From assembly GCA_949284715.1 (NCBI GenBank), contig CASDWH010000029.1, positions 62,001-126,000 on the forward strand: a stretch of DNA of 64,000 nt, written 5' to 3'. This DNA comes from an uncultured bacterium (lineage in GTDB: Bacteria; Cyanobacteriota; Vampirovibrionia; Gastranaerophilales; Gastranaerophilaceae). A program made the translations under genes and the position numbers. Shown here in pieces: positions 1 through 64,000 of the stretch (positions within the stretch are counted from its first letter, which is position 1; every line of letters starts with the position of its first letter). The notes below the pieces were generated by a model. That model had not been told where the DNA came from. It saw nothing but the letters and a program-made list of their open reading frames with translations, and ran no database searches.

Positions 1-317
1 CAGAACAACAGCTTCTTCCGGTAAACCTAGAGGATGTAGAAGAGAAAGAACTTGATCCTTTAATGGAGTTTGAGCCTTCTGCAAATAGTGTATTGCAGGC
101 TATTGTTCCGATGTATTTGTCAAATACAATTTTTCAAGCGCTGCTTGAGGCCAGTGCAAGCGAGCTAGCTTCAAGAATGACAGCCATGTCTGCGGCTTCT
201 AATAATGCTGAAGAAATGATTACTAATTTAACGATTAATTATAACAAGGCGCGTCAGGCTGCAATTACTCAGGAACTTGTAGAGATTGTATCAGGCGCAA
301 ATGCCGCAAAAAATTAA
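1..317 (+). CDS. atpG: ATP synthase F1 gamma subunit, C-terminal end (partial)
   Basis: The reading frame enters from the left edge (first full codon at base 3) and stops at 317. The closing segment, SRMTAMSAASNNAEEM followed by NYNKARQAAITQE, is the hallmark C-terminal helix of F1-ATPase gamma, the rotor stalk that turns inside the alpha3beta3 head and contacts epsilon and the c-ring. Only about the last 105 residues are present. An internal ATG at 63 is not the start. A hairpin terminator follows, so atpG appears to end its operon here. The family call is firm; the rest of the gene lies outside the window. Confidence 0.93.
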   Translation, partial: EQQLLPVNLEDVEEKELDPLMEFEPSANSVLQAIVPMYLSNTIFQALLEASASELASRMTAMSAASNNAEEMITNLTINYNKARQAAITQELVEIVSGANAAKN

Positions 318-364
318 TGTAATTGTTACAATAAGACAAAGCCGGTATTTAAAGCCAGCTTATC

Positions 365-397
365 AAAAAAGGGTGACTTTTTAGTCACCCCCTTTTT
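365..397 (+). terminator. Rho-independent terminator after atpG
   Basis: The stem GGGTGACT/AGTCACCC is flanked by A-rich and T-rich arms, so it may act in both directions. It separates atpG from the opposite-strand gene ending at 434. Confidence 0.85.
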
Positions 398-433
398 GCT
401 TTTTGGTGAAGTAAACATCAACAACTTGATTTG

Positions 434-742
434 TTAAGTTGCTTTTTTAAGTTGACCAGTCAGGGCATAAGTAGCGATTGCTGAAAACAATCCAACAATT
501 ACATAAGCAGTTTTTTTATCATCAGACATAGGTTTGCCGGCCTGTATAACATTTGTATAATTAACCGGTTTTTTTTCATAAACATCACCGGCCGCAGCTT
601 TTGAGGCAGGTAATAGAGTCATAAGCGGAACGATTGCTGCGTATGCAAGATTAAGCGGGCTTTTGTTCTTTGACCCGGATTTAAGCCTCAATCCGCCTTT
701 AAAATTTGTTTGTTCACAACCTGACAATGCAGATATTTTCAT
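434..742 (-). CDS. Small lineage-specific membrane protein with N-terminal NFKG motif
   Basis: No known family is recognised. The 102-residue protein starts MKISALSGCEQTNFKGG, followed by a basic stretch, a hydrophobic segment (about residues 31-48) and a second hydrophobic segment near the C-terminus (about 77-96). The start has an AAGGAAT-type ribosome site. It lies 15 bp downstream of a gene of the same plan (758-1132), so the two are probably co-transcribed. The 'MKI...NFKG' opening recurs in several unrelated proteins of this window (see findings). It may be a sorting or anchoring signal, but that is inference. Confidence 0.6.
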   Translation of the reverse strand: MKISALSGCEQTNFKGGLRLKSGSKNKSPLNLAYAAIVPLMTLLPASKAAAGDVYEKKPVNYTNVIQAGKPMSDDKKTAYVIVGLFSAIATYALTGQLKKAT

Positions 743-757
743 ATAATATTCCTTTCT

Positions 758-1132
758 TTAACCTTCCTTAAGACTGTTAGATACTGATCTTGCGGCACCG
801 CCTATAAAAGCACCGGCAGCGATTGCTATTACATAGTCCATAAAAGACATTTCATCGGCTTCGCTTTTGTTGTTGAACTCTTTTTCCATTCTCTCGGCAT
901 TAGCCTGAACTCTTTTTCTGAGTTCTTCCAGTTTGTCATTATCGTATCCGGCTTTAGTTTGGAGTTCTGTTTTAGGAACTTCTTTGTCTTGCGCCTTAGA
1001 AGCGACAAAAGTATCTGCGGCCGTTAATAGGGAAGTTGCAAATACAGCGGAGTAAGCTAAATTTGTAAGCTTGCCGGGCTTAGCGATGTTTCCTGTAAAC
1101 CCGTGAGCAGTGTTGATTGCTTGAATTTTCAT
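758..1132 (-). CDS. Small lineage-specific membrane protein with N-terminal motif
   Basis: The 124-residue protein has no recognised family. It opens MKIQAINTAHGFTGN, followed by a Lys/Pro-rich turn, a hydrophobic segment (about residues 27-45), a charged region rich in Lys/Glu that could form a helix (about 70-95), and a glycine/alanine-rich hydrophobic C-terminal segment. The architecture matches the next gene (434-742), which suggests distant paralogues in one operon. A plausible promoter upstream reads TTTACA-17-TATTAT on the minus strand (about 1176-1210). Function is unknown. Confidence 0.6.
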   Translation of the reverse strand: MKIQAINTAHGFTGNIAKPGKLTNLAYSAVFATSLLTAADTFVASKAQDKEVPKTELQTKAGYDNDKLEELRKRVQANAERMEKEFNNKSEADEMSFMDYVIAIAAGAFIGGAARSVSNSLKEG

Positions 1133-1343
1133 ATTTAATAACCCTCGAATAAAAATTTATATTCTTATCTTATATCATAATATATATTAAGCAAGTTTTT
1201 GTAAAGATATATTGCGAAGAAATAGGAAAAATAGAGGATATTATGTCAGATTGGGATATTAGGAAAAAGCAATATACCTGTATAATATATTTTGAAATTA
1301 ATGATTAAATACAAGAATTTAGCGAAACCTTAACAAATATTTC

Positions 1344-1395
1344 AGTGTAACGAAATGTAAAGATGAATTTACATGGGCCGAAACCTTGTTATAAT
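1344..1395 (+). promoter_or_regulatory. Promoter with upstream HLR1-type (RpaB) site
   Basis: Elements seen: -35 TTTACA (1368-1373), 16-bp spacer, -10 TATAAT (1390-1395). Upstream, on the minus strand of 1344-1361, is TTTACATTTCGTTACACT, which fits the HLR1 consensus (G/T)TTACA(T/A)(T/A)NN(G/T)TTACA(T/A)(T/A) at all but one position. Its centre lies about 49 bp before the likely transcription start. The start region carries three GATAT repeats. The same block (HLR1, promoter, GATAT repeats) recurs at 20165-20245. Confidence 0.65.
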
Positions 1396-1497
1396 CCCCG
1401 ATATGATATGATATGGTGGGGTGGGGCAATTTTTGTTTTAACCAAGTGTTTATTGGTATATACACGATATATAAATAAACACGAAAGGAGATTTTTT

Positions 1498-1953
1498 ATG
1501 CCAGGAAATGATTACTTTGAATTAGGCGGAGTCCAATTTCCCAGAAAAGAGGTAAAGACTGTGAATTATAGCAAGAAAGACGGCAAATATATAGTAGATT
1601 TTAAAAATGGGACTCGTATGGCTTATTCTGAAAGCAAAGAGGGACTCGCAAGTTCTGTCTTTTTGGAGCCGCCGCATGGAAATGAGGGGTTTAATCGGAC
1701 GTATGTAAATAATATTAAGGATTTGGAGATAATTGGTACGCCGCAAGAAGATAGAATTCAGGTTGATAATTCAACGATTAGGGGGATAGACGTAAACGGC
1801 GGCGGTGAAGATTTTGTCGATATAAACAATTCTTCGACGGAACCTCTCGGCAATGCTGCTATTACAGAGTACGGGATGGGGCTTATTATTCACGATGCGA
1901 ATGATGAGATTAATATTGATAAAAATTCAAATGTAATTGATTTTGAGCTTTAG
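1498..1953 (+). CDS. Acidic hypothetical protein, 151 aa, under HLR1-type promoter
   Basis: The start is the ATG at 1498 (MPGNDYFELGG), preceded by a strong AAAGGAG site; the open frame extends upstream to 1363 but covers the promoter. The protein is acidic and soluble-looking, with no signal peptide or membrane segment. It carries a short block resembling a 'K.G.Y.VDFKNGT.M.Y' beta structure, then Asp/Asn/Gly-rich stretches that could form beta turns or repeats. No family is recognised. The gene shares its promoter region with the LysM-like gene at 20328, so the two are probably co-regulated and may belong to one surface or secreted system. Confidence 0.7.
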   Translation: MPGNDYFELGGVQFPRKEVKTVNYSKKDGKYIVDFKNGTRMAYSESKEGLASSVFLEPPHGNEGFNRTYVNNIKDLEIIGTPQEDRIQVDNSTIRGIDVNGGGEDFVDINNSSTEPLGNAAITEYGMGLIIHDANDEINIDKNSNVIDFEL

Positions 1954-2073
1954 TATGTGATGTTATACATGGTATGGTGTTATTATTACACCGTACTGTT
2001 GTTGTTTAGAGCGGGGGAATGCTTTAATTTTTAAAGAAATATTACAAATTATAAAACAAGTTCAAATGTACAG

Positions 2074-2102
2074 TTGACATGGTTTTTTGTTTATATTACG
2101 AT
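2074..2102 (+). promoter_or_regulatory. Promoter of the ribosomal protein (S10) operon
   Basis: TTGACA (2074-2079), a 17-bp spacer and TACGAT (2097-2102) match sigma-70 promoters closely. The likely leader of about 100 nt before rpsJ contains short inverted repeats (for example GGTTTGGGTGTAAACC near 2152) that could serve autogenous control, but no known leader class is recognised. Confidence 0.75.
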
Positions 2103-2210
2103 ACTCAGTGCTATAGTATTAAACCGAAATATAATATTTTTATAGCAGTCTGGTTTGGGTGTAAACCCTGATTAGATTAGTGTTACAAAGTCAGTGAAAA
2201 GGATTAAAAA

Positions 2211-2534
2211 ATGGCAAGTCAAGAACAAGGACAAAAAATCAGAGTTTGCTTACGTTCTTACGAACATAAACTGGTAGATATTTCTGCTGAAAAAATCGTA
2301 GAAGCAGCAAAGAGGACAGATGCTAAAGTTGCCGGCCCGATTCCTTTACCGACAAAACGTCGTATATATTGTGTACTGCGTTCACCGCACGTTGATAAAA
2401 AATCAAGAGAACATTTTGAAATCAGAACGCACAAACGCATTATCGATATTTACGATTCAACACAGCAAACAATGGCTGAGTTGAGCAAGATGGATTTACC
2501 GGCAGGCGTCGGCGTAGAAATGAAAGTTTTATAA
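2211..2534 (+). CDS. rpsJ: 30S ribosomal protein S10
   Basis: S10 sits in the head of the small subunit and also acts in NusB-dependent antitermination. The protein (107 aa) shows the family's [15 protein letters not shown] opening, the GPIPLPT loop and the [19 protein letters not shown] segment. The RBS AAAAGGA is 6 bp upstream. It heads the ribosomal cluster as in most bacteria. In photosynthetic cyanobacteria rpsJ usually sits elsewhere, near tuf, so this position is notable. Confidence 0.97.
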
Positions 2535-2714
2535 TATACAAAAAGTATATTGTAATTTTGAAAATTTAATAAGCATTATGCATATAATGTGAACTACAAC
2601 GTCCCTCGCGGCGGAAGGTTAAATCCCTTAGGTAAAAGGTTATCAAAAAAGGTAGCAATCGCAAGATGTAAAGGTATATTTGTACCATGTGTACGATATG
2701 CCGGAAAGGATAAA

Positions 2715-3350
2715 ATGACACTAGGTGTAATAGGAAAGAAATTAGGTATGACCCAAATCTTTAATGAAGAAGGTTTGGCAATTCCGGTTACTGTAATTAA
2801 AGTTGACAAGACTGTCGTAACTCAGGTTAAAACAGTTGAAAAAGACGGTTACAGTGCTATTCAGGTTGGTACTGTTCCAGCAAAGGAAAAACACTTAACA
2901 AAAGCAGAAATCGGCCACTTTAAAAAGAATGGTCTGGATAACTACAGGCACTTACAAGAATTTAGAGTAGAAAATTCTGAAGATTATAAAGTAGGTCAAG
3001 AAATTGATTTATCTGTGCTTGATAATATTCAAAAAGTTGATGTTACCGGAACTTCTATCGGTAAAGGTTTCCAAGGTACTGTAAAAAGATGGAACTTCTC
3101 AAGAGGGCCGATGGCTCACGGTTCTAAAAACCACAGAGAACCCGGTTCCATCGGTGCAGGTACAACCCCGAGCCGCGTTATAAAAGGCAAGAGAATGGCC
3201 GGCAACATGGGTAATGAAAGAGTTACTATTACCAAATTAAAACTGGTTAAAGTTGATAACGAAAACGGTCTGGTTTTAATAAAGGGTTCAGTACCGGGCT
3301 GTGAAGGCAGATTGGTTACAATCGTTCCTTCAAGAACTAAATGGAATTAA
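2715..3350 (+). CDS. rplC: 50S ribosomal protein L3
   Basis: L3 is an early-assembling 23S rRNA-binding protein near the peptidyl transferase centre. The start is ATG 2715 (MTLGVIGKKLGMTQIF), which has an AAAGGA site 4 bp upstream and gives the usual length of 211 aa. An open frame reaches back to 2589 (GTG), but those 42 residues have no L3 counterpart. The conserved loop GFQGTVKRWNFSRGPMAHGS is intact. A 91-bp spacer to rplD contains GC-rich hairpin sequence. Confidence 0.96.
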   Translation: MTLGVIGKKLGMTQIFNEEGLAIPVTVIKVDKTVVTQVKTVEKDGYSAIQVGTVPAKEKHLTKAEIGHFKKNGLDNYRHLQEFRVENSEDYKVGQEIDLSVLDNIQKVDVTGTSIGKGFQGTVKRWNFSRGPMAHGSKNHREPGSIGAGTTPSRVIKGKRMAGNMGNERVTITKLKLVKVDNENGLVLIKGSVPGCEGRLVTIVPSRTKWN

Positions 3351-3441
3351 TAACAGATAAGTTTTAAAAATCCCTTCTTGCCATATAAAACGGTTAGCCG
3401 AAAGGGGTAAGAGGCAGACAATAAGATAAGGAAAATAAAAA

Positions 3442-4068
3442 ATGTCAAAACAAATATTAAGTACAAAAGGTGAAAAGTTAGGCGAAATTACTTTAAACGA
3501 AAAAGTTTTCGGTGTTGAGCCAAACTTACATGTAATGCACCTGGCATTAAGAAGACAATTAAACAACGCAAGACAAGGTTCTGCTTGTGCTAAAACAAGA
3601 GCTGAAGTATCAGGCGGAGGTAAAAAACCCTGGAAACAAAAAGGAACAGGACGTGCAAGAGCAGGTTCATTACGTTCACCATTGTTTGCAGGCGGCGGTG
3701 TAATCTTCGGGCCTAAACCGCGCAGCTATGCTTTTGATATGCCTAAAAAGGCAAGACAATCTGCACTTAAGTCTGCATTGTCCGCAAGAGTTGACTCTAT
3801 GGTTGTTGTAAAGGACTTCTCATTAATTGAAGCTCCTAAAACTAAATTGATGGTTGAAGTTTTAAAATCATTAAATGTTGCAGGTAAAGTTCTTGTTATT
3901 GCAGATACAAAGGCTCCCGAAAATAAATATCTGGAACTTTCTGCAAGAAACATTCCTTCAGTAAAAATGATTTTACCTTCAAACATTAACGTAAAAGACA
4001 TATTGGAAGCTGATTTTATTGTTATAACCGAATCAGCGGTAAATGAAATAACAGAAAGGCTGCAATAA
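3442..4068 (+). CDS. rplD: 50S ribosomal protein L4
   Basis: L4 lines the exit tunnel and in some bacteria represses its own operon. The 208-aa frame carries the tunnel loop motif KKPWKQKGTGRARAGS and GPKPRSYAF. The RBS is AAGGAAAATAAAAA before ATG. It overlaps rplW in a TAATG junction, which indicates translational coupling. Confidence 0.97.
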   Translation: MSKQILSTKGEKLGEITLNEKVFGVEPNLHVMHLALRRQLNNARQGSACAKTRAEVSGGGKKPWKQKGTGRARAGSLRSPLFAGGGVIFGPKPRSYAFDMPKKARQSALKSALSARVDSMVVVKDFSLIEAPKTKLMVEVLKSLNVAGKVLVIADTKAPENKYLELSARNIPSVKMILPSNINVKDILEADFIVITESAVNEITERLQ

Positions 4069-4376
4069 TGAGTAAGACAAGAACAAATAAAGAAAAACTT
4101 TACGATATAATCAGAAGACCTGTTATTACAGAAAAATCAATGATGGCAACATCATTAGGCAAATATACTTTTGAAGTAAATATGAATGCTACAAAGGTTG
4201 AAATTGCACAAGCTGTAGAACAAGCTTTTCCTGGTAGAAAAGTAAAGAAAGTACATACGGTTTACATGCCGTCACATGCAAAAAGAATGGGGTACCACTA
4301 CGGTAGAACAGCATCTTATAAAAAAGCAATAGTTACTGTTGAAGGTGATCCAATAGAAGAATTAACAGCAGTATAG
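4068..4376 (+). CDS. rplW: 50S ribosomal protein L23
   Basis: L23 sits at the tunnel exit and docks trigger factor and the signal recognition particle. The 102-aa frame has the conserved IIRRPVITEKSM opening and the KVKKVHTVYMPSHAKRMG loop. The ATG overlaps the rplD stop by one base, so translation is coupled. Confidence 0.96.
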   Translation: MSKTRTNKEKLYDIIRRPVITEKSMMATSLGKYTFEVNMNATKVEIAQAVEQAFPGRKVKKVHTVYMPSHAKRMGYHYGRTASYKKAIVTVEGDPIEELTAV

Positions 4377-4448
4377 GCTGTTAAAAGTAAAACAGGCGGT
4401 TCCGAATAGATGGTTCCGTATTAGCCAAATATAAAAGGAGAAAATAAA

Positions 4449-5276
4449 ATGGCACTTAGAAAAATTAATCCGACATCTCCGGGACAAAGAGGTATGACAA
4501 AGAGTGATTATCAAGAAATCACTACACAAACTCCTGAAAAATCTTTATTAAAACATATAAAGAAAACAGCCGGCAGAAATAATACCGGTAGAATTACCTG
4601 CCGTCACAAAGGCGGAGGCGTTAAACAAGCATATCGTATTATTGACTTTAAACGTGAAAAGTTCGGCATTCCGGCAGTTGTTAAAACAATTGAATACGAT
4701 CCATACAGAAATGTACGTATTTCATTAGTATTTTACGCAGACGGTGAAAAGAGATATATTCTTACGCCGGAAGGTTTGAATGTTGGTGATACAATTGTCA
4801 GCGGCCCTGATGCAGCTATTCAAACCGGCAACGCTTTACCGTTAGACCTTATTCCGTTAGGTTCTATTGTTCATAATATTGAAATGACTCCTGGCAGAGG
4901 CGGTAAGCTTGTTAGAAGTGCAGGTAACTTTGCACAGGTAATGGCAAAAGAAGGTAACTATGTTACCATAAAACTTCCGTCATCAGAAATGAGAATGGTA
5001 AGAAAAGAATGTATGGCAACTATAGGAACTTTGGGAAATGCTGAATATAAAAACATTTCTATAGGTAAAGCCGGCCGCCACAGATACATGGGCGTAAGAC
5101 CTACAGTCCGCGGTGTAACCATGAACCCGTGTGATCACCCTCACGGCGGCGGTGAAGGTAAAACAGGTCCTGGCGGACATCCTAAGACTCCTTGGGGTAA
5201 ACCGGCACTGGGTCAAAAGACCAGAAAGACAAATAAAGCTTCTGACAAACTTATTGTAAGAAGACGTAAAAAATAA
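4449..5276 (+). CDS. rplB: 50S ribosomal protein L2
   Basis: L2 is required for subunit joining and supports the peptidyl transferase centre. The protein is 275 aa, normal for the family, with [16 protein letters not shown] in the N-terminal domain and the near-invariant DHPHGGGEG loop close to the C-terminus. The RBS is AAAAGGAG. The start codon follows a 72-bp spacer with inverted repeats. Confidence 0.97.
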
Positions 5277-5306
5277 CAAGTAATCAATTAGATAAAGGAG
5301 AAATTA

Positions 5307-5588
5307 ATGGCACGTTCATTAAAAAAAGGACCATACGTACACGAGTCACTTCAAAAGAAGATAGACAAGATGAATGAAAACAACGAGAAAAAAGTTGTTA
5401 AGACTTGGTCACGGGCGTCTATGATAGTACCTGATATGCTTGGACATACAATTGCCGTACATAACGGTAAATCACATGTACCTGTATATGTAACAGAACA
5501 AATGATAGGCCACAGATTAGGTGAATTTGCACCGACCAGAATGTACAGAGGTCATGCAGGCTCAGATAAAACTGCAAAGAGAAAATAG
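5307..5588 (+). CDS. rpsS: 30S ribosomal protein S19
   Basis: S19 is a head protein of the small subunit that contacts S13 and the A-site finger. The 93-aa frame has the family signatures [33 protein letters not shown] and [11 protein letters not shown]. The RBS is AAAGGAG, 31 bp after rplB. Confidence 0.97.
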
Positions 5589-5624
5589 TAGCAGGCAAGG
5601 CTAGAAAATAAAGGAAACGAAAAA

Positions 5625-5975
5625 ATGGAAGCTAAAGCAAGACAAACAGATATAAAAATGACAGCAAGAAAACTTCGCAGAGTAATCAACGAAGTAAGAG
5701 GCAAGTCAGTTGGCGAAGCTCAAGATATGTTGCGTTTTATGCCCTATTTTGCAGCCAGTGTTGTAGCTAAGAATTTAAGAGCAGCAGTGGCAAATGCTTA
5801 TGAAAAATATGGTGCAAAACCGGAAGATTTAAGAATATCTGAAATCTATGCCGATGAAAGCGTTACATATAAAAGGGGGAAGCCAAGAGCGCAAGGTCGT
5901 ATATATAGAAGACTCAAACGTACATCTCACCTCACAATAAAAGTTAGTGATAACGCACCGGCTAAAAAGGCATAA
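5625..5975 (+). CDS. rplV: 50S ribosomal protein L22
   Basis: L22 lines the exit tunnel opposite L4. The protein (116 aa) carries the RKLRRVINEVRGKSVGEA helix and the beta-hairpin region ending GRIYRRLKRTSHLTI. The RBS AAGGAAACG lies just upstream. It is downstream of rpsS in the standard order. Confidence 0.96.
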   Translation: MEAKARQTDIKMTARKLRRVINEVRGKSVGEAQDMLRFMPYFAASVVAKNLRAAVANAYEKYGAKPEDLRISEIYADESVTYKRGKPRAQGRIYRRLKRTSHLTIKVSDNAPAKKA

Positions 5976-6051
5976 TGTTTGTTAGTATGACAGATAATGC
6001 AGCCGGACTCACAAGACGTAACAAAGTAGTAGAAAATAAAAGGTAGAAAAA

Positions 6052-6783
6052 ATGGGACAAAAGACACATCCGACAGGATTTAGAGTAGGAATAATCAGAC
6101 CTTGGGTAAGCAAATGGTATGCAAAGGTTAAAGATTATGCCGCTTTCGTCGCAGAAGATGCGAAGATTCGTAAATTTATTAAGAAAAAATTGTACGCAGC
6201 AGGCGTATCAAATATCTTTATAGAAAGAAAAGATAAAGCAACAACAATAACAGTTGTAACAGCTAAGCCCGGTATAGTAGTAGGCAGAGGCGGTCAAGGA
6301 ATTGATGAACTTAAACAGGAAGTATCAAAATACTTAGGCAGACCGGTTATAATTAATGTTGTTGAAGTTGCAAGAGTTGATGTCGATGCATTACTTGTAG
6401 CTGAATCAGTTGCTCAACAGTTAGAAAAGCGTGTAGCATTCAGAAGAGCTATGAAACAGGCAATGCAAAGAACAATGAGAGCCGGCGCACAAGGTATCAA
6501 AATTATGGTATCAGGTCGTTTAGGCGGCGCTGAAATTGCACGTTCTGAATGGGCAAAAGAAGGAAGAATTCCTCTTCAAACCTTCAGAGCAGATGTTGAT
6601 TACGGTTTTACCGAAGCTGATACAGTTATGGGTAAAATTGGTGTTAAAGTATGGATTTTCAAAGGCAACTTAATGCCTGGCGAAACTGCCGATATGAATA
6701 TTAAAACAAAAAGCGGCAAAGATTCAGGGGAAAGATTCCAAAGACGCGGCACCAGACAACGTAAAGCGATAGAAACAAAGTAA
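6052..6783 (+). CDS. rpsC: 30S ribosomal protein S3
   Basis: S3 forms part of the mRNA entry channel and has helicase activity there. The 243-aa protein begins [13 protein letters not shown] and contains the KH-domain GxxG segment ([12 protein letters not shown]) and the conserved C-terminal [12 protein letters not shown]-type motif (here [15 protein letters not shown]). The basic C-terminal tail is slightly long. Confidence 0.97.
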
Positions 6784-6809
6784 AATTTTAATAACAGGAG
6801 TACAATACA

Positions 6810-7220
6810 ATGTTAATGCCTAAAAAAACAAAATATCGCAAAATGATGAAAGGAAGAATGAAAGGTCATGAAACCCGTGGCGTGGATTTTGAATTTGGTC
6901 GTTATGCAATAAAGGCTTTAGAACCTGGCTGGATTACAAGCCGTCAGATTGAGGCCGCAAGACGTGCTATGACACGTGAAATTAAACGTGGCGGTAATGT
7001 TTGGATTAAAATATTTCCTGACAAACCGATTACCGCAAAGCCTGCTGAAACTCGTATGGGTTCCGGTAAAGGCAATGTTGAGTATTGGGTTGCGGTTGTT
7101 AAACCGGGCAGAATACTCTTTGAACTCGATTACTTTGATAGAAGTGTTGCTGTTCACGCGTTGGAACTTGCTGCACAAAAACTTCCTATCAATGTAAAAA
7201 TCGTTGAAAAAGAAGCTTAA
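6810..7220 (+). CDS. rplP: 50S ribosomal protein L16
   Basis: L16 is a late-assembling protein that positions the A-site tRNA. The protein (136 aa) opens [11 protein letters not shown], the family's ML.PKR.K start. An AGGAG site lies 9 bp before ATG 6810, which favours it over the in-frame ATG at 6816. The conserved block [21 protein letters not shown] is present. Confidence 0.96.
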
Positions 7221-7239
7221 TTATTAAGGAAACAAAACA

Positions 7240-7443
7240 ATGAAAATGCAAGAAATTCGTGAAAAAACAGTAGATGAATTAAAGCAGGCTGTAGAGGACT
7301 ATAAAAAGCAATTGTTTGATATGCGCTTGAAACACTCGATGCACAAACTTGAAAATGTTGCTGAAATAGCTAATACAAAACGCTTAATTGCAAAAATCAA
7401 AACTGTATTAACTGAAAAAGAAACAGAGGTAAAAAATGCCTAA
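7240..7443 (+). CDS. rpmC: 50S ribosomal protein L29
   Basis: L29 is a two-helix protein near the tunnel exit. The 67 residues show the typical EIREKTVDEL...LFDMRLKHSMHKLEN pattern and an Arg/Lys-rich second helix. Its end overlaps rpsQ by 8 bp. Confidence 0.94.
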   Translation: MKMQEIREKTVDELKQAVEDYKKQLFDMRLKHSMHKLENVAEIANTKRLIAKIKTVLTEKETEVKNA

Positions 7444-7681
7444 GAAAGAAAAACAAGGAATTGTCATAAGTGACAAAATGGACAAAACGGTTGTGGTAAA
7501 AGTAGCATCATACGAACCGCACCCGAAATATAAAAAGATTATCGAATTTAACAAAAACTACAAAGCTCACGATGAAAAGAACGAATGTTCTGTGGGCGAT
7601 ACAGTTAGAATCATCGAATCAAAACCGATTTCCGGTGATAAACGCTGGGTTGTTGAGTCAATCGTAGAAAAAGCTAAGTAA
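7436..7681 (+). CDS. rpsQ: 30S ribosomal protein S17
   Basis: S17 is a primary 16S rRNA binder with an OB fold. The 81-aa protein has GIVISDKMDKTVVVKV and the conserved H.KY.K...K..AHDE.N.C..GD segment. The start codon lies inside the rpmC tail, so translation is coupled. Confidence 0.96.
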   Translation: MPKKEKQGIVISDKMDKTVVVKVASYEPHPKYKKIIEFNKNYKAHDEKNECSVGDTVRIIESKPISGDKRWVVESIVEKAK

Positions 7682-7689
7682 TGATAATC

Positions 7690-7731
7690 TAAAACTGCCG
7701 GCCGGACACGGTTTAGCTGGAGTGGACGGCA
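7690..7731 (+). other. GC-rich hairpin in the rpsQ-rplN spacer
   Basis: A stem CTGCCG/CGGCAG closes an internally paired GC-rich stretch in an otherwise AT-rich spacer of 93 bp. There is no T-run, so it looks like an RNA processing or stability hairpin rather than a terminator. Confidence 0.4.
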
Positions 7732-7774
7732 GATGTGTTAAGTAAATACTTAAATAAAAATAAGGAAAGTAACA

Positions 7775-8143
7775 ATGATACAACAAGAAACAAGATTAGC
7801 GGTAGCAGACAATACAGGTGCTAAGGAGTTATTGGTAATCCGTGTTATGGGCAGCTCTAATAAGAAGTTTGCTTATGTTGGTGATGTTGTTGTAGCAACT
7901 GTTAAAGATGCAACACCGAATATGGCTGTTAAAAAATCAGAAGTTGTTAAAGCGGTTATCGTTAGAACAAAACATGATATTAAACGTCAAGACGGTTCGG
8001 TTATCAGATTTGACGAAAATGCTGCAGTTATCATTAACAAAGACGGCAACCCGAGAGGAACTCGTGTTTTTGGACCTGTTGCGCGTGAATTGAGAGACAA
8101 AAACTTTATGAAGATTGTTTCTCTGGCGCCGGAAGTAATATAG
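7775..8143 (+). CDS. rplN: 50S ribosomal protein L14
   Basis: L14 forms an intersubunit bridge. The 122-aa protein begins [19 protein letters not shown] and carries the signature [22 protein letters not shown] and [24 protein letters not shown]. Confidence 0.97.
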
Positions 8144-8152
8144 GAGTCGAAA

Positions 8153-8491
8153 ATGGCAGATAAGAATAAAAAAAGTTTGCATGTAAAATCAGGTGACAGA
8201 GTTGTCATTCTTGCAGGCAAAGATAAAGGAAAAATGGGTAACGTCAAAAAATCAATTCCTTCTGAAGCAAAAGTGGTTGTTGAAGGGTTGAATATGATAA
8301 CTAAATCCCAGAAAGCACAACCTGCTTACGGTATCAACGGCGGTTTGATTAAGCTTGAAGCACCTATCGACAGTTCAAATGTTATGATAGTATGTCCTGC
8401 TTGTGAAAAACCAACCAGAGTAGCACATAAAGAAGTTGATGGCAAAAAGGTTCGTGTTTGTAAAAAATGTGGCGAGACATTAGATGTTTAA
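8153..8491 (+). CDS. rplX: 50S ribosomal protein L24
   Basis: L24 starts 50S assembly. The 112-aa protein has the KOW motif (GDRVVILAGKDKGKMGNV) and a C-terminal CPACEKP...CKKCGE pair of CxxC knuckles, found in the zinc-carrying subset of L24. It starts 9 bp after rplN with an AGGAGTCG site. Confidence 0.96.
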   Translation: MADKNKKSLHVKSGDRVVILAGKDKGKMGNVKKSIPSEAKVVVEGLNMITKSQKAQPAYGINGGLIKLEAPIDSSNVMIVCPACEKPTRVAHKEVDGKKVRVCKKCGETLDV

Positions 8492-8547
8492 TGTGTTATA
8501 ACGTTGTAACGACATTAAGTTCATCTTAAATTAAAGGAAAAAGAAAA

Positions 8548-9102
8548 ATGACTAAAACAAAAAATTTAAGAGCAAAATATAACGAAGAAGTTAAAGCCGC
8601 ACTTAAGGAAAAATTCGGTTATAAAAACGATATGATGATTCCTAAGTTGAGCAAAATAGTTATCAATATGGGTGTTGGTGAAGCTTCTCACAACTCAAAA
8701 ATTGCTGAATCTATTCAATCTCAATTAACCAAGATTGCCGGTCAGCACGCAGTTATTACTAAGGCTAAAAAATCAATCGCATCATACAAATTAAGAGAAG
8801 GTATGCCGGTCGGTGCAATGGCTACATTGCGCGGTGAAAGAATGTATGATTTCCTTCAAAAACTTATTTGTATTATCCTCCCGCGTATCAGAGATTTTAG
8901 AGGTATTTCCGCTAAAAGTTTTGATGGCAGAGGCAACTACACTTTGGGTTTGAAAGAACAATCTCTATTCCCTGAAATCTCTTATGAAGAAGTTGATTTA
9001 GTAAAAGGTATGAATATATCTATTATTACAACTGCTAATACTGATGATGAAGCAAGAGAATTGCTAAGATTGTTGGGTATGCCTTTTAAAGGTTTAAAAT
9101 AG
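8548..9102 (+). CDS. rplE: 50S ribosomal protein L5
   Basis: L5 binds 5S rRNA in the central protuberance. The 184-aa frame contains [17 protein letters not shown], the [20 protein letters not shown] segment and the C-terminal [15 protein letters not shown]. The length is normal. RBS AAAGGAAAAAG. Confidence 0.97.
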
Positions 9103-9128
9103 GAAAGTAAAATATAAAGGAGAAAATC

Positions 9129-9335
9129 GTGGCAAAGAAAGCGATGATAAACAAAGAAAACAGAAGACGCGAACTTGCAGAAGCAGGTAAATATCCGAAA
9201 GTTAGACTGCATAATCGTTGCAGTATCTGCGGCCGCCCTCACGGTTTCCACAGAGATTTCGGGCTTTGCAGAATCTGTTTGAGAAAAATGGCTCATCAAG
9301 GTTTGTTGCCCGGTGTAACCAAAGCTAGCTGGTAG
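9129..9335 (+). CDS. rpsN: 30S ribosomal protein S14, zinc-binding (type Z)
   Basis: The start is GTG 9129 with AAAGGAG upstream. The 68-aa protein has the zinc ribbon CSICGRPHG...CRICLRKMA and ends KASW, as short type-Z S14 proteins do. Photosynthetic cyanobacteria usually carry the long zinc-free S14 outside this cluster. The short form between rplE and rpsH is the arrangement common in Firmicutes. Confidence 0.95.
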
Positions 9336-9427
9336 TACCGTTTATCTTTGGCTATACTGCTAAAACAAGCTCTTGTTTGATGCAATATATTATTTAGTAA
9401 GTAGTAAAAAGAAAAGGAAATATAAAT

Positions 9428-9823
9428 ATGAATACAGATCCGATAGCAGATATGCTAACCAGAATAAGAAACGCTAATATGGTTTCTCATCCTACTGTTG
9501 AACTCCCTTCTTCTAAACTTAAATTGGAATTGGCTAAACTTTTAAAATCTGAAGGTTTTATTGCCGATTATTCTGAAAAACAAGAAGGCAAGTTTAAATA
9601 TTTGACTATAACTTTGAAATATGATGAACATAATAAGCCGGTTATTACAAACTTACAGCGTGTTTCTAAACCTGGCTTAAGAACTTATATGAAGGCTAAA
9701 AACTTACCACAGGTATTTGGCGGTCTTGGTATCGCTATCATTTCTACAAGCAAAGGCTTGTTGACTGATAGAAAAGCCCGTAAAGAAAACCTTGGCGGCG
9801 AAATTCTCTGCTATGTGTGGTAA
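9428..9823 (+). CDS. rpsH: 30S ribosomal protein S8
   Basis: S8 binds the central domain of 16S rRNA, and in E. coli represses the spc operon. The 131-aa protein has the [14 protein letters not shown] opening and ends [27 protein letters not shown]-like. It is followed directly by a terminator, which is unusual because rplF normally follows. Confidence 0.96.
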
Positions 9824-9854
9824 TTTTTAAACTACTAAAATACGAAAAATTTTT

Positions 9855-9886
9855 AACCGTGATAGAAATCCTGTCACGGTTTTTTA
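9855..9886 (+). terminator. Terminator after rpsH
   Basis: The hairpin AACCGTGATAG/CTGTCACGGTT is followed by TTTTTT. It splits the spc cluster between rpsH and rplF. Confidence 0.85.
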
Positions 9887-9979
9887 TTGTCTCTTACTAT
9901 CTCTATTTTTTGAATACTAATGTTATATTTTAAAAACTTATATTATAATAAAATACAAAAAGAATAGGAAATAATTAAT

Positions 9980-10906
9980 ATGCTTATTAAGTGTTTGAAA
10001 AAAATAAAGTATCGTTGCCGGTGTAAACTTCATTCAGCGTACGCGTATATTTTGACAAAATTTTTTAGACAACAGCCACTTGATTTTGCAGCGTCGCTTT
10101 TGCTGGATAAACCATATACTGTTACCTCCCAGTTGTGCAATAAAAATTTTTATGATTTGCCGCTGTTTTCATATTGGATGCATATGTTAAAAGAAAAAAA
10201 ACGCTATCATCGCAAACAGTGGGAGCTAGCCTATGTTTCTCAAGCATTATACGAACGCGGTGTTTTATCTCCCGGCAAGAAAGGGCTGGTTTTTGGTGTG
10301 GGAAAAGAACAAACGGCTGCCCTCTATGCCTCTATGGGGTGTAAAATTACGGCTACAGATATGCCGGAAGATAATGCTGAGTGTGAAAAATGGCGTACAT
10401 CTAATCAGTATATACAGAAAGATTTTTCTGAACTTAATGAACGTAACATTTGTGATGAGTCACTTTTTTATCAAAATGTCGAGTTTAGGCATATAGATAT
10501 GAACAGTATTCCTCCGGATTTGAAAGACTATGATTTTTGCTGGTCAATATGTGCTTTAGAACATGTCGGTTCCATAGAAAAAGGTTTGGATTTTATTAAG
10601 AATAGTTTAAATGTTTTGAAACCTGGCGGGGTTGCTGTTCATACCACTGAATATAATCTGGTTTCTGATAATAAAACTGTTGAGCTTAATGATTTGGTTG
10701 TGTTCAGGCATCGTGATATCATAAAAGTAATTAATGAACTCGAACAAGCCGGACATTATGTTTTTCCGCTGAATCTTGATAAGGGTAATGGCTTTATCAA
10801 TGATTTTGTTGACCGTGTTCCATATGACGGGCCTTTTCATCTTAAGTTGGAGATTTCAAAGTACGCTTGTACATCTATAGGGCTAATAATTATCAAAAAG
10901 CAATAA
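9980..10906 (+). CDS. Class I SAM-dependent methyltransferase inserted in the spc operon
   Basis: The 308-residue protein has a Rossmann-type methyltransferase fold: motif I is GLVFGVGKEQ (about residue 103), followed by ITATDMP (acidic residue of motif II), a D.CWS.CALEHVGS block and LNVLKPGGVAVHTTEYN. This matches the class I pattern, including the 'LEHV' and 'LKPGG' signatures of glycan- or lipid-modifying enzymes. The Lys/Arg/His-rich N-terminus is not a signal peptide. The substrate cannot be read. It stands alone between two terminators or promoters inside ribosomal genes and codon use is AT-rich, so insertion from elsewhere is likely. The surface glycosyltransferase at 12426 is a possible functional partner. 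Confidence 0.75.
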   Translation: MLIKCLKKIKYRCRCKLHSAYAYILTKFFRQQPLDFAASLLLDKPYTVTSQLCNKNFYDLPLFSYWMHMLKEKKRYHRKQWELAYVSQALYERGVLSPGKKGLVFGVGKEQTAALYASMGCKITATDMPEDNAECEKWRTSNQYIQKDFSELNERNICDESLFYQNVEFRHIDMNSIPPDLKDYDFCWSICALEHVGSIEKGLDFIKNSLNVLKPGGVAVHTTEYNLVSDNKTVELNDLVVFRHRDIIKVINELEQAGHYVFPLNLDKGNGFINDFVDRVPYDGPFHLKLEISKYACTSIGLIIIKKQ

Positions 10907-10934
10907 TCTTTCTTAAAAAAACTTTAGAAAAAGG

Positions 10935-10963
10935 TTTACATTCCACACCGTTTATGCGATAAT
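10935..10963 (+). promoter_or_regulatory. Strong sigma-70 promoter before rplF
   Basis: TTTACA (10935-10940), 17 bp and GATAAT (10958-10963). Transcription should start near 10970, just ahead of a GC-rich structured stretch and the 9-bp repeat array, so rplF-rplR has its own promoter and a leader of about 270 nt. Confidence 0.7.
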
Positions 10964-10969
10964 ACAACA

Positions 10970-11100
10970 CGTGTCCGGGTGCAATTGGCAGAAAAGCCCG
11001 GGGGCAAAAAGGGGGGAAGGTGACCCGCGAAGCCCGCGAAGCCCGCGAAGCCCGCGAAGCCCGCGAAGCCCGCGAAGCCCGCGAAGCATACCTCCCATAT
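10970..11100 (+). ncRNA. Putative structured GC-rich leader or small RNA
   Basis: Directly after the promoter is a stem CCGGG/CCCGG enclosing a TGC-AATTG-GCA hairpin, then GGGGGGAAGGTG. After the 9-bp repeats, CATACCTCCC can pair imperfectly with that last segment. In a low-GC genome such a GC-rich block suggests a folded RNA. It matches no RNA class I can name. It might be a leader controlling rplF-rplR or an independent small RNA; the call rests on composition, promoter and pairing only. Confidence 0.4.
11024..11086 (+). repeat. Seven perfect copies of the 9-bp unit CCCGCGAAG
   Basis: The copies are head to tail without a mismatch. The unit is 9 bp, so any frame through it repeats three codons (for example Arg-Glu-Ala), but no start or ribosome site makes it coding. 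Perfect identity implies recent expansion by slippage. It lies in the leader of rplF. The rest of 10907-11239 holds no gene. Confidence 0.95.
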
Positions 11101-11239
11101 AAGTAAGCCGTTAGTTAAAGGCCGATACTATATAGCGTTTTATGTCTTAAGTTCTTATTGATTTAAAATACTAAATTGCGTCTGTGTCTTTAAATATCAG
11201 GTTTACAGTGTTAGCTAATATGTCAAAAGGAGAAAAATC

Positions 11240-11779
11240 ATGTCACGTATAGGAAAGAAACCTATTGAAATCCCATCAGGTGTAGAAGTTAAGATTGAAG
11301 AACATAAGGTTACTGCTAAAGGCCCTTTAGGTACTGAAGTCGTTAATGTTCGCCCTGAAATCTCAGTTAAAATCGAAGACAATCATGTTATTTTAACAAG
11401 AAATGTTGATACCCGCGAAGCTGATGCTTTATACGGTTTATCAAGAACACTTGTTGCAAACGCAATTAATGGTGTACACAAAGGGTTTGAAAAGAAACTT
11501 GAAATCGTAGGTGTAGGTTATCGTGCTAATATGGAAGGTACTAAACTCAATATGCAGTTAGGTTACTCTCACCCTGTTATTATTGAGCCGCCGGCCGGCA
11601 TTACTATTTCTGTTGACCAAAACACCAAAATAACTGTTAAAGGCAGCAACAAACAAACTGTTGGTGATGTAGCCGCATTTATTAGAAGCAAACGTCCGCC
11701 GGAAGTATATAAAGGTAAAGGTGTTAAATACGAAGGCGAATACATCAGACGTAAAGCCGGTAAGGCTGGTAAGAAATAG
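11240..11779 (+). CDS. rplF: 50S ribosomal protein L6
   Basis: L6 lies near the GTPase centre. The 179-aa protein opens MSRIGKKPIEIPSGVEV and has GYSHPV and the C-terminal signature RPPEVYKGKGVKYEGE. RBS AAAAGGAG. It is separated from rpsH by an inserted gene and driven by its own promoter. Confidence 0.97.
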   Translation: MSRIGKKPIEIPSGVEVKIEEHKVTAKGPLGTEVVNVRPEISVKIEDNHVILTRNVDTREADALYGLSRTLVANAINGVHKGFEKKLEIVGVGYRANMEGTKLNMQLGYSHPVIIEPPAGITISVDQNTKITVKGSNKQTVGDVAAFIRSKRPPEVYKGKGVKYEGEYIRRKAGKAGKK

Positions 11780-11789
11780 GGTGCAAATC

Positions 11790-11835
11790 TGACTAAGTGT
11801 GTCCCGCTCTTATATCTGTTCTACACTCTTAGTCA
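11790..11835 (+). other. Long hairpin in the rplF-rplR spacer
   Basis: TGACTAAGTGT (11790-11800) pairs with ACACTCTTAGTCA (11823-11835) with one or two bulged bases. No T-run follows, so it is probably a processing or attenuation structure in the mRNA. Confidence 0.4.
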
Positions 11836-11936
11836 ATTGATTAATTCCCTAAATTAGTACAATTACAATACAAGATGCCCGCATAAACCCTTGATAATCT
11901 GTTTTTCAAGAAGGTTTGGGTGAAAGGATAAGGAAA

Positions 11937-12305
11937 ATGATTAAATCAGAAAACAGAAAAGCAAAAGTACAAAAAAGACATAGATCACTTCGTGTTAAAC
12001 TCTCAGGAACCGGTGAGTTTCCGCGTCTTGCAGTTTACAGAAGCACAAAACACATTTATGCACAATTAATCGACGATGAAAAAGGTGTTACTTTAGCATC
12101 TGCATCTTCTGTAGATAAAGAGCTTAAAGAAAAACTTTCTCATGGCGGTAATATTGATGCTGCAAAAGCCGTAGGCGAAGCTATCGCTAAGAAGGCTAAA
12201 GCAGCCGGTATTGAATGTGTTGTGTTCGACAGAGGCGGATTCTTGTACCACGGTAGAATTGCGGCCCTCGCTGATGCAGCCCGCGAAGCAGGTTTAATGT
12301 TCTAA
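11937..12305 (+). CDS. rplR: 50S ribosomal protein L18
   Basis: L18 binds 5S rRNA with L5. The start is ATG 11937 ([10 protein letters not shown]), with AAAGGATAAGGA upstream; a TTG at 11916 is in frame but lacks a ribosome site and family support. The 122 aa include [18 protein letters not shown] and the C-terminal [24 protein letters not shown]. It is followed by a terminator, so rpsE and later spc genes are not linked here. Confidence 0.97.
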
Positions 12306-12326
12306 AAAATTTGCTTAAAAATCTTT

Positions 12327-12361
12327 AAGTCCGCAGATGTTTTTCATCTGCGGACTTTTTT
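12327..12361 (+). terminator. Terminator ending the ribosomal protein cluster
   Basis: The stem AAGTCCGCAGATG/CATCTGCGGACTT is perfect over 13 bp with a short loop and a T-run. It ends transcription after rplR. Confidence 0.92.
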
Positions 12362-12425
12362 CGATTCTCTTATATTTACACAAATAATAAATTCTTGTAA
12401 AATAATTGTATTATATGGAGAGGAT

Positions 12426-13874
12426 ATGATACCGGTAGTTTTTATCTGCGATGATAATTATGCAATGCCAACAACTGTTGCTATTACTTCACTGTTGTCT
12501 AATAGGTATAAAACTACGCAATACGAGATTATTGTAATTACGGGCGGATTATCTTTAAATTCTGTTGATAATCTTAAAGCTGCCGGTGGTGAAAATTTGC
12601 GGATAGTTACTTCTTCTGATAAAAACTCTAAATATTTTTCAACACAAAATTATGTTTCGACTGCGGCACTTTTTAAGTTTGAACTTCCTGATATCCTTCA
12701 AGAGTATGATAAAGTAATTTATTTAGATTCGGATGTGATTGTAAATACCGATTTAAGCGAAATGTATGATACAGATATTAATGGTTGTTATGCAGGTGTT
12801 GTGGAGGATTTTTATTCGCGTACTGATAATAAAAGAATCGGGTGTGAAGTTTATTTTAACAGCGGGGTAATGCTTTTGAATTTAAAAGAAATGCGAGATA
12901 ATGATATTCCTCGTCTGCTCTATAAAACAAAAGAAACTTGTTTATATAATAAATTTATGGATCAGGATGCGTTTAATATCGTTTTTGATAAAAAAGTTAA
13001 ACAAATTTCACCGTTTTACAACTATATGTTGAGAAATAAGCGGGAAATTGGACAATTTTTTGTATTATATAATCTGCCTCCGCGACAAAAACCTATGATA
13101 ATACATTGTACCGGTGTAAAACCCTGGTTAAATAAAAAGTGTACATATCATAAACTTTGGAGAAAATATTATCTAAAGTCACCATATAAAAAACATAAAT
13201 TAGAGGCTGATAAAAATGCTTTAATCTTTTTACGTCAAAAAATTATTAATAATTTTTTTAAATTGTTTGGTTATAAGGTTAGCCGTATGATTTCCGAAAC
13301 AAATAGATACAAAAAACTTTTAAGTGAAAATGGATTTAAAGTTGATGAATCTTGCATTTTAATTCCTGAAAATAATATTCATATTCCTTACCGCAATGAA
13401 GCGGATTTGAAAGGAATTTATGAAATATTTGTCCTGAATAAATTTGGATTTAGTTTTTATGACACGGGCTGGACAGTTATTGATATCGGACAAACTCCTT
13501 TTTCAACATTGTATTTTGCAGCAAAATCTGAAGTATCTGAAATTATTGTCTGGCCTGCCGGCGGGGATTTGACATTTTTCAAAGATTGTTTTAATGAAAA
13601 CGGGGAAATGTGTCATAAAGTGAATATTTGTAATGATATTACCCAAGTTACTAATACAGGTAAAATATTGTGTAAAATTTCGGCAGGAGAATCAATTTGT
13701 GAACTATTGAATGCGGTTTCCAGTAATATAGGATTAGAAAACATAGATATTATTATTGTGGATTGGATAGGGTATTCTTCCGGTGTATTGAAGAATATTC
13801 TTATAAAAAATGGTTATAAATTATTTTACAGAAATAATAATAAATGTAACGGAGAGATTATTGCCGTTAAATAA
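12426..13874 (+). CDS. GT8-family glycosyltransferase with an extra C-terminal domain
   Basis: The N-terminal 260 residues are a family 8 glycosyltransferase (LgtC/glycogenin type): VFICDDNYAMPTTVAI opening, DSDVIVNTD (metal-binding DxD, about residues 101-103), FNSGVMLLNL (about 143), DQDAFN and the HCTGVKPW motif (about 227). Such enzymes add sugars from UDP-sugars to lipopolysaccharide or other surface glycans. The last 200 residues form a second domain beginning IPYRNEADLKGIYE with a WTVIDIGQTPFSTLYFA stretch, which resembles motif I of FkbM-type methyltransferases but lacks the usual glycine pattern. Whether that domain is catalytic is unclear. The RBS is GGAGAGG. Confidence 0.85.
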   Translation: MIPVVFICDDNYAMPTTVAITSLLSNRYKTTQYEIIVITGGLSLNSVDNLKAAGGENLRIVTSSDKNSKYFSTQNYVSTAALFKFELPDILQEYDKVIYLDSDVIVNTDLSEMYDTDINGCYAGVVEDFYSRTDNKRIGCEVYFNSGVMLLNLKEMRDNDIPRLLYKTKETCLYNKFMDQDAFNIVFDKKVKQISPFYNYMLRNKREIGQFFVLYNLPPRQKPMIIHCTGVKPWLNKKCTYHKLWRKYYLKSPYKKHKLEADKNALIFLRQKIINNFFKLFGYKVSRMISETNRYKKLLSENGFKVDESCILIPENNIHIPYRNEADLKGIYEIFVLNKFGFSFYDTGWTVIDIGQTPFSTLYFAAKSEVSEIIVWPAGGDLTFFKDCFNENGEMCHKVNICNDITQVTNTGKILCKISAGESICELLNAVSSNIGLENIDIIIVDWIGYSSGVLKNILIKNGYKLFYRNNNKCNGEIIAVK

Positions 13875-13931
13875 TGGTTGTACCAATTGAGTATATCGGG
13901 TATAATTTAGGAAAAGAAAGAGAGGTAGCAG

Positions 13932-14909
13932 GTGAAGAAAAGATATATATTAACATTTTTAATTCCGCTGATTCTGGCGGCAATTATTGCTTATGTACTA
14001 ACTCCCAGTGTCGGCAAGACATTTTTATCAAGATTATCTAAATTTGAGTCAAGTACCTGTTACTATGAGGTAAAAATTACTTACGGGCCTAATGCGGGGC
14101 CTAAAGAACGGCAGAAAATCAAGCAATATAAACAGGGGAATAAGTATTTTGCGAAATATTATATAGACAGAGATTTACCGCTGCTGGTGAATGTTAATGG
14201 CAATGAGGTTAAATTTGGTACTGCTGAAATAACATCCAAAACAACTTTAGACAAACTCAAACTACAGCATAATTTATTTGCAATGGATAAACTCAGTGTT
14301 GATGATATTAATAGAAATTCTATAACCCGTGATAGGAATTCTAATGAAGACAGGTATTATGCTAAGCTCAACGACGGTACGAGAATTGTTGTCACATTTG
14401 ATGCAAGGGGGAAATTATCAAGGATAGAATACAATCCTTTTCAATATACAACAACACTGGTTGGCGTAGATAAGAAATTAGGTTCTGTTGTTGTCGAGAT
14501 ACAAAACTTAGATGAAAATATGAATCTGGATTCTTCATATATATTACAGTCCGGCGGGCTGCAAGTATCGTATGAAGAATTAAAAAAAGCAATTGCAGAA
14601 GATTATTTTGATTACGACGGTGCCGAAGAAGCGTTTACGGAATTAAAACTGGCGCTTGGCAATGAAGATGTGTCTGACGGGGACTATGAAGAAGAAGAGG
14701 ATTATTCTGAAGATAGTGAACCGGTAGAATCAACAGAGGATGAAGTCGTTGAGCAGCAGCCTATAGAACCGGCTAATGTTCCCGGGAATATTGAAGAAGA
14801 TTTTACCGGCGTTGATGAATCCGGCGGCCCGAATATAAATTTTGAAGTTCTGGACAATCAGCCTACAGAAGGGTTTGACCGTGAGATTCCTCCGGAGTTT
14901 GAAGGTTAA
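13932..14909 (+). CDS. Secreted or membrane-anchored acidic protein, unknown function
   Basis: The start is GTG 13932 with GAGAGG upstream. A basic MKKR start and a hydrophobic helix (about residues 5-25) give a signal peptide or single anchor. The middle region (30-230) looks like an extracytoplasmic beta-rich fold with KYFAKYYIDRD and a TTLVGVDKKLG segment, somewhat reminiscent of LolA/LppX-type outer-membrane lipoprotein sensors, but no signature settles it. The last 90 residues are strongly acidic (runs of Glu/Asp) with Pro. It is followed by a terminator, so monocistronic. Confidence 0.65.
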   Translation: MKKRYILTFLIPLILAAIIAYVLTPSVGKTFLSRLSKFESSTCYYEVKITYGPNAGPKERQKIKQYKQGNKYFAKYYIDRDLPLLVNVNGNEVKFGTAEITSKTTLDKLKLQHNLFAMDKLSVDDINRNSITRDRNSNEDRYYAKLNDGTRIVVTFDARGKLSRIEYNPFQYTTTLVGVDKKLGSVVVEIQNLDENMNLDSSYILQSGGLQVSYEELKKAIAEDYFDYDGAEEAFTELKLALGNEDVSDGDYEEEEDYSEDSEPVESTEDEVVEQQPIEPANVPGNIEEDFTGVDESGGPNINFEVLDNQPTEGFDREIPPEFEG

Positions 14910-14916
14910 TATGATA

Positions 14917-14945
14917 AAAGGGCCGGTGTTTATCCGGCTTTTTTA
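14917..14945 (+). terminator. Terminator after the acidic secreted protein
   Basis: The GCCGG/CCGGC stem, with flanking A and T runs, lies between the gene ending at 14909 and the next promoter. Confidence 0.75.
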
Positions 14946-14974
14946 TTGAACAAAAATTTTGTCTGTCTTATACT
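14946..14974 (+). promoter_or_regulatory. Promoter of the kinase-birA-oad operon
   Basis: TTGAAC (14946-14951), 17-bp spacer, TATACT (14969-14974). It partly overlaps the T-run of the preceding terminator. Confidence 0.7.
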
Positions 14975-15011
14975 AAATACAGATTCACAGCAGAAAATAT
15001 GAGGAGGAAGT

Positions 15012-16061
15012 ATGTCTGAGATTGATGTTGTAACAATAGGCAGCGCGACAATGGATGTATTTGTTGAGAGCGATGAAGCAAATATTGTTTCTGTGTGTTC
15101 AAAGAATAAAAGCTCCGATTTTATGAGTTATCCGTATGGCTCTAAGATTGATATGACAAGTTTTGCGACAAATATCGGCGGCGGCGGGCTTAATACTGCT
15201 ATGAACCTTGCAAATCTAGGACTTAAGACCTCTGCTATTTTCAAAGTTGGTGATGATATTTATTCAGCGGGTATTTTTGACGCGCTTAAAAAGACTAAAG
15301 TTGATTTGACAGGAGTTGTGCAAAATCCGGAAGTATCTACGGGTTTTTCGATTATTCTTGTAAGCTTTCAAGGAGATAGAACAGTTCTTGCTCACAGGGG
15401 AGCGAATGCATTAATAAATATCAATGATATTAATTTTGACTTGATTAAGAAAGCAAGATTGTTGTATATAGCGCCTCTAAACGGCGAGTCTAACAAAGTT
15501 CTTGAACCGCTTGTTAAGTTTGCTCATGAACACGGTGTGAAAGTTTGTTTTAATGCAGGAACGACAAGCTTAAAGAAGGGATTTGATGAAATCAAAAAGC
15601 TGTTAGAAGTGGCAAATATTGTTGTAATGAACAAAGAGGAAGCATCAATGTGCAGCGGAATAATTGTAAGACCTGATACAAAGACAGAAAAATTTTCACA
15701 GGAGTTAATTCATCCGGATGTCAAAAAAATGCTTGCAAAATTAAAAGTTCAGGAGTATCAGGTTATAGTAATTACTGATGGTGCCAAAGGTGCTTATGCG
15801 TATGACGGTATGAAATATTATTACTGTCCGACCTATCCGTCGCCTGTAGTTTCAACACTTGGTGCAGGAGATGCGTTTGCGTCTACTTTCTGCGCGGCAT
15901 TAGGCAGGACAAAGCTTAATATTGGCAAAGCATTGATGTACGCATCTGTTAATTCTGCGGCGGTTGTTTCTAAATTTGGCGCAACAGAAGGGTTTTTAAA
16001 CTTTGACCAGATTGAGGAAAAGTTAGCAAAAGTTTCTGACTATACTTTTACTATTGTGTAA
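15012..16061 (+). CDS. PfkB-family carbohydrate/nucleoside kinase
   Basis: The 349-aa ribokinase-type enzyme phosphorylates a sugar or nucleoside with ATP. Seen: the N-terminal VVTIGSATMDVFVE, the first PfkB signature region GGGGLNTAMNLANLGL, and the catalytic second signature TLGAGDAFASTF (about residues 280-290, with Asp as base). Substrate specificity cannot be read from the sequence; adenosine, ribose or a sugar phosphate are possible. It heads an operon with birA, oadG, oadA and oadB; no functional link to biotin chemistry is obvious. RBS GAGGAGG. Confidence 0.88.
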   Translation: MSEIDVVTIGSATMDVFVESDEANIVSVCSKNKSSDFMSYPYGSKIDMTSFATNIGGGGLNTAMNLANLGLKTSAIFKVGDDIYSAGIFDALKKTKVDLTGVVQNPEVSTGFSIILVSFQGDRTVLAHRGANALININDINFDLIKKARLLYIAPLNGESNKVLEPLVKFAHEHGVKVCFNAGTTSLKKGFDEIKKLLEVANIVVMNKEEASMCSGIIVRPDTKTEKFSQELIHPDVKKMLAKLKVQEYQVIVITDGAKGAYAYDGMKYYYCPTYPSPVVSTLGAGDAFASTFCAALGRTKLNIGKALMYASVNSAAVVSKFGATEGFLNFDQIEEKLAKVSDYTFTIV

Positions 16062-16064
16062 ATT

Positions 16065-16790
16065 ATGAATATAAAAAAACTCTATCTTGAAGAAGTTAAT
16101 TCAACAAATTTATACGCAAAAGAGCATCTGGATGATATTGATGACAGGACTATTGTTTATACATATAATCAAACATCCGGCCGCGGAAGACTTGACCGTA
16201 AATGGAAATTTGTGGGTTGTGATAATATATACGCTTCATTTGTACTTAAGCCGTTTAATACTCTTGAACCGGTTTGTGCTAATATAACACAGTATTTGTC
16301 CGTTGTTTTAGCCCGAATGTTTGAAGTATATGGTGTTGAAGCAAGAATAAAATGGCCCAATGACGTGCTGGTTAATGGTAAAAAGGCTGCTGGAATTTTA
16401 TCGGAGGGTATTGTAAGAGGCAATGAACTTTCGGGAATTGTTTTAGGGGTTGGTATTAATTTAAACGGAAAAAAAGAAAGTTTTATAGATATTGAAAAGC
16501 CTGCAACTGCACTGAATTTAGAGGTTGGAGGGGTAATAGATAAAGAAAATTTTTTAGAAAAACTTTATTCAAACTTTTTTTTGTATTATGATAAATTCTT
16601 AAGCGCAGGATTTTTATATATAAGAGATGATTATATAAAGAGAGCCTCGTTTTTAAACCAAACTATCAAAGTATCAGGGAGCCGCGGTATTCTGGAAGGG
16701 GCAGCTGTTGATATAACGCATGATGGGGCATTGGTTTTACAGGATGACAAAAATAACATTAAAACGTTATGGATAGGAGATATATTATGA
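16065..16790 (+). CDS. birA: Biotin-[acetyl-CoA-carboxylase] ligase
   Basis: It attaches biotin to carrier lysines through biotinyl-5'-AMP. The 241-aa protein has the adenylate-binding SGRGRLDRKW loop, KWPNDVLVNGKKAAGIL and GVGINLN, then a small C-terminal beta domain. It lacks the N-terminal helix-turn-helix of bifunctional BirA, so it is a ligase without repressor function. It sits immediately before the biotin-dependent decarboxylase genes and its stop overlaps the oadG start (ATGA), which makes OadA the obvious substrate. Confidence 0.95.
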   Translation: MNIKKLYLEEVNSTNLYAKEHLDDIDDRTIVYTYNQTSGRGRLDRKWKFVGCDNIYASFVLKPFNTLEPVCANITQYLSVVLARMFEVYGVEARIKWPNDVLVNGKKAAGILSEGIVRGNELSGIVLGVGINLNGKKESFIDIEKPATALNLEVGGVIDKENFLEKLYSNFFLYYDKFLSAGFLYIRDDYIKRASFLNQTIKVSGSRGILEGAAVDITHDGALVLQDDKNNIKTLWIGDIL

Positions 16791-17050
16791 ATGAATTATT
16801 GCGCGGATTATGTGAAACTTTCACCTCTAATATTGCTGATGCTTTAAACCTTATGATTATAGGTATGGGGACAGTGTTAATATTTTTATGCGTTATGATT
16901 TGTGTAATGCTTTTGATGTCTAAATCCGTAATGATTTTAAATAAGTATTTTCCGGAGGCAGTACCGGAGGCAGCCCAAAAGACTGTTAAAAAACTTACAG
17001 ATGATGCAGATGTAGCTGTTGCAGTACTTTCAGCAATACTTAAAAAGTAA
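16787..17050 (+). CDS. oadG: Na+-pumping decarboxylase gamma subunit (OadG-like)
   Basis: The 87-aa protein has one membrane helix (about residues 24-45: LMIIGMGTVLIFLCVMICVM) and a short hydrophilic C-terminus, as in the small gamma subunit that ties the alpha carboxyltransferase to the membrane beta subunit. The start at 16787 has ATAGGAGA upstream and overlaps the birA stop. Confidence 0.85.
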   Translation: MNELLRGLCETFTSNIADALNLMIIGMGTVLIFLCVMICVMLLMSKSVMILNKYFPEAVPEAAQKTVKKLTDDADVAVAVLSAILKK

Positions 17051-17077
17051 CTATTAACTAAGAGAGGATATATAAAA

Positions 17078-18865
17078 ATGACAAAACAGATTAAGGTTAT
17101 GGATACATCATTCCGTGACGGATTTCAGTCGGTGTATGGCGCAAGAGTGTTTGTAGATGATTTTCTGCCGGCTCTGAAATCAGCAGTTGATGCAGGTATT
17201 AGACATTTTGAAGTTGCAGGCGGTGCAAGATTCCAATCTCCTATTTTTTATTGTAATGAAAACGCATTTGACACAATGGATAAAATAAGAGCCGCAGTTG
17301 GCCCTGATATTAATCTTCAATCTTTAGCAAGGGGGGTAAATGTTGTAGGACTGGATTCTCAACCCCGGGATATGATTAATCTTCACGCAAAAATGTTTAA
17401 AAAACACGGGATTACAACTATTAGGAACTTTGACGCATTAAATGATGTAAATAACCTTATTTATTCCGGTCAATGTATTGTTGATAACGGATTAAATCAC
17501 GAGGTTACAATTACGATGATGGAACTGCCGATTGGCTGTACAGGTGCGCACGATGCGGCATTTTATGAAAGGGTACTGCGTTCGATACTTGATGCAGGGA
17601 TTCCATTTACGTCATTAGCCTTTAAAGACGCATCAGGAACTTCTGCACCGAGAAAAGTTTATGAAACAATTAAACGTACGAGGGAGATTTTGGGTTCAGA
17701 GGCTCACATAAGATTCCACTCTCATGAAACAGCAGGAACAGGGCTTGCTGCATATCTTGCAGCTCTGGATGGCGGGGCTGATGGCATTGACCTTTCTATG
17801 AAGCCTGTTTCCGGCGGAACCGCGCAGCCTGATATTGTTTCTATGTGGCATGCTCTTAAAGGTACAGAATATGATTTAGGTATTGATATCAAGAAAATTC
17901 TTGAAACAGAAGAAATATTTAAAGAATGTATGAAAGATTATTTCTTGCCGCCCGAAGCACTTGCGGTTAACCCTATGATTATTCAATCACCGTTACCGGG
18001 CGGTGCGTTGACTGCAAATACTCAGATGCTCCGCGATAACGGTATTATGGATAAATATCCTCAAATTGTTGCTGCGATGGAAGAGGTTGTTGAAAAAGGC
18101 GGATTTGGTACATCTGTAACCCCTGTTTCACAGTTTTATTTCCAACAGGCCTTTAACAATGTGATGTTCGGCTCATGGAAGAAGATTGCAGAAGGTTATG
18201 GCAAAATGGTTCTCGGGTATTTCGGCAAGACTCCCTGCGAGCCTGATTCTGAAGTTGTAAAAATTGCGTCGGAACAGTTAGGCTTGCAGCCGACTACAGA
18301 AAAAGTTGTAGATATTAATGACAGGAACCCTGATAAAGGTATTGAGGCTGCTAAGAAAATGCTTGCTGAGGCAGGTTTAGAGCAAACGGAAGAAAATATT
18401 TTTATTGCAGGGGCATGTAAAGAAAAAGGTATTATGTTTCTTCTGGGGAAGGGACAAATCGGTGTTCGTAAGAACTGTCCGAAAACAGAATGTGCGCCTG
18501 TTTCTAAATCAGGTTCTGAATATACTGTTTCTGTTAATGGTAAAAAATATGCTATTAAACTTGAAGGCGATGGGAAAGCTATGGTTAATGGCAAAGAATA
18601 CTCTGTTAATGTTAAAGAAGGTATAGAAACAGCTTCTGTATCAAGCGGGGAAGGTACTCCTGTTAATGCAGCACTTCCGGGAGTTATTCTTAGAACGTGT
18701 GTATCAGAAGGGGATGAGATTTCTGAGGGGGATGTAATCCTTGTTCTTGAAGCAATGAAGATGGAAACAGAGGTTAAATCACCTGTAGGCGGTGTTGTTA
18801 AATCAATAGAAGTTGAACAGGGTGATAAGGTAATAACCGGACAGCTTCTGGCAACGGTAGGTTAG
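17078..18865 (+). CDS. oadA: Decarboxylase alpha subunit: carboxyltransferase plus biotin carrier
   Basis: The protein moves a carboxyl group from the substrate (probably oxaloacetate) to biotin on its own tail. The 595 aa comprise a TIM-barrel carboxyltransferase (MDTSFRDGFQS opening, SFKD-type FKDASGTSAP with the active lysine, HSHETAG metal-binding histidines), a linker, and a C-terminal biotinyl domain with EAMKMET, where Lys561 lies 34 residues from the end as usual. 'FRDGFQS' differs from the common 'LRDAHQS', so another beta-keto or malonyl-type substrate is possible. The operon context birA-oadG-oadA-oadB supports a sodium pump. Confidence 0.9.
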   Translation: MTKQIKVMDTSFRDGFQSVYGARVFVDDFLPALKSAVDAGIRHFEVAGGARFQSPIFYCNENAFDTMDKIRAAVGPDINLQSLARGVNVVGLDSQPRDMINLHAKMFKKHGITTIRNFDALNDVNNLIYSGQCIVDNGLNHEVTITMMELPIGCTGAHDAAFYERVLRSILDAGIPFTSLAFKDASGTSAPRKVYETIKRTREILGSEAHIRFHSHETAGTGLAAYLAALDGGADGIDLSMKPVSGGTAQPDIVSMWHALKGTEYDLGIDIKKILETEEIFKECMKDYFLPPEALAVNPMIIQSPLPGGALTANTQMLRDNGIMDKYPQIVAAMEEVVEKGGFGTSVTPVSQFYFQQAFNNVMFGSWKKIAEGYGKMVLGYFGKTPCEPDSEVVKIASEQLGLQPTTEKVVDINDRNPDKGIEAAKKMLAEAGLEQTEENIFIAGACKEKGIMFLLGKGQIGVRKNCPKTECAPVSKSGSEYTVSVNGKKYAIKLEGDGKAMVNGKEYSVNVKEGIETASVSSGEGTPVNAALPGVILRTCVSEGDEISEGDVILVLEAMKMETEVKSPVGGVVKSIEVEQGDKVITGQLLATVG

Positions 18866-18880
18866 GAAAGGGAATGAGAT

Positions 18881-20056
18881 ATGAATTTGTTAGAAGGATT
18901 TAAAAGTCTTTGGAATTCAACAGGTATAGCAAATTTTGTTCTTGCTCCTGATCCGAATATTACATCTGTTGCCGAACAGTTTATGCATCAGTACGGACAA
19001 ATGATAATGATTTTGGTATGTTTGTTTCTGCTGTGGCTTGGTATTAAGAAACAATTTGAACCGCTGCTGCTTGTTCCGATTGCATTTGGCGGTTTATTAT
19101 CGAATATTCCTGTATGTGATATGGCAGGGCCTCATGGATTTTTGGGTATTATATATGAAGCGGGTATTCATAAAGGGCTGTTTCCGTTAATTATATTTAT
19201 GGGTGTTGGCGCAATGACTGATTTCGGGCCGTTGATTGCCAACCCGAAAACCGCATTGCTGGGCGGCGCTGCACAGTTTGGTATATTTGGTGCTTTGCTT
19301 ATGGCGTTATGCTTATTTGGATTTACTCTGCCGCAGTCGGGCGCAATAGGTATTATAGGCGGAGCGGATGGGCCGACATCAATATTTGTTACAAGTAAAC
19401 TTGCTCCGGAACTCCTTGGTGCAATTGCGGTTGCAGCATACTCATATATGGCGCTTGTACCTGTTATTCAACCGCCTATTATGAAAATGCTTACAACGGT
19501 TGAAGAAAGAAAAATACAGATGACGCAGTTAAGAGAAGTATCAAAACGCGAAAAAATAGTTTTTCCTATTGTTGTACTTCTTTTGTGTGTTGTACTTCTT
19601 CCGGATGCGTGTCCGCTTGTCGGCGCTTTGACATTTGGTAATCTTTGTAAAGAATGCGGTGTTGTTGAAAGACTTTCTGATACTATGCAGAACGCGTTAA
19701 TTAATATTGTTACTATTTTCTTAGGGCTGTCTGTAGGTTCAAAACTCTCGGCGGAACAGTTTTTAACAGTGCAGACGCTGTTTATTCTCTTCCTCGGGAT
19801 TATGGCATTTTCACTGGCAACAGCAGGCGGAGTTATTATGGCAAAGATTATGAACATGTTTTCTAAAGATAAAATTAATCCGCTTATCGGCTCAGCCGGC
19901 GTGTCTGCTGTTCCGATGGCAGCGCGCGTATCTAATAAAGTAGGTCTGGAGTATAACAGCCAGAACTACCTGTTAATGCACGCTATGGGGCCGAATGTCG
20001 CAGGTGTAATCGGCTCGGCTGTAGCTGCGGGCGTACTGCTTGCGCTGTGTAAGTAA
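18881..20056 (+). CDS. oadB: Na+-transporting carboxylyase beta subunit (OadB)
   Basis: This is the membrane subunit that decarboxylates carboxybiotin and exports Na+. The 391-aa protein has about nine hydrophobic helices and the family core [21 protein letters not shown], containing the essential aspartate, plus a conserved [14 protein letters not shown] stretch near the end. It is the last gene of the operon, followed by a terminator. Together with OadA and OadG it would convert decarboxylation energy into a sodium gradient in fermenting cells. Confidence 0.95.
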
Positions 20057-20096
20057 GGTTAGATAAATTTACTCCGCCCCAGTTTTGGGCGGGATA

Positions 20097-20131
20097 AGGG
20101 GTGGGGAACGGTTCTTCACCTCTTATTTTTA
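20097..20131 (+). terminator. Terminator after oadB
   Basis: A 12-bp stem with G-U pairs (AGGGGTGGGGAA/TTCTTCACCTCT) and a 3-nt loop is followed by TATTTTT. A second GC hairpin (CCGCCC/GGGCGG, 20073-20092) precedes it. Confidence 0.65.
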
Positions 20132-20164
20132 CAGAAGATGTAACGAAAACTTAACAAATATTCT

Positions 20165-20245
20165 AATGTAACGAAATATAAAGACAGATTTTCAATAGGC
20201 TGAAACCAAGTTATAATCCCCGATATGATATGATATGATATGATG
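20165..20245 (+). promoter_or_regulatory. Promoter with HLR1-type site and GATAT repeats (copy of the 1344 region)
   Basis: On the minus strand of 20165-20182 reads TTTATATTTCGTTACATT, an HLR1 with one mismatch. Then -35-like TTTCAA (20190), 16-bp spacer, -10 TATAAT (20212-20217), and four to five GATAT repeats. The block aligns with 1318-1420 over roughly 95 bp at about 80 per cent identity by eye, including an identical stretch around the -10 box. Confidence 0.65.
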
Positions 20246-20327
20246 GGATGGGCTAAAGTTTTAATCAAATATGCCGTTAAGAATAAACAAGAGTCAACAC
20301 CTTAATTAAAGAAAGGCGGCATATTGG

Positions 20328-21554
20328 ATGGCAGATTTTAGTTATACCGTGTAGAGCGGGGATAAAGGATTAACTCATATTTTTTTAAAGAAAGCAAAAG
20401 ATGCCGGTTATGAAGGTGATGCAAAAAAAATAAACTGGCAGAGAGTATTTAGTGTATTTGATCAGGTGCAGGCAGAAGAGATAGCTGAAGGAGAAAAACT
20501 GTATTCAGGCGGTAATGATAAAACGCGTTCTGGCTGGGGAAATAGTTATATAGTAAAAATCGGCGATGTAATCAATTTGACAAAAGCGCAGATTGATAAA
20601 ATTTATACAGCAATGGGATTTAAGAAGGTAGGCGGCGCTGCAAATCCTGCGCAGGCGCCCGGTAATCAACAGAATGTAGATAAAGGCGCTCAAACCCCGC
20701 CTCCGAACGGTGTAAATGAAGCCGCTGCAAAACAAGATTATGATAGTATCAAGGTAAATGTATCTGTGGAACAGCTTGATCGTAATAGAAGAGTTGGTCA
20801 TTTTGTACAAAATCGTAATAAAGGGTATAAAATTGCTGAAAAAATTCTTGCGATAAATGATAAGATAGGATTTCTGGCCGGCAAAGAACAAATACAAGAA
20901 ATGAAGGATGCCCTGAGCCTTATTACAAAATATAATGTACTCTACGTACTAGAAAAAATCCCGAATCTTGTAGAGATGATAAATGATGTTGATGCTCTGG
21001 GGTTCGGGCTGAATAAAGAGGATGTTATCAAATATCTTTTAACGCCGCTTGTTCAAAAAGCAGATGAGTATGGCGTGACATATAACAATATGCCGATAGG
21101 CAAAAGCGGATATCTAAAGGAGGCTGCCGGATTCTCTCTTGATAAAATAAAAGAAGAGGTGGCACGATTATCAAATAGCTGTAGAGAAAAAGAAATGTCA
21201 CTGGTGCATGAAGAGCAGAGAAAGGCGCAAGAATCTTTTGATAAAGCGAATGCGACCCTTGCTGAGGCTGCTAATATGAAACCGAAGCCTGAGATAACGA
21301 AAAACTCGGATGGTACTAAGAGTGCACGGCTGCCTGACGGACGCTGGATAAAAGTGACCTATGATAAAAATGGTGAAATAAACGAAATAGCTATTTCTTA
21401 TGATACCGAAAAAAATCCCACAGACGGTACTGATTATAGTGAGGTTACTTATAATGCGAAAGATGCACGTTGTGGCAAGTACTCTATACAATCCGGGTAT
21501 GATTTTGAGAAATTAAAGGCGGTTGCAGAGAAGATATTCGGGAAGAATAAGTAG
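20328..21554 (+). pseudogene. LysM-like protein gene with in-frame amber codon
   Basis: Reading from ATG 20328 (RBS AAAGGCGG) gives MADFSYTV, then TAG at 20352-20354, then an uninterrupted frame SGDKGLTHIFLKKAK... to 21554. LysM-type domains begin YTVQSGD, so the amber most likely replaced a CAG (Gln). The rest (about 400 aa) has a second LysM-like 'YIVKIGDVINL', a Pro-rich linker (about 105-125), a long helical, charged middle and a C-terminal SARLPDGRWIKVTYDKNGEI fold. Either it is a recent pseudogene, a suppressed amber, or an assembly error; translation could also restart downstream (GTG/ATG near 20466). The promoter is intact and shared with the gene at 1498. Confidence 0.65.
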
Positions 21555-21562
21555 TAATATCT

Positions 21563-21599
21563 AACAAATCAGGCGGGACTTGTCCCGCCTGATTTGTTG
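21563..21599. terminator. Bidirectional hairpin between convergent genes
   Basis: A near-perfect palindrome, AACAAATCAGGCGGGA with CTTG loop and TCCCGCCTGATTTGTT, lies between the stop at 21554 and the rubrerythrin stop at 21630 on the other strand. Confidence 0.8.
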
Positions 21600-21629
21600 T
21601 TTAAGTATCCGGAGGAGAAAGGATAGTCA

Positions 21630-22178
21630 TTAGTAATTTTCAGCTTTTACAAAGAAAAATGCTTTCGGGTGTTTGCATACAGGGCAGATTTCTGGAGCGT
21701 TTTCGCCTTCAAAAACATGACCGCAGTTTGCACATTCCCATCTTACAGTTTCCGGTTTTTTATCAAAAACTCTGTTATTCTTAACGTTTTCTAAGAGTTT
21801 TCTGTATCTGTCCTCGTGTTCTTTTTCAATTTTTGCTACAAGTTCAAAGAGTGCCGCAATTCTTGTAAACCCTTCTTCTTTTGCTTCTTTTGCAAATTTA
21901 GCGTACATATCTGTCCATTCGTAATTTTCACCGTTTGCGGCATCTTCAAGATTAATCAGTGTTTCCGGAACAGAATCGCCGTGCAGCAGTTTGAACCAGA
22001 TTTTTGCGTGTTCTTTTTCATTATTTGCTGTTTCTTCAAATATTTTGCTTATTTGTACATATCCTTCTTTTTTTGCTTGTGAGGCATAGTATGTATATTT
22101 GTTTCTTGCCTGTGATTCTCCGGCAAATGCTTCCATTAAATTCTTTTCAGTTTTTGTCCCTTTTAGATTTTCATTCAT
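21630..22178 (-). CDS. rbr: Rubrerythrin
   Basis: This is a non-haem diiron peroxidase that reduces hydrogen peroxide in anaerobes. The 182-aa protein has the ferritin-like domain with EXXH-type ligands ([35 protein letters not shown]) and a C-terminal rubredoxin ribbon [10 protein letters not shown]...[11 protein letters not shown]. The start at 22178 (MNENLKG) has AAAGGA 9 bp upstream; an upstream frame extension overlaps the fur gene and is not used. It is co-transcribed with the Fur-family gene 14 bp upstream. Confidence 0.95.
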
Positions 22179-22192
22179 TGTTAATATTCCTT

Positions 22193-22579
22193 TCATACTT
22201 TGTCTGAACTGTTTTTTATGCATTCGCTGCATATTCCTTTTAAAATAATGTCCCTGTTTGTGATTATAAAACCTTCATTGTGCTTTATTTCAGGAATTTG
22301 TATATCCTCTTTTTCTATATCAAAGATTTTTTTGCATTTATTACATATAAAATGGTAGTGTTCGTGTATGTTATGGTCAAAATGGGCAGAATTATCCAGA
22401 CCGTCTATTTTTTTGATTATTCCAAGGTCTGCCAGTTGATTTAAGTTCCTGTATAGTGTTCCTTTGCTAATGCTTTTGTCTTTTTCGTGTACTTTATCAT
22501 ACAACTGGTCAGCAGAAGGATGTACGGCGTACTCTTCTAATGTGTCTAATATAATCTGTCTTTGTCTAGAATAATTCAT
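22193..22579 (-). CDS. Fur-family regulator, probably PerR
   Basis: The 128-aa protein has a winged-helix N-terminal domain ([31 protein letters not shown]) and a C-terminal metal domain with [22 protein letters not shown] and a second CSEC pair, giving the four-cysteine structural zinc site and a His/Asp-rich regulatory site. Genetic linkage to rubrerythrin is typical of the peroxide sensor PerR, so that is the favoured identity, but Fur or Zur cannot be excluded by sequence alone. It would repress its own operon until oxidised. Confidence 0.85.
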
Positions 22580-22825
22580 CGTTTAAACAAAACTAGTAAT
22601 AATTCCTATTTTAATTTTAACTTATTTTATAATTTTGTCAAGGGATGTTATTATTGATTTCCTGCCCCTAGCAGGGGCGGAAAAGGGCGGGGAGTGTTTT
22701 TCGATACAAAAAACGGCGCTTTTGCTGTCGGTATACCCGCCGCCTCTTCCAATTATTAATAAATCATTAACTAATTATGTTTCTTCAAGGTTTGTGTTAT
22801 GATATCTTTAATATGAGGAGTACAC

Positions 22826-25465
22826 ATGATTAAATTTTTATTGAAGCTACTTGGAGATCCCAATGAAAAGAAGATAAAGCACATGATGGGAGTTGTAGAA
22901 CGTATAAATGCTCTTGAACCGGAGTTTGAAAAGCTGTCGGATGAAGAGCTGCGTGCAAAAACAGATGAATTCAAAGCAATCCTTGCCAAACGCCCGACTT
23001 CCGATAATGAAAAGGCAGACAGGATTTTGGAGAAGGAAGCTCTTGATTCTATTTTGCCGGAGGCCTTTGCAACCGTTCGTGAAGCAGGGAAACGGGTGCT
23101 TAATATGCGCCACTTTGATGTACAGCTTATCGGCGGGTATTTTCTCCACAACGCCCATATTGCAGAGATGAGAACAGGTGAAGGTAAAACCCTTGTCGCA
23201 ACTCTCCCTGCTTATTTAAATGCGCTTACCGGAAAGGGAGTTCACGTTATTACAGTTAATGATTATCTTGCAAAGCGTGACAGCGAATGGATGGGGAAGA
23301 TTTATAAATTTCTAGGCCTCTCAGTAGGCGTAATCCTTTCTAACCAGCATTCTCCCACAGAGTTTGAGGACAAACGCGCGGCGTATGCGTGTGATATTAC
23401 CTATGGTACAAATAATGAGTTCGGTTTTGATTATCTGCGTGATAATATGGCAGCAAGTGAGGATATGCTTGTACAAAGGCCGTTTAATTATGCAATTATT
23501 GATGAAGTCGACAGTATTTTGATTGATGAAGCCCGTACTCCTCTTATTATAAGCGGGCGTGTAGAGCAGTCCGCAGATACGTATACCCTGATGGCTAAGG
23601 TTGCTCCTCAATTGACTAAAGATGTTGATTACGAAGTTGATGAAAAAAATAAAAATGTTATTTTAACAGAAGAGGGTATAGACAGGGCGCAGGAATTAAT
23701 CGGCTGCAAAGACCTGTTTGATATTAATACCCAGTATGCACATAATTTATTGCAGGCGCTTAAGGCAAAAGAATTGTTTATAAAAGATACTGATTATGTT
23801 GTAAAAGACAATCAGGTCGTAATTGTAGATGAGTTTACCGGACGGTTAATGCAGGGCAGGCGCTGGTCTGACGGATTACATCAGGCGATTGAAGCTAAAG
23901 AAGGTGTAGAAATTCAGGATGAAACCCAGACACTTGCAAGTATTACTTTCCAAAACCTTTTCAGGCTGTATCCGAAGCTTTCCGGTATGACAGGTACAGC
24001 AATGACCGAGGAAGCGGAGTTTGGTAAGATTTATAATCTTGAAGTAACATCAATTCCTACAAACAAGCCGGATATAAGGATTAACTATCCTGATGTAATT
24101 TTTAAGACAGAAGTTGTTAAATATAATAAAGTTGTTGATGATATTGTAAAACAGCACGAGCTTGGCCGGCCGGTGCTTGTGGGTACAATAAGTATTGAAA
24201 AATCAGAATATCTTTCTTCACTGCTTAAAAAACGCGGAATAAAACACAATGTATTGAATGCAAAACAGCATGAGAGAGAAGCGTATATAATTGCGCAGGC
24301 AGGGCGTTACGGGGCAGTTACCATTGCAACAAATATGGCCGGCCGCGGTACCGATATTCTGCTCGGTGGTAATGCGGAATATCTTGCCAAAGAAAAACTT
24401 GAATCAATGAACATTTCTCCGGACAGTCCGGACTATGAGGCTGTTAAAACAAAAATATTTGACGAAACAAAGAAAATAACAGAAGAAGAACACCGTAAAG
24501 TAGTAGAAGCCGGCGGGCTGCATGTAATCGGCACCGAACGTCACGAGTCACGCCGTATTGACAACCAGTTAAGAGGGCGTGCTGCACGTCAGGGGGATCC
24601 CGGTTCTACAAGGTTCTTTTTATCTTTGCAAGATAATCTTATGAGGATTTTCGGCGGAGATAAAATGACCGCTATTATGAATATGATGAACGCAGATGAG
24701 GATATGGAAATTGAATCGGCAATTATTACAAGACAAATTCAGGCAGCCCAGAAGAAGGTTGAAACCTATCATTTCGATATAAGAAAAAGTGTTCTTGAAT
24801 ACGATGATGTTATGAATATCCAGAGAGAAAAATTCTATGCTCAGCGGCGGAAAGTGCTTAAGGGCAAAGGGCTTAGAGAGGATATTAAGTATATGATTGA
24901 GAATGAAATTGACAGACTTTTGAAATCATATATTACACCGGAGATGAGTCCTGAAGAGTACGTTAAAGAGGATATTGAAACACTTGTTAAAGAGCTTCAT
25001 TCAACCATTCCGCAGCTTTCATATATAGGGTTTGATGATATTAAAAATTATAAATACCAGCGTATTAATGACAACTTAAGAGATGCTGCTCTTAAGGCGT
25101 ATGACGAACATGAAGAAGAAATTATTAATTTCTATAATGGTATTATGAAACAGTACAATCCTGACGGATATGTAGAACAGGTTGCATTCAGCGATGATAA
25201 CCTTGTGCGTTCGCTTGAACGTGATATTTTACTAAGAGTCGTTGACAACCGCTGGATTGATCACCTGCATAATATTGATATGCTAAGAGAAGGAATCGGG
25301 CTTAGGGCTTACGGACAAAAAGATCCGCTCATTGAGTACAAGAAAGAAGCCTATGATTTGTTCAATAATATGATGCATGAAATTCAGGGGAATACTGTTA
25401 AACATATCTTTAGAGCAAAGTTCGGGATTCAGTTTGTGGACGGGACTGAACAGGAAATGGTTTAG
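22826..25465 (+). CDS. secA: Preprotein translocase ATPase SecA
   Basis: It drives export through SecYEG. The 879-aa protein has Walker A in MRTGEGKTLVATLP, the DEVDSILIDEARTPLIISG block, a preprotein cross-linking domain, GRGTDILLGGNAE and the helical scaffold/wing region ending DNRWIDHLHNIDMLREGI. It ends GTEQEMV and lacks the C-terminal zinc CXCXnHC tail that binds SecB. RBS GAGGAG 7 bp upstream. The 240-bp upstream region carries two GC-rich inverted repeats (near 22660-22735). Confidence 0.98.
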   Translation: MIKFLLKLLGDPNEKKIKHMMGVVERINALEPEFEKLSDEELRAKTDEFKAILAKRPTSDNEKADRILEKEALDSILPEAFATVREAGKRVLNMRHFDVQLIGGYFLHNAHIAEMRTGEGKTLVATLPAYLNALTGKGVHVITVNDYLAKRDSEWMGKIYKFLGLSVGVILSNQHSPTEFEDKRAAYACDITYGTNNEFGFDYLRDNMAASEDMLVQRPFNYAIIDEVDSILIDEARTPLIISGRVEQSADTYTLMAKVAPQLTKDVDYEVDEKNKNVILTEEGIDRAQELIGCKDLFDINTQYAHNLLQALKAKELFIKDTDYVVKDNQVVIVDEFTGRLMQGRRWSDGLHQAIEAKEGVEIQDETQTLASITFQNLFRLYPKLSGMTGTAMTEEAEFGKIYNLEVTSIPTNKPDIRINYPDVIFKTEVVKYNKVVDDIVKQHELGRPVLVGTISIEKSEYLSSLLKKRGIKHNVLNAKQHEREAYIIAQAGRYGAVTIATNMAGRGTDILLGGNAEYLAKEKLESMNISPDSPDYEAVKTKIFDETKKITEEEHRKVVEAGGLHVIGTERHESRRIDNQLRGRAARQGDPGSTRFFLSLQDNLMRIFGGDKMTAIMNMMNADEDMEIESAIITRQIQAAQKKVETYHFDIRKSVLEYDDVMNIQREKFYAQRRKVLKGKGLREDIKYMIENEIDRLLKSYITPEMSPEEYVKEDIETLVKELHSTIPQLSYIGFDDIKNYKYQRINDNLRDAALKAYDEHEEEIINFYNGIMKQYNPDGYVEQVAFSDDNLVRSLERDILLRVVDNRWIDHLHNIDMLREGIGLRAYGQKDPLIEYKKEAYDLFNNMMHEIQGNTVKHIFRAKFGIQFVDGTEQEMV

Positions 25466-25486
25466 TAGCGCGTATTGGATAGTACA

Positions 25487-26071
25487 ATGTTTAGTAAAGA
25501 AGAAAAGAAAAAGATTTTATCAGTACTTGAAAAAGACGGTGTTATTGCGTTTGTGACAGACACGGTCTGGGGACTTGGATGTCTGCCTGAGAGTGAGAAA
25601 GCCGTTAAAAAAATATATGAAATCAAACACAGAGAAGCTGCAAAGCCTTTGATACTGATGTCTAACGAAGTTTACAATCTGTTTCCGTTCGTAAAGCCGA
25701 TACCAATGTCGGCCCAAAGACTTATGAAGCAGCATTTCCCCGGCGCATTAACAGTAGTTCTGGATAAAACACCTAAAACACCGGATTTTGTAACCTCCGG
25801 CATGAAAACGGTCGGTATAAGAGTTCCTGATTGTCCTGTGTTTGCAGAGCTTTGTAAGATTGTCCCCGGGCATGTTCTTGCTACAACAAGTGCTAATATA
25901 TCACACGAGCCTCCTGCGTTAACTTATCAGGAGGCTGTGGATTGTGTAGGAAGTAAGGTTGGTTATATTGTCAAGGATTATGGGTATAATGCCCGGGGCA
26001 TTGCTTCTACTGTTATAGGAATTGTTGACGGCGAAATTAAAATCTATCGCCAGGGAGTTATTGAGATTTAG
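25487..26071 (+). CDS. YrdC/Sua5-family threonylcarbamoyl-AMP synthase
   Basis: It makes threonylcarbamoyl-AMP from threonine, bicarbonate and ATP for the t6A37 modification of ANN-reading tRNAs. The sequence shows FVTDTVWGLGC, YEIKHREAAKPLILM, PGALTVVLDKT, VGIRVPDCPVF and TTSANISHEPPALT, all typical of the YrdC fold. It is short (about 194 aa), so TsaC-like without the Sua5 C-terminal domain. The start is uncertain: ATG 25487 was chosen over TTG 25475, but neither has a good ribosome site. It lies 20 bp after secA and probably shares its transcript. Confidence 0.9.
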   Translation: MFSKEEKKKILSVLEKDGVIAFVTDTVWGLGCLPESEKAVKKIYEIKHREAAKPLILMSNEVYNLFPFVKPIPMSAQRLMKQHFPGALTVVLDKTPKTPDFVTSGMKTVGIRVPDCPVFAELCKIVPGHVLATTSANISHEPPALTYQEAVDCVGSKVGYIVKDYGYNARGIASTVIGIVDGEIKIYRQGVIEI

Positions 26072-27306
26072 GCTGCTTTATTGATAATTTTCTCAAAAGT
26101 TTCTTGAGTTAGTTTAATATTTTTATAGTTTTCACCTTTTTCAGCCGCTTCTGCTATCGCATCCATTGTTGCAGCAATTGCGTTGTCATAGACTTTTTCT
26201 TTAAGATCTCTATAAGAATACCCGTTTGTTAATCCGGCAAGTTTGTCAAGAGCTGCTTCGTCTTTCATTAAGTCTTTTGTGAGTTCTTTATGTTCTTGCA
26301 TATAAAGTTTAAGCGCATTCTTGCGGGCTACAATGTCAGGATTATCAACAAAGATGTATGATGTAAAACGATCTACCGCAGCAGCGTTCATATCTCCGGC
26401 TGTTTTGGTCAGAGGATTATAAATTTCATTTGTCGTTCCGAAGATTGCAATATTTTTGCGTGTTTTAAGCTGGTTTAATACATCCAGTAATGTCGTTACT
26501 TCTTCGGTTTTACTTACATCTGTATGTATTTTGGATTCACTCAGCATTCCGTTTATTTCATCAAATAAAACAAAATATGTCTGGTTTGGATTTCTATCGG
26601 CTTCGGCAATTATAGCATTGGCTTTTCTTTGGATATTAGCAGATGTTTCGTGTATGTATTTGTTCCCTTCATTGCTGATTTTAAATTCAGCCATAAGGGC
26701 GCCTACTTCTTTTGCTGCTGATTTTACAAAGTTTGTTTTACCTGTTCCGGGAGGGCCGTATAATAAACAAGCCATTTGAGGGTTTACGCCGAGTGATGAA
26801 TAAACTTCATTATGCCTGATAGGGTTTATTATTTTTCTTTTAAATTCGGCTTTTACTTCTTCCATTCCGGGCAGTTTGCTTAGTGTAATAATGTTTGGAT
26901 CATCTTTATAAGAAGTAAATATGGAGGCTGGTTTTGGCTTTTTTCCCATACTTCCAAGGAGCGGCTTAAGGCTTAAACCGATTAGAATTGTAAGAACAAC
27001 AGATGTTGCAAGCCCGGCGATTCTATAGAAATTATCCCAGTCAAATTTCTTTTCAGGCGGATTCATTGCCAATTGTCTGTTCATAGGGAAAAGCATAATA
27101 TTAGGCCGCTGGGTTGTATTTGTTTGTGGAGTATCAGGAGCGGTTACAGTTTTGGTTTCTGTCGTAAATGTATCCTGCGGCGCAATATTAATTACTTTGG
27201 GCTGTACAGTCTGAACCTGCGGTTGTGACTGCTGCTGCGGTGTTGCAATTGCTGCCGGAAACTTGATAACAGGCTGTTGTTCTGTGCCAAAATTAACATT
27301 ATACAT
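26068..27306 (-). CDS. Membrane-anchored AAA+ ATPase, lineage-specific
   Basis: The 412-aa protein begins MYNVNFGTEQQ, followed by a Gln/Pro/Thr-rich linker, one membrane helix (about residues 90-114), then a single AAA+ module of the FtsH/classical clade: PGMEEVKAEF, Walker A GPPGTGKTNF (about 183), Walker B FVLFDEINGM (about 248), an Asn-containing sensor 1 (IFGTTNEIYNPL) and an arginine-finger-like VDRF. There is no protease domain, so it is probably a remodelling or extraction ATPase at the membrane. Start 27306 has AAGGAAG at the right distance. An exact HLR1 repeat lies 82-99 bp upstream. Its 3' end overlaps the convergent YrdC-type gene by 4 bp. Confidence 0.8.
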   Translation of the reverse strand: MYNVNFGTEQQPVIKFPAAIATPQQQSQPQVQTVQPKVINIAPQDTFTTETKTVTAPDTPQTNTTQRPNIMLFPMNRQLAMNPPEKKFDWDNFYRIAGLATSVVLTILIGLSLKPLLGSMGKKPKPASIFTSYKDDPNIITLSKLPGMEEVKAEFKRKIINPIRHNEVYSSLGVNPQMACLLYGPPGTGKTNFVKSAAKEVGALMAEFKISNEGNKYIHETSANIQRKANAIIAEADRNPNQTYFVLFDEINGMLSESKIHTDVSKTEEVTTLLDVLNQLKTRKNIAIFGTTNEIYNPLTKTAGDMNAAAVDRFTSYIFVDNPDIVARKNALKLYMQEHKELTKDLMKDEAALDKLAGLTNGYSYRDLKEKVYDNAIAATMDAIAEAAEKGENYKNIKLTQETFEKIINKAA

Positions 27307-27387
27307 AATAAACACTTCCTTAAAAACTTCTACACACCTATACTAAAACAGATGAAACAACAAAATTGACAAAATAGACGGTTAATA

Positions 27388-27405
27388 TTTACAAATCTTT
27401 ACAAT
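27388..27405 (+). promoter_or_regulatory. Perfect HLR1-type direct repeat
   Basis: TTTACAAATCTTTACAAT satisfies every position of (G/T)TTACA(T/A)(T/A)NN(G/T)TTACA(T/A)(T/A). It lies upstream of the AAA+ gene (minus strand; centre about 66 bp before the likely start) and also upstream of glyQ (plus strand). Confidence 0.55.
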
Positions 27406-27578
27406 CTTTTGGGAGCGTTTAAAATACATAAAAAATGGGAAAATTTTGTCAAAATTTTGTTCGTGAAAAACCGGCACTGTCTGAATTTACCACTGAAGAA
27501 AGATTAAAATTTGATTTTTAATTTTTTTAACTATATAATTAACAAGTGTAAAAAATACAATGTATAGTTGGTAGAAAT

Positions 27579-28460
27579 ATGGCGCTTAATTTTCAGGATT
27601 TAATACTTAATTTATCTAGATTTTGGTCGGATTACGGATGTATAATCCAACAGCCCTATGATATAGAAAAAGGTGCATCTACAATGAATCCTGCAACATT
27701 TTTGCGTTCACTGGGGCCTGAACCGTGGTCTACAGCGATGGTTGAACCCTGTCGCAGACCGACTGATGCCAGATACGGTGAAAATCCTAACAGATTAGGT
27801 CATTATTTTCAGTATCAGGTTATTTTAAAACCCTCGCCTGATAATGCGCAGGAGCTTTATTTGCAGAGTCTTGAGGCGATGGGAATTGATTTATCAAAAC
27901 ACGATGTAAGATTTGTAGAGGATAACTGGGAATCTCCGACTCTTGGCGCCGCAGGCGTTGGCTGGGAAGTATGGCTTGATGGTATGGAAATTACGCAGTT
28001 TACTTATTTTCAACAGGTCGGCGGATTAGAAGTTAAGCCGGTTGCACTTGAATTAACTTACGGGCTTGAAAGAATTGCAATGTACCTTCAAAATAAAGAG
28101 TCCGTTTATGATGTCATGTGGAATAATGAACTTAAGTACGGCGATATATATTTACAAAATGAAATTGAACAATCAAAATATAATTTTGAGTATTCAAATT
28201 CTGATTTATTATTTAAATTATTTGATTTATACAGTCAGGAAGTTGATAATTGTGTTAAGGCGGAATTGGTGCTGCCGGCGTATGATTATGTGTTAAAATG
28301 TTCGCATACATTTAATTTACTTGATGCGCGCGGTGTTATATCTAAGGATGAAAGAATTAATTTTATAAACAGAGTAAGGACTATGGCATCGGCTGTAGCG
28401 AATTTATATGTAGAACAAAGACGGAAACTCGGGTTCCCGTTGTGTAAGGAAAATAATTAA
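27579..28460 (+). CDS. glyQ: Glycyl-tRNA synthetase alpha subunit
   Basis: This is the catalytic subunit of the tetrameric (alpha2beta2) class II glycyl-tRNA synthetase. The 293-aa protein shows [77 protein letters not shown] and [15 protein letters not shown]. The beta subunit gene glyS does not follow; two permeases and comF do. The ribosome site is weak. Its stop overlaps the permease start (TAATG). Confidence 0.97.
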
Positions 28461-30055
28461 TGACAGAAAAAAACAACTATCATTCACAATCTTCTCTGAT
28501 GAGAAGCCTTCTCAAACGCAAAAATCCGGATGAAATGATGGCAGATGCTGAAAAAGGCGGACTTGAAAAAACTTTGGGCGTTTGGGATTTGATTATCCTT
28601 GGAGTCGGTGCGATTATCGGTTCCGGAATTTTTGCAATTGTAGGTGTTGCAGCTGCGACTCCGGGAACAGGAGCAGGCCCTGCGCTTATGGTATCAATGG
28701 TTATTGCGGCAATTGCGTGCGTATTTTCAGCACTCTGTTATTCTGAATTTTCCTCAATGATACCTGTTGCCGGCGGCGCATATATATATACTTTTGCAAC
28801 GCTTGGCGAATTTGCCGCATGGATGGTTGGATGGATTTTGATGTTAGAGTATGCAATCGGCTATATTGCGGTTGCCTGTGCGTGGTCAAACCACTTTATG
28901 CAGTTTTTGAACGGGTTTAAATCCGTGCTGCCTGCATGTATTACAAATCCGCCGATTTGGCTGGTTTCTGATTTTCGTTCCGCGGGTGAATATCTGACAT
29001 CACAGGGTATCAGCCCCGAGAGCGTAATTCCGCATTTTGCAGGGATTCCTGTTTGTATTAATCTGCCGGCTTTTGTGATTGTAGCGATAATTACAATGAT
29101 TCTCATAAAAGGTACTAAAGATTCTACAAAAATGGCGGCTATAATGGTTGTCGTCAAACTTGGTGTTATAGCATTGTTTGTAATAGCAGGCGCGTTTTAT
29201 GTTAAGCCTGAGAACTGGGTTCCGTTTGCGCCAAACGGGTTTCAGGGACTCTTTATGGGGGCGTTTATAATCTTTTTTGCATATATAGGATTTGATGCAT
29301 TAGCAACGGCGGCTGAAGAGTGTAAAAATCCTCAGAAAGATTTGCCGATAGGTATTATCGGGTCACTGCTTGTAACAACGGTTGTTTATGTGCTTGTCGC
29401 TCTTGTCTTAACAGGTGTTATGAAAACTAATGGTGCGCCTGTTCCGCAAGAATTCTTAAAAGCGCCGATGGCATATATTATGGAAATGGTCGGGCAAAAC
29501 TGGGTGGCAGGACTTATTTCTGTTGGTTCGCTTGCCGGATTAACATCAGTTTTATTAGTTTTGCAGCTTGCTGCTACACGTATTTTGTACGCAATGAGCC
29601 GCGATAACTTTTTGCCTAGTATATTCCAAAAACTTCACCCTAAATTTAATACTCCGCATATCCTCACCTGGGTTGTGGGTATAATTTGTATGATTGGAAC
29701 GCTGACTCTTGATTTGAATGTTGCTTCCGAGTTATGTAACTTTGGTACATTTACGTCATTTATTATTGTTTGCGTTGCTGTTCTAATATTAAGAAAAATT
29801 GATCCGGACAGACCCAGACCGTTTAAAGTGCCGTTCTCTCCTTGGTTCCCGCTTGCAGGTATAATTTTATGCACCGGATTAATCATATTTTCAATGGTTA
29901 TAAAACATTCATTATCCGCATTGCTTTTCCCTGTATGGGTAATAGTCGGTATTGCTATATACGCTTGCTACGGGTACAAGAAAAACAGACGGCTGGAACA
30001 AAATGATATACTGGAAGAAATAGAAAAAAATGAACGTAAAATTACTACTAAATAA
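28460..30055 (+). CDS. APC-superfamily amino acid permease (first of a tandem pair)
   Basis: This is a cytoplasmic-membrane amino acid transporter of the APC type (CAT/YfnA-like). The 531-aa protein has a charged N-terminus (LLKRKNPDEM), the helix 1 motif GVGAIIGSGIFAIVG, about 12 helices, the GFDALATAAEECKNPQKDLPIGI loop that follows helix 6-7 in this group, and FKVPFSPWFPLAGI near the end. The next gene is a paralogue with the same landmarks. Substrate is unknown; cationic amino acids are common for this subgroup. Confidence 0.92.
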   Translation: MTEKNNYHSQSSLMRSLLKRKNPDEMMADAEKGGLEKTLGVWDLIILGVGAIIGSGIFAIVGVAAATPGTGAGPALMVSMVIAAIACVFSALCYSEFSSMIPVAGGAYIYTFATLGEFAAWMVGWILMLEYAIGYIAVACAWSNHFMQFLNGFKSVLPACITNPPIWLVSDFRSAGEYLTSQGISPESVIPHFAGIPVCINLPAFVIVAIITMILIKGTKDSTKMAAIMVVVKLGVIALFVIAGAFYVKPENWVPFAPNGFQGLFMGAFIIFFAYIGFDALATAAEECKNPQKDLPIGIIGSLLVTTVVYVLVALVLTGVMKTNGAPVPQEFLKAPMAYIMEMVGQNWVAGLISVGSLAGLTSVLLVLQLAATRILYAMSRDNFLPSIFQKLHPKFNTPHILTWVVGIICMIGTLTLDLNVASELCNFGTFTSFIIVCVAVLILRKIDPDRPRPFKVPFSPWFPLAGIILCTGLIIFSMVIKHSLSALLFPVWVIVGIAIYACYGYKKNRRLEQNDILEEIEKNERKITTK

Positions 30056-31562
30056 TCTTCTCAAACGTAAAAGCACTGATGAGTTGATTGAAGCTACAAA
30101 AAAGTCTGAATTAAAAAAAACATTAAATATTTTTGATTTAATTATAATAGGTATTGGCGCAGTTGTAGGTACTGGCATTTTTACAATTATCGGAACAGCA
30201 ATTGTCGGAACTCCCGATTCGGCCGGCGCCGGCCCTGCCATAATTATATCTATGGTTCTTGCGGCCGTTGCGTGTGTCTTTACAGCTCTTTGTTATTCTG
30301 AAATAGCTGCAATGATACCTGTTGCCGGAAGTGCATATACTTATACTTATGCGACTATGGGTGAGTTTATGGCGTGGATGGTAGGCTGGATTTTAATGCT
30401 TGAGTATGCAATCGGAAATATTACCGTCGCAAGCGCCTGGACTGGATATCTCGTACAGCTTTTGAGAGGGTTTAAACAGTATTTGCCTGATTTTATTGTT
30501 CATTTCCCCTTATGGCTTAGAAATGACTATATATCAATGATGAGAATGTGTAAGCTCTACGGATGGGATATACATGACAAAGTTCCGCATTTGTTCGGGG
30601 TAATTCCTGTATCTGTTAATTTACCGTCTGTATTTATAGTGCTGGCGCTTACTTTGCTGCTCATAAGGGGGGTAAAAGAATCTACAAGGGTTGCAGGTAT
30701 TATGGTTGGTCTGAACCTTTTTATGATTATAAGCTTTGTACTTGTCGGTGCATTTTACGTTAAGCCTGAGAACTGGACTCCGTTTATGACAAACGGATTG
30801 GAAGGCGTTTTTATGGGGGCGTTTTTGATATTTTTTGCATATATCGGATTTGATGCGATTTCTACAACCGCTGAAGAAACTGAAAACCCGCAGAGAGATT
30901 TACCGATTGCAATATTAGGTACTCTTGTTATTTGTACAATTTTATACGTATGTGTTGCACTTGTTTTAACAGGTATTGTACCTATTTCGCAAATTGATAC
31001 AAATGCGCCGATTGCTCATGCGATGAGCTTTATTAAAAAAGACTGGTTTGCAGGATTTATATCTGTTGGTGCATTGGCAGCACTTACTTCTGTACTTTTA
31101 ATTTACCAGCTTGGAACAACCAGAATTCTTTATGCAATGAGCCGGGACAGATTTTTACCTAAGGGCTGGAGATTGATACATAAAAAATTTAAAACACCGT
31201 ATGTAATGACCTGGTTTGCAGGTATTGCAGTTATTGTATTTTCACTGTTTATGGATTTGAGAATTTCGGCTGAATTATGTAATTTCGGTACGTTTACATC
31301 ATTCATAATTATATGTATCGCTGTATTAATTCTAAGAAAAACTGACCCTGACAGGAAAAGACCGTTCAAGGTTCCGTTTTCTCCGTTGTTTCCGGTACTG
31401 GGGATTCTTGTGTGCGGCGGGTTAATGATATATTCACTAAAATCACTGCATGCATCTTCAATATATTTCCCGCTCTGGCTGCTTACAGGGCTTTTAATCT
31501 ATGTATTTTACGGATACAGACAAAAACGTATTGAGGATGCTCAGCGCAATCGTAATAACTAA
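30030..31562 (+). CDS. APC-superfamily amino acid permease (second of a tandem pair)
   Basis: The 510-aa paralogue of the preceding gene has LLKRKSTDELIE, GIGAVVGTGIFTIIG, GFDAISTTAEETENPQRDLPIAI and FKVPFSPLFPVLGI. Its ATG lies 26 bp inside the end of the first permease in another frame, so translation is coupled. The pair arose by tandem duplication and has diverged enough to suggest different substrates. Confidence 0.92.
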   Translation: MNVKLLLNNLLKRKSTDELIEATKKSELKKTLNIFDLIIIGIGAVVGTGIFTIIGTAIVGTPDSAGAGPAIIISMVLAAVACVFTALCYSEIAAMIPVAGSAYTYTYATMGEFMAWMVGWILMLEYAIGNITVASAWTGYLVQLLRGFKQYLPDFIVHFPLWLRNDYISMMRMCKLYGWDIHDKVPHLFGVIPVSVNLPSVFIVLALTLLLIRGVKESTRVAGIMVGLNLFMIISFVLVGAFYVKPENWTPFMTNGLEGVFMGAFLIFFAYIGFDAISTTAEETENPQRDLPIAILGTLVICTILYVCVALVLTGIVPISQIDTNAPIAHAMSFIKKDWFAGFISVGALAALTSVLLIYQLGTTRILYAMSRDRFLPKGWRLIHKKFKTPYVMTWFAGIAVIVFSLFMDLRISAELCNFGTFTSFIIICIAVLILRKTDPDRKRPFKVPFSPLFPVLGILVCGGLMIYSLKSLHASSIYFPLWLLTGLLIYVFYGYRQKRIEDAQRNRNN

Positions 31563-31564
31563 GT

Positions 31565-32206
31565 ATGAAGAGATTTTTCTTATCGTTATTAGATCTTATA
31601 TATAAACAGAAGTGTTATTGCTGTTCTTCCTCTGTAGAAAACAGCAGACTGTGTTCAAAGTGTTATGAATCACTTGAAGCCTGCCCGCCGGCTCCTGAGA
31701 AATTTGTTGCCGGAGTGAATGTCTATTGTGCCGGTAAATATAATAAGAACCTGCAAAAAATGATACGCGGTTTGAAGTATCATAAACAAAAAGAAATGGC
31801 TGTTTATATAGCGAGATTTATGTATGATTACTGGCAAAAGCTCGGGCTAAGGGGTGATTATGTAATTGTTCCAGTCCCTTTGCATTATAAACGATTGAAA
31901 AAAAGGAAGTATAACCAGGTAGAATTAATAGCGGATGAGTTTTCAAAACTCAGCGGATACCCTGTTAACACGAAACTTGTTGCCAGAGTAAAAGAAACGC
32001 TTCCCCAGTACAAATTAAGCAGAATTGAGCGGCTCGAGAATTTAAAAAATGCTTTTATTGTTAATAAACAAGAATATACTGGCGGCGGAATACTTGTACT
32101 GGATGATATTTCAACTACCGGCTCTACTTTTGAAGTAATGGTGAATGAATTGAAATTTAACGGGATTAATAATATAATTTGCTTTGCCGCTGCTACTCCG
32201 TTTTGA
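31565..32206 (+). CDS. comF: ComF-family phosphoribosyltransferase-like protein
   Basis: The 213-aa protein has an N-terminal zinc knuckle (CYCC...CSKCYESL), the IRGLKYHKQKEMA segment, VPVPLHYKRLKKRKYNQVELIA and the PRPP-binding loop LVLDDISTTGSTFE. ComF assists DNA uptake in competent bacteria, but many carriers are not known to be competent. It is the last gene of the glyQ operon, 2 bp after the permease. Confidence 0.93.
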   Translation: MKRFFLSLLDLIYKQKCYCCSSSVENSRLCSKCYESLEACPPAPEKFVAGVNVYCAGKYNKNLQKMIRGLKYHKQKEMAVYIARFMYDYWQKLGLRGDYVIVPVPLHYKRLKKRKYNQVELIADEFSKLSGYPVNTKLVARVKETLPQYKLSRIERLENLKNAFIVNKQEYTGGGILVLDDISTTGSTFEVMVNELKFNGINNIICFAAATPF

Positions 32207-32240
32207 TGTATTTTGCCCTATTGTATGTAAAAAATTATTC

Positions 32241-32864
32241 TTATGTTCTATTGAATATTAAACTGTCGAAGAGAAGATAAATCATAGAAAGAATATACAA
32301 TTCACAAATTAAACCGAATAATCCTCCGCCAAACAATTTAATATACAACCAAAATCTATCTCTACTAGATAAAGGCGGTGAGTCTGATGGTGGTGTTATT
32401 ATAAAATCAAATGTTAATAATATCAAATATATAGGTAATACAACGGTTAAAAAAGTTAATACAAACCCTGGAACAGCTATAACCCAAAAATAAATAGAAA
32501 ATACATTTGTATCAGTTGCTGCCAGTCCATTATCATATACACACATGTTTTGGAAAAAAGAACAAACACACACACAAATAATAAAGGTTAGAAGAATTAT
32601 TGGTATACTATACAGCCATTTATCACGTCTGATAATTATTGAGATTATAAATCCTAAAAAGGCATATAATATGCCAAACGGAAATATAAGAACCCAGGCT
32701 GTAAGAAGGTAAGTAAACAATCCCCAGGCGGTAGTTTCCGGTATGAATAAAAAAACTAGATAAGTTACCAGACCGGCAGCAATGGAGGTCAATAAAACTG
32801 AGCCTTGCAGCATTAAATATTTGATACTAGGTTTTTGGGATAGTTTATATAAATCAATTTTCAT
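32241..32864 (-). CDS. Multi-pass membrane protein, recent duplicate A
   Basis: No family is recognised. The 207-aa protein has about four to five membrane helices. The first 90 residues (LSQKPSIKYLMLQGSVLLTS onward to IIIRRDKWLYS) are virtually identical to those of the gene at 33230, while the later half is diverged, sharing mainly the PVYLILLxFDFI helix. Such a sharp boundary suggests gene conversion or partial duplication. It may be an immunity-like or transport protein, but nothing shows which. Confidence 0.6.
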   Translation of the reverse strand: MKIDLYKLSQKPSIKYLMLQGSVLLTSIAAGLVTYLVFLFIPETTAWGLFTYLLTAWVLIFPFGILYAFLGFIISIIIRRDKWLYSIPIILLTFIICVCVCSFFQNMCVYDNGLAATDTNVFSIYFWVIAVPGFVLTFLTVVLPIYLILLTFDFIITPPSDSPPLSSRDRFWLYIKLFGGGLFGLICELYILSMIYLLFDSLIFNRT

Positions 32865-33017
32865 ATCTGAATAATAGCATTTTTGTTAAAATTACACAAT
32901 ATTTAGTATGTTTATACTCCTGTATCTTTTGTTATTCCATTAATTCAGCTATTTTAATCAAATGTTGGCGGAATATATTTAGGTTTGAGGTGATTTTATC
33001 AGTATCTATCCCTTGCT

Positions 33018-33122
33018 TAGAACGAGTTCTAGATAAGATGTAGCGTGAACGAGCGAAGGCTGAAGGGCAAAATGTGAATTTTTGCCCGCAACGCCGTTTA
33101 TCGCGAGTGAGCAAGAAAAGTT
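33018..33122 (+). repeat. Solitary copy of the tRNA-associated repeat element
   Basis: AGAACGAGTTCT (hairpin mimic) is followed by GCGTGAACGAGCGAAGGC, the hairpin GGGCAAAA..TTTTTGCCC, then CCGTTTATCGCGAGTGAGCAAGA. This matches the core found after tRNA-Val, tRNA-Gly and tRNA-Arg in this window. No tRNA gene lies nearby. It sits between the two duplicated membrane protein genes; the remainder of 32865-33229 shows no supported gene. Confidence 0.6.
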
Positions 33123-33229
33123 TTCGTAATATTTCTTGGGTTTTTTCCGAAAAATTTGGTAGTATTATTTCATAGATTTTGGGATGTTGCAACATTTATA
33201 AATCGGGATTAATCAATCTGGAACTTACC

Positions 33230-33829
33230 CTATAGTATGTAAAAAAATATAGAAATATATACCAGACAAATTAAAACAAATAATCCCATCCCGAATAATT
33301 TAATATACAACCGGAACCTGTTGCTGTCGGGTAAAGGAGGTGAATTTGACGATGGTTTCAATATAAAATCGAATATTAATAATATCAAATATACCGGTAA
33401 AACTATTGTGTGAAAAGCGACGAGAAAAGCAGGTATAGAAACTATTGCAAAATTTAACCCCAAAATAGGTGAACTTATTGCGTCGCCCTCTATATCAATA
33501 CTAACATACATATATTGATATACGGAGCAGAAAAAGGCACAAATACTAAAGGTTATAAATGCTACGGGAAAACTATACAACCACTTATCACGTCTGATAA
33601 TTATCGAGATTATAAATCCTAAAAAGGCATATAATATGCCAAACGGAAATATAAGAACCCAGGCTGTAAGAAGGTAAGTAAATAACCCCCAGGCGGTAGT
33701 TTCCGGTATGAATAAAAAAACTAAATAAGTTACCAGACCGGCAGCTATGGAGGTTAATAAAACTGAACCTTGAAGCATTAAATACTTGATACTTGGTTTT
33801 TGGGATAGTTTGATTAAATTGATATTCAT
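33230..33829 (-). CDS. Multi-pass membrane protein, recent duplicate B
   Basis: The 199-aa paralogue of 32241-32864 opens MNINLIKLSQKPSIKYLMLQ and the nucleotide sequence of the first 250 bp is almost unchanged. The second half differs, with a longer loop (DIEGDAISSPILGLN). It is divergent from the lipase-like gene at 33891, with only 61 bp between start codons, so the two may share a control region. Confidence 0.6.
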   Translation of the reverse strand: MNINLIKLSQKPSIKYLMLQGSVLLTSIAAGLVTYLVFLFIPETTAWGLFTYLLTAWVLIFPFGILYAFLGFIISIIIRRDKWLYSFPVAFITFSICAFFCSVYQYMYVSIDIEGDAISSPILGLNFAIVSIPAFLVAFHTIVLPVYLILLIFDFILKPSSNSPPLPDSNRFRLYIKLFGMGLFVLICLVYISIFFYIL

Positions 33830-33890
33830 AATTCAAATAATAACATATTTTTATAAATTTTACAATTTATATAGAAAGGAACAAGAAAAC

Positions 33891-34946
33891 ATGTATGATT
33901 TTAAAACAGACATAGAATTTCATAGAGAACTACAAGCTTGCGCAAATGCAGTGTATGGCAGGAAAGATTATGTTATTCCTTCAGCATATACACATGTTGA
34001 AACAATATATGATTCTAAGACAGGCTTTTCAGCTTTTATTTTAAAAAAGCAGAAGAATATTGTTATTGCTTTTGGTGGTACACATGAGCCAAGAGATTAT
34101 GGTAATGATATAGATTTTATACTTGACAGAAAAACTCCTGAACAATTTAAACAAGGAGTTGAACTATACCAAAGGTGTAGAGAGAAGTATAAAAATTATA
34201 CAATATACTTGACGGGGGACTCATTGGGCGGCAGTATTGCCCAATATACAGAGGCAAAAACCGGTGCGCCAACGGTGACATTCAATGCAAGAGGAGTAGG
34301 AAATTTTGTAATCAGAGAAGGCCGCAAGCCGAAATCTGATAATATCATAAACTATATCAGCAAATTAGATTTTTTCCCGAGCGGTAGCGCTCAAAACATT
34401 GTAGGTAAATGCTATGAATTAGAAACGGAAAATCCTATTTGGAGTCCAATAATTTTCGGAGATCACGCTTTTATAAATCAGAAGCCAATTACAAAGCAAA
34501 AGGAAATAAAAAAAGAGGAGCTTGGATACTGGGAAGAAATACAACCTATGAAAGCAAAAGTAAGTAAAAAAATGAAAGAATTACCGTTGCAAAAATTACA
34601 TCTTAACATTGATGAGGCACTGGATTTGTATATTGAAGAATTAATGGATAAGCCGGAGAGTTGGAAAGCAGGAGCAAAAAAAATTGTTGATAAATACAAT
34701 ATATATAGGGATAAATTTTATCAATTTGTAGATTCTTTTAAGCCTGCAACGCCGGAGGCTAAGCCTGCTTCCTACGGCGGCAAGATTTATATTAAGGAGT
34801 ATCGCAGAATGGATGGAACGCGTGTCGAAGGACACTGGCGCTCACTTCCTGATGATGCCGGATTTGACCCTAATAAAAAGCTTACAGATATGGATAAGGA
34901 TGAATTAGATAAAGCATTGGATTTTTATATGGATGTGTATAAATAA
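33891..34946 (+). CDS. Class 3 lipase-like protein with C-terminal DGT-H motif tail
   Basis: The start is ATG 33891 with AGAAAGGA upstream; the longer open frame from 33786 runs over the divergent promoter. The alpha/beta-hydrolase core holds IVIAFGGTHEPRDYGND (oxyanion region), a nucleophile elbow TGDSLGGSIAQ (GxSxG, with Asp in place of the common His), and a candidate catalytic Asp/His pair in LDFFPSG and GDHAF. After a helical linker the last 55 residues carry YIKEYRRMDGTRVEGHWRS, a short motif seen at the ends of many phage and secreted proteins. It could be a secreted or delivered lipase; the neighbouring membrane proteins could be its immunity, which is only an inference. Confidence 0.7.
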   Translation: MYDFKTDIEFHRELQACANAVYGRKDYVIPSAYTHVETIYDSKTGFSAFILKKQKNIVIAFGGTHEPRDYGNDIDFILDRKTPEQFKQGVELYQRCREKYKNYTIYLTGDSLGGSIAQYTEAKTGAPTVTFNARGVGNFVIREGRKPKSDNIINYISKLDFFPSGSAQNIVGKCYELETENPIWSPIIFGDHAFINQKPITKQKEIKKEELGYWEEIQPMKAKVSKKMKELPLQKLHLNIDEALDLYIEELMDKPESWKAGAKKIVDKYNIYRDKFYQFVDSFKPATPEAKPASYGGKIYIKEYRRMDGTRVEGHWRSLPDDAGFDPNKKLTDMDKDELDKALDFYMDVYK

Positions 34947-34973
34947 TATACCATAACGATTGCTGTTATACTC

Positions 34974-35007
34974 ACAGTGTGCCGGATATATCCGGCGCAC
35001 TGCTTTT
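34974..35007 (+). terminator. Terminator after the lipase-like gene
   Basis: CAGTGTGCCGGA/TCCGGCGCACTG is a 12-bp stem with a short loop and TTTTT. Confidence 0.85.
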
Positions 35008-35062
35008 TGTACTATAGACAAATAAAATTTATTTGTTAAAATTAAGTATAAAGAGGTTTATA

Positions 35063-35302
35063 ATGGATAAAATTGTTAAAATAGCTTGGGATTTAAATGA
35101 AAAATCCGAAAATAGATATGAGTTAGTATATGAAATTGCCGAATTAGCAAAGAAGCTTGTTGATGAAACTCAAATGAAAAAAGAACGCGAAGACTTTGGT
35201 TATGAAGAAGTTTCTGACAGCTCTTATAAGAAAGAAAATCCGATTGAACACGCTATTATGGTAAAAGCGTCAGAGTCTGATGATGAGGGGCTTATCGGCT
35301 AA
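35063..35302 (+). CDS. rpoZ: RNA polymerase omega subunit (RpoZ-like)
   Basis: The 79-aa protein contains NRYELVYEIAELAKKLVDE and a downstream KENPIEHAIMVKASES stretch, which fit the Rpb6/omega fold that clamps the beta' C-terminus. The start at 35063 (RBS AAAGAGG) was chosen over the frame start at 35033. Divergent at the ends, so the call is probable rather than certain. Confidence 0.7.
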   Translation: MDKIVKIAWDLNEKSENRYELVYEIAELAKKLVDETQMKKEREDFGYEEVSDSSYKKENPIEHAIMVKASESDDEGLIG

Positions 35303-35414
35303 ATTGAAGTTGCAATAAGGGGCAGCTTTGATTATCTTACCGGCGCAGATTGGGATTTGCCCTGTAAGGTTGTACAGGTGTGTTTATTAAGTTATAGGAG
35401 AGTATAAGTACTAT

Positions 35415-36218
35415 ATGCAGGATGCCGTATCATTTATAAAAGATAAAACCGGTAATTTTTCACCTGAGATTGGGATTATTTTAGGCTCCGGACTCGGGTC
35501 GCTGGCAGATGACTATTGCGAAATTGCGGTACCGTATTCAGAAATTCCGGGTTTTAAAGCATCAACGGTAGCCGGACACAAAGGACGTCTGGTTTTTGCT
35601 GAGATTTGCGGTAAAAAGGTAGTTATGATGCAGGGGCGGTTTCATTTTTATGAAGGACATCCGATGGAAACGGTTGTTTATCCTGTTAAAGTTATGAAAC
35701 AACTGGGCGTTAAAACACTGATTGTAACTAATGCCGCAGGCGGTGTAAATCCTGAGTTTAAACCATCTGATTTAATGTTGATTACTGACCATATTAATTT
35801 TATGGGTACAAATCCATTGATTGGCAGGAATGACGATACTCTCGGAGTAAGATTTCCCGATATGAGCGAGGTTTATTCAAAAGAATTAGTTTCTCTGGCA
35901 TGTGATTGTGCCAAAAAACTCGGAATAGAGTTAAAAAAAGGTGTTTATATGGCTCTTACCGGCCCTTCTTATGAAACTCCTGCCGAGGTCAGAATGGCTC
36001 GGATTCTCGGGGCGGATGCTGTTGGTATGTCTACTGTTCCTGAGGCTATAGTCGGGCATTACTGCTCTATGAATATAATGGGTATAAGCTGTATCTGCAA
36101 TCAGGCCGCAGGTGTTAGTACAGTCGGGCTTACTCATTCCGAGGTGATTGCTGCGGCAGATAAGGCTAAACAAAAATTTATTTCGCTTATTTTAGAAATA
36201 TTAAAGAACTTAAGATAA
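35415..36218 (+). CDS. punA: Purine nucleoside phosphorylase
   Basis: It cleaves inosine or guanosine to the base and ribose-1-phosphate. The 267-aa trimeric-type enzyme shows LGSGLGSLAD (phosphate loop), VAGHKGRLVF, MQGRFHFYEGH, TNAAGGVNPEF and SYETPAEVRM with MSTVPEAIVG. The nearest AGGAG is 13 bp before ATG, a little far. It is followed 12 bp later by an agmatinase-family gene and then ligA in one operon. Confidence 0.95.
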   Translation: MQDAVSFIKDKTGNFSPEIGIILGSGLGSLADDYCEIAVPYSEIPGFKASTVAGHKGRLVFAEICGKKVVMMQGRFHFYEGHPMETVVYPVKVMKQLGVKTLIVTNAAGGVNPEFKPSDLMLITDHINFMGTNPLIGRNDDTLGVRFPDMSEVYSKELVSLACDCAKKLGIELKKGVYMALTGPSYETPAEVRMARILGADAVGMSTVPEAIVGHYCSMNIMGISCICNQAAGVSTVGLTHSEVIAAADKAKQKFISLILEILKNLR

Positions 36219-36230
36219 TAAGGGGGAAAT

Positions 36231-37067
36231 ATGCTGTCAGGGCCGTTTCTTGATAAAAACTGGATAGGACAGAATCAGGACTATAATTCATCTGATATTG
36301 TTATGCTCGGGTTTCCGTTTGACGGAACTGTTACGAACCGTTCCGGCTCAAGATTTGCGCCGCAGCAAATCAGATTTGCAAGCTGGGGGCTTGAAGATTA
36401 TTCACCTTATTTTGATAAACATCTTGAGGATTGTAATTTTCACGATGCCGGCGATTTGGAGTTTCCTATCGGGAATACTGTTCAATCACTAGATTTGATA
36501 GAAAAAAATGTAGAAGAAATATATAAAGACGGCAAGCGTGTTTTTGGAATAGGCGGCGAACATCTTGTTACTCTGCCGGAAATTAAAGCGGTAAGCAAGT
36601 TTTATAAAGAGTTTGCTATTATTCATTTTGATGCCCACACTGATTTAAGGGATGAATATTTGGGACAAAAGCTTTCGCATAGCGCTGTAATCAAGCATTC
36701 AGCCGAAATTGCCGGCTTTGAAAATCTTAAACAAATAGGTATCCGCTCCGGATTAAAAGAAGAGTTTGATATTATGAAAAAGCATAATACACTCGTAAAG
36801 GAGTATTCAGAGCTTGATTGCATAAAAGATAAACCGGTATTTGTAACAGTGGATTTAGATGTTCTTGATACTTCAATAATGCCCGGAACAGGAACACCTG
36901 AAGCCGGAGGATTCACATTTAATGAGCTTTTAGGCTGGTTTAAATACCTTAAAGATTTTAATATTATCGGCGCTGATGTTGTGGAACTCGCTCCTGACTA
37001 TGATGCAAGCGGGGCTTCTACAGCGGTTGCCGCAAAGGTTATAAGAGAGCTTTTAATGGTGATGTAA
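36231..37067 (+). CDS. speB: Agmatinase / ureohydrolase-family enzyme
   Basis: It hydrolyses agmatine to putrescine and urea, a route to polyamines. The 278-aa protein has the binuclear manganese ligands GGEH, FDAHTDLRD and TVDLDVLD, as in the arginase/agmatinase superfamily, and VELAPDYDASGASTAVAA near the end. Agmatinase is favoured by length and residues; related ureohydrolases cannot be excluded. Its stop abuts the ligA start (TAAATG). Confidence 0.88.
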   Translation: MLSGPFLDKNWIGQNQDYNSSDIVMLGFPFDGTVTNRSGSRFAPQQIRFASWGLEDYSPYFDKHLEDCNFHDAGDLEFPIGNTVQSLDLIEKNVEEIYKDGKRVFGIGGEHLVTLPEIKAVSKFYKEFAIIHFDAHTDLRDEYLGQKLSHSAVIKHSAEIAGFENLKQIGIRSGLKEEFDIMKKHNTLVKEYSELDCIKDKPVFVTVDLDVLDTSIMPGTGTPEAGGFTFNELLGWFKYLKDFNIIGADVVELAPDYDASGASTAVAAKVIRELLMVM

Positions 37068-39038
<1,971 letters not shown>

Positions 39039-39039
39039 T

Positions 39040-39486
39040 ATGAAACCAAAAAATAAATTAAAGCCGGATAAAAAGATTAAAACAATAGAAATAAGAGGTA
39101 TAGGCGGGCTTCTAAAGCTTGCGTTTATTGGAATATGTTTGGCTGCGGGGTTCGGCGTGTTCCCGGGATATGCTCTTATGTACATATGGAACTTATTCCT
39201 TGCTGCTAATACTTCCCTCCCGCAAATCGGAATCTTGCAGGGAATGCTTTTATATGGTATCTTTATTGTAATTTATTTGCTCCATAATCGCCCAAAATTT
39301 TCTATTTCCTGCGGTTCTTTCAGCGAGCTTTCTGATGAAGAACTTGAACAAATTATAACAAAAGCAAAGCTGGATGCAGAAAAACGAATGAAAATGTCAG
39401 GATTTGAACTTTTCCAAAGCAAGCTTGAAGAACTTGAAAAAGCACAAAAAGAAGAGCAAGAAGAGAAAGACAAAAAAGAAGTTTAA
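39040..39486 (+). CDS. Small membrane protein with C-terminal coiled coil
   Basis: The 148-aa protein has a basic N-terminus (KPKNKLKPDKKIKT), two hydrophobic helices (about residues 24-46 and 64-80), then a charged helix ending KAQKEEQEEKDKKEV that could form a coiled coil. No family is recognised. It begins within 2 bp of the ligA stop and overlaps the RBS of the sigma factor, so the three genes are probably one transcript. Confidence 0.65.
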   Translation: MKPKNKLKPDKKIKTIEIRGIGGLLKLAFIGICLAAGFGVFPGYALMYIWNLFLAANTSLPQIGILQGMLLYGIFIVIYLLHNRPKFSISCGSFSELSDEELEQIITKAKLDAEKRMKMSGFELFQSKLEELEKAQKEEQEEKDKKEV

Positions 39487-39496
39487 AGGAATGATT

Positions 39497-40294
39497 TTGA
39501 GTACTAAGAAAATTCAAGAAAAAAATATAGATGAAACATTAGAACAGTGGCTGATGAGTTATAAGCAGAGCAGCGACGATAATGAGCGTGCAAAGCTAAA
39601 AACTCTTATTGTAACTGCGATGATGGGGAATGTAAGAAAAATTGCAAAGACAATCGCCCGACGGGATTATGACCCTGTTGAGGATTTGGTTCAGGCGGGT
39701 GCAATAGGGCTTATCAAGGCGATTGATAATTTTAAACCTGAATTGAGTAAAAGTTTTCGTATTTACGCGGGTTATTTAATAATTGGTGAAATGCGTCATT
39801 ATTTGCGTGATAAGATGTCGCTTATCCGCGTGCCGCGTGAAATACAGGAACTGGCATACCGGATTAATAGTTTTGTAACAGAAGTTTCTGATGAATACAT
39901 TGATAATTTAACCCAGCAGGATATTGCAGAGGCCCTGAATGTTCCGGTTAAAAAAGTCGGGTATGCTATGGAAATGGATAGACGTAAAAAAACTATTTCG
40001 CTGGATCAAATTTATGATAAACATAATCAGAATATTCCGTTTGAAGAGATTATAAGTACTGAAGATTATAAATATAATGCAGATAATTATGACCAAAAGA
40101 TTATTTTAAATGAAGTAATCGAAAGACTGCCTGAGGATTTAAAAGAGTTAATTTATCTTTATTATCATGAAGATTTATCCCAAAAACAGATATCAGACAG
40201 ATTAAATCTTTCACCTATGATGGTGTCAAGAAAATTAAGAAAAGCGTTTGATATTTTATATCTTCTTATTACAAAGGAAAAAAGGACAGTATAA
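39497..40294 (+). CDS. Sigma-70 family RNA polymerase sigma factor (group 3-like)
   Basis: The 265-aa protein has region 2 (DPVEDLVQAGAIGLIKAIDNF, then FRIYAGYLIIGEMRHYLRD), region 3 (LTQQDIAEALNVPVKKV) and region 4 (DLSQKQISDRLNLSPMMVSRKL). The order and length fit alternative sigma factors of the SigB/F/G type. Starts: ATG 39491 touches the AAAGGA box directly, whereas TTG 39497 is 6 bp after it and is preferred. Its stop overlaps the pilD start (TAATG), so the sigma factor and the prepilin peptidase are coupled. In cyanobacteria SigF controls type IV pili, which fits this neighbour. Confidence 0.9.
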   Translation: MSTKKIQEKNIDETLEQWLMSYKQSSDDNERAKLKTLIVTAMMGNVRKIAKTIARRDYDPVEDLVQAGAIGLIKAIDNFKPELSKSFRIYAGYLIIGEMRHYLRDKMSLIRVPREIQELAYRINSFVTEVSDEYIDNLTQQDIAEALNVPVKKVGYAMEMDRRKKTISLDQIYDKHNQNIPFEEIISTEDYKYNADNYDQKIILNEVIERLPEDLKELIYLYYHEDLSQKQISDRLNLSPMMVSRKLRKAFDILYLLITKEKRTV

Positions 40295-41247
40295 TGTTGC
40301 CGGCTGATATTTGTTTATTATTGCTGGTTTCTGCTCTCGGGCTGTGTTTTGGCAGTTTTTATAATGTAGTAATATTAAGAGGGTTGAGCGGCGAAAGCAT
40401 TGCGTTCCCAGGTTCTAAATGCCCGAAATGTAATACTCCGCTTAAATGGTATCATAATATTCCTGTTTTATCTTATTTGTTTTTGGGCGGTAAATGTGCT
40501 TTTTGTAAGTGTAAAATAAGTGTTCAGTATCCGGTTGTTGAGTTGGTTACAATGCTTCTTTTTATTTGTTCGTACTTAAAATGGGGCGTTACTGTTAAAA
40601 CACTTTTTGCAGCAGCATTTTTGTCTTTGTTTTTAATAACAACTGTTACAGACATACTGGAAAAAGTAATTTTAACCAGACATGCATACATTTTAGGCGG
40701 TTTGGGATTTTTATATTCTATTCTTTCAATGTTTTATCCACAATTAAGCAGTAGTATATATTTTAGCCATCCTGTAGTTCTATCAATACTCGGAATACTT
40801 ACCGGTGTTTTGGTTATGGAAATTCTTGCGGATGTAGGATATCTTTTTGCCGGAACACGTGCATTTGGAGAGGGAGATACTTATATAGCAGGGGCTTTAG
40901 GAGCAATATTTGGCTGGAAATATATTTTGATTATTCTTTGTGCCGGATTTATTATACAGTTTGTTTTTTCGTTACCGATGTTTTTAATAAATACTTATAA
41001 AAACGGTAAAAAGCTGACGGTATTTGAATTAATTTTGTTTCTTATACTTGCCGGTGTGCTGGGGGGTGCCGGTAATAGAACTGAAGCAGTTATCTATATT
41101 AGCGGACTCGTTTTACTTGCGCTTATTGCATTGCATTTAATAAGAAATATATTAAAAGATATTAAAACCCCATCCGGCTGCACATATCTTCCATACGTTC
41201 CTGCAATGATTGCGGCTGCTGTTGCCGGCATGTTTCTATGGTTTTAG
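40294..41247 (+). CDS. pilD: Type IV prepilin peptidase / N-methyltransferase
   Basis: It cleaves type IV prepilin leaders and methylates the new N-terminus. The 317-aa membrane protein has the [11 protein letters not shown] opening, two zinc CPKC/CAFCKC pairs in the cytoplasmic loop, aspartates in TDILEKVI and GEGDTYIAG for catalysis, and eight or so helices. It predicts that pili or a pseudopilus secretion system exist in this organism. It is convergent with rnhA (4-bp overlap). Confidence 0.95.
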
Positions 41248-41726
41248 TAAGGAAAGTCTAAAAGATCAGCGGCTTTTGCGGCTTCTACTGCAAGTCTGTC
41301 ACAGCGTTCGTTGTAGGGGTGTCCTGCATGGCCTTTTACCCATATAAAATCAATATCGTGCGGTTTCATACAGTCAATAAGGCGTTTCCAGAGTTCCGCG
41401 TTTTTAACCGGTGATTTTGAAGCTGTTCTCCAGCCGTTTCTAATCCAGCTTTCAATCCATTTTTGATTAATCGCATCGGTTAAATATTTACTGTCGGATG
41501 TAAGTATTACTTTGCAGGGTTTTTTAAGGGCTTCGAGTGCAACAATTGCTGCAAGAAGTTCCATTTGGTTGTTAGTTGTATTATTGTACCCTTGTGAAAA
41601 CTCTTTTTCATATTTTTGTCCGGCAGAATCCGTATATACAAGAATGGCGCCGTAGCCTCCCTTACCGGGATTACCGCTGCAAGCGCCATCTGTGTAAATT
41701 TCAACTTTTACTTTATTGTCCGGCAT
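41244..41726 (-). CDS. rnhA: Ribonuclease HI
   Basis: It degrades RNA in RNA-DNA hybrids. The protein (160 aa from ATG 41726) has catalytic residues in [34 protein letters not shown] and [21 protein letters not shown] at 41744 is an alternative start that overlaps the upstream gene; the ATG lies 4 bp after that gene's stop and would be translated by coupling, since no clear ribosome site is seen. Confidence 0.95.
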
Positions 41727-41730
41727 TTTC

Positions 41731-42012
41731 TTATGCTGCAACACCGGTGATTTCAGAGATTAAGTACTTAGCAACCCATTCAAAATCTTTGTTGCTGCCT
41801 GCTGCTTTCTTAAGGTATTCAACACTTGCATCGCCGATTCTGATTAAAGTCATAGCAACAACGCCTCTTTTGATACCTCTTACAACTTGTAACTGATTTA
41901 CAAGTTCAGGAACAGCTTTAGAACCTATGCTTACTAATTGATTTTCAATTTCATTTTTAACTGTGTTATCTGCGTTTTCCAATTTTTTAAGCATTTCTTC
42001 TATAGATTGCAT
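41731..42012 (-). CDS. Small HEAT-repeat-like protein
   Basis: The 93-aa all-helical protein contains [43 protein letters not shown], which fits two HEAT (armadillo-type) repeats as in PBS-lyase HEAT proteins of cyanobacteria. RBS AAAGGAG. Too short to predict a partner. It lies directly upstream of rnhA in the same transcript. The region before it contains a ATCTTTACATCGGTATAAAGAT imperfect palindrome. Confidence 0.65.
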
Positions 42013-42146
42013 GTTATTCTCCTTTTTTTATTCTCTTTTAGCAATTTTATTATAGATTAAAAAAATACTTATCCCCGATTTTTTAATATAATCTTTACAT
42101 CGGTATAAAGATTGGTTAATATTTCTTAATATGATTTTTAAATATT

Positions 42147-42176
42147 AAAAAGCCCCCTTATAAAGGGGGCTTTTTC
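42147..42176. terminator. Terminator between 42186 (minus) and the HEAT gene promoter region
   Basis: AAAAAGCCCCCTTATAAAGG..CTTTTT: an 11-bp A/G-C/T stem with terminal A and T runs, so it functions on the minus strand for the gene ending at 42186. Confidence 0.85.
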
Positions 42177-42185
42177 GTACTTCAG

Positions 42186-42677
42186 CTAGTAGTTAATAAA
42201 CGCTCTGTTAACCTCTGACATAATATCGTAAGCACTAACTGTTTGAGGCGCTGCCTCCTGAGGTAATGTTGCCGCAAAAGCTTTTTGCCCTTCGTATTTA
42301 AGTTGTGCAAGGTAAGCCTGTTGGTCGCCTTGAGCAATATTAGTCAGTTGTCTGAGAGCAGAATCAAAGGAGGCTCTGTCCTCATCGAGATTCCCTGTAG
42401 CGGCTAAACCGATTTTAGCCATAACACTTTCCCAGGGATACTGAGGTTGAGCAGTACCAGACTCTTTTCTGTCAATTTCCGACTGTGCCTGTTGGGAGTA
42501 ATCCCCATACATTGCTTTGTAAAGTTCTTTTATATCAGTGTATGGATCACCCGTTTGCCGGATGTGGTACTCCTTCATCAAATCATTCAGCTTTTTATCG
42601 GAAATTGTGCTGCCAAAGAACTGACGCTGGTACGTCGCTCCATAGTCATAGATTCCGTTTACTGCTGTGATTGTCAT
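42186..42677 (-). CDS. Lineage-specific hypothetical protein downstream of an HLR1 site
   Basis: The 163-aa protein starts at ATG 42677 (MTITAVNGIYDYG; RBS GAGGTG) and is rich in Gln, Ala and Tyr. It has no signal peptide or membrane helix. The C-terminal part repeats Gln/Ala-rich short helices (YLAQLKYEGQKAFAATLPQ). No family is recognised; its opening resembles other short Gly/Phe N-termini in this window. A perfect HLR1-type repeat lies about 90-105 bp upstream. Confidence 0.65.
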   Translation of the reverse strand: MTITAVNGIYDYGATYQRQFFGSTISDKKLNDLMKEYHIRQTGDPYTDIKELYKAMYGDYSQQAQSEIDRKESGTAQPQYPWESVMAKIGLAATGNLDEDRASFDSALRQLTNIAQGDQQAYLAQLKYEGQKAFAATLPQEAAPQTVSAYDIMSEVNRAFINY

Positions 42678-42765
42678 GATACACACCTCAACATACAATT
42701 GTATATATGTATATATAATATATATCGGCAGGTTTTCAGAAAACTTTAATGTTTTTCAGAAAAAT

Positions 42766-42783
42766 TTTACAAAAATTTACATA
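42766..42783 (+). promoter_or_regulatory. Perfect HLR1-type direct repeat between 42186 and holA
   Basis: TTTACAAAAATTTACATA fits the full HLR1 consensus. It lies between the divergent genes at 42677 (minus) and 42857 (plus), so either could be controlled. AT-rich flanks raise the chance of a random match. Confidence 0.45.
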
Positions 42784-42856
42784 ATATATGCGCAAGCCTG
42801 TTATATTTTGATTCTTTGTTTGGAATGTTTTTCTTATTTTGTGATAGAATCTTAGT

Positions 42857-43822
42857 ATGACTGTGCATTTTTTTTATGGGGAAGAAGATTACGATATAGA
42901 CAAGGCTGTTGATTTAATGCGTGCGAAGCTGGATAAGAACTTTGCTGCGATGAACTATCGTGTATATACAAATCCCGGATTTGTTGAACTGACGCAGATT
43001 TTGCGAACCCAGCCGATGATGTTTGGAAATATGTTGATTGTCGTAAATTGCGGCGGGTATTTTAGCGATAAAGGCGGAGGGTTTGATGATAAACAGTTAG
43101 CTGAAATTGAAACTCTTATCCAGGAGTCGCCGGAAAATATAGATATTGTTTTTGTCTGGAAACTTCCCAGAGGAGAGGGGAAGAAGCCGGATACAAGAAG
43201 AAAATTGTACAAAATTTTGGCTAAAACAAACTGTAGAGTTTTTGATTCGCTTAAGACTTATCAAATTGCAGAATTAACTGCAAGAATTAAAGGGATAGCT
43301 AAAGAAAAAGATATTTCATTGGATAATGCGGCGTGTAATGCGCTTATTGAACAAATTGGAAATAATTTAAGAGAGTTTGAAGCCGAATTGGAAAAACTTA
43401 AACTTCTTGCATATCCGGAAAAAAAGATTGGTGAAAAACTTGTAAGAGAAAATTGCATTTCTAATCAAGATTTATTTAATTTGACAGATTATATAATGAA
43501 AAATGAAAAAGATAAAGCACTTTTGGAGTTTCGTTTATTGACTGATAAAAAGCATCCTCTTGAAATTCTGAGCGCGGTGCAGACGATGCTGAGGAAATGG
43601 ATTGTAATAAAATTAAATGCGACTTCCCAAAGTACTTTTGAAATTGCAAAGCTGGTTGGAATGCATGAGTTTGTTGTTAAACAAACACTTGCTAAGCTGA
43701 AAAATACTCCGTTAAGAGATATGGTACGGTTTAAGCAAAATTTGATTAGTGCAGAGTATAGAATTAAAAACGGTTTGAGTTATGATGTTGAGTTTGAGGT
43801 AGAAAATGCTATTATCAGATAA
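42857..43822 (+). CDS. holA: DNA polymerase III delta subunit
   Basis: It opens the beta clamp as part of the clamp loader. The 321-aa protein has the HolA opening VHFFYGEEDYDIDKAV, RTQPMMFGNMLIVV and the helical collar region with LPLEIL-type HPLEILSAVQTMLRKW. A TGATAGAAT -10 box lies only 6 bp before the ATG, so the mRNA may be nearly leaderless. It overlaps the next gene by 17 bp. Confidence 0.9.
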   Translation: MTVHFFYGEEDYDIDKAVDLMRAKLDKNFAAMNYRVYTNPGFVELTQILRTQPMMFGNMLIVVNCGGYFSDKGGGFDDKQLAEIETLIQESPENIDIVFVWKLPRGEGKKPDTRRKLYKILAKTNCRVFDSLKTYQIAELTARIKGIAKEKDISLDNAACNALIEQIGNNLREFEAELEKLKLLAYPEKKIGEKLVRENCISNQDLFNLTDYIMKNEKDKALLEFRLLTDKKHPLEILSAVQTMLRKWIVIKLNATSQSTFEIAKLVGMHEFVVKQTLAKLKNTPLRDMVRFKQNLISAEYRIKNGLSYDVEFEVENAIIR

Positions 43823-44651
43823 ATACCCGTTTTTAACGAATTATTTTAGTCAAATGTTAAACACAGAGCCTGTCAGGGTGCCGCAGAGTATAATTTTCTG
43901 GGGGAGTGATTTTGAATCCCAGTTTATATTAAGCCGTGAAATTGCAAGACTTTTAAATTGTACAGGCGATAAGAGTGACGAGTGTACTTGTCTTAATTGT
44001 AATTGGATACGCGATAATGCGCATCCTGCGGTGCAAATCATTTCCAGAGTTGATAATAAGCCGTCTGATGACGAGTCCAAAACGGTGATATCAATCAAGC
44101 AGGCAAATGAAATTAAAAATTCTATTATGACATCTTCTGATTTTTACAGAGTATTTATTTTTTGTGACAGGGACGATGATGGAAATATTTGCGGCTTAAA
44201 TCAGCAGAATTTTCAGGAAGAAACCGCAAATGCGTTATTAAAAGTTATAGAGGAGCCTTCTGCAAGAGTAATGTTTGTATTTTTGGCAAGATATAAAGAG
44301 GATTTATTGCAAACGATTGTTAGCCGCTCGCAGTGCTTTTACGTACCTTCATTTGAACGGCCGTCAAAAGATTATTCTATTATAGATGGAGTATTTACAG
44401 AATATTATAATTTTAAGCGTAAAGATGCATTTAATATAGCAGAAGGTGTTGTTGCATTGACTAAGGAACATACTCCGATTGAGGTTTTATCGGGAATACA
44501 GAATTATATGGTTCAGCTTCTGAAGATAAATCATACCAATACAAGATTTATAAAAGATATAGAAACTGTAGAAACAGCAAAACGACAGATTATGTTAAAC
44601 ATGAGTGTTCAGAATGTGATTGAAAATATGTGTTTAGATATTATACATTAA
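43806..44651 (+). CDS. holB: DNA polymerase III delta'-like clamp loader subunit
   Basis: The 281-aa protein has the delta' landmarks: paired cysteines for zinc (CTCLNCNWIRDNAHP), a SIKQANEIKNSIM stretch, QEETANALLKVIEEPSARVMFVFLA and VSRSQCF. The Walker A loop is not recognisable (FWGSDFESQ instead of GxxGxGK), which fits the ATP-nonbinding nature of delta' subunits. Translation is coupled to holA by overlap. Confidence 0.85.
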   Translation: MLLSDKYPFLTNYFSQMLNTEPVRVPQSIIFWGSDFESQFILSREIARLLNCTGDKSDECTCLNCNWIRDNAHPAVQIISRVDNKPSDDESKTVISIKQANEIKNSIMTSSDFYRVFIFCDRDDDGNICGLNQQNFQEETANALLKVIEEPSARVMFVFLARYKEDLLQTIVSRSQCFYVPSFERPSKDYSIIDGVFTEYYNFKRKDAFNIAEGVVALTKEHTPIEVLSGIQNYMVQLLKINHTNTRFIKDIETVETAKRQIMLNMSVQNVIENMCLDIIH

Positions 44652-44714
44652 CAGTCGTATATAGATTGATAAAAAAAATTTTTTGTGTAAAATAAAAGAA
44701 CAGAGAAACAATCT

Positions 44715-44787
44715 GGGCGATTGGCGCAGTTGGTAGCGCACTTGAACGACATTCAAGGGGTCACAAGTTCGAGCCTTGTATCGCCCA
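44715..44787 (+). tRNA. tRNA-Val (anticodon GAC)
   Basis: The full cloverleaf is readable: acceptor GGGCGAT/ATCGCCC, D-stem GCGC/GCGC, anticodon stem CTTGA/TCAAG with loop ACGACAT, T-stem ACAAG/CTTGT with loop TTCGAGC. CCA is not encoded. Position 33 is C where almost all tRNAs have U. Flanking bases CAATCT and AGATTG extend the acceptor helix by at least six pairs before a T-run, so the precursor itself forms a terminator-like stem. Confidence 0.9.
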
Positions 44788-44798
44788 GATTGTTTTTT
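44788..44798 (+). terminator. Terminator T-run closing the extended tRNA-Val stem
   Basis: GATTGTTTTTTT pairs partly with the tRNA leader ACAATC (44708-44713) and ends in seven T. Confidence 0.55.
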
Positions 44799-44823
44799 TG
44801 AGAAAAAAGAGAGGAATGGAAAA

Positions 44824-44972
44824 AGGCGATACAAATGGCGAGAACTTGTCAATTCAAGTTCGGCGCGAGCGAGCGGAGGCTGGAGCGATTTTGCGAAGCG
44901 TCGCAGGCGCGGGAGCAAAATGCGGAATTGCCGTTTAACGCGAGCGAGCAAGAGAAGCCTTGTATCGCCCAG
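44824..44972 (+). repeat. tRNA-associated repeat element after tRNA-Val
   Basis: From 5' to 3': GGCGATACAA (complement of the tRNA acceptor/T-arm end), hairpin GAACTTG/CAAGTTC whose second strand equals the Val T-stem 5' side plus TTCG, a 93-nt core (44863-44955) beginning GCGCGAGCGAG and ending GCGAGCGAGCAAGAGA, then AGCCTTGTATCGCCCAG (44956-44972), an exact 17-nt copy of the tRNA-Val tail. The core thus splits a T-loop copy at TTCG^A. No protein is encoded; no gene is seen in 44799-45056. Confidence 0.8.
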
Positions 44973-45056
44973 GTTTTTCAGAAAATAGCTTTTTCCGTTG
45001 TGCGGTTTTTGTGCGGATTTGATTTTGTAGCTTAAACGGGCTATTTCTTCGCTTTA

Positions 45057-48000
45057 TTACGTTGTAAGAATACGATTAATACAGGCTTGATTTGAATATT
45101 GCCATTCTCTGTAAGTTATACGTTTTACCTGAATGCCGCTGCGTTCAATCAGGACTTGTTTTTTTGTATCGGAAATGTTGGAGGATTTATTGTCTTCTAC
45201 CCCGTCGCATTCAACTACAAAGCTGTTATCAACAAGTAAATCTGCGCTTACTCCAGATATTTCCTGACCTGCTTTAACAGTATGTCCTATTGAACGTAAT
45301 GCTTCTGCAACACTGCGTTCAAAAGAGTTTTTGTAAATATTTTCATCAAACTCATCAGAATTTTTGAGATTATATCTGTTTGTATAATCCTCTATATAGG
45401 AGAAATAGGATCTTAACAATCCTTCCGGCAGTTCTTTAGGGTTTTTGGATATAAAATTAATCATTTTCTTCTTTGCACGCGTAATTGCAACATTAAACAG
45501 GTTGGGTTTTTGTAAGAATGTTAAACTTTGTGGGAAGCTGTTATTTGCATAAGCCCACGAAATTAGAATGATGTCTTTTTCATCACCTTGGAAAGTATGT
45601 GCGGTACCAATTTCAATTTTATGCTTAGAAATCATATAATCTGATAAAACTTTGCTCACAGAGATTTTTAGCTGTTCAACCTGCGCCCTAAAGGGTGATA
45701 TAATTCCGATTGATACAGGATTATCAGGATTTTTACGCTCATCATCGAGAACTATTTCATGTAAACGTTTTACAACGGCTTCAATTTCGGGCAGGTTTCT
45801 TGTTGCATCAAAGTCCACTTTACCGTCGGGAACTACAACCGCTTCCAGAACGGGTTCAGAATCATTGTTGCGTTTCATAACTCTTAAGCGCCCGCCGTAA
45901 AACTCGTTTGCTGAAAAATTAATAATAGGAGGAAGGCTTCTAAAATGTTCATCTAAAAGAACAGGGTGCATTGAGTAATAATTAGCGAGGTCAAACATAG
46001 AGTTAGTTCTAAACCGCCACATTAACTGATATTTGTCTTCAATTCCGTATTGGCTTAAAAATGATTGTTCTTTTGCTTTTTCAAGGAACGATAAGTGTGG
46101 GAGCTGCTTATCATCGCCGACAACGACGGCTTTTTTCGCTCTGAAAAGAAGCGGAAAACAGCTTGCTATATCGCATTGGGAAGCTTCATCTATAATTACT
46201 ACATCAAATAAACCGGGTTTTAGCGGAAGAGAGGAGGATACTGCAAAAGTTGTTACACACCAGCAGGGGAAAGCTTCCAACAACGGTTTAAAATCTTCGT
46301 TTGATAACAATCTGTCTTGCAGGTTCTTTTTTCGTTCAACAAGTGATTTTGAGTGAACAAAGAGCCGCTGGCGCTTTATTTGATCTTGCATTAAGCCTTT
46401 TAAGGCTTCTCTGCGTTTGTTTATCAGAATATTTATAGCAAGTTCTTTTTGTTTTTTCTTAAGTGTTTTAATTTGACCGAGAATTAAATGCAAATTCCCC
46501 AGTGCTTGAATTGAAGTTTCTGTTTCTCTTTCTTCACATACAAGTTTAGTATATTCAAGTTCGTTTCTCAGTATAGCAAGATTATCATTTGAAACATTAA
46601 AGTCTTTACCAAGAATAGAATTTAATTTTTTTAATGCGGTAAAGTTTTTAAATGAAGCAAAAATTCCAGATTTTTCCATATTTTGAGTCAAAGCATCTGC
46701 AATATTTTCGACAGTATTAATCTCGTCGCGTTTAAGCGGTTTTTTAATAAAGTTCATAGAATGGAACATTGATTTAGTATCACCTGTTTGAGAGTGCAGT
46801 TCAGTCCAGCGTTTTTCAAGAGATAGTATTTTTTCTGCCTTGGTTTCTAAATCTTGAATTGAATCCAGAAGTTTTTTCATATCTGGTGTATCAACAAGAA
46901 TAGAACTTTCTGCCTTTGTATTTAAATCAACTTTATTGGCAAGCAAATCTTGCAGTTGAAAACTTAATTGTTTTTGATAATTTTGGCGCCCTGCTCTAAG
47001 TGCAAGAAATGGTGCGCCGAGTTCATTTAATCTTTCTGCGACAACATCAACGGCCTTATCCATACGTGAAGCAACAAGTACGGTTTTCCCGTTTGCAATA
47101 AGGTGGGCAACGAGGTTAACGATTGTCTGCGATTTTCCGGTTCCCGGAGGCCCGAAAACGGATACTATTTTCCCTGCTTCTGTATTTTTAATAACGGCTT
47201 CCTGAGAGTCGCTTAACGAAAGCGGTGTAACCGGGAAAAATTCTGTTAGCTTTTTCCCTGCAAGATTGTCTGTGGGTTTTGATTGGATAAATTCTTCATT
47301 AATAACATTCAGTACGGTTTCTCTATACAATCCGCTTGGTTTTTCTGCAATCTGGCTTAATTCATGCAACACTCCGGCTGTTACTGACGGACGTTTGGTT
47401 AAAATTATTGCACACTGGTTTGTTATAGAAATAGTATCAAATTTTACCTTATGGTTTGATTGGGTTTGTTCTTCTTCTACGATTTCCTCAATCGTTTCTG
47501 ATGTGATTTTTTCAGAATAAAAATCTTTTGATATGTTATCCTCTTCAACAGTCATTGCCGGGTTTAGTGTAATATCAATTTCCGGAATGATTGATTTTAG
47601 TGTTGTTAAAAAGATATCCAATTTTTCCTGCGTAACAGGAATGGTTGGAACAACATCCAGCAATCCTTCAATAAGTTGTTCCATTTCATCTTCGTCGTCG
47701 CTCTTTTTCATAAGCGAGGTTAGTGCGCCGGTGTTTAATGAAATAACTTCATCTGTCGGAATACAGTTAATGTTAATACCGTTTCTTTCAAGCCGGCACG
47801 ACATATATAACAGCGGGGTTAAAAATTCATTCTGTTTTTTTGACTTGCCGTTTTTCCCTACAAGAAACAGGTATCCGTATATTAGATACTTATCTCTCTG
47901 GCTCATTTCGCTCTGTATCATAAGTTCTGTAATTTTATTGTCTTTGCCGTCAAGTTTAAGGTACTCGGCACCTTCTGTAAATAAAATATCCGCATTAGGA

Positions 48001-48155
48001 AGAAAAATCCACCTGTTATCCTTGTCCGATTTTAGGTTTCTGAATGTAGAACTTTTTACTTCTTCTCTAATACAATCGTGGAGATAAAGTGATAATTTTT
48101 TTACAAAACTGTTATTAAATGCGGAATTAATCGCACGTGTAGCTTCCTGGAGCAT
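45057..48155 (-). CDS. Superfamily 1 helicase with C-terminal nuclease-like domain
   Basis: The 1032-aa protein has an uncharacterised N-terminal third, then an SF1 (Upf1/DNA2-like) helicase: SDSQEAVIKNT (Q motif), FGPPGTGKSQTIVNL (Walker A, about residue 338), VASRMDKAVD, DVVIIDEASQCDIAS (Walker B), GDDKQLPHL, FRTNSMFDLA and AITRAKKKM. The last 100 residues (FERSVAEALRSIGHTVKAGQEI, LLVDNSFVVECDG) resemble the Vsr/DUF559-type PD-(D/E)xK nuclease fold. Helicase-nuclease proteins of this plan act in anti-phage defence or DNA repair in other bacteria. RBS GAGAGGG. No partner gene is adjacent. Confidence 0.8.
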   Translation of the reverse strand: MLQEATRAINSAFNNSFVKKLSLYLHDCIREEVKSSTFRNLKSDKDNRWIFLPNADILFTEGAEYLKLDGKDNKITELMIQSEMSQRDKYLIYGYLFLVGKNGKSKKQNEFLTPLLYMSCRLERNGININCIPTDEVISLNTGALTSLMKKSDDEDEMEQLIEGLLDVVPTIPVTQEKLDIFLTTLKSIIPEIDITLNPAMTVEEDNISKDFYSEKITSETIEEIVEEEQTQSNHKVKFDTISITNQCAIILTKRPSVTAGVLHELSQIAEKPSGLYRETVLNVINEEFIQSKPTDNLAGKKLTEFFPVTPLSLSDSQEAVIKNTEAGKIVSVFGPPGTGKSQTIVNLVAHLIANGKTVLVASRMDKAVDVVAERLNELGAPFLALRAGRQNYQKQLSFQLQDLLANKVDLNTKAESSILVDTPDMKKLLDSIQDLETKAEKILSLEKRWTELHSQTGDTKSMFHSMNFIKKPLKRDEINTVENIADALTQNMEKSGIFASFKNFTALKKLNSILGKDFNVSNDNLAILRNELEYTKLVCEERETETSIQALGNLHLILGQIKTLKKKQKELAINILINKRREALKGLMQDQIKRQRLFVHSKSLVERKKNLQDRLLSNEDFKPLLEAFPCWCVTTFAVSSSLPLKPGLFDVVIIDEASQCDIASCFPLLFRAKKAVVVGDDKQLPHLSFLEKAKEQSFLSQYGIEDKYQLMWRFRTNSMFDLANYYSMHPVLLDEHFRSLPPIINFSANEFYGGRLRVMKRNNDSEPVLEAVVVPDGKVDFDATRNLPEIEAVVKRLHEIVLDDERKNPDNPVSIGIISPFRAQVEQLKISVSKVLSDYMISKHKIEIGTAHTFQGDEKDIILISWAYANNSFPQSLTFLQKPNLFNVAITRAKKKMINFISKNPKELPEGLLRSYFSYIEDYTNRYNLKNSDEFDENIYKNSFERSVAEALRSIGHTVKAGQEISGVSADLLVDNSFVVECDGVEDNKSSNISDTKKQVLIERSGIQVKRITYREWQYSNQACINRILTT

Positions 48156-48411
48156 TTTTACCCTCTCTTATGTACCTATATCTACAATAGATTGTAGCAT
48201 TAATTATAATCATAATCCAGTTTTTAATAAAAAAATACTATGATTGGTGGGAATAATTATTATTACATTTTTCTCTCTTCTCTACCAAATAATGTGTGTA
48301 ATTTGATGGTTAATTTTTAAACAAATTCTATAAAATACAGGCTAATTAACAGATGATTTTGTAACTTATAATATTTCAGGCTATAATTATTGTATAAATT
48401 TGTGAGATGTT

Positions 48412-49050
48412 ATGAAACAAAAACTTATTAAAAACAGTGCAGATGAGTTAATTATTTTTTTGAGCGGCTGGGGATGTGATGATATTCAGTTCCAAAATAT
48501 GAAATCCTCTAAAGATGTTCTTATTTGCTGGGATTATATTAATACAGATTTTGATTTTAATTTTAGCGGTTACAAGAAATATTATCTTATTGCATATTCA
48601 GCAGGAGTATTTATGGCAGGGCTGATAAAAGATAAACTCCCTGAAACAGAGTTGAAAATTGCAATTAACGGCAATCCGCTTTTAACTGATGAGTATTTTG
48701 GAATCCCTAAAAATATCCGTCAAATTTTCAAAGATTTAAATATAAACAATTATATGGATTTTAGAAAAAAATATCTTGTTATGAACCCTCAAGAGCTTGA
48801 TTTTTTTAATGAAAATGCATCAAGAAGAACATTTGAAAGCTGTCTGGAAGAAATTAACATGCTGGAAGGATATGCTGCGGAAAATATTATCCCTTTGGAT
48901 TTTGATTTTGCAATACTTTCAGATAATGATAAAATCTTTATACCATCGCATCAGCGGGAGTATTATAAAGGAAAGTATAAAATATTGAAAAATTCTGCAC
49001 ATAATGTTTTTTATTATTTTCGGAATTTTGATGATATATTATCATTTTAG
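48412..49050 (+). CDS. bioG: BioG-like pimeloyl-ACP methyl ester esterase (DUF452 family)
   Basis: The 212-aa alpha/beta hydrolase has FLSGWGCDDIQF (oxyanion region), a nucleophile elbow AYSAGVF (the AxSxGV form used by BioG), NGNPLLTDEYFGIP and a late SAHNVFYYF histidine. This fits the BioG family, which frees pimeloyl-ACP from its methyl ester in biotin synthesis. A biotin-dependent decarboxylase and BirA are in this window, giving a use for biotin, but no bioC or other bio gene is linked. Confidence 0.75.
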   Translation: MKQKLIKNSADELIIFLSGWGCDDIQFQNMKSSKDVLICWDYINTDFDFNFSGYKKYYLIAYSAGVFMAGLIKDKLPETELKIAINGNPLLTDEYFGIPKNIRQIFKDLNINNYMDFRKKYLVMNPQELDFFNENASRRTFESCLEEINMLEGYAAENIIPLDFDFAILSDNDKIFIPSHQREYYKGKYKILKNSAHNVFYYFRNFDDILSF

Positions 49051-49107
49051 TATTGTGCTATGGGGTAAAGGATGTAATATGTATGTTGGGCATTTAGCCC
49101 ACAGTAG

Positions 49108-49500
49108 CTCCCGTTTTGCCTTCCGCCCTCTGCCTCCTCGCGCTCGAACCCTTAAAGCGGGTTCTCCTCCCAACAAAAAAGCACCGTAGTGCTTATTAAT
49201 AAACGGGAGACGGGACTGTCTTGCTCGTCGGCACTAAACGGGTCTACAGGCAAAAACTCCCATTTTGCCTTCCGCCCTCTGCCTCCTTGCGCTCGAACCC
49301 TTAAAGCGGGTTCTCCTCCCAACAAAAAAGCACCGTAGTGCTTATTAATAAGCGGGAGACGGGACTGTCTTGCTCGTCGGCACTAAACGGGTCTACAGGC
49401 AAAAACTCCCGTTTTGCCTTCCGCCCTCTGCCTCCTCGCGCTCGAACCCTTAAAGCGGGTTCTCATCCCAATAAAAAAAGCACCGTAGTGCTTATTAATA
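49108..49500 (-). repeat. Tandem (about 150 bp x 3) tRNA-associated repeat after tRNA-Gly
   Basis: Three copies with periods 149 and 150 bp and only a few differences. On the minus strand each unit holds the terminator AGCACTACGGTGCTTTTTT, a hairpin GAACCCGCTTTAAGGGTTCG, a 76-nt core with GGCAAAA..TTTTTGCC, and AGTCCCGTCTCCCGC, the tail of tRNA-Gly. The leftmost copy is truncated. As at tRNA-Val and tRNA-Arg, the core lies between TTCG and AGT of a T-loop copy. Short frames across it are artefacts. Confidence 0.9.
49474..49495 (-). terminator. Terminator of tRNA-Gly (also triplicated in the array)
   Basis: Minus strand: AGCAC-TACG-GTGCT then TTTTTT. The same hairpin recurs at 49175-49196 and 49324-49346. 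Confidence 0.8.
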
Positions 49501-49572
49501 AGCGGGAGACGGGACTCGAACCCGCGGCATTTTGCTTGGGAAGCAAACATTCTACCACTGAATTACTCCCGC
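49501..49572 (-). tRNA. tRNA-Gly (anticodon CCC)
   Basis: Cloverleaf on the minus strand: acceptor GCGGGAG/CTCCCGC, D-stem ATTC/GAAT, anticodon stem TTTGC/GCAAA with loop TTCCCAA, T-stem GCGGG/CCCGT, loop TTCGAGT, discriminator T. CCA is not encoded. It is followed by the triplicated element. Confidence 0.93.
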
Positions 49573-49629
49573 AATTCATATTCAAATTCTAACACAAAAA
49601 CTAAAAAATGGAATGGTGTTATTATTTCT

Positions 49630-50136
49630 TTATGACATAGGAATATTTGTAGTATAAAACTTTCTTACAAATTTTTCCGCCCACGATATTAGTTTGGGAT
49701 AGCGCGTTGTATTATGTCCGCGTTGTATCCATTCCTGCTTATTTTCGATGGCAGAACCAATCCCCATTTTCATCTTGTATATAAAAGCGTATAATCCGGT
49801 TCTGTCAGCCCCTGCCAGGCAATGAATGTGTGCTTTACCTCCGGACTTTTTTATCTGTTCTATTAAATCTAAAAATTCATATACTTTTTCAACTGCCGGA
49901 TGCGATGAAACAGTCGGAATATTATGATACTTCATCCCCAGTTTTTCAACAACATCTTTTTCTTTAAAGTTTAATTTATCCTCAAACATTGTTCTGAAGT
50001 TTATAACATCAGTAACTCCTTGCTGTTTAAGCCATATAAAATCATCTTTTTGAGGCTGTGCAGATCTGGATACATATTTATCAATTATAGTATAATTCCC
50101 GGGTTTACCTTTAAAATTTACAGACTCAATTTTCAT
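49630..50136 (-). CDS. Protein tyrosine/dual-specificity phosphatase-like protein with NFKG N-terminus
   Basis: The start is taken at ATG 50136 (MKIESVNFKGKPGNY), because it carries the lineage N-terminal motif; no clear ribosome site is seen and the frame is open to 50223. The protein (168 aa) has the cysteine-phosphatase signature HCLAGADRTG (C-X5-R, about residues 103-112), preceded by INFRTMFEDKLNFKEKD, as in DSP-type or plant/fungal atypical phosphatases. The substrate (protein, phosphoinositide or polyphosphate) is unknown. Confidence 0.75.
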   Translation of the reverse strand: MKIESVNFKGKPGNYTIIDKYVSRSAQPQKDDFIWLKQQGVTDVINFRTMFEDKLNFKEKDVVEKLGMKYHNIPTVSSHPAVEKVYEFLDLIEQIKKSGGKAHIHCLAGADRTGLYAFIYKMKMGIGSAIENKQEWIQRGHNTTRYPKLISWAEKFVRKFYTTNIPMS

Positions 50137-50421
50137 ATTAAATAATAGTCTTAAAAACATAGTTTTTTCAATACGTGCATTAAGATATATTAAGCAGGCA
50201 TGACTAAATATATTGACACTCAAATATAATAATCTTGATTGAAAATATAAGTGAAAATTACTCTTATGTACCGGTAGTATAATAAGTAAATCTCCGTTAT
50301 TACCCAGCTTCAGAAGTCAAAAAAGTACTTGCAATTTTCTTTAAGTTCTATTAAGATATATATATAAATATTAAGAACCGAATGTTATTGTTACATTTGT
50401 TGGCTATAAGGAAAGATGAGA

Positions 50422-51186
50422 ATGACTACAAACGAAGAAGTTCAGGATTTAAATCAAGGAGAAGCAGTTCGTCAAAAGATATTGGTGGCTGATGACGAAG
50501 CAAGTATCAGAAGGATTTTGGAAACGCGTCTTAAAATGGTTGGCTATGATGTAGTAGTAGCTGAAGATGGCGAAGAAGCTTTAGAACAATTTAATAAAAC
50601 AAATCCAGATTTAGTTGTGCTGGATGTAATGATGCCAAAAATGGATGGATACGGTGTTACAAGAGAAATTAGAAGAACATCCGATATCCCTATTATTATA
50701 TTAACAGCTCTTGGTGATGTATCAGAGAGAATAACCGGACTGGAGCTGGGGGCTGATGATTATGTTATTAAACCATTTTCGCCAAAAGAATTAGAAGCAC
50801 GCGTTAAGGCGGTTCTGAGAAGAAGCGGTGCTAAGGATATAGTTATTCCTGCCGCCGGCGGCAAGGTTGCCAAAAATGTAATTACAACCGGATGTATAAA
50901 AATTGATACGGCAAGACGTCAGGTTTATCGCAAAAACGAAAGAATCAGATTGACCGGCATGGAATTCAGTCTGCTTGAATTGTTGGTAAATAATTCAGGA
51001 CAAGCGTTTTCAAGAAATGAGATTTTGCAGCACGTTTGGTCTTATCCTGCGGATCATAGAATTGATACACGTGTTGTTGATGTTCATATTTCAAGATTGC
51101 GTTCAAAACTGGAAGCTGATCCTGCAAATCCCGAGTTGATATTGACTGCCCGCGGAATTGGATATATGTTCCAGAGAATAAATTAG
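50422..51186 (+). CDS. rpaB: OmpR-family response regulator, RpaB homologue
   Basis: The 254-aa protein has a receiver domain with KILVADDEASIRRILETRL, phosphoacceptor Asp in DLVVLDVMMPKMDGYGV, and LELGADDYVIKPFSPKELEARVKAVLRR, a wording typical of cyanobacterial RpaB. The C-terminal winged helix has RIRLTGMEFSLLELLV, SYPADHRIDTRVVDVHISRLRSKLE and ARGIGYMF. ATG 50422 is preferred over 50416 by spacing to AAGGAA. RpaB is essential in cyanobacteria and binds HLR1 sites. It has no histidine kinase beside it, as in cyanobacteria. Confidence 0.88.
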   Translation: MTTNEEVQDLNQGEAVRQKILVADDEASIRRILETRLKMVGYDVVVAEDGEEALEQFNKTNPDLVVLDVMMPKMDGYGVTREIRRTSDIPIIILTALGDVSERITGLELGADDYVIKPFSPKELEARVKAVLRRSGAKDIVIPAAGGKVAKNVITTGCIKIDTARRQVYRKNERIRLTGMEFSLLELLVNNSGQAFSRNEILQHVWSYPADHRIDTRVVDVHISRLRSKLEADPANPELILTARGIGYMFQRIN

Positions 51187-51220
51187 TAACGTAATAAACA
51201 GAGAGAAAAAGGAAGGCCCG

Positions 51221-51245
51221 CCCGTTATAGGACGGGTTTTATTTT
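51221..51245 (+). terminator. Terminator after rpaB
   Basis: CCCGT/ACGGG stem with TTTTATTTT; upstream GCCCG arms extend it. Confidence 0.7.
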
Positions 51246-51307
51246 ATATTTAGTTGTATTTTGCTTTAAGATATGCTAAGCTTAATATTATTAAAAAGGG
51301 GAATGGT

Positions 51308-52470
51308 ATGAAAAGTATTGAAAATAAACAGTTTGCGCCGCGCGGGGGGGGGTAGAACCTAATAGTAATAAGGCTTTATGCGAAAAACAGACGCCGCGCT
51401 TTTATAATGTTGAGTTCTTGAGATTTTTGCTTATTATTTCAATATTTTTAGTTCATTATTGTTCTAGTAATGGGAGGTTTGGTGGTTTTGGCGGTACGTT
51501 TGCTGAATTTAGTAAAAATACTGAATGCGGGTATCTTGCTGTTCACTACTTTTTTATTATTGCGGGTTTTTTCCTTGCGTATACATTCAATAAAAATTTA
51601 TCAGTAATAGATTTTATAAAAAAGAAGATTATACGACTGTGGCCTCTTATTTTGTTTATGACAGGTTTGTATCTCTTAACTAAAGGATTAGGTTTAATTA
51701 AGCATTTTGATTTATATGGTAATGTTTTTTCTTTATGTTTTTTATCAAATTCAGGATTAACTTTAAAGTGGGGAAATATTGGACATGACTGGTTTATATC
51801 AGTATTATTCTGGATATCAATTTTTTATTTTTATATTTTTAAATATTTTAAAAAATCATCATATAACTTTGCAATTTCAGTTCTTGTAATACTTGGCTAT
51901 ACCTTTCTTATCCACGTTACCAAAGGCCATTTATGGGGACATATACATACAACAAATAATATTTTTAACTGGGGTATGTGGTATGGAATTTCCGGGATGG
52001 GACTTGGATATCTGGTACATGAATTTTATCAGTATTTAATATCGCAGCCATTTGTAAATACAATTAAATCAAGTATCATATATACAATTATTGAAGGGTA
52101 TCTTTTAGGGTTTGTTGTGTATGAATCCGGATTTCATAAAATGAGTTTTGATAATAAGTTTATTCTTATAGTTGCTTTTGTCGGGCTATTTTTGACTTTT
52201 CTTTTAAAAAGAGGATTTATATCTAAACTTCTTGATAATAAATTTTCGTATATTTTAGGCAGATATACTTTTGCGATGTATTTGACGCATGCATTTTTAT
52301 GGGTATATTTTTATAATTACTGGATTAAGGCACATAAAGATATATGTTTACTGCACCCGTATATGAGTGTATTTGTATGTTTTGTATTGTGTTTTGTATT
52401 TGCGGTAATTACATATCATCTTGTGGAGGTTCCTGCCGGAAAGTATTTGAAACGTAAATTTTTTAAGTAG
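51308..52470 (+). pseudogene. Acyltransferase-3 family membrane protein, switched off by a G9 tract
   Basis: ATG 51308 has AAGGGG upstream and reads MKSIENKQFAPRGGG, then TAG at 51353. A run of nine G (51344-51352) is just before the stop. One extra G, or two fewer, joins this start to the long frame VEPNSNKALCEKQTPRFYNVEFLRFLLIISIFLVHYC to 52470. That product has the R/H features and about ten helices of the acyltransferase-3 family (surface O-acetyltransferases); GRYTFAMYLTHAFLW is typical. The gene is best read as phase-variable and currently off, not as dead, because the rest of the frame is intact. Confidence 0.8.
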
Positions 52471-52571
52471 ATTAATCTTTTGAAATATTTTTGGAGTTAT
52501 TTTATTATTGCCGGGTTAAAAAACTACTTGTAAGATAAAATTTATTTGATATACTAGAACTGGACAGATGT

Positions 52572-52648
52572 GGCGGGATTCGCCAAGTGGTTAAGGCCCC
52601 GGATTGTGGTTCCGGTATACATGGGTTCGAATCCCATATCCCGCCCCA
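52572..52648 (+). tRNA. tRNA-His (anticodon GTG)
   Basis: An eight-pair acceptor GGCGGGAT/ATCCCGCC, as expected for tRNA-His with G-1, anticodon stem CCGGA/TCCGG with loop TTGTGGT, T-arm ATGGG TTCGAAT CCCAT, and encoded CCA (52646-52648). Confidence 0.94.
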
Positions 52649-52656
52649 TTAACTTT

Positions 52657-52681
52657 AAAACCCTCTCTATGAGAGGGTTTT
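52657..52681 (+). terminator. Terminator after tRNA-His
   Basis: AAAACCCTCT/AGAGGGTTTT, 10-bp stem, T-run. Confidence 0.85.
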
Positions 52682-52712
52682 AGTATTTTATGCTTTTTAT
52701 AAATCCGCTTTG

Positions 52713-53027
52713 CTAAGCAACATGTAAAGAAAAGCCGAGTTCTTTTAATAATTTGCCGATTGTATCTAATCTTGGAACTCGTTCACCCTTGAACATTTCG
52801 TATAATGCGGCTCTTGTTATTCCTGTTTTTTGTGAAAATTCACTTATACTCATGCGTGCTTTAACAACTTGTTCTAAAGACTGAAAAAATAAATCATAAT
52901 CGCCTTCTGTGATAAATTCTTGTATAGCTGCATCTAAATACATTTTTTGATATTCAATATCTTGTAAAACATTGTTCATATGTTCTTCATGAGTTATGTT
53001 TTCCGATTTAATTTTTTCTATATCCAT
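52713..53027 (-). CDS. HigA-type antitoxin, helix-turn-helix
   Basis: The 104-aa protein ends with an XRE helix-turn-helix (MSISEFSQKTGITRAALYEMFKGERVPRLDTIGKLLKEL). The N-terminal part (ENITHEEHMNNVLQD) is the toxin-binding side expected in addiction-module antidotes. The start is uncertain: ATG 53027 has AAAGG 10 bp upstream, inside the toxin stop region; ATG 53036 is too close to it. The stop of the toxin gene at 53029 overlaps the antitoxin start region, so translation is coupled. Confidence 0.85.
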   Translation of the reverse strand: MDIEKIKSENITHEEHMNNVLQDIEYQKMYLDAAIQEFITEGDYDLFFQSLEQVVKARMSISEFSQKTGITRAALYEMFKGERVPRLDTIGKLLKELGFSLHVA

Positions 53028-53028
53028 T

Positions 53029-53346
53029 TTATTCATACCTTTCTTTAAATTCTTGTAAATATTTCTTCGCAATTTCAATGTCTTTTGATTGTTTTGACTT
53101 ATCTCCTGCTGATAAAAATATAATTACTACATTATCATATTCATATGCATAGATTCGATAACCTGCACCTTCAACAAATTTTATTTCTGTCAAATTGTCG
53201 AATTTTTTATGTTTGCCTAAATTCCCTAATCTTATGCGGTCTATTCTTCTGTCAATTATTAATCTAACGCTTTTATCTAATGAATTATACCAATCAAGAT
53301 AAGGGCATTTATTATCATAAGTCTTATAATAAATTATTTCTTTCAT
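53029..53346 (-). CDS. HigB/RelE-type toxin
   Basis: The 105-aa protein of the phage-derived Gp49-like/HigB group contains YKTYDNKCPYLDWYNSL, IDRIRLGNLGKHKKFDNLTEIKFVEGAGYRIYAYEYDN and a final KKYLQEFKERYE, the core of RelE-superfamily mRNA interferases. ATG 53346 is used; it lies 6 bp after the -10 box, so the message is probably leaderless. Toxin precedes antitoxin, the typical higBA order. Confidence 0.88.
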   Translation of the reverse strand: MKEIIYYKTYDNKCPYLDWYNSLDKSVRLIIDRRIDRIRLGNLGKHKKFDNLTEIKFVEGAGYRIYAYEYDNVVIIFLSAGDKSKQSKDIEIAKKYLQEFKERYE

Positions 53347-53352
53347 ACTTAT

Positions 53353-53381
53353 ATTGTATCGAAAAAGATACAATAAGTCAA
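53353..53381 (-). promoter_or_regulatory. Toxin-antitoxin promoter with overlapping palindromic operator
   Basis: Minus strand: TTGACT, 17 bp, TACAAT. Over it lies a perfect inverted repeat ATTGTATC-6-GATACAAT (53353-53374), the likely HigA operator covering the -10 box and spacer. Confidence 0.75.
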
Positions 53382-53474
53382 GTCTAAAATATATTAAACT
53401 GCTAAAAGTTTCTCAATTCTTATATAAATAATCCGACATTCATCTGTATTAATAATTGAAAATATCTCGAATTT

Positions 53475-53507
53475 TGGTTCGGGAATCATTCCATCATCCG
53501 CCCCATT
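53475..53507 (+). repeat. tRNA tail-like sequence, candidate attR remnant
   Basis: TGGTTCGGG...ATCCGCCCCATT resembles the T-arm and 3' end of tRNA-His (CCGCCCCATT is exact over 10 nt). The tRNA gene and this copy bracket the toxin-antitoxin pair. The T-arm part is imperfect, so this is tentative. Confidence 0.35.
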
Positions 53508-53540
53508 TTTAAGGGAATATAGTTCACACTGATAAACTTT

Positions 53541-54011
53541 TCAAATTCGCTTGTTAAGTGTAGAGTTAATATCAAAAAGAGTTCTGAAATAATACTCCAT
53601 GTCATCTACGCGTATACCAAAGGATGTATTTGCAGGCAGATTTTCTAGAATTACATTTTCTTTAGAAAGTTTTAGTGCGGAGTTATTTATTTCTAATACT
53701 AAGAATTCAGTATAAATATGAAGTTTAGCTGTTTTTCTATTTGATGTTATATAAATAGATGAATTTGTTTTTTTGTATGTAGTTAAAAAAACGGTTTTGG
53801 TAGATTGAGGCTTGCCATAAGTTTGTTCTATTTCTTTTGAGGAAGTGTTACCGTGTATTTTAACCCTGGTTAAAATTTGGAATGCAAATATAATAAGTAT
53901 AAAAATAAAAAAACTAATAGCTATTTCTTTACTAATAATTCCAGATTGCATTAAAAAATATAAAAATGAAGCAAAAATTATAAGGTTTATTAATATTTGG
54001 GATTTATTCAT
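53541..54011 (-). CDS. Small membrane protein, unknown
   Basis: The 156-aa protein has two hydrophobic N-terminal helices (about residues 7-25 and 29-48: LINLIIFASFLYFL, ISFFIFILIIFAF), then a beta-rich soluble domain (TKTVFLTTYKKTNSSIYITSN). It has no recognised family. Codon use is very AT-rich. It lies between a tRNA-bordered toxin-antitoxin block and the tRNA-Arg element, so it may be part of an accessory island. Confidence 0.5.
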   Translation of the reverse strand: MNKSQILINLIIFASFLYFLMQSGIISKEIAISFFIFILIIFAFQILTRVKIHGNTSSKEIEQTYGKPQSTKTVFLTTYKKTNSSIYITSNRKTAKLHIYTEFLVLEINNSALKLSKENVILENLPANTSFGIRVDDMEYYFRTLFDINSTLNKRI

Positions 54012-54103
54012 ATTAATATTATATATATAATTTTTTGTTATAAATCATTTAAACAGCTGAGAGCGGGGGGAAATTCTAATAGCCACATAAAAAATAATTG
54101 CGG

Positions 54104-54230
54104 CTGGAGGGAGTTCTATTGCTCCCTCGTGTTGAACGGGTCTACAGGCAAATCTCACGTTTTGCCCTTGGCCCCTCGCTCGGTCGCGCCGAACCCACCC
54201 GACAAGACTTTTGCCTTGTGTGGGTTCTTA
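54104..54230 (-). repeat. tRNA-associated repeat element after tRNA-Arg
   Basis: On the minus strand: hairpin AGAACCCA...TGGGTTCG (with an internal ACAAG/CTTGT stem), then a 75-nt core (54189-54115) beginning GCGCGACCGAGCGAGG and ending GAGGGAGCAATAGA, then ACTCCCTCCAG, an exact 11-nt copy of the tRNA-Arg T-loop/acceptor. The split is again TTCG^A. Identity with the Gly core is long around TTTGCCTGTAGACCCGTT. No gene is seen in 54012-54285. Confidence 0.8.
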
Positions 54231-54251
54231 TCCATCATTCTAACAGTATCA

Positions 54252-54284
54252 TAAAAAAAGACCGGTTTTTGCCGGTCTTTTTTT
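54252..54284. terminator. Bidirectional terminator after tRNA-Arg
   Basis: AAAAAAAGACCGG/CCGGTCTTTTTTT hairpin immediately 3' of the tRNA on the minus strand. Confidence 0.88.
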
Positions 54285-54285
54285 A

Positions 54286-54364
54286 TGGTGCGCCTGGAGG
54301 GAGTCGAACCCACGGCAGACAAGGTTTAGGAAACCTCCGCTCTATCCTACTGAGCTACAAGCGC
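54286..54364 (-). tRNA. tRNA-Arg (anticodon CCT)
   Basis: Minus strand: acceptor GCGCTTG/CAGGCGC, D-stem GCTC/GAGC, anticodon stem GAGGT/ACCTT with loop TTCCTAA, T-arm GTGGG TTCGACT CCCTC, discriminator A and encoded CCA. It reads AGG codons. Confidence 0.92.
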
Positions 54365-54416
54365 ATTGGTCATTTTATTCAAAGTATAACACAAAAATAT
54401 ATTAGTACATCATTGT

Positions 54417-54683
54417 TTACAATCCGGCTATGACAAGAAGTCTGACAACTGCACCCTGAATAAGCCAGAGAACTATCAATGCAATCATAGGTGAAATATC
54501 AATCATGCCAAGCGGAGGTATCACATTTCTGAAAATATTTAAATATACATCAGAAACTTCTCTTATAGCTTTAATCGGCTGTTGATTCCAGTCAATATTT
54601 GGAATCCAGGTTAAAAGAATCCTGATAAATATCAGCAGTGAATAAAAATGAAATAACAATCCGACAATATATGCTAAACTCAT
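54417..54683 (-). CDS. YggT-family membrane protein
   Basis: The 88-aa protein has two hydrophobic helices and the family stretch FRNVIPPLGMIDISPMIALIVLW. YggT proteins are found in cyanobacteria and plastids, near cell division or thylakoid functions; the exact role is open. It lies 10 bp downstream of the MTA phosphorylase gene and is probably co-transcribed. Confidence 0.9.
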   Translation of the reverse strand: MSLAYIVGLLFHFYSLLIFIRILLTWIPNIDWNQQPIKAIREVSDVYLNIFRNVIPPLGMIDISPMIALIVLWLIQGAVVRLLVIAGL

Positions 54684-54693
54684 TTACCCTCCC

Positions 54694-55491
54694 TTATGGC
54701 TGAGAATTTTTCTTGGTATTTGCGCAATCACAGTTTGCACGTTCAGACGGGATATTTTCTATCATAGTAAATAAAAGTTTTTTGAGATTAGCCACATTGT
54801 TATTAAATACCTGCATTACTTCGTGGTGTGAAACCGGAGGAACGTCACCCACAAGTCCTGCATCGTAATCTGTAATTAGTGAAATATTAAGCGGACACAT
54901 ATCCATTTCTTTAACCAGATAAGCTTCAGGGAATGCGGTCATATTAATAACTTCCCATCCTTGATTTGTAAAGAATTTTGATTCAGCTTTAGTAGAGAAT
55001 CTAGGGCCGTTTATTACAACGACTGTTCCGTGGTCATGTACTGTAATTCCTAAATCTTTGGCTGTTTTAATTGCTAAAGCTCTAAGCTCCGGACAGTACG
55101 GTTCAGCAGGTGACGGGTGTGTTGCAATCGGGCCTTCAAAGAAGGTTGATTTTCTGCCGTCAGTCCAATCTACAAACTGGTCGCAAATGACAAAATGTCC
55201 AGGAGCTACGTGTTTTTGCAGGCTTCCTGCTGCGCAAGGTGAGATTACGCGTGTACAGCCGGCGGCTTTCATTGCCCAAACATTTGCCCGATAATTAATA
55301 AGGTGCGGCAATATTGTATGATTACGGCCGTGGCGGGGTAAAAAAGCGACTTTATGAGAACCTACAGTACCTATAAAAAGATTATCACTAGGCATTCCGT
55401 ATGGTGTTTCAACCGGAACTTCTTCTATATTGTCCAGAAACTTGTAAAATCCAGAACCTCCAAATACACCTATATCCGCTATTTTTTCCAT
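54694..55491 (-). CDS. mtnP: S-methyl-5'-thioadenosine phosphorylase
   Basis: It splits methylthioadenosine, a by-product of polyamine synthesis, into adenine and methylthioribose-1-phosphate. The 265-aa protein from ATG 55491 (MEKIADIGVFGGSG; GAGG 8 bp upstream) shows GGSGFYKFLDN, LPRHGRNHTILPHLINYRANVWAMK, NGPRFSTKAES and MTAFPEAYLVKEMDMCPLNIS. This wording fits MTAP rather than PunA. With agmatinase in the window, polyamine turnover is plausible. Confidence 0.9.
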   Translation of the reverse strand: MEKIADIGVFGGSGFYKFLDNIEEVPVETPYGMPSDNLFIGTVGSHKVAFLPRHGRNHTILPHLINYRANVWAMKAAGCTRVISPCAAGSLQKHVAPGHFVICDQFVDWTDGRKSTFFEGPIATHPSPAEPYCPELRALAIKTAKDLGITVHDHGTVVVINGPRFSTKAESKFFTNQGWEVINMTAFPEAYLVKEMDMCPLNISLITDYDAGLVGDVPPVSHHEVMQVFNNNVANLKKLLFTMIENIPSERANCDCANTKKNSQP

Positions 55492-55605
55492 ATTTCTACC
55501 TCTATTAACTACGTACTGCAATTATCATAACATAAACATTAATTAAATAAAATAAAAAGAGGATGACTTACAAGCCACCCTCTCTTAAAACTTTAGACGT
55601 TAAGA

Positions 55606-55884
55606 CTATTTGCCGTTAACAATAGTTTTGAAGTTTTTACCTGCTGAGAAAACAGGAACTGTTTTTGCAGGGATTTTAATTTCTTTATTAGTTTGTGGGT
55701 TTCTGCCGTTTCTTGCTGCTCTCTTACGTGGTTCAAAAGTACCAAAACCAACTAGAGTAACTTTTTTGCCTTTAGAAACAGTTTTTTGAATAGTATCAAT
55801 TAAAGCACCTAATACTTCGCTTGCTTCTTTTTGAGTAACTTTAGCTTTTTTTGAAATCTCTTGAACTAATTCTTCTTTGTTCAT
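55606..55884 (-). CDS. hup: DNA-binding protein HU
   Basis: This is a nucleoid-compacting histone-like protein. The 92-aa protein shows the helix pair (MNKEELVQEISKKAKVTQKEA) and the DNA-binding arm (GFGTFEPRKRAARNGRNPQT). RBS AAAGGAG. It has its own promoter at 55917. Confidence 0.97.
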   Translation of the reverse strand: MNKEELVQEISKKAKVTQKEASEVLGALIDTIQKTVSKGKKVTLVGFGTFEPRKRAARNGRNPQTNKEIKIPAKTVPVFSAGKNFKTIVNGK

Positions 55885-56229
55885 CGTAAAACTCCTTTCT
55901 TATGTCTACAAATCTTATTATACTTATCATAGAAAATATTGCAAGCCATTTTTTTAGAAAAAAAGCTGTTTTTGATACTTTTTTGCAAAAAATAAGCATA
56001 AAGTATGAGATTTTTATAACTTAATATTGGCTACTATAATTCTTGTTATAAAAGGCCTACGGCTGTTTATGAGCTTGAAATTTCAATATTGATAATAATT
56101 TTGGCAAAATGTTACAAACGTTATTATTGTTAACTTTTGTTACACTTTTGGGAATCATTGAAATTGGCGTAAGAATAATATCTTTATATATATGTAAGTA
56201 AAATAAGATGTTAAGAAAGAGTTAATATT
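55885..56229. other. Intergenic region between hup and the gene at 56230
   Basis: It contains the hup promoter (next entry) and, to the right, GTTACA-rich sequence (56109-56150) with a partial HLR1-like direct repeat (GTTAACTTTTGTTACACT) that matches the consensus poorly in its first half. No gene, tRNA or hairpin terminator is seen. Confidence 0.5.
55917..55944 (-). promoter_or_regulatory. Promoter of hup
   Basis: Minus strand: TTGCAA (55944-55939), 16 bp, TATAAT (55922-55917). The start of transcription should lie about 20 bp before the ribosome site. Confidence 0.7.
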
Positions 56230-56475
56230 ATGGCATTAGACAGAGAAGCAATTGAACGTAATAAAAAACCTATAGGTTCGCTGGAAATTCCAGATAATTT
56301 TCAGTGCTGTTATCTTAATAAAAAAGATAGGCAAATGCGCTTTAATAATGGCAAAGATCCGTTATACTATATATTTGACGGTATGGAGCAAAAACCTCTT
56401 AAAGCAGTTGTAAGAGATTTTGTGAAAGATATTGTGTGTGATGTAAAAAGGTATTACAAAAAATTAGCCAGTTAA
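56230..56475 (+). CDS. Small conserved-looking hypothetical protein, 81 aa
   Basis: It begins MALDREAIERNKKPIGSLEI and has an aromatic and basic second half (DPLYYIFDGMEQKPL, VKRYYKKLAS). There are two adjacent cysteines (CC) and no signal peptide. Not recognised. RBS is AAGAGTTAAT-like and weak. A terminator follows, so monocistronic. Confidence 0.55.
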   Translation: MALDREAIERNKKPIGSLEIPDNFQCCYLNKKDRQMRFNNGKDPLYYIFDGMEQKPLKAVVRDFVKDIVCDVKRYYKKLAS

Positions 56476-56504
56476 GCGGCACTGGAGAAAAAGGAAAAGA
56501 ATGT

Positions 56505-56545
56505 AAATAGTTCAACTCTGAATAGGGTTGAACTATTTAGTTTTA
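56505..56545 (+). terminator. Terminator after the 56230 gene
   Basis: AAATAGTTCAAC/GTTGAACTATTT with TAGTTTT. Confidence 0.75.
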
Positions 56546-56583
56546 TGGCTATAATGAGTAAACAAAGAAACAGGAGGTATAAT

Positions 56584-57330
56584 ATGAAGAAGAGTTTATT
56601 TATTATTGCAATTGCTGCATTACTCGGTATGTCAGGGGGTGTTCAGGCTCAGACCTGCGGGTGTCCGGAACCGGTAAATACAATTTCTGTCAGCGCGAGT
56701 GCCGTTAAGGAGGTTGCACCTGATACTGTTGAAATTAATATAGAAGTTCAAACTGAAGATTCAAAATCAATGCAAAAGGCTATGACCGATAATAATGAAA
56801 TTTCACAAAAGATTCTTGCCGGGCTGAAATCTACTATAAAGCCTGATGACGGTGACTATATTAAAACTTCTGATTTTCGTGCCGATTCATTATACAAGTA
56901 TAACGGCAGCAAAAGATCTTTTGATAAATATATGGTAACAAATAATGTTGTAGTTCATACAAAATCAATTGAGGGAATACCTTCAATTATAGAAAAGGCT
57001 ATATCACTAGGCGCAACCGGTATTTCAAATCTTAATTTCAGTGTATCAAATTATGATAAATACAGAGATGAGCTGCTTACTCTTGCCGTTGAGAAAGCGA
57101 AAAAACAGGCTCAAACAGCGGCAAATGCAGCTAATGTAACTATTAAAGGAGTAAAAGATATAAATATTATCAATAATGAGAATATATACGGGAGAACAAG
57201 ATATACTGCTGTAAACTTAAAAGCCTGCGGCAGTGCAGATTCTGTTGCTCCGGAAGCGGCAACTCCTTCTATAGAACCCGGGGTAATAAAAATTCAAGCG
57301 GGTGTTAACATGACTTATTTAATTAAATAG
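56584..57330 (+). CDS. Periplasmic SIMPL-domain (YggE-like) protein
   Basis: The 248-aa protein has a cleavable signal peptide (MKKSLFIIAIAALLGMSGGVQA then Q), followed by a SIMPL/DUF541 domain: ISVSASAVKEVAPDTVEI, DYIKTSDFRADSLYKY, VTNNVVVHTKSIEGIPSIIEKAI and AVEKAKKQAQTAANA. YggE relatives relate to oxidative stress and envelope homeostasis. ATG 56584 has AGGAGG 6 bp upstream; the upstream frame extension is not used. A strong terminator follows. Confidence 0.88.
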   Translation: MKKSLFIIAIAALLGMSGGVQAQTCGCPEPVNTISVSASAVKEVAPDTVEINIEVQTEDSKSMQKAMTDNNEISQKILAGLKSTIKPDDGDYIKTSDFRADSLYKYNGSKRSFDKYMVTNNVVVHTKSIEGIPSIIEKAISLGATGISNLNFSVSNYDKYRDELLTLAVEKAKKQAQTAANAANVTIKGVKDINIINNENIYGRTRYTAVNLKACGSADSVAPEAATPSIEPGVIKIQAGVNMTYLIK

Positions 57331-57358
57331 ATGAGAGGTATTAAGTCGTTTTTATATC

Positions 57359-57395
57359 AAAAAGCTGTAAGTTGTATAACTTACAGCTTTTTTTG
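57359..57395 (+). terminator. Terminator after the SIMPL gene
   Basis: AAAAAGCTGTAAGTT/AACTTACAGCTTTTTTT, very stable. Confidence 0.9.
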
Positions 57396-57510
57396 TAATT
57401 CATACGTATGATTTTAGTGAAAAAAATATGTGTTCCCCCTTTAATTTCCCCCCGTTTGTTATAAAATAAACCTATAAATTGATAATAGTTAAGTTTGAAA
57501 GAGGGATTAT

Positions 57511-58458
57511 ATGGCAAACAGAATAGGTATTGATGTTGGCGGAACAAATGTTAAAATAGCACTGGTCGGTGATAAGGGAAATATTATTTATTCAAACTCT
57601 ATTCCTACAAGGGCGGAAATGGGTTATGAATACACTATAAATAATATGAAACAGGCGGTAAGTGATTTGTTAAAAGAAACAAATACAAGCTCCAAAGGTA
57701 TAGAAGGTATCGGATTTGGTTTCCCGGGACAAGTTGATTATCAGCACGGTGTGGTACGTCTTGCGCCAAATATTCCGGGCTGGGTAAATGTGCCTATTGC
57801 AAAGGTTTTTGAAGAGGAATTTAAAATTCCAACACGCGTAGATAACGATGTACGTTGCGCTGCACTTGGCGAACTGAATTTTGGTGCCGGCAAGGGCTGC
57901 GAAAACCTTATTTGTATAACTGTCGGCACCGGTATCGGCTCCGGTTTGATTATTAATGGCAAACTGGTAAGGGGTGCCAGCAATTCAGCAGGTGAAATCG
58001 GGCATATTAAGCTGGATATGACCGGCGGGCCGCTATGCGGGTGCGGTGACAGGGGGTGCCTGGAAGCGTTTGCCTCCGGGCCGAGTATTGTAAGCATGGC
58101 AGAAGAATACATTAGAGGCGGGAAGTCTACCAAATACAGAGAACTTGCCAATCCTGATATTACACCATACATTGTTTCTGAAGCTGCAAAACAAGGCGAC
58201 AGAGTTGCACAGAAAATTTTCACTATTATGGGCGAATACATAGGTATTGGTTTAACAAGTGTTGTAAATCTTTTAAATCCGGAAAAAATAATTATCGGCG
58301 GCGGTGTTGCCGACGCAGGAGAAATCCTGTTGAATCCGATACGTGAAATGATTGCAAAACGTGCGATTCCGGTTTCTGCCGATGCTGTTGAGGTTGTTCC
58401 TGCGCAGCTTGGAAATACAGCCGGCGTAATCGGGGCAAGCCTGTTAATTAAATCATAA
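57511..58458 (+). CDS. glk: ROK-family glucokinase
   Basis: It phosphorylates glucose with ATP. The 315-aa protein has GIDVGGTNVKIALV (phosphate 1), the DNDVRCAALGE catalytic block, GTGIGSGLIINGKLVRG, the ROK zinc site GPLCGCGDRGCLEAFAS and GEIGHIKL. It gives entry of sugars into glycolysis. RBS AAAGAGGG. A terminator follows. Confidence 0.94.
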   Translation: MANRIGIDVGGTNVKIALVGDKGNIIYSNSIPTRAEMGYEYTINNMKQAVSDLLKETNTSSKGIEGIGFGFPGQVDYQHGVVRLAPNIPGWVNVPIAKVFEEEFKIPTRVDNDVRCAALGELNFGAGKGCENLICITVGTGIGSGLIINGKLVRGASNSAGEIGHIKLDMTGGPLCGCGDRGCLEAFASGPSIVSMAEEYIRGGKSTKYRELANPDITPYIVSEAAKQGDRVAQKIFTIMGEYIGIGLTSVVNLLNPEKIIIGGGVADAGEILLNPIREMIAKRAIPVSADAVEVVPAQLGNTAGVIGASLLIKS

Positions 58459-58483
58459 ACACGGCTTACAGTTTTTCATAATA

Positions 58484-58519
58484 AAATAACCTGAGAATGT
58501 CATTTCAGGTTATTTTTTT
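58484..58519 (+). terminator. Terminator after glk
   Basis: AAAATAACCTGA/TCAGGTTATTTTTTT hairpin. Confidence 0.82.
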
Positions 58520-58636
58520 GTGTGCATATTATTAGTTCTATTGTCTATACCCTGTAGCCTAGTACTTAACCCCCTTGGAGATTAATTTATTTTTTCTATG
58601 TAGTTTTTAGAATAAAAATAAAGGAGCGAGGATTAA

Positions 58637-59452
58637 ATGAACAACATATTTACATCTCCGGTTTATAAACTGGAGCAATTAAACTACGTGTATATAGTGC
58701 TTACATCAAAATCTTGCAATCAAAGGTGTAAACAATGTTATATTGATTTTCCATTGGGGCGTCAGCAGAAAGATTTTATAGATATTAATAAAATCAAGGA
58801 AATGTTATCAGAAATAAAAGGGGAGAATGTTGAGTGCATTTATTTAACCGGAGCAGAGCCGATGACGCATCCGGGATTTAACAATATACTAAGGCTTTGT
58901 TTAAAGCACACCAATGTTTGTATTTGTACAAACGCTTCTTTTATAAATGAGAAAAAAGCAAGGTTCTTAAAAAAAGTAGAGGATGAAAGCAAATACAGTT
59001 TGTTTTTCAGGTTTTCACTTTCTCATTATGATGAACACAAAAACGATAATGCAAGATACAGAGGTTCATACCGGCAGACTTTTTTTGCAGTAAGGAATCT
59101 TGAAAGATACGGGTTTTCAATAATAGTTGAAATAATTAATTTTTATGGAGAGGAGGAAAATATGCTGTTAGAGATGTATAGAAAGAAATTTGAAGAATAC
59201 GGTGTGAATCCGGAAATATCAATAGGGCAGTATTTTGATAAATTAACTCCGCCGGAGGATTACAATAATAAAACAAAAGACTGTACAATGAGCAGAACTC
59301 TTACACAGAATGGCGTTTATGCGTGTCCGTATCTTGCAAACGACTACAGAGGAAGGTGCGGCAGCAGTTTTAAAGATTTTTCAAAATCCATAAACGCTGA
59401 AACAGTTTTTTGTATGGCATGTTCTGCGTGTAAAACTATAATTTATTCTTAA
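58637..59452 (+). CDS. Radical SAM protein with C-terminal cysteine cluster
   Basis: The 271-aa protein has the [4Fe-4S] motif CNQRCKQC (CxxxCxxC, about residues 27-34), TGAEPMTHPGF, CTNASFINE and a C-terminal set of cysteines (CTMSRTLTQNGVYACPY, CGSSF, CMACSACK) like a Twitch/SPASM auxiliary cluster. Such enzymes modify peptides, and the SPASM type suggests peptide maturation or protein modification. No obvious precursor peptide gene is adjacent. RBS AAAGGAGCG. Confidence 0.85.
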   Translation: MNNIFTSPVYKLEQLNYVYIVLTSKSCNQRCKQCYIDFPLGRQQKDFIDINKIKEMLSEIKGENVECIYLTGAEPMTHPGFNNILRLCLKHTNVCICTNASFINEKKARFLKKVEDESKYSLFFRFSLSHYDEHKNDNARYRGSYRQTFFAVRNLERYGFSIIVEIINFYGEEENMLLEMYRKKFEEYGVNPEISIGQYFDKLTPPEDYNNKTKDCTMSRTLTQNGVYACPYLANDYRGRCGSSFKDFSKSINAETVFCMACSACKTIIYS

Positions 59453-60969
59453 GCCGCAGATTTAGTTGTATTCTCTTTGGGCTGATTTAAAAAATTATCT
59501 CCGCCCGGAAATCCCGAACGCCCTGTAACTTTTCTGGTTACGTAGTACTGGATTTTGGGAATAATTGTTGAGATAAATGCGACTGCTATAGAGAAACCTA
59601 CAAGGAAATTAAGCCCGTTATATGCCAGATTTTTATTTTTAACTGATTTTAAAAGTGCAGAATCAATTTTCCCGTTGTTTGCTGCCTGTAATATATCTTC
59701 TACATATTGTACAACTTTTGCTTTTTGTTTGTAGAGCGACTTATGCGAAACATATTTGTACTCGTTTTTGTAGGCTCCCTGAGTGTAATCATCAAATATT
59801 ACGTGCAGAAGCTTTGGCGAATTAAGTTCTCCGCCTTTAAGGATGTCGGCAATTTGGTTTTTGCTTAAAATACTTATTCCGGCGCGTTTGGGCTGTAGTT
59901 CAGACATTCTGCGCGCCGTTTCTCCGTATTTTTCTTGTTCGGCTGGTGTAAGCGATGCAAGGAATTTGTCAAGTTCTATGGCTTCTGTTGGAGCATTCGG
60001 CTTTATTCCCAGTTTTGAGATAAATTTAGAGAATTTAGAAGGGGGTTCTTTCTCAAAGTTAAGTACAGGAATCTCTTTAGTGCCGGCTCCAAACATTGAT
60101 TTTCTAAAATCTTCAACAGACATGCTGCCTCCATTTGCAGCAATAAAATCATTGAGATATTTAGTAATACAGTTTACCGACTTGGGATCCAGCCGCCTGG
60201 AGGTTTTGCCGCCAGTAGTAATCAGGTTCATAACTTTGGCGGCATCATCTCTTGCCCAGTAGTAAAAATATAATGAGCCGACATCTCTTATCAGAATATC
60301 CAGAGTTTCTTCTTTTCTTCTTGCGTTTAACCCTCTTCCGCCTGATATTCCTATATCAGTTCCTAAGAGTTTACCAATATTAGTATTTTCAATAAAATTG
60401 GTAAATGTATTTAGTCCGGCTATACCTTTAAATGTAGGAGAGATATCCTGTACGGGCTTTTCTTCAGAAAGCTGCTTAATTTGTTCCTGCTTTTGCGCGT
60501 TTTTCTTGTTTATTGCTCTTGACAATGCCTGATTAAATTTAGGAACGGCAAATCCTATAAATAAATCTGCAAGAACGATTGCCGATATAACTTTTATACC
60601 TTTTATAACAGAAATTTTATTAGCAGAAAAACCTTTCGGGTAATTTTCTTTATTTCTCATAAAATTATCAAACGGGCGGCGCATAATGTCAGAACCGACA
60701 TCAAAGCTTACTCCTTTATTTTTCAGAATAAAACCTATAATTTTGTCCCCTATATAATTCAAAAATTTAACGCCGCCAAGCCATGTGACAGTGCCGGAAA
60801 CCTCTTCAATAACTCTTTCTCTGGCTTCCTGGGTACCGCCGCGCTTGTATGCCATACGTGTGCGGCCGGATATACACAGTGTTTCCTGTGCAATAATCGG
60901 TGCAAGATTGTCGGGCTTTGTAAGAGTGGTAACGGCGTTACCAACTTTATCCATTATTCCTATAGGCAT
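59449..60969 (-). CDS. Large lineage-specific membrane protein
   Basis: No family is recognised. The 506-aa protein starts MPIGIMDKVGNAVTT and has two or three hydrophobic segments (about residues 125-150, and the near C-terminal GLNFLVGFSIAVAFISTIIP), a coiled-coil stretch with Lys/Gln/Glu (NKKNAQKQEQIKQ), and an internal 'SPTFKGIAGLNTF' that repeats the FKG motif. The C-terminus is Asn/Lys/Thr-rich. It is a probable member of the family sharing this motif; function is unknown. It is convergent with the radical SAM gene (4-bp overlap). Confidence 0.6.
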   Translation of the reverse strand: MPIGIMDKVGNAVTTLTKPDNLAPIIAQETLCISGRTRMAYKRGGTQEARERVIEEVSGTVTWLGGVKFLNYIGDKIIGFILKNKGVSFDVGSDIMRRPFDNFMRNKENYPKGFSANKISVIKGIKVISAIVLADLFIGFAVPKFNQALSRAINKKNAQKQEQIKQLSEEKPVQDISPTFKGIAGLNTFTNFIENTNIGKLLGTDIGISGGRGLNARRKEETLDILIRDVGSLYFYYWARDDAAKVMNLITTGGKTSRRLDPKSVNCITKYLNDFIAANGGSMSVEDFRKSMFGAGTKEIPVLNFEKEPPSKFSKFISKLGIKPNAPTEAIELDKFLASLTPAEQEKYGETARRMSELQPKRAGISILSKNQIADILKGGELNSPKLLHVIFDDYTQGAYKNEYKYVSHKSLYKQKAKVVQYVEDILQAANNGKIDSALLKSVKNKNLAYNGLNFLVGFSIAVAFISTIIPKIQYYVTRKVTGRSGFPGGDNFLNQPKENTTKSAA

Positions 60970-61054
60970 ACTAATTATTTTTCCAAATTATTATATCAGT
61001 TACAAAACCCATAAATTTTTTTTTTGCCAGTATAGTCCGTAAAATTTACAAAAG

Positions 61055-61975
61055 TTAAAACTTGCAACCTTGCCAGCTATTTCGGCACTCCAGTTCTCGG
61101 TCAATTTTATTAAGCGCATCAAGCTTTTTCCCGAGCCATTTGGGCGCAACAAGGTTCTTTTTTAGCCCGTTTCCTGCAAGTCTGTGGATAGTAGTCTGCG
61201 GCGGCAGAAGTTCTAAATAATCGCAGCAAAGGTTAATATATTCATCTTCTGACATGAAATTTAATTCCCCTTTATTATATAAATCAGCAATTTTAGTTCC
61301 TTCAAGAGCGCAGAGCATATGAATTTTTACACCTTCAGGCTCCAGTTTTGCGACTTTTTCAGCCGTTTCAATCATTTCTTCATAAGTTTCATTAAGTCCG
61401 AGAATCAGGTGCAGGCATATATTTATCCCGTAGTTTTTAGTTTTTTCGTACGCTTTTAAAAAACAATCATAATCGTGTCCGCGGTTAATCCATTTTAGAG
61501 TTTTATCGTGGACACTTTGCAGCCCGTACTCAATCCAGGTATAGTAGTCTTTTGTATAACCCGAAATAAGCTTTAACTTTTCATCATCAACGCAATCTGG
61601 GCGGGTGCCGATGGAAATCCCTACAATATCAGGATGTTGGAGTGCTGAATTATAAATTTTTTCTAATTCTGTAACAGGCTTATAGGTATTGGTGAAAGCT
61701 TGAAAGTATGATAGAAATTTTTCAGCTTTAAATCTCTTTGAAAGGGTTTCAATGCCTGTCAGGATTTGTTCTTCAATGGTTATCCGGTTAGAGTGGGCCT
61801 GAGAAAAGCTTCCGCCGTCATCACAAAAAATGCACCCGTAGTTAGAAAGTATACCATCACGATTAGGACAGGAAAAGCCTGCATCAAGCGTAATTTTATA
61901 GACTTTTGCACCAAATTTTTGTTTTAAATAGGCACTGTACTGGTTATAACGCTTTTCTGTACCATTAAAAAACAT
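61055..61975 (-). CDS. YtqA/TIGR01212-type radical SAM protein
   Basis: The 306-aa protein has a cluster motif CPNRDGILSNYGCIFCDDGG, with the wide CX9CXXC spacing that marks the TIGR01212 (YtqA/YhcC) group, then YFQAFTNTYKPV, ISIGTRPDCV and GLNETYEEMIETAEKVAKLEPEGVKIHML. The role is unknown in detail; such proteins relate to elongator Elp3. Its ATG overlaps the upstream small gene's stop (TAATG). Confidence 0.9.
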   Translation of the reverse strand: MFFNGTEKRYNQYSAYLKQKFGAKVYKITLDAGFSCPNRDGILSNYGCIFCDDGGSFSQAHSNRITIEEQILTGIETLSKRFKAEKFLSYFQAFTNTYKPVTELEKIYNSALQHPDIVGISIGTRPDCVDDEKLKLISGYTKDYYTWIEYGLQSVHDKTLKWINRGHDYDCFLKAYEKTKNYGINICLHLILGLNETYEEMIETAEKVAKLEPEGVKIHMLCALEGTKIADLYNKGELNFMSEDEYINLCCDYLELLPPQTTIHRLAGNGLKKNLVAPKWLGKKLDALNKIDRELECRNSWQGCKF

Positions 61976-62151
61976 TAGCGGTTTTCTTGGTTTTCATCGT
62001 TATCGTAGATAGGATAAACATAGTGTTCGCCGCAGTTCGGGCAAACTACTTCCTGCTGCTTGCCTTCTTCAAGTTGTGCAACTTCAAATAATGTTTTGCA
62101 TCCTGACTGTACGCATCTGATTGCCCAGGTTGGTCTTACTAATCTTGCCAT
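61975..62151 (-). CDS. Small zinc-ribbon-like protein, 58 aa
   Basis: This short frame begins MARLVRPTWAIRC and ends at the ATG of the radical SAM gene, with AAGGAG 8 bp upstream. Cysteines Cys13, Cys18 and CPNCGEHY (about residues 37-44) could form one zinc site. It resembles short regulatory zinc ribbons, but no family is named. Co-transcribed and translationally coupled with the YtqA-type gene, so it may serve it. Confidence 0.7.
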   Translation of the reverse strand: MARLVRPTWAIRCVQSGCKTLFEVAQLEEGKQQEVVCPNCGEHYVYPIYDNDENQENR

Positions 62152-62263
62152 TTGTTTCTCCTTACATCCTGTTAGTTAAGTACATGGTAACATATTTGAT
62201 TAATATTTGTAAAGATTTTTTCGTTTATATAGCAAAAAAAAATATTACGGGTTTTAATAAGAT

Positions 62264-64000
62264 ATGTTCATACAGAAAATAACAACAAATGAAACGGGAT
62301 TTGGTTCCCAAAAGCTGTCCGGGGCGGCTAAAAAAGCATTGAGAAAAGCATTAAAACCCGGAGTCAGCAAGCCCCAGAAAGCTAAAAGTGTTACACGCGA
62401 TGTGCTGCCGTATTTGACAGCGGGTACTGCGGCTGTTTCTGTTGTACCGGTGACATTTTCACAAACTGTTAATAATGACTGGTTTAAACTCGGGAAAAAT
62501 GAAAATGGAGAGGCTTTTACTCCTGATATTTTTCAGAAAGCATCGGGGATTAATCTTTTAAAAGGCAATGATGTTCTGGTAACGGCACCTACTGGAACCG
62601 GAAAAACTGCTATTGCACATTTTGCAATAAATAAGAATCTGGCACAGAACGGAAGAACTTTATATACAACACCGTTAAAAGCTTTGTCAAATGAAAAGTT
62701 TAAGTCTTTCCAAAAAATATACGGTGATGAGAATGTAGGAATAATGACAGGCGATACAAAGATTAATACAAACGCTCCGATTGTTATTATGACAACAGAA
62801 ATCTACCGTAACATGGTATTTGGCGATTATATGGAGGGCAGACCTTCTGAGGGATTGAAAGGTGTGAAAACTGTTATTTTTGATGAACTTCATTATCTTG
62901 GCGACATTGACCGCGGCGGGGTTTGGGAGCAGGCAATAATGTTTACCCCTAAAGATATCCAGATGCTTTCGTTATCTGCAACTATCGGCAATAACAGGCA
63001 TATAACGGATTGGATGGCAAGTATTAAAGAGAATGGCAGTAAATACATAACATTTAGTAAAAACAATGATAGTATAGATGAGAGTATAAAAGGTAATGCA
63101 GCATTAAATAGTACTGTATTGATTGATGTTCCAAAAGAAAACCGGCATGTACCTCTAGAATTTCTTATATCAAGAGCCGAATCGAGAGCAAGACGGGTAC
63201 CTGCGGGCAGTTCAAAGTCTGAAAAGAGAGCTGCAAAAAAAGAACAGGAAAGACAGCTTCAATCTATTTCCGCAAGACCGTCGAAATCAGCTTACAGCAA
63301 GCTTATAGATGATTTGTGCGAAGAAGATAAACTGCCTGCAATATTATTTATTTTTAGCAAAAAACACAGTGACAGAATTCTGGATGAGTTGAATACGAAA
63401 TGTGAATGTTTAAATTCTGAGGAAGAAATTTCTAGAATATATAATATTATAAAAGATTACGAATCCTCCGGAAAGTATCTGGGTGAAAGTCTTAACCGTA
63501 CAGCGTTGTACCGTGGTTATGCTATTCATAATGCTGGACTTTTGCCAACACAAAAAGAATTGATTGAAGAACTGTTCCAAAAGAAACTTGTAAAAGTTGT
63601 CATAGCAACAGAAACCCTCTCTGCCGGTATAAATATGCCTGCCAGAACAACAGTAATAAGCACTATAAGAAAACCTTCAGATCATCCGGATGACGAGGAT
63701 GGCATGCGTGCGCTTACGCCTAATGATTTCCATCAGATGGCAGGCCGTGCCGGAAGGCGCGGAATAGATAAAATAGGATACTGTTATGCTCTAAGCTGTA
63801 ACCCTAAACAAAAAAATGTTATAAGAAGCCTTATCTCTGCCGGCTCAAATGATTTAAAAAGTTATTTTATCCCGGATTACTCGTTTCTTGCAAGTTACTA
63901 TTCACTCAGTAATGATGATGAAAAGCTTAAAGAAATAATGTCAAAATCTCTAAATGTTTATGATACAGATGAAACAGCAAAAATACAAAAACAAAATTAT
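62264..64000 (+). CDS. Ski2-like SF2 RNA/DNA helicase, N-terminal part (runs off the window)
   Basis: The frame is open to the right edge (579 codons). It starts MFIQKITTNETGFGSQKLSG, then a Lys-rich stretch. The helicase has Walker A APTGTGKTAIA (about residue 108), TTPLKALSNEKFKSF (Ia), MTTEIYRNM, DELH (residues 207-210), LSATIGN (III), ATETLSAGINMPART (V) and QMAGRAGRRG (VI), the Ski2/Mtr4/Brr2 pattern with a lineage-specific N-terminal extension. Bacterial relatives are HelY-like. A ribosome site is weak (TAATAAG). A basic insert (SEKRAAKKEQERQ) lies between the two RecA domains. Confidence 0.88.
   Translation, partial: MFIQKITTNETGFGSQKLSGAAKKALRKALKPGVSKPQKAKSVTRDVLPYLTAGTAAVSVVPVTFSQTVNNDWFKLGKNENGEAFTPDIFQKASGINLLKGNDVLVTAPTGTGKTAIAHFAINKNLAQNGRTLYTTPLKALSNEKFKSFQKIYGDENVGIMTGDTKINTNAPIVIMTTEIYRNMVFGDYMEGRPSEGLKGVKTVIFDELHYLGDIDRGGVWEQAIMFTPKDIQMLSLSATIGNNRHITDWMASIKENGSKYITFSKNNDSIDESIKGNAALNSTVLIDVPKENRHVPLEFLISRAESRARRVPAGSSKSEKRAAKKEQERQLQSISARPSKSAYSKLIDDLCEEDKLPAILFIFSKKHSDRILDELNTKCECLNSEEEISRIYNIIKDYESSGKYLGESLNRTALYRGYAIHNAGLLPTQKELIEELFQKKLVKVVIATETLSAGINMPARTTVISTIRKPSDHPDDEDGMRALTPNDFHQMAGRAGRRGIDKIGYCYALSCNPKQKNVIRSLISAGSNDLKSYFIPDYSFLASYYSLSNDDEKLKEIMSKSLNVYDTDETAKIQKQNY

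Follow-up and report, generated by a model that had tools for sequence, protein, structure and literature searches.

Folded repeat units behind tRNA genes of Gastranaerophilales carry copies of the adjacent tRNA tail

Why should the 3' end of a tRNA gene be repeated a short distance behind the gene, on the far side of a palindromic sequence? The question is raised by tRNA-Val in the DNA analysed here (the window, a stretch of 64,000 nucleotides, C29:62001-126000 of its own genome G000, which measures 2.0 Mb). At this locus the tRNA is followed by a T-run, by GGCGATACAA, by the hairpin GAGAACTTG...CAAGTTCG, by a core and finally by a copy of the tRNA tail (Table 1). A preliminary description of the sequence had called that copy exact, as blastn bears out, and had placed the start of the core right after a copy of the T-stem 5' side plus TTCG; indeed, GAACTTG-TCAATT-CAAGTTCG lies directly 5' of position 44863, with GGCGATACAA farther 5'. 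This core, which we call core A, consists of a tandem-GA stem (GCGAGCGAGC/GCGAGCGAGC), an internal loop GTTTAA and a distal hairpin, and a 5' arm of the Val type is also present in relatives. Elements sharing the core and ending in the tail of their own tRNA had been described behind tRNA-Gly and tRNA-Arg as well. Both exist, the Gly tail being exact and the Arg tail (about 54100-54114) copied with one mismatch. The Arg locus is a single unit. At the Gly locus about 2.7 units, each of about 149 nt, follow one another in tandem, and unit 2 repeats the tail of unit 1 unchanged with a near-identical terminator. Allowing at most one mismatch, GCGAGCGAGCRRG occurs four times, against 0.09 occurrences expected by chance. 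What has to be given up is a split at one and the same T-loop bond, and with it a strict TTCG^A target, as the break point varies among loci: TTCG^ for Val, TTCGA^ at most loci and GTT^CGA at many Asp and some Gly and Ser loci.

Table 1. Positions of the tRNA genes, cores and associated features in the window
Feature	Position	Strand	Remarks and evidence
tRNA-Val(gac)	44714..44788	+	intact; source of copied tail 44772-44788; ARAGORN and Rfam
Spacer with T-run, tRNA-Val to element	44789..44824	+	sequence reading
GGCGATACAA, reverse complement of Val tail TTGTATCGCC	44825..44834	+	predicted outer helix of three-way junction; sequence and fold
Val 5' arm hairpin GAGAACTTG...CAAGTTCG	44840..44862	+	inverted, then direct T-stem 5' side plus TTCG
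Val core A	44863..44953	+	91 nt; covariance model R1 match, E 8.8e-18; covariation
Val tail copy from A58 on	44956..44972	+	exact, 17 nt, = 44772-44788; blastn
tRNA-Gly(ccc)	49501..49572	-	ARAGORN
Core A, Gly unit 1	49368..49441	-	R1 match, C29:111368-111441
Core A, Gly unit 2	49219..49292	-	R1 match, C29:111219-111292
Core A, Gly unit 3, truncated	49108..49144	-	direct reading of sequence
tRNA-Arg(cct)	54286..54364	-	ARAGORN
Core A after tRNA-Arg	54117..54189	-	R1 match, C29:116117-116189
Fourth core A, no tRNA nearby	33043..33116	+	R1 match, C29:95043-95116

The element is not peculiar to this window. With a covariance model built from 13 cores (R1), 34 hits were obtained in the genome of the window, and 50 of 60 genomes of its family scored as well, with up to 47 hits each; the cores range from 73 to 96 nt. 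When genomes were drawn from the whole phylum, 78 of 85 family members had the core, whereas the 109 from outside the family gave no match. Screening GTDB contigs by pattern, a sample biased to one core subtype, yielded 80 loci whose carriers are mostly named Candidatus Gastranaerophilales. Two contigs with the core are labelled Fusobacterium and Acinetobacter (L116 and L126) and are probably mis-binned or mislabelled. The 113 sampled copies fall into two groups: 72 follow a tRNA or tmRNA gene at a distance of no more than 300 nt, always on the strand of that gene, and 41 lie away from tRNAs. The first copy sits 60-110 nt past the tRNA. The scoreable copies (n=70) represent 26 tRNA types plus tmRNA (one additional ARAGORN call, 'Stop(tta)', is probably tRNA-Lys), and the sequence after the core agrees with the tail of its own tRNA at 14.3 of 17 positions, compared with 8.3 of 17 for other tRNAs. 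Downstream tail copies were found at 36 of 45 tRNAs with a core and at 2 of 28 without one, and both of these exceptions actually have a core slightly farther away or a weaker one. The expectation that cores would lie behind tRNAs and carry the tail of that very tRNA thus describes most sampled copies, and the condition under which the preliminary description would have been refuted did not arise among them; in the window's own genome, about half of the 22 strongest copies adjoin tRNA tails and about half lie elsewhere.

Several copies stand in unusual surroundings. Units also occur behind the tmRNA gene, with its tail copied (L160, L146), and core-like copies lie between genes of viral contigs (L210:2526-2585, L211:8276-8351). 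In L089 and L090 (both at 1501-1574) the core has become part of a putative DNA methyltransferase gene, lying in frame at the C-terminal end. Several nested core variants are contained in a multi-copy repeat, about 300 bp long, that lies at the ends of contigs C23 and C12 (L027, L028) and also of C2, C25, C28 and C42 and likely breaks the assembly.

The repeated unit comprises more than core plus tail, since it includes the terminator between tRNA and element; the equivalent of the tRNA-Val spacer belongs to the unit at other tRNAs. Its 5' arm is an inverted T-arm with GAGAA in place of TCGAA (GGGAT-GAGAACCC); a spacer hairpin comes next, then the 5' half in direct orientation, GGGTTCGA, and where the tRNA has TTCA the arm shows TTCA instead of TTCG. 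With 5.24 pairs, the hairpin that tracks the T-arm (P0) outscores each of 2000 permutations; helix C by itself does not outscore every one of them. In this test the frequency of tandem GA does not count as independent evidence, because the motif filter for P0 and helix C prescribes the letters GA and TTC[AG]A. The core is paired from one end to the other, with tandem G.A mismatches in its GCGAGCGAGC stem, and other core subtypes have the stems GACCTG/CAGGTC, GAATGC/GCATTC and GGCGGC/GCCGCC. In 89 distinct rows, 91.5% of cells are paired, against 76.0% when shuffled and 25-43% when slid, percentages that lean towards this structure because the alignment was fitted to it; in the same rows, 131 double changes stand against 46 in shuffled ones. 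This strong covariation backs the fold of the core. With an inverted T-arm, a hairpin and GGGTTCGA ahead of the core, a single strand can form a three-way junction, which DNA folding recovers for Val, Gly and the tyrT repeat (RtT) of E. coli. In the model, the junction can restore a T-arm duplex from which the core hairpin protrudes beside A58. The z-scores of the single-strand folds are -3.9 for E. coli RtT and a modest -1.5 and -1.9 for Val and Gly, and the Arg unit folds into two hairpins with the outer helix absent.

The preliminary description had suggested that the element is small, mobile or cassette-like and regenerates the tRNA, and comparison across the genus supports this. The tRNA-Val gene carries one unit in G000 and two in G029, with the same downstream flank, and is an empty site in G060 and G062. 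The tRNA-Arg gene is followed by core A in G000 and G064, by core B (CCTCTCGC...GCTCGGCAGAG) in G060 and G061, with a similar one in G029, and by no unit in G062 and G063. In G064 cores A and B follow each other at one Arg tRNA, and in G060 core A is nested within core B. Core B (CTCTCGC...GCTCGGCAGAG) is a second small palindromic repeat, found at the same position behind tRNAs and also elsewhere (L297, L298, L301, L093). Terminators of units within one array can be unrelated, and dissimilar cores can stand directly in tandem before a single tail ([GCG...CAAGACA][GCG...CAAGACA]ATCCC). Cargo was seen in only about five arrays, most units being gene-free: Fic between Asp tails on C34 and at a tRNA-Leu, a ParE toxin-antitoxin (TA) module at a tRNA-Ser, a HigBA-like one at a tRNA-Asp and a WapI-like gene at a tRNA-Leu. 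Together, the empty sites, the one- versus two-unit alleles, the nested and tandem cores and the cargo units point to modular, mobile units, though cargo arrays may derive instead from ordinary tRNA-site islands. We conclude that the element is no artefact: it is common within one bacterial family, its structure is under constraint, and in evolution it has been mobile.

The scenario that we favour, with a probability of about 0.45, is that these are tRNA-anchored, modular cassette units recombined at the T-loop. A unit would consist of the tRNA tail from A58 on, the terminator, an optional cargo gene and a folded site, the latter made of the inverted T-arm, the hairpin, the T-arm 5' strand and the core hairpin ending at about CAAGACA. 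It would join the tRNA gene, or an earlier unit, beside A58 in the T-loop. Since the incoming unit brings its own tail, the tRNA would remain intact and units would stack head to tail. We infer that the recombining partner is a folded single strand, in which the inverted and split T-arms rebuild a T-arm-like duplex, so that the tRNA T-arm would play the part of attI and the folded site that of attC, with the joining enzyme supplied in trans. Counting against this scenario are the variable break point, the few cargo arrays, the many copies off tRNAs and the fact that no recombinase was found among the FimB-like and RAYT candidates.

No named family with this layout had been known to the preliminary description, and here the E. 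coli tyrT repeats (178 bp; RtT, RF00391, RttR) provide one. Tandem units behind a tRNA, each with the tRNA tail, are common to both systems: in E. coli, tyrT/tyrV is followed by units of the form GGGGAAGGAT-GAGAAGCTTCGACCAAGGTTCGA-[~66-nt core]-AATCCTTCCCCCACCACCA, which include the pattern GATGAGAA...GTTCGA. The resemblance extends to a GGAT-GAGAA inverted T-arm with the identical GAGAA replacement, a hairpin, GGTTCGA, a GA-rich core, an AATCC tail, the split after A58 and the three-way fold. However, the core sequences are unrelated, and the E. coli copies were seen here only at tRNA-Tyr. The RF00391 covariance model matches neither the genome of the window nor three test loci, and Rfam assigns the element to no family at gathering or permissive thresholds. 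Thus, the unit is RtT-like in layout and not a member by the Rfam model. In phage and plasmid collections the RtT unit appears in one Salmonella record and in enterobacterial records, which is uninformative on mobility.

Other systems share some traits. Integron cassettes have head-to-tail arrays, imperfectly palindromic folding attC sites with variable centres and TA-type cargo. The units here stack head to tail, though only about five carry genes; the arrays are scattered at many tRNAs, the boundary is a tRNA T-arm, and a PF00589 search of the window's genome returned recombinases of the Xer-like, island and small kinds, among which inspection by eye recognised no IntI. By reading, RYYYAAC/GTTRRRY boxes are absent at the unit boundary, with GTT(T/A/C)AA in the core internal loop about 25 nt before it. 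REP/RAYT systems and Rickettsia palindromic elements are small palindromic repeats, some of them inside genes, and the in-frame core in the methyltransferase gene resembles the latter in style. GTAG-REPs have been described (PMC3733652). The core lacks a GTAG/CGTC-type tag at the hairpin foot, ending instead in GCG.../...CAAGACA, has no cognate RAYT and is flanked by tRNA-specific sequence. Membership in either the integrons or REP/RAYT is not supported. Tycheposons are likewise tRNA-bordered and cargo-carrying, but they are reported as 4-200 kb long with a tyrosine recombinase, whereas the units here span about 0.15-1.5 kb and lack one. Closer in kind are the additive flexible genomic islands of Ca. 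Actinomarinales, whose gene cassettes carry partial-tRNA direct repeats (PMC7771536), and the tRNA-Lys tail repeats that precede an island in Ca. Methylopumilus (PMC10872708); here too a partial tRNA repeat ends each inserted unit. In the parts of these accounts available to us the cassettes are larger and no folded T-loop core is described, while the Gastranaerophilales units are mostly gene-free. The kind is therefore already known; a conserved folded T-loop core across many tRNAs, and its identity with the tyrT layout, we did not find described, and our literature search returned no paper linking Gastranaerophilales and integrons and none describing the repeats.

Which enzyme could move such units? 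A tyrosine recombinase, of the kind known to integrate at the T-loop region of tRNA genes, was not found: a small FimB-like one does not track core number (p=0.92), and none lies inside the gene-bearing units read. Reverse transcriptase (PF00078) shows no significant association with core number either (p=0.35). Genomes with Y1_Tnp are richer in cores (median 7 versus 2, p=0.002, uncorrected for phylogeny), and most cores are preceded by an A, as if a RAYT/Y1 (HUH) transposase mobilised the core as a REP-like hairpin. We nevertheless regard this as very improbable, for the association is indirect: of 27 RAYT loci, a single one shows the core as a strong match, which lies about 0.8 kb off at a tRNA-Leu, the examined RAYT genes being flanked by other, GTAG-type palindromes, and G029, of the same genus, has 38 cores and no Y1_Tnp. 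The palindromes around the family RAYT genes, such as GTAGGGTGCAATTTATTGCACC (L258-L277; in L258 around 2721-3269), represent REP/RAYT pairs in Gastranaerophilales. A reading of the core as a phage attP was rejected, as structural or early genes flank the viral copies in L210 and L211 and the stretches read contain no integrase; a first viral pattern scan for the element gave no matches. In G000, an integrative element of about 7 kb on C19 (L030:726-7314), encoding a 460-aa integrase and HTH, primase-like and ATPase-like proteins, apparently displaced a tRNA tail.

It is conceivable, though somewhat unlikely, that the arrangement arose passively, the core being a REP- or RPE-like palindromic repeat, the arrays growing as homologous recombination duplicates tail and terminator in tandem, and ordinary integrase islands leaving further tails. 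The cores that are intergenic or at gene ends, including in phages, and in frame in the methyltransferase fit such an origin, as do the identical tandem units (L105, L166, Gly), which resemble simple duplications, and the integrase-bearing elements on C19 and in L327 (the one enclosed in L327 being separate and broken), which use the same tRNAs with plain T-arm ends. Simple duplication does not yield one array with different terminators, core types and cargo, however, and a passive origin sits poorly with tail copies that are almost exclusive to core-bearing tRNAs and with a 5' arm that tracks the local T-arm. Rather unlikely, too, is a structured RNA released from read-through transcripts in the manner of E. 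coli rtT RNA, with an end mimicking the T-arm and acceptor stem and a tail directing tRNA-type 3' processing. The layout is shared with RttR, an annotated ncRNA ending at the tRNA tail, and the covarying fold contains tandem GA, a motif reported in RtT (PMC7657543); but folded DNA fits the covariation as well, a terminator-like sequence usually lies ahead of each unit, and some cores have no tRNA beside them or are nested in core B.

Recombination of tRNA-anchored cassettes at the T-loop, which we prefer, can be carried further. Gastranaerophilales might possess an integron-like system of folded-DNA cassettes with T-arms as entry sites, a hypothetical recombinase and the tyrT repeats as its relic or cousin, a proposal that we put forward as doubtful. 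To our knowledge, no clear account of where the tyrT repeats came from has existed since the 1970s. That their anatomy recurs in a distant phylum, behind 26 tRNA types and tmRNA, with cores of another kind, empty sites and cargo-bearing units, makes the question of their origin testable. Should the folded site serve as a substrate for recombination, very small cassettes, among them ones with toxin-antitoxin genes, could potentially enter at any tRNA gene.
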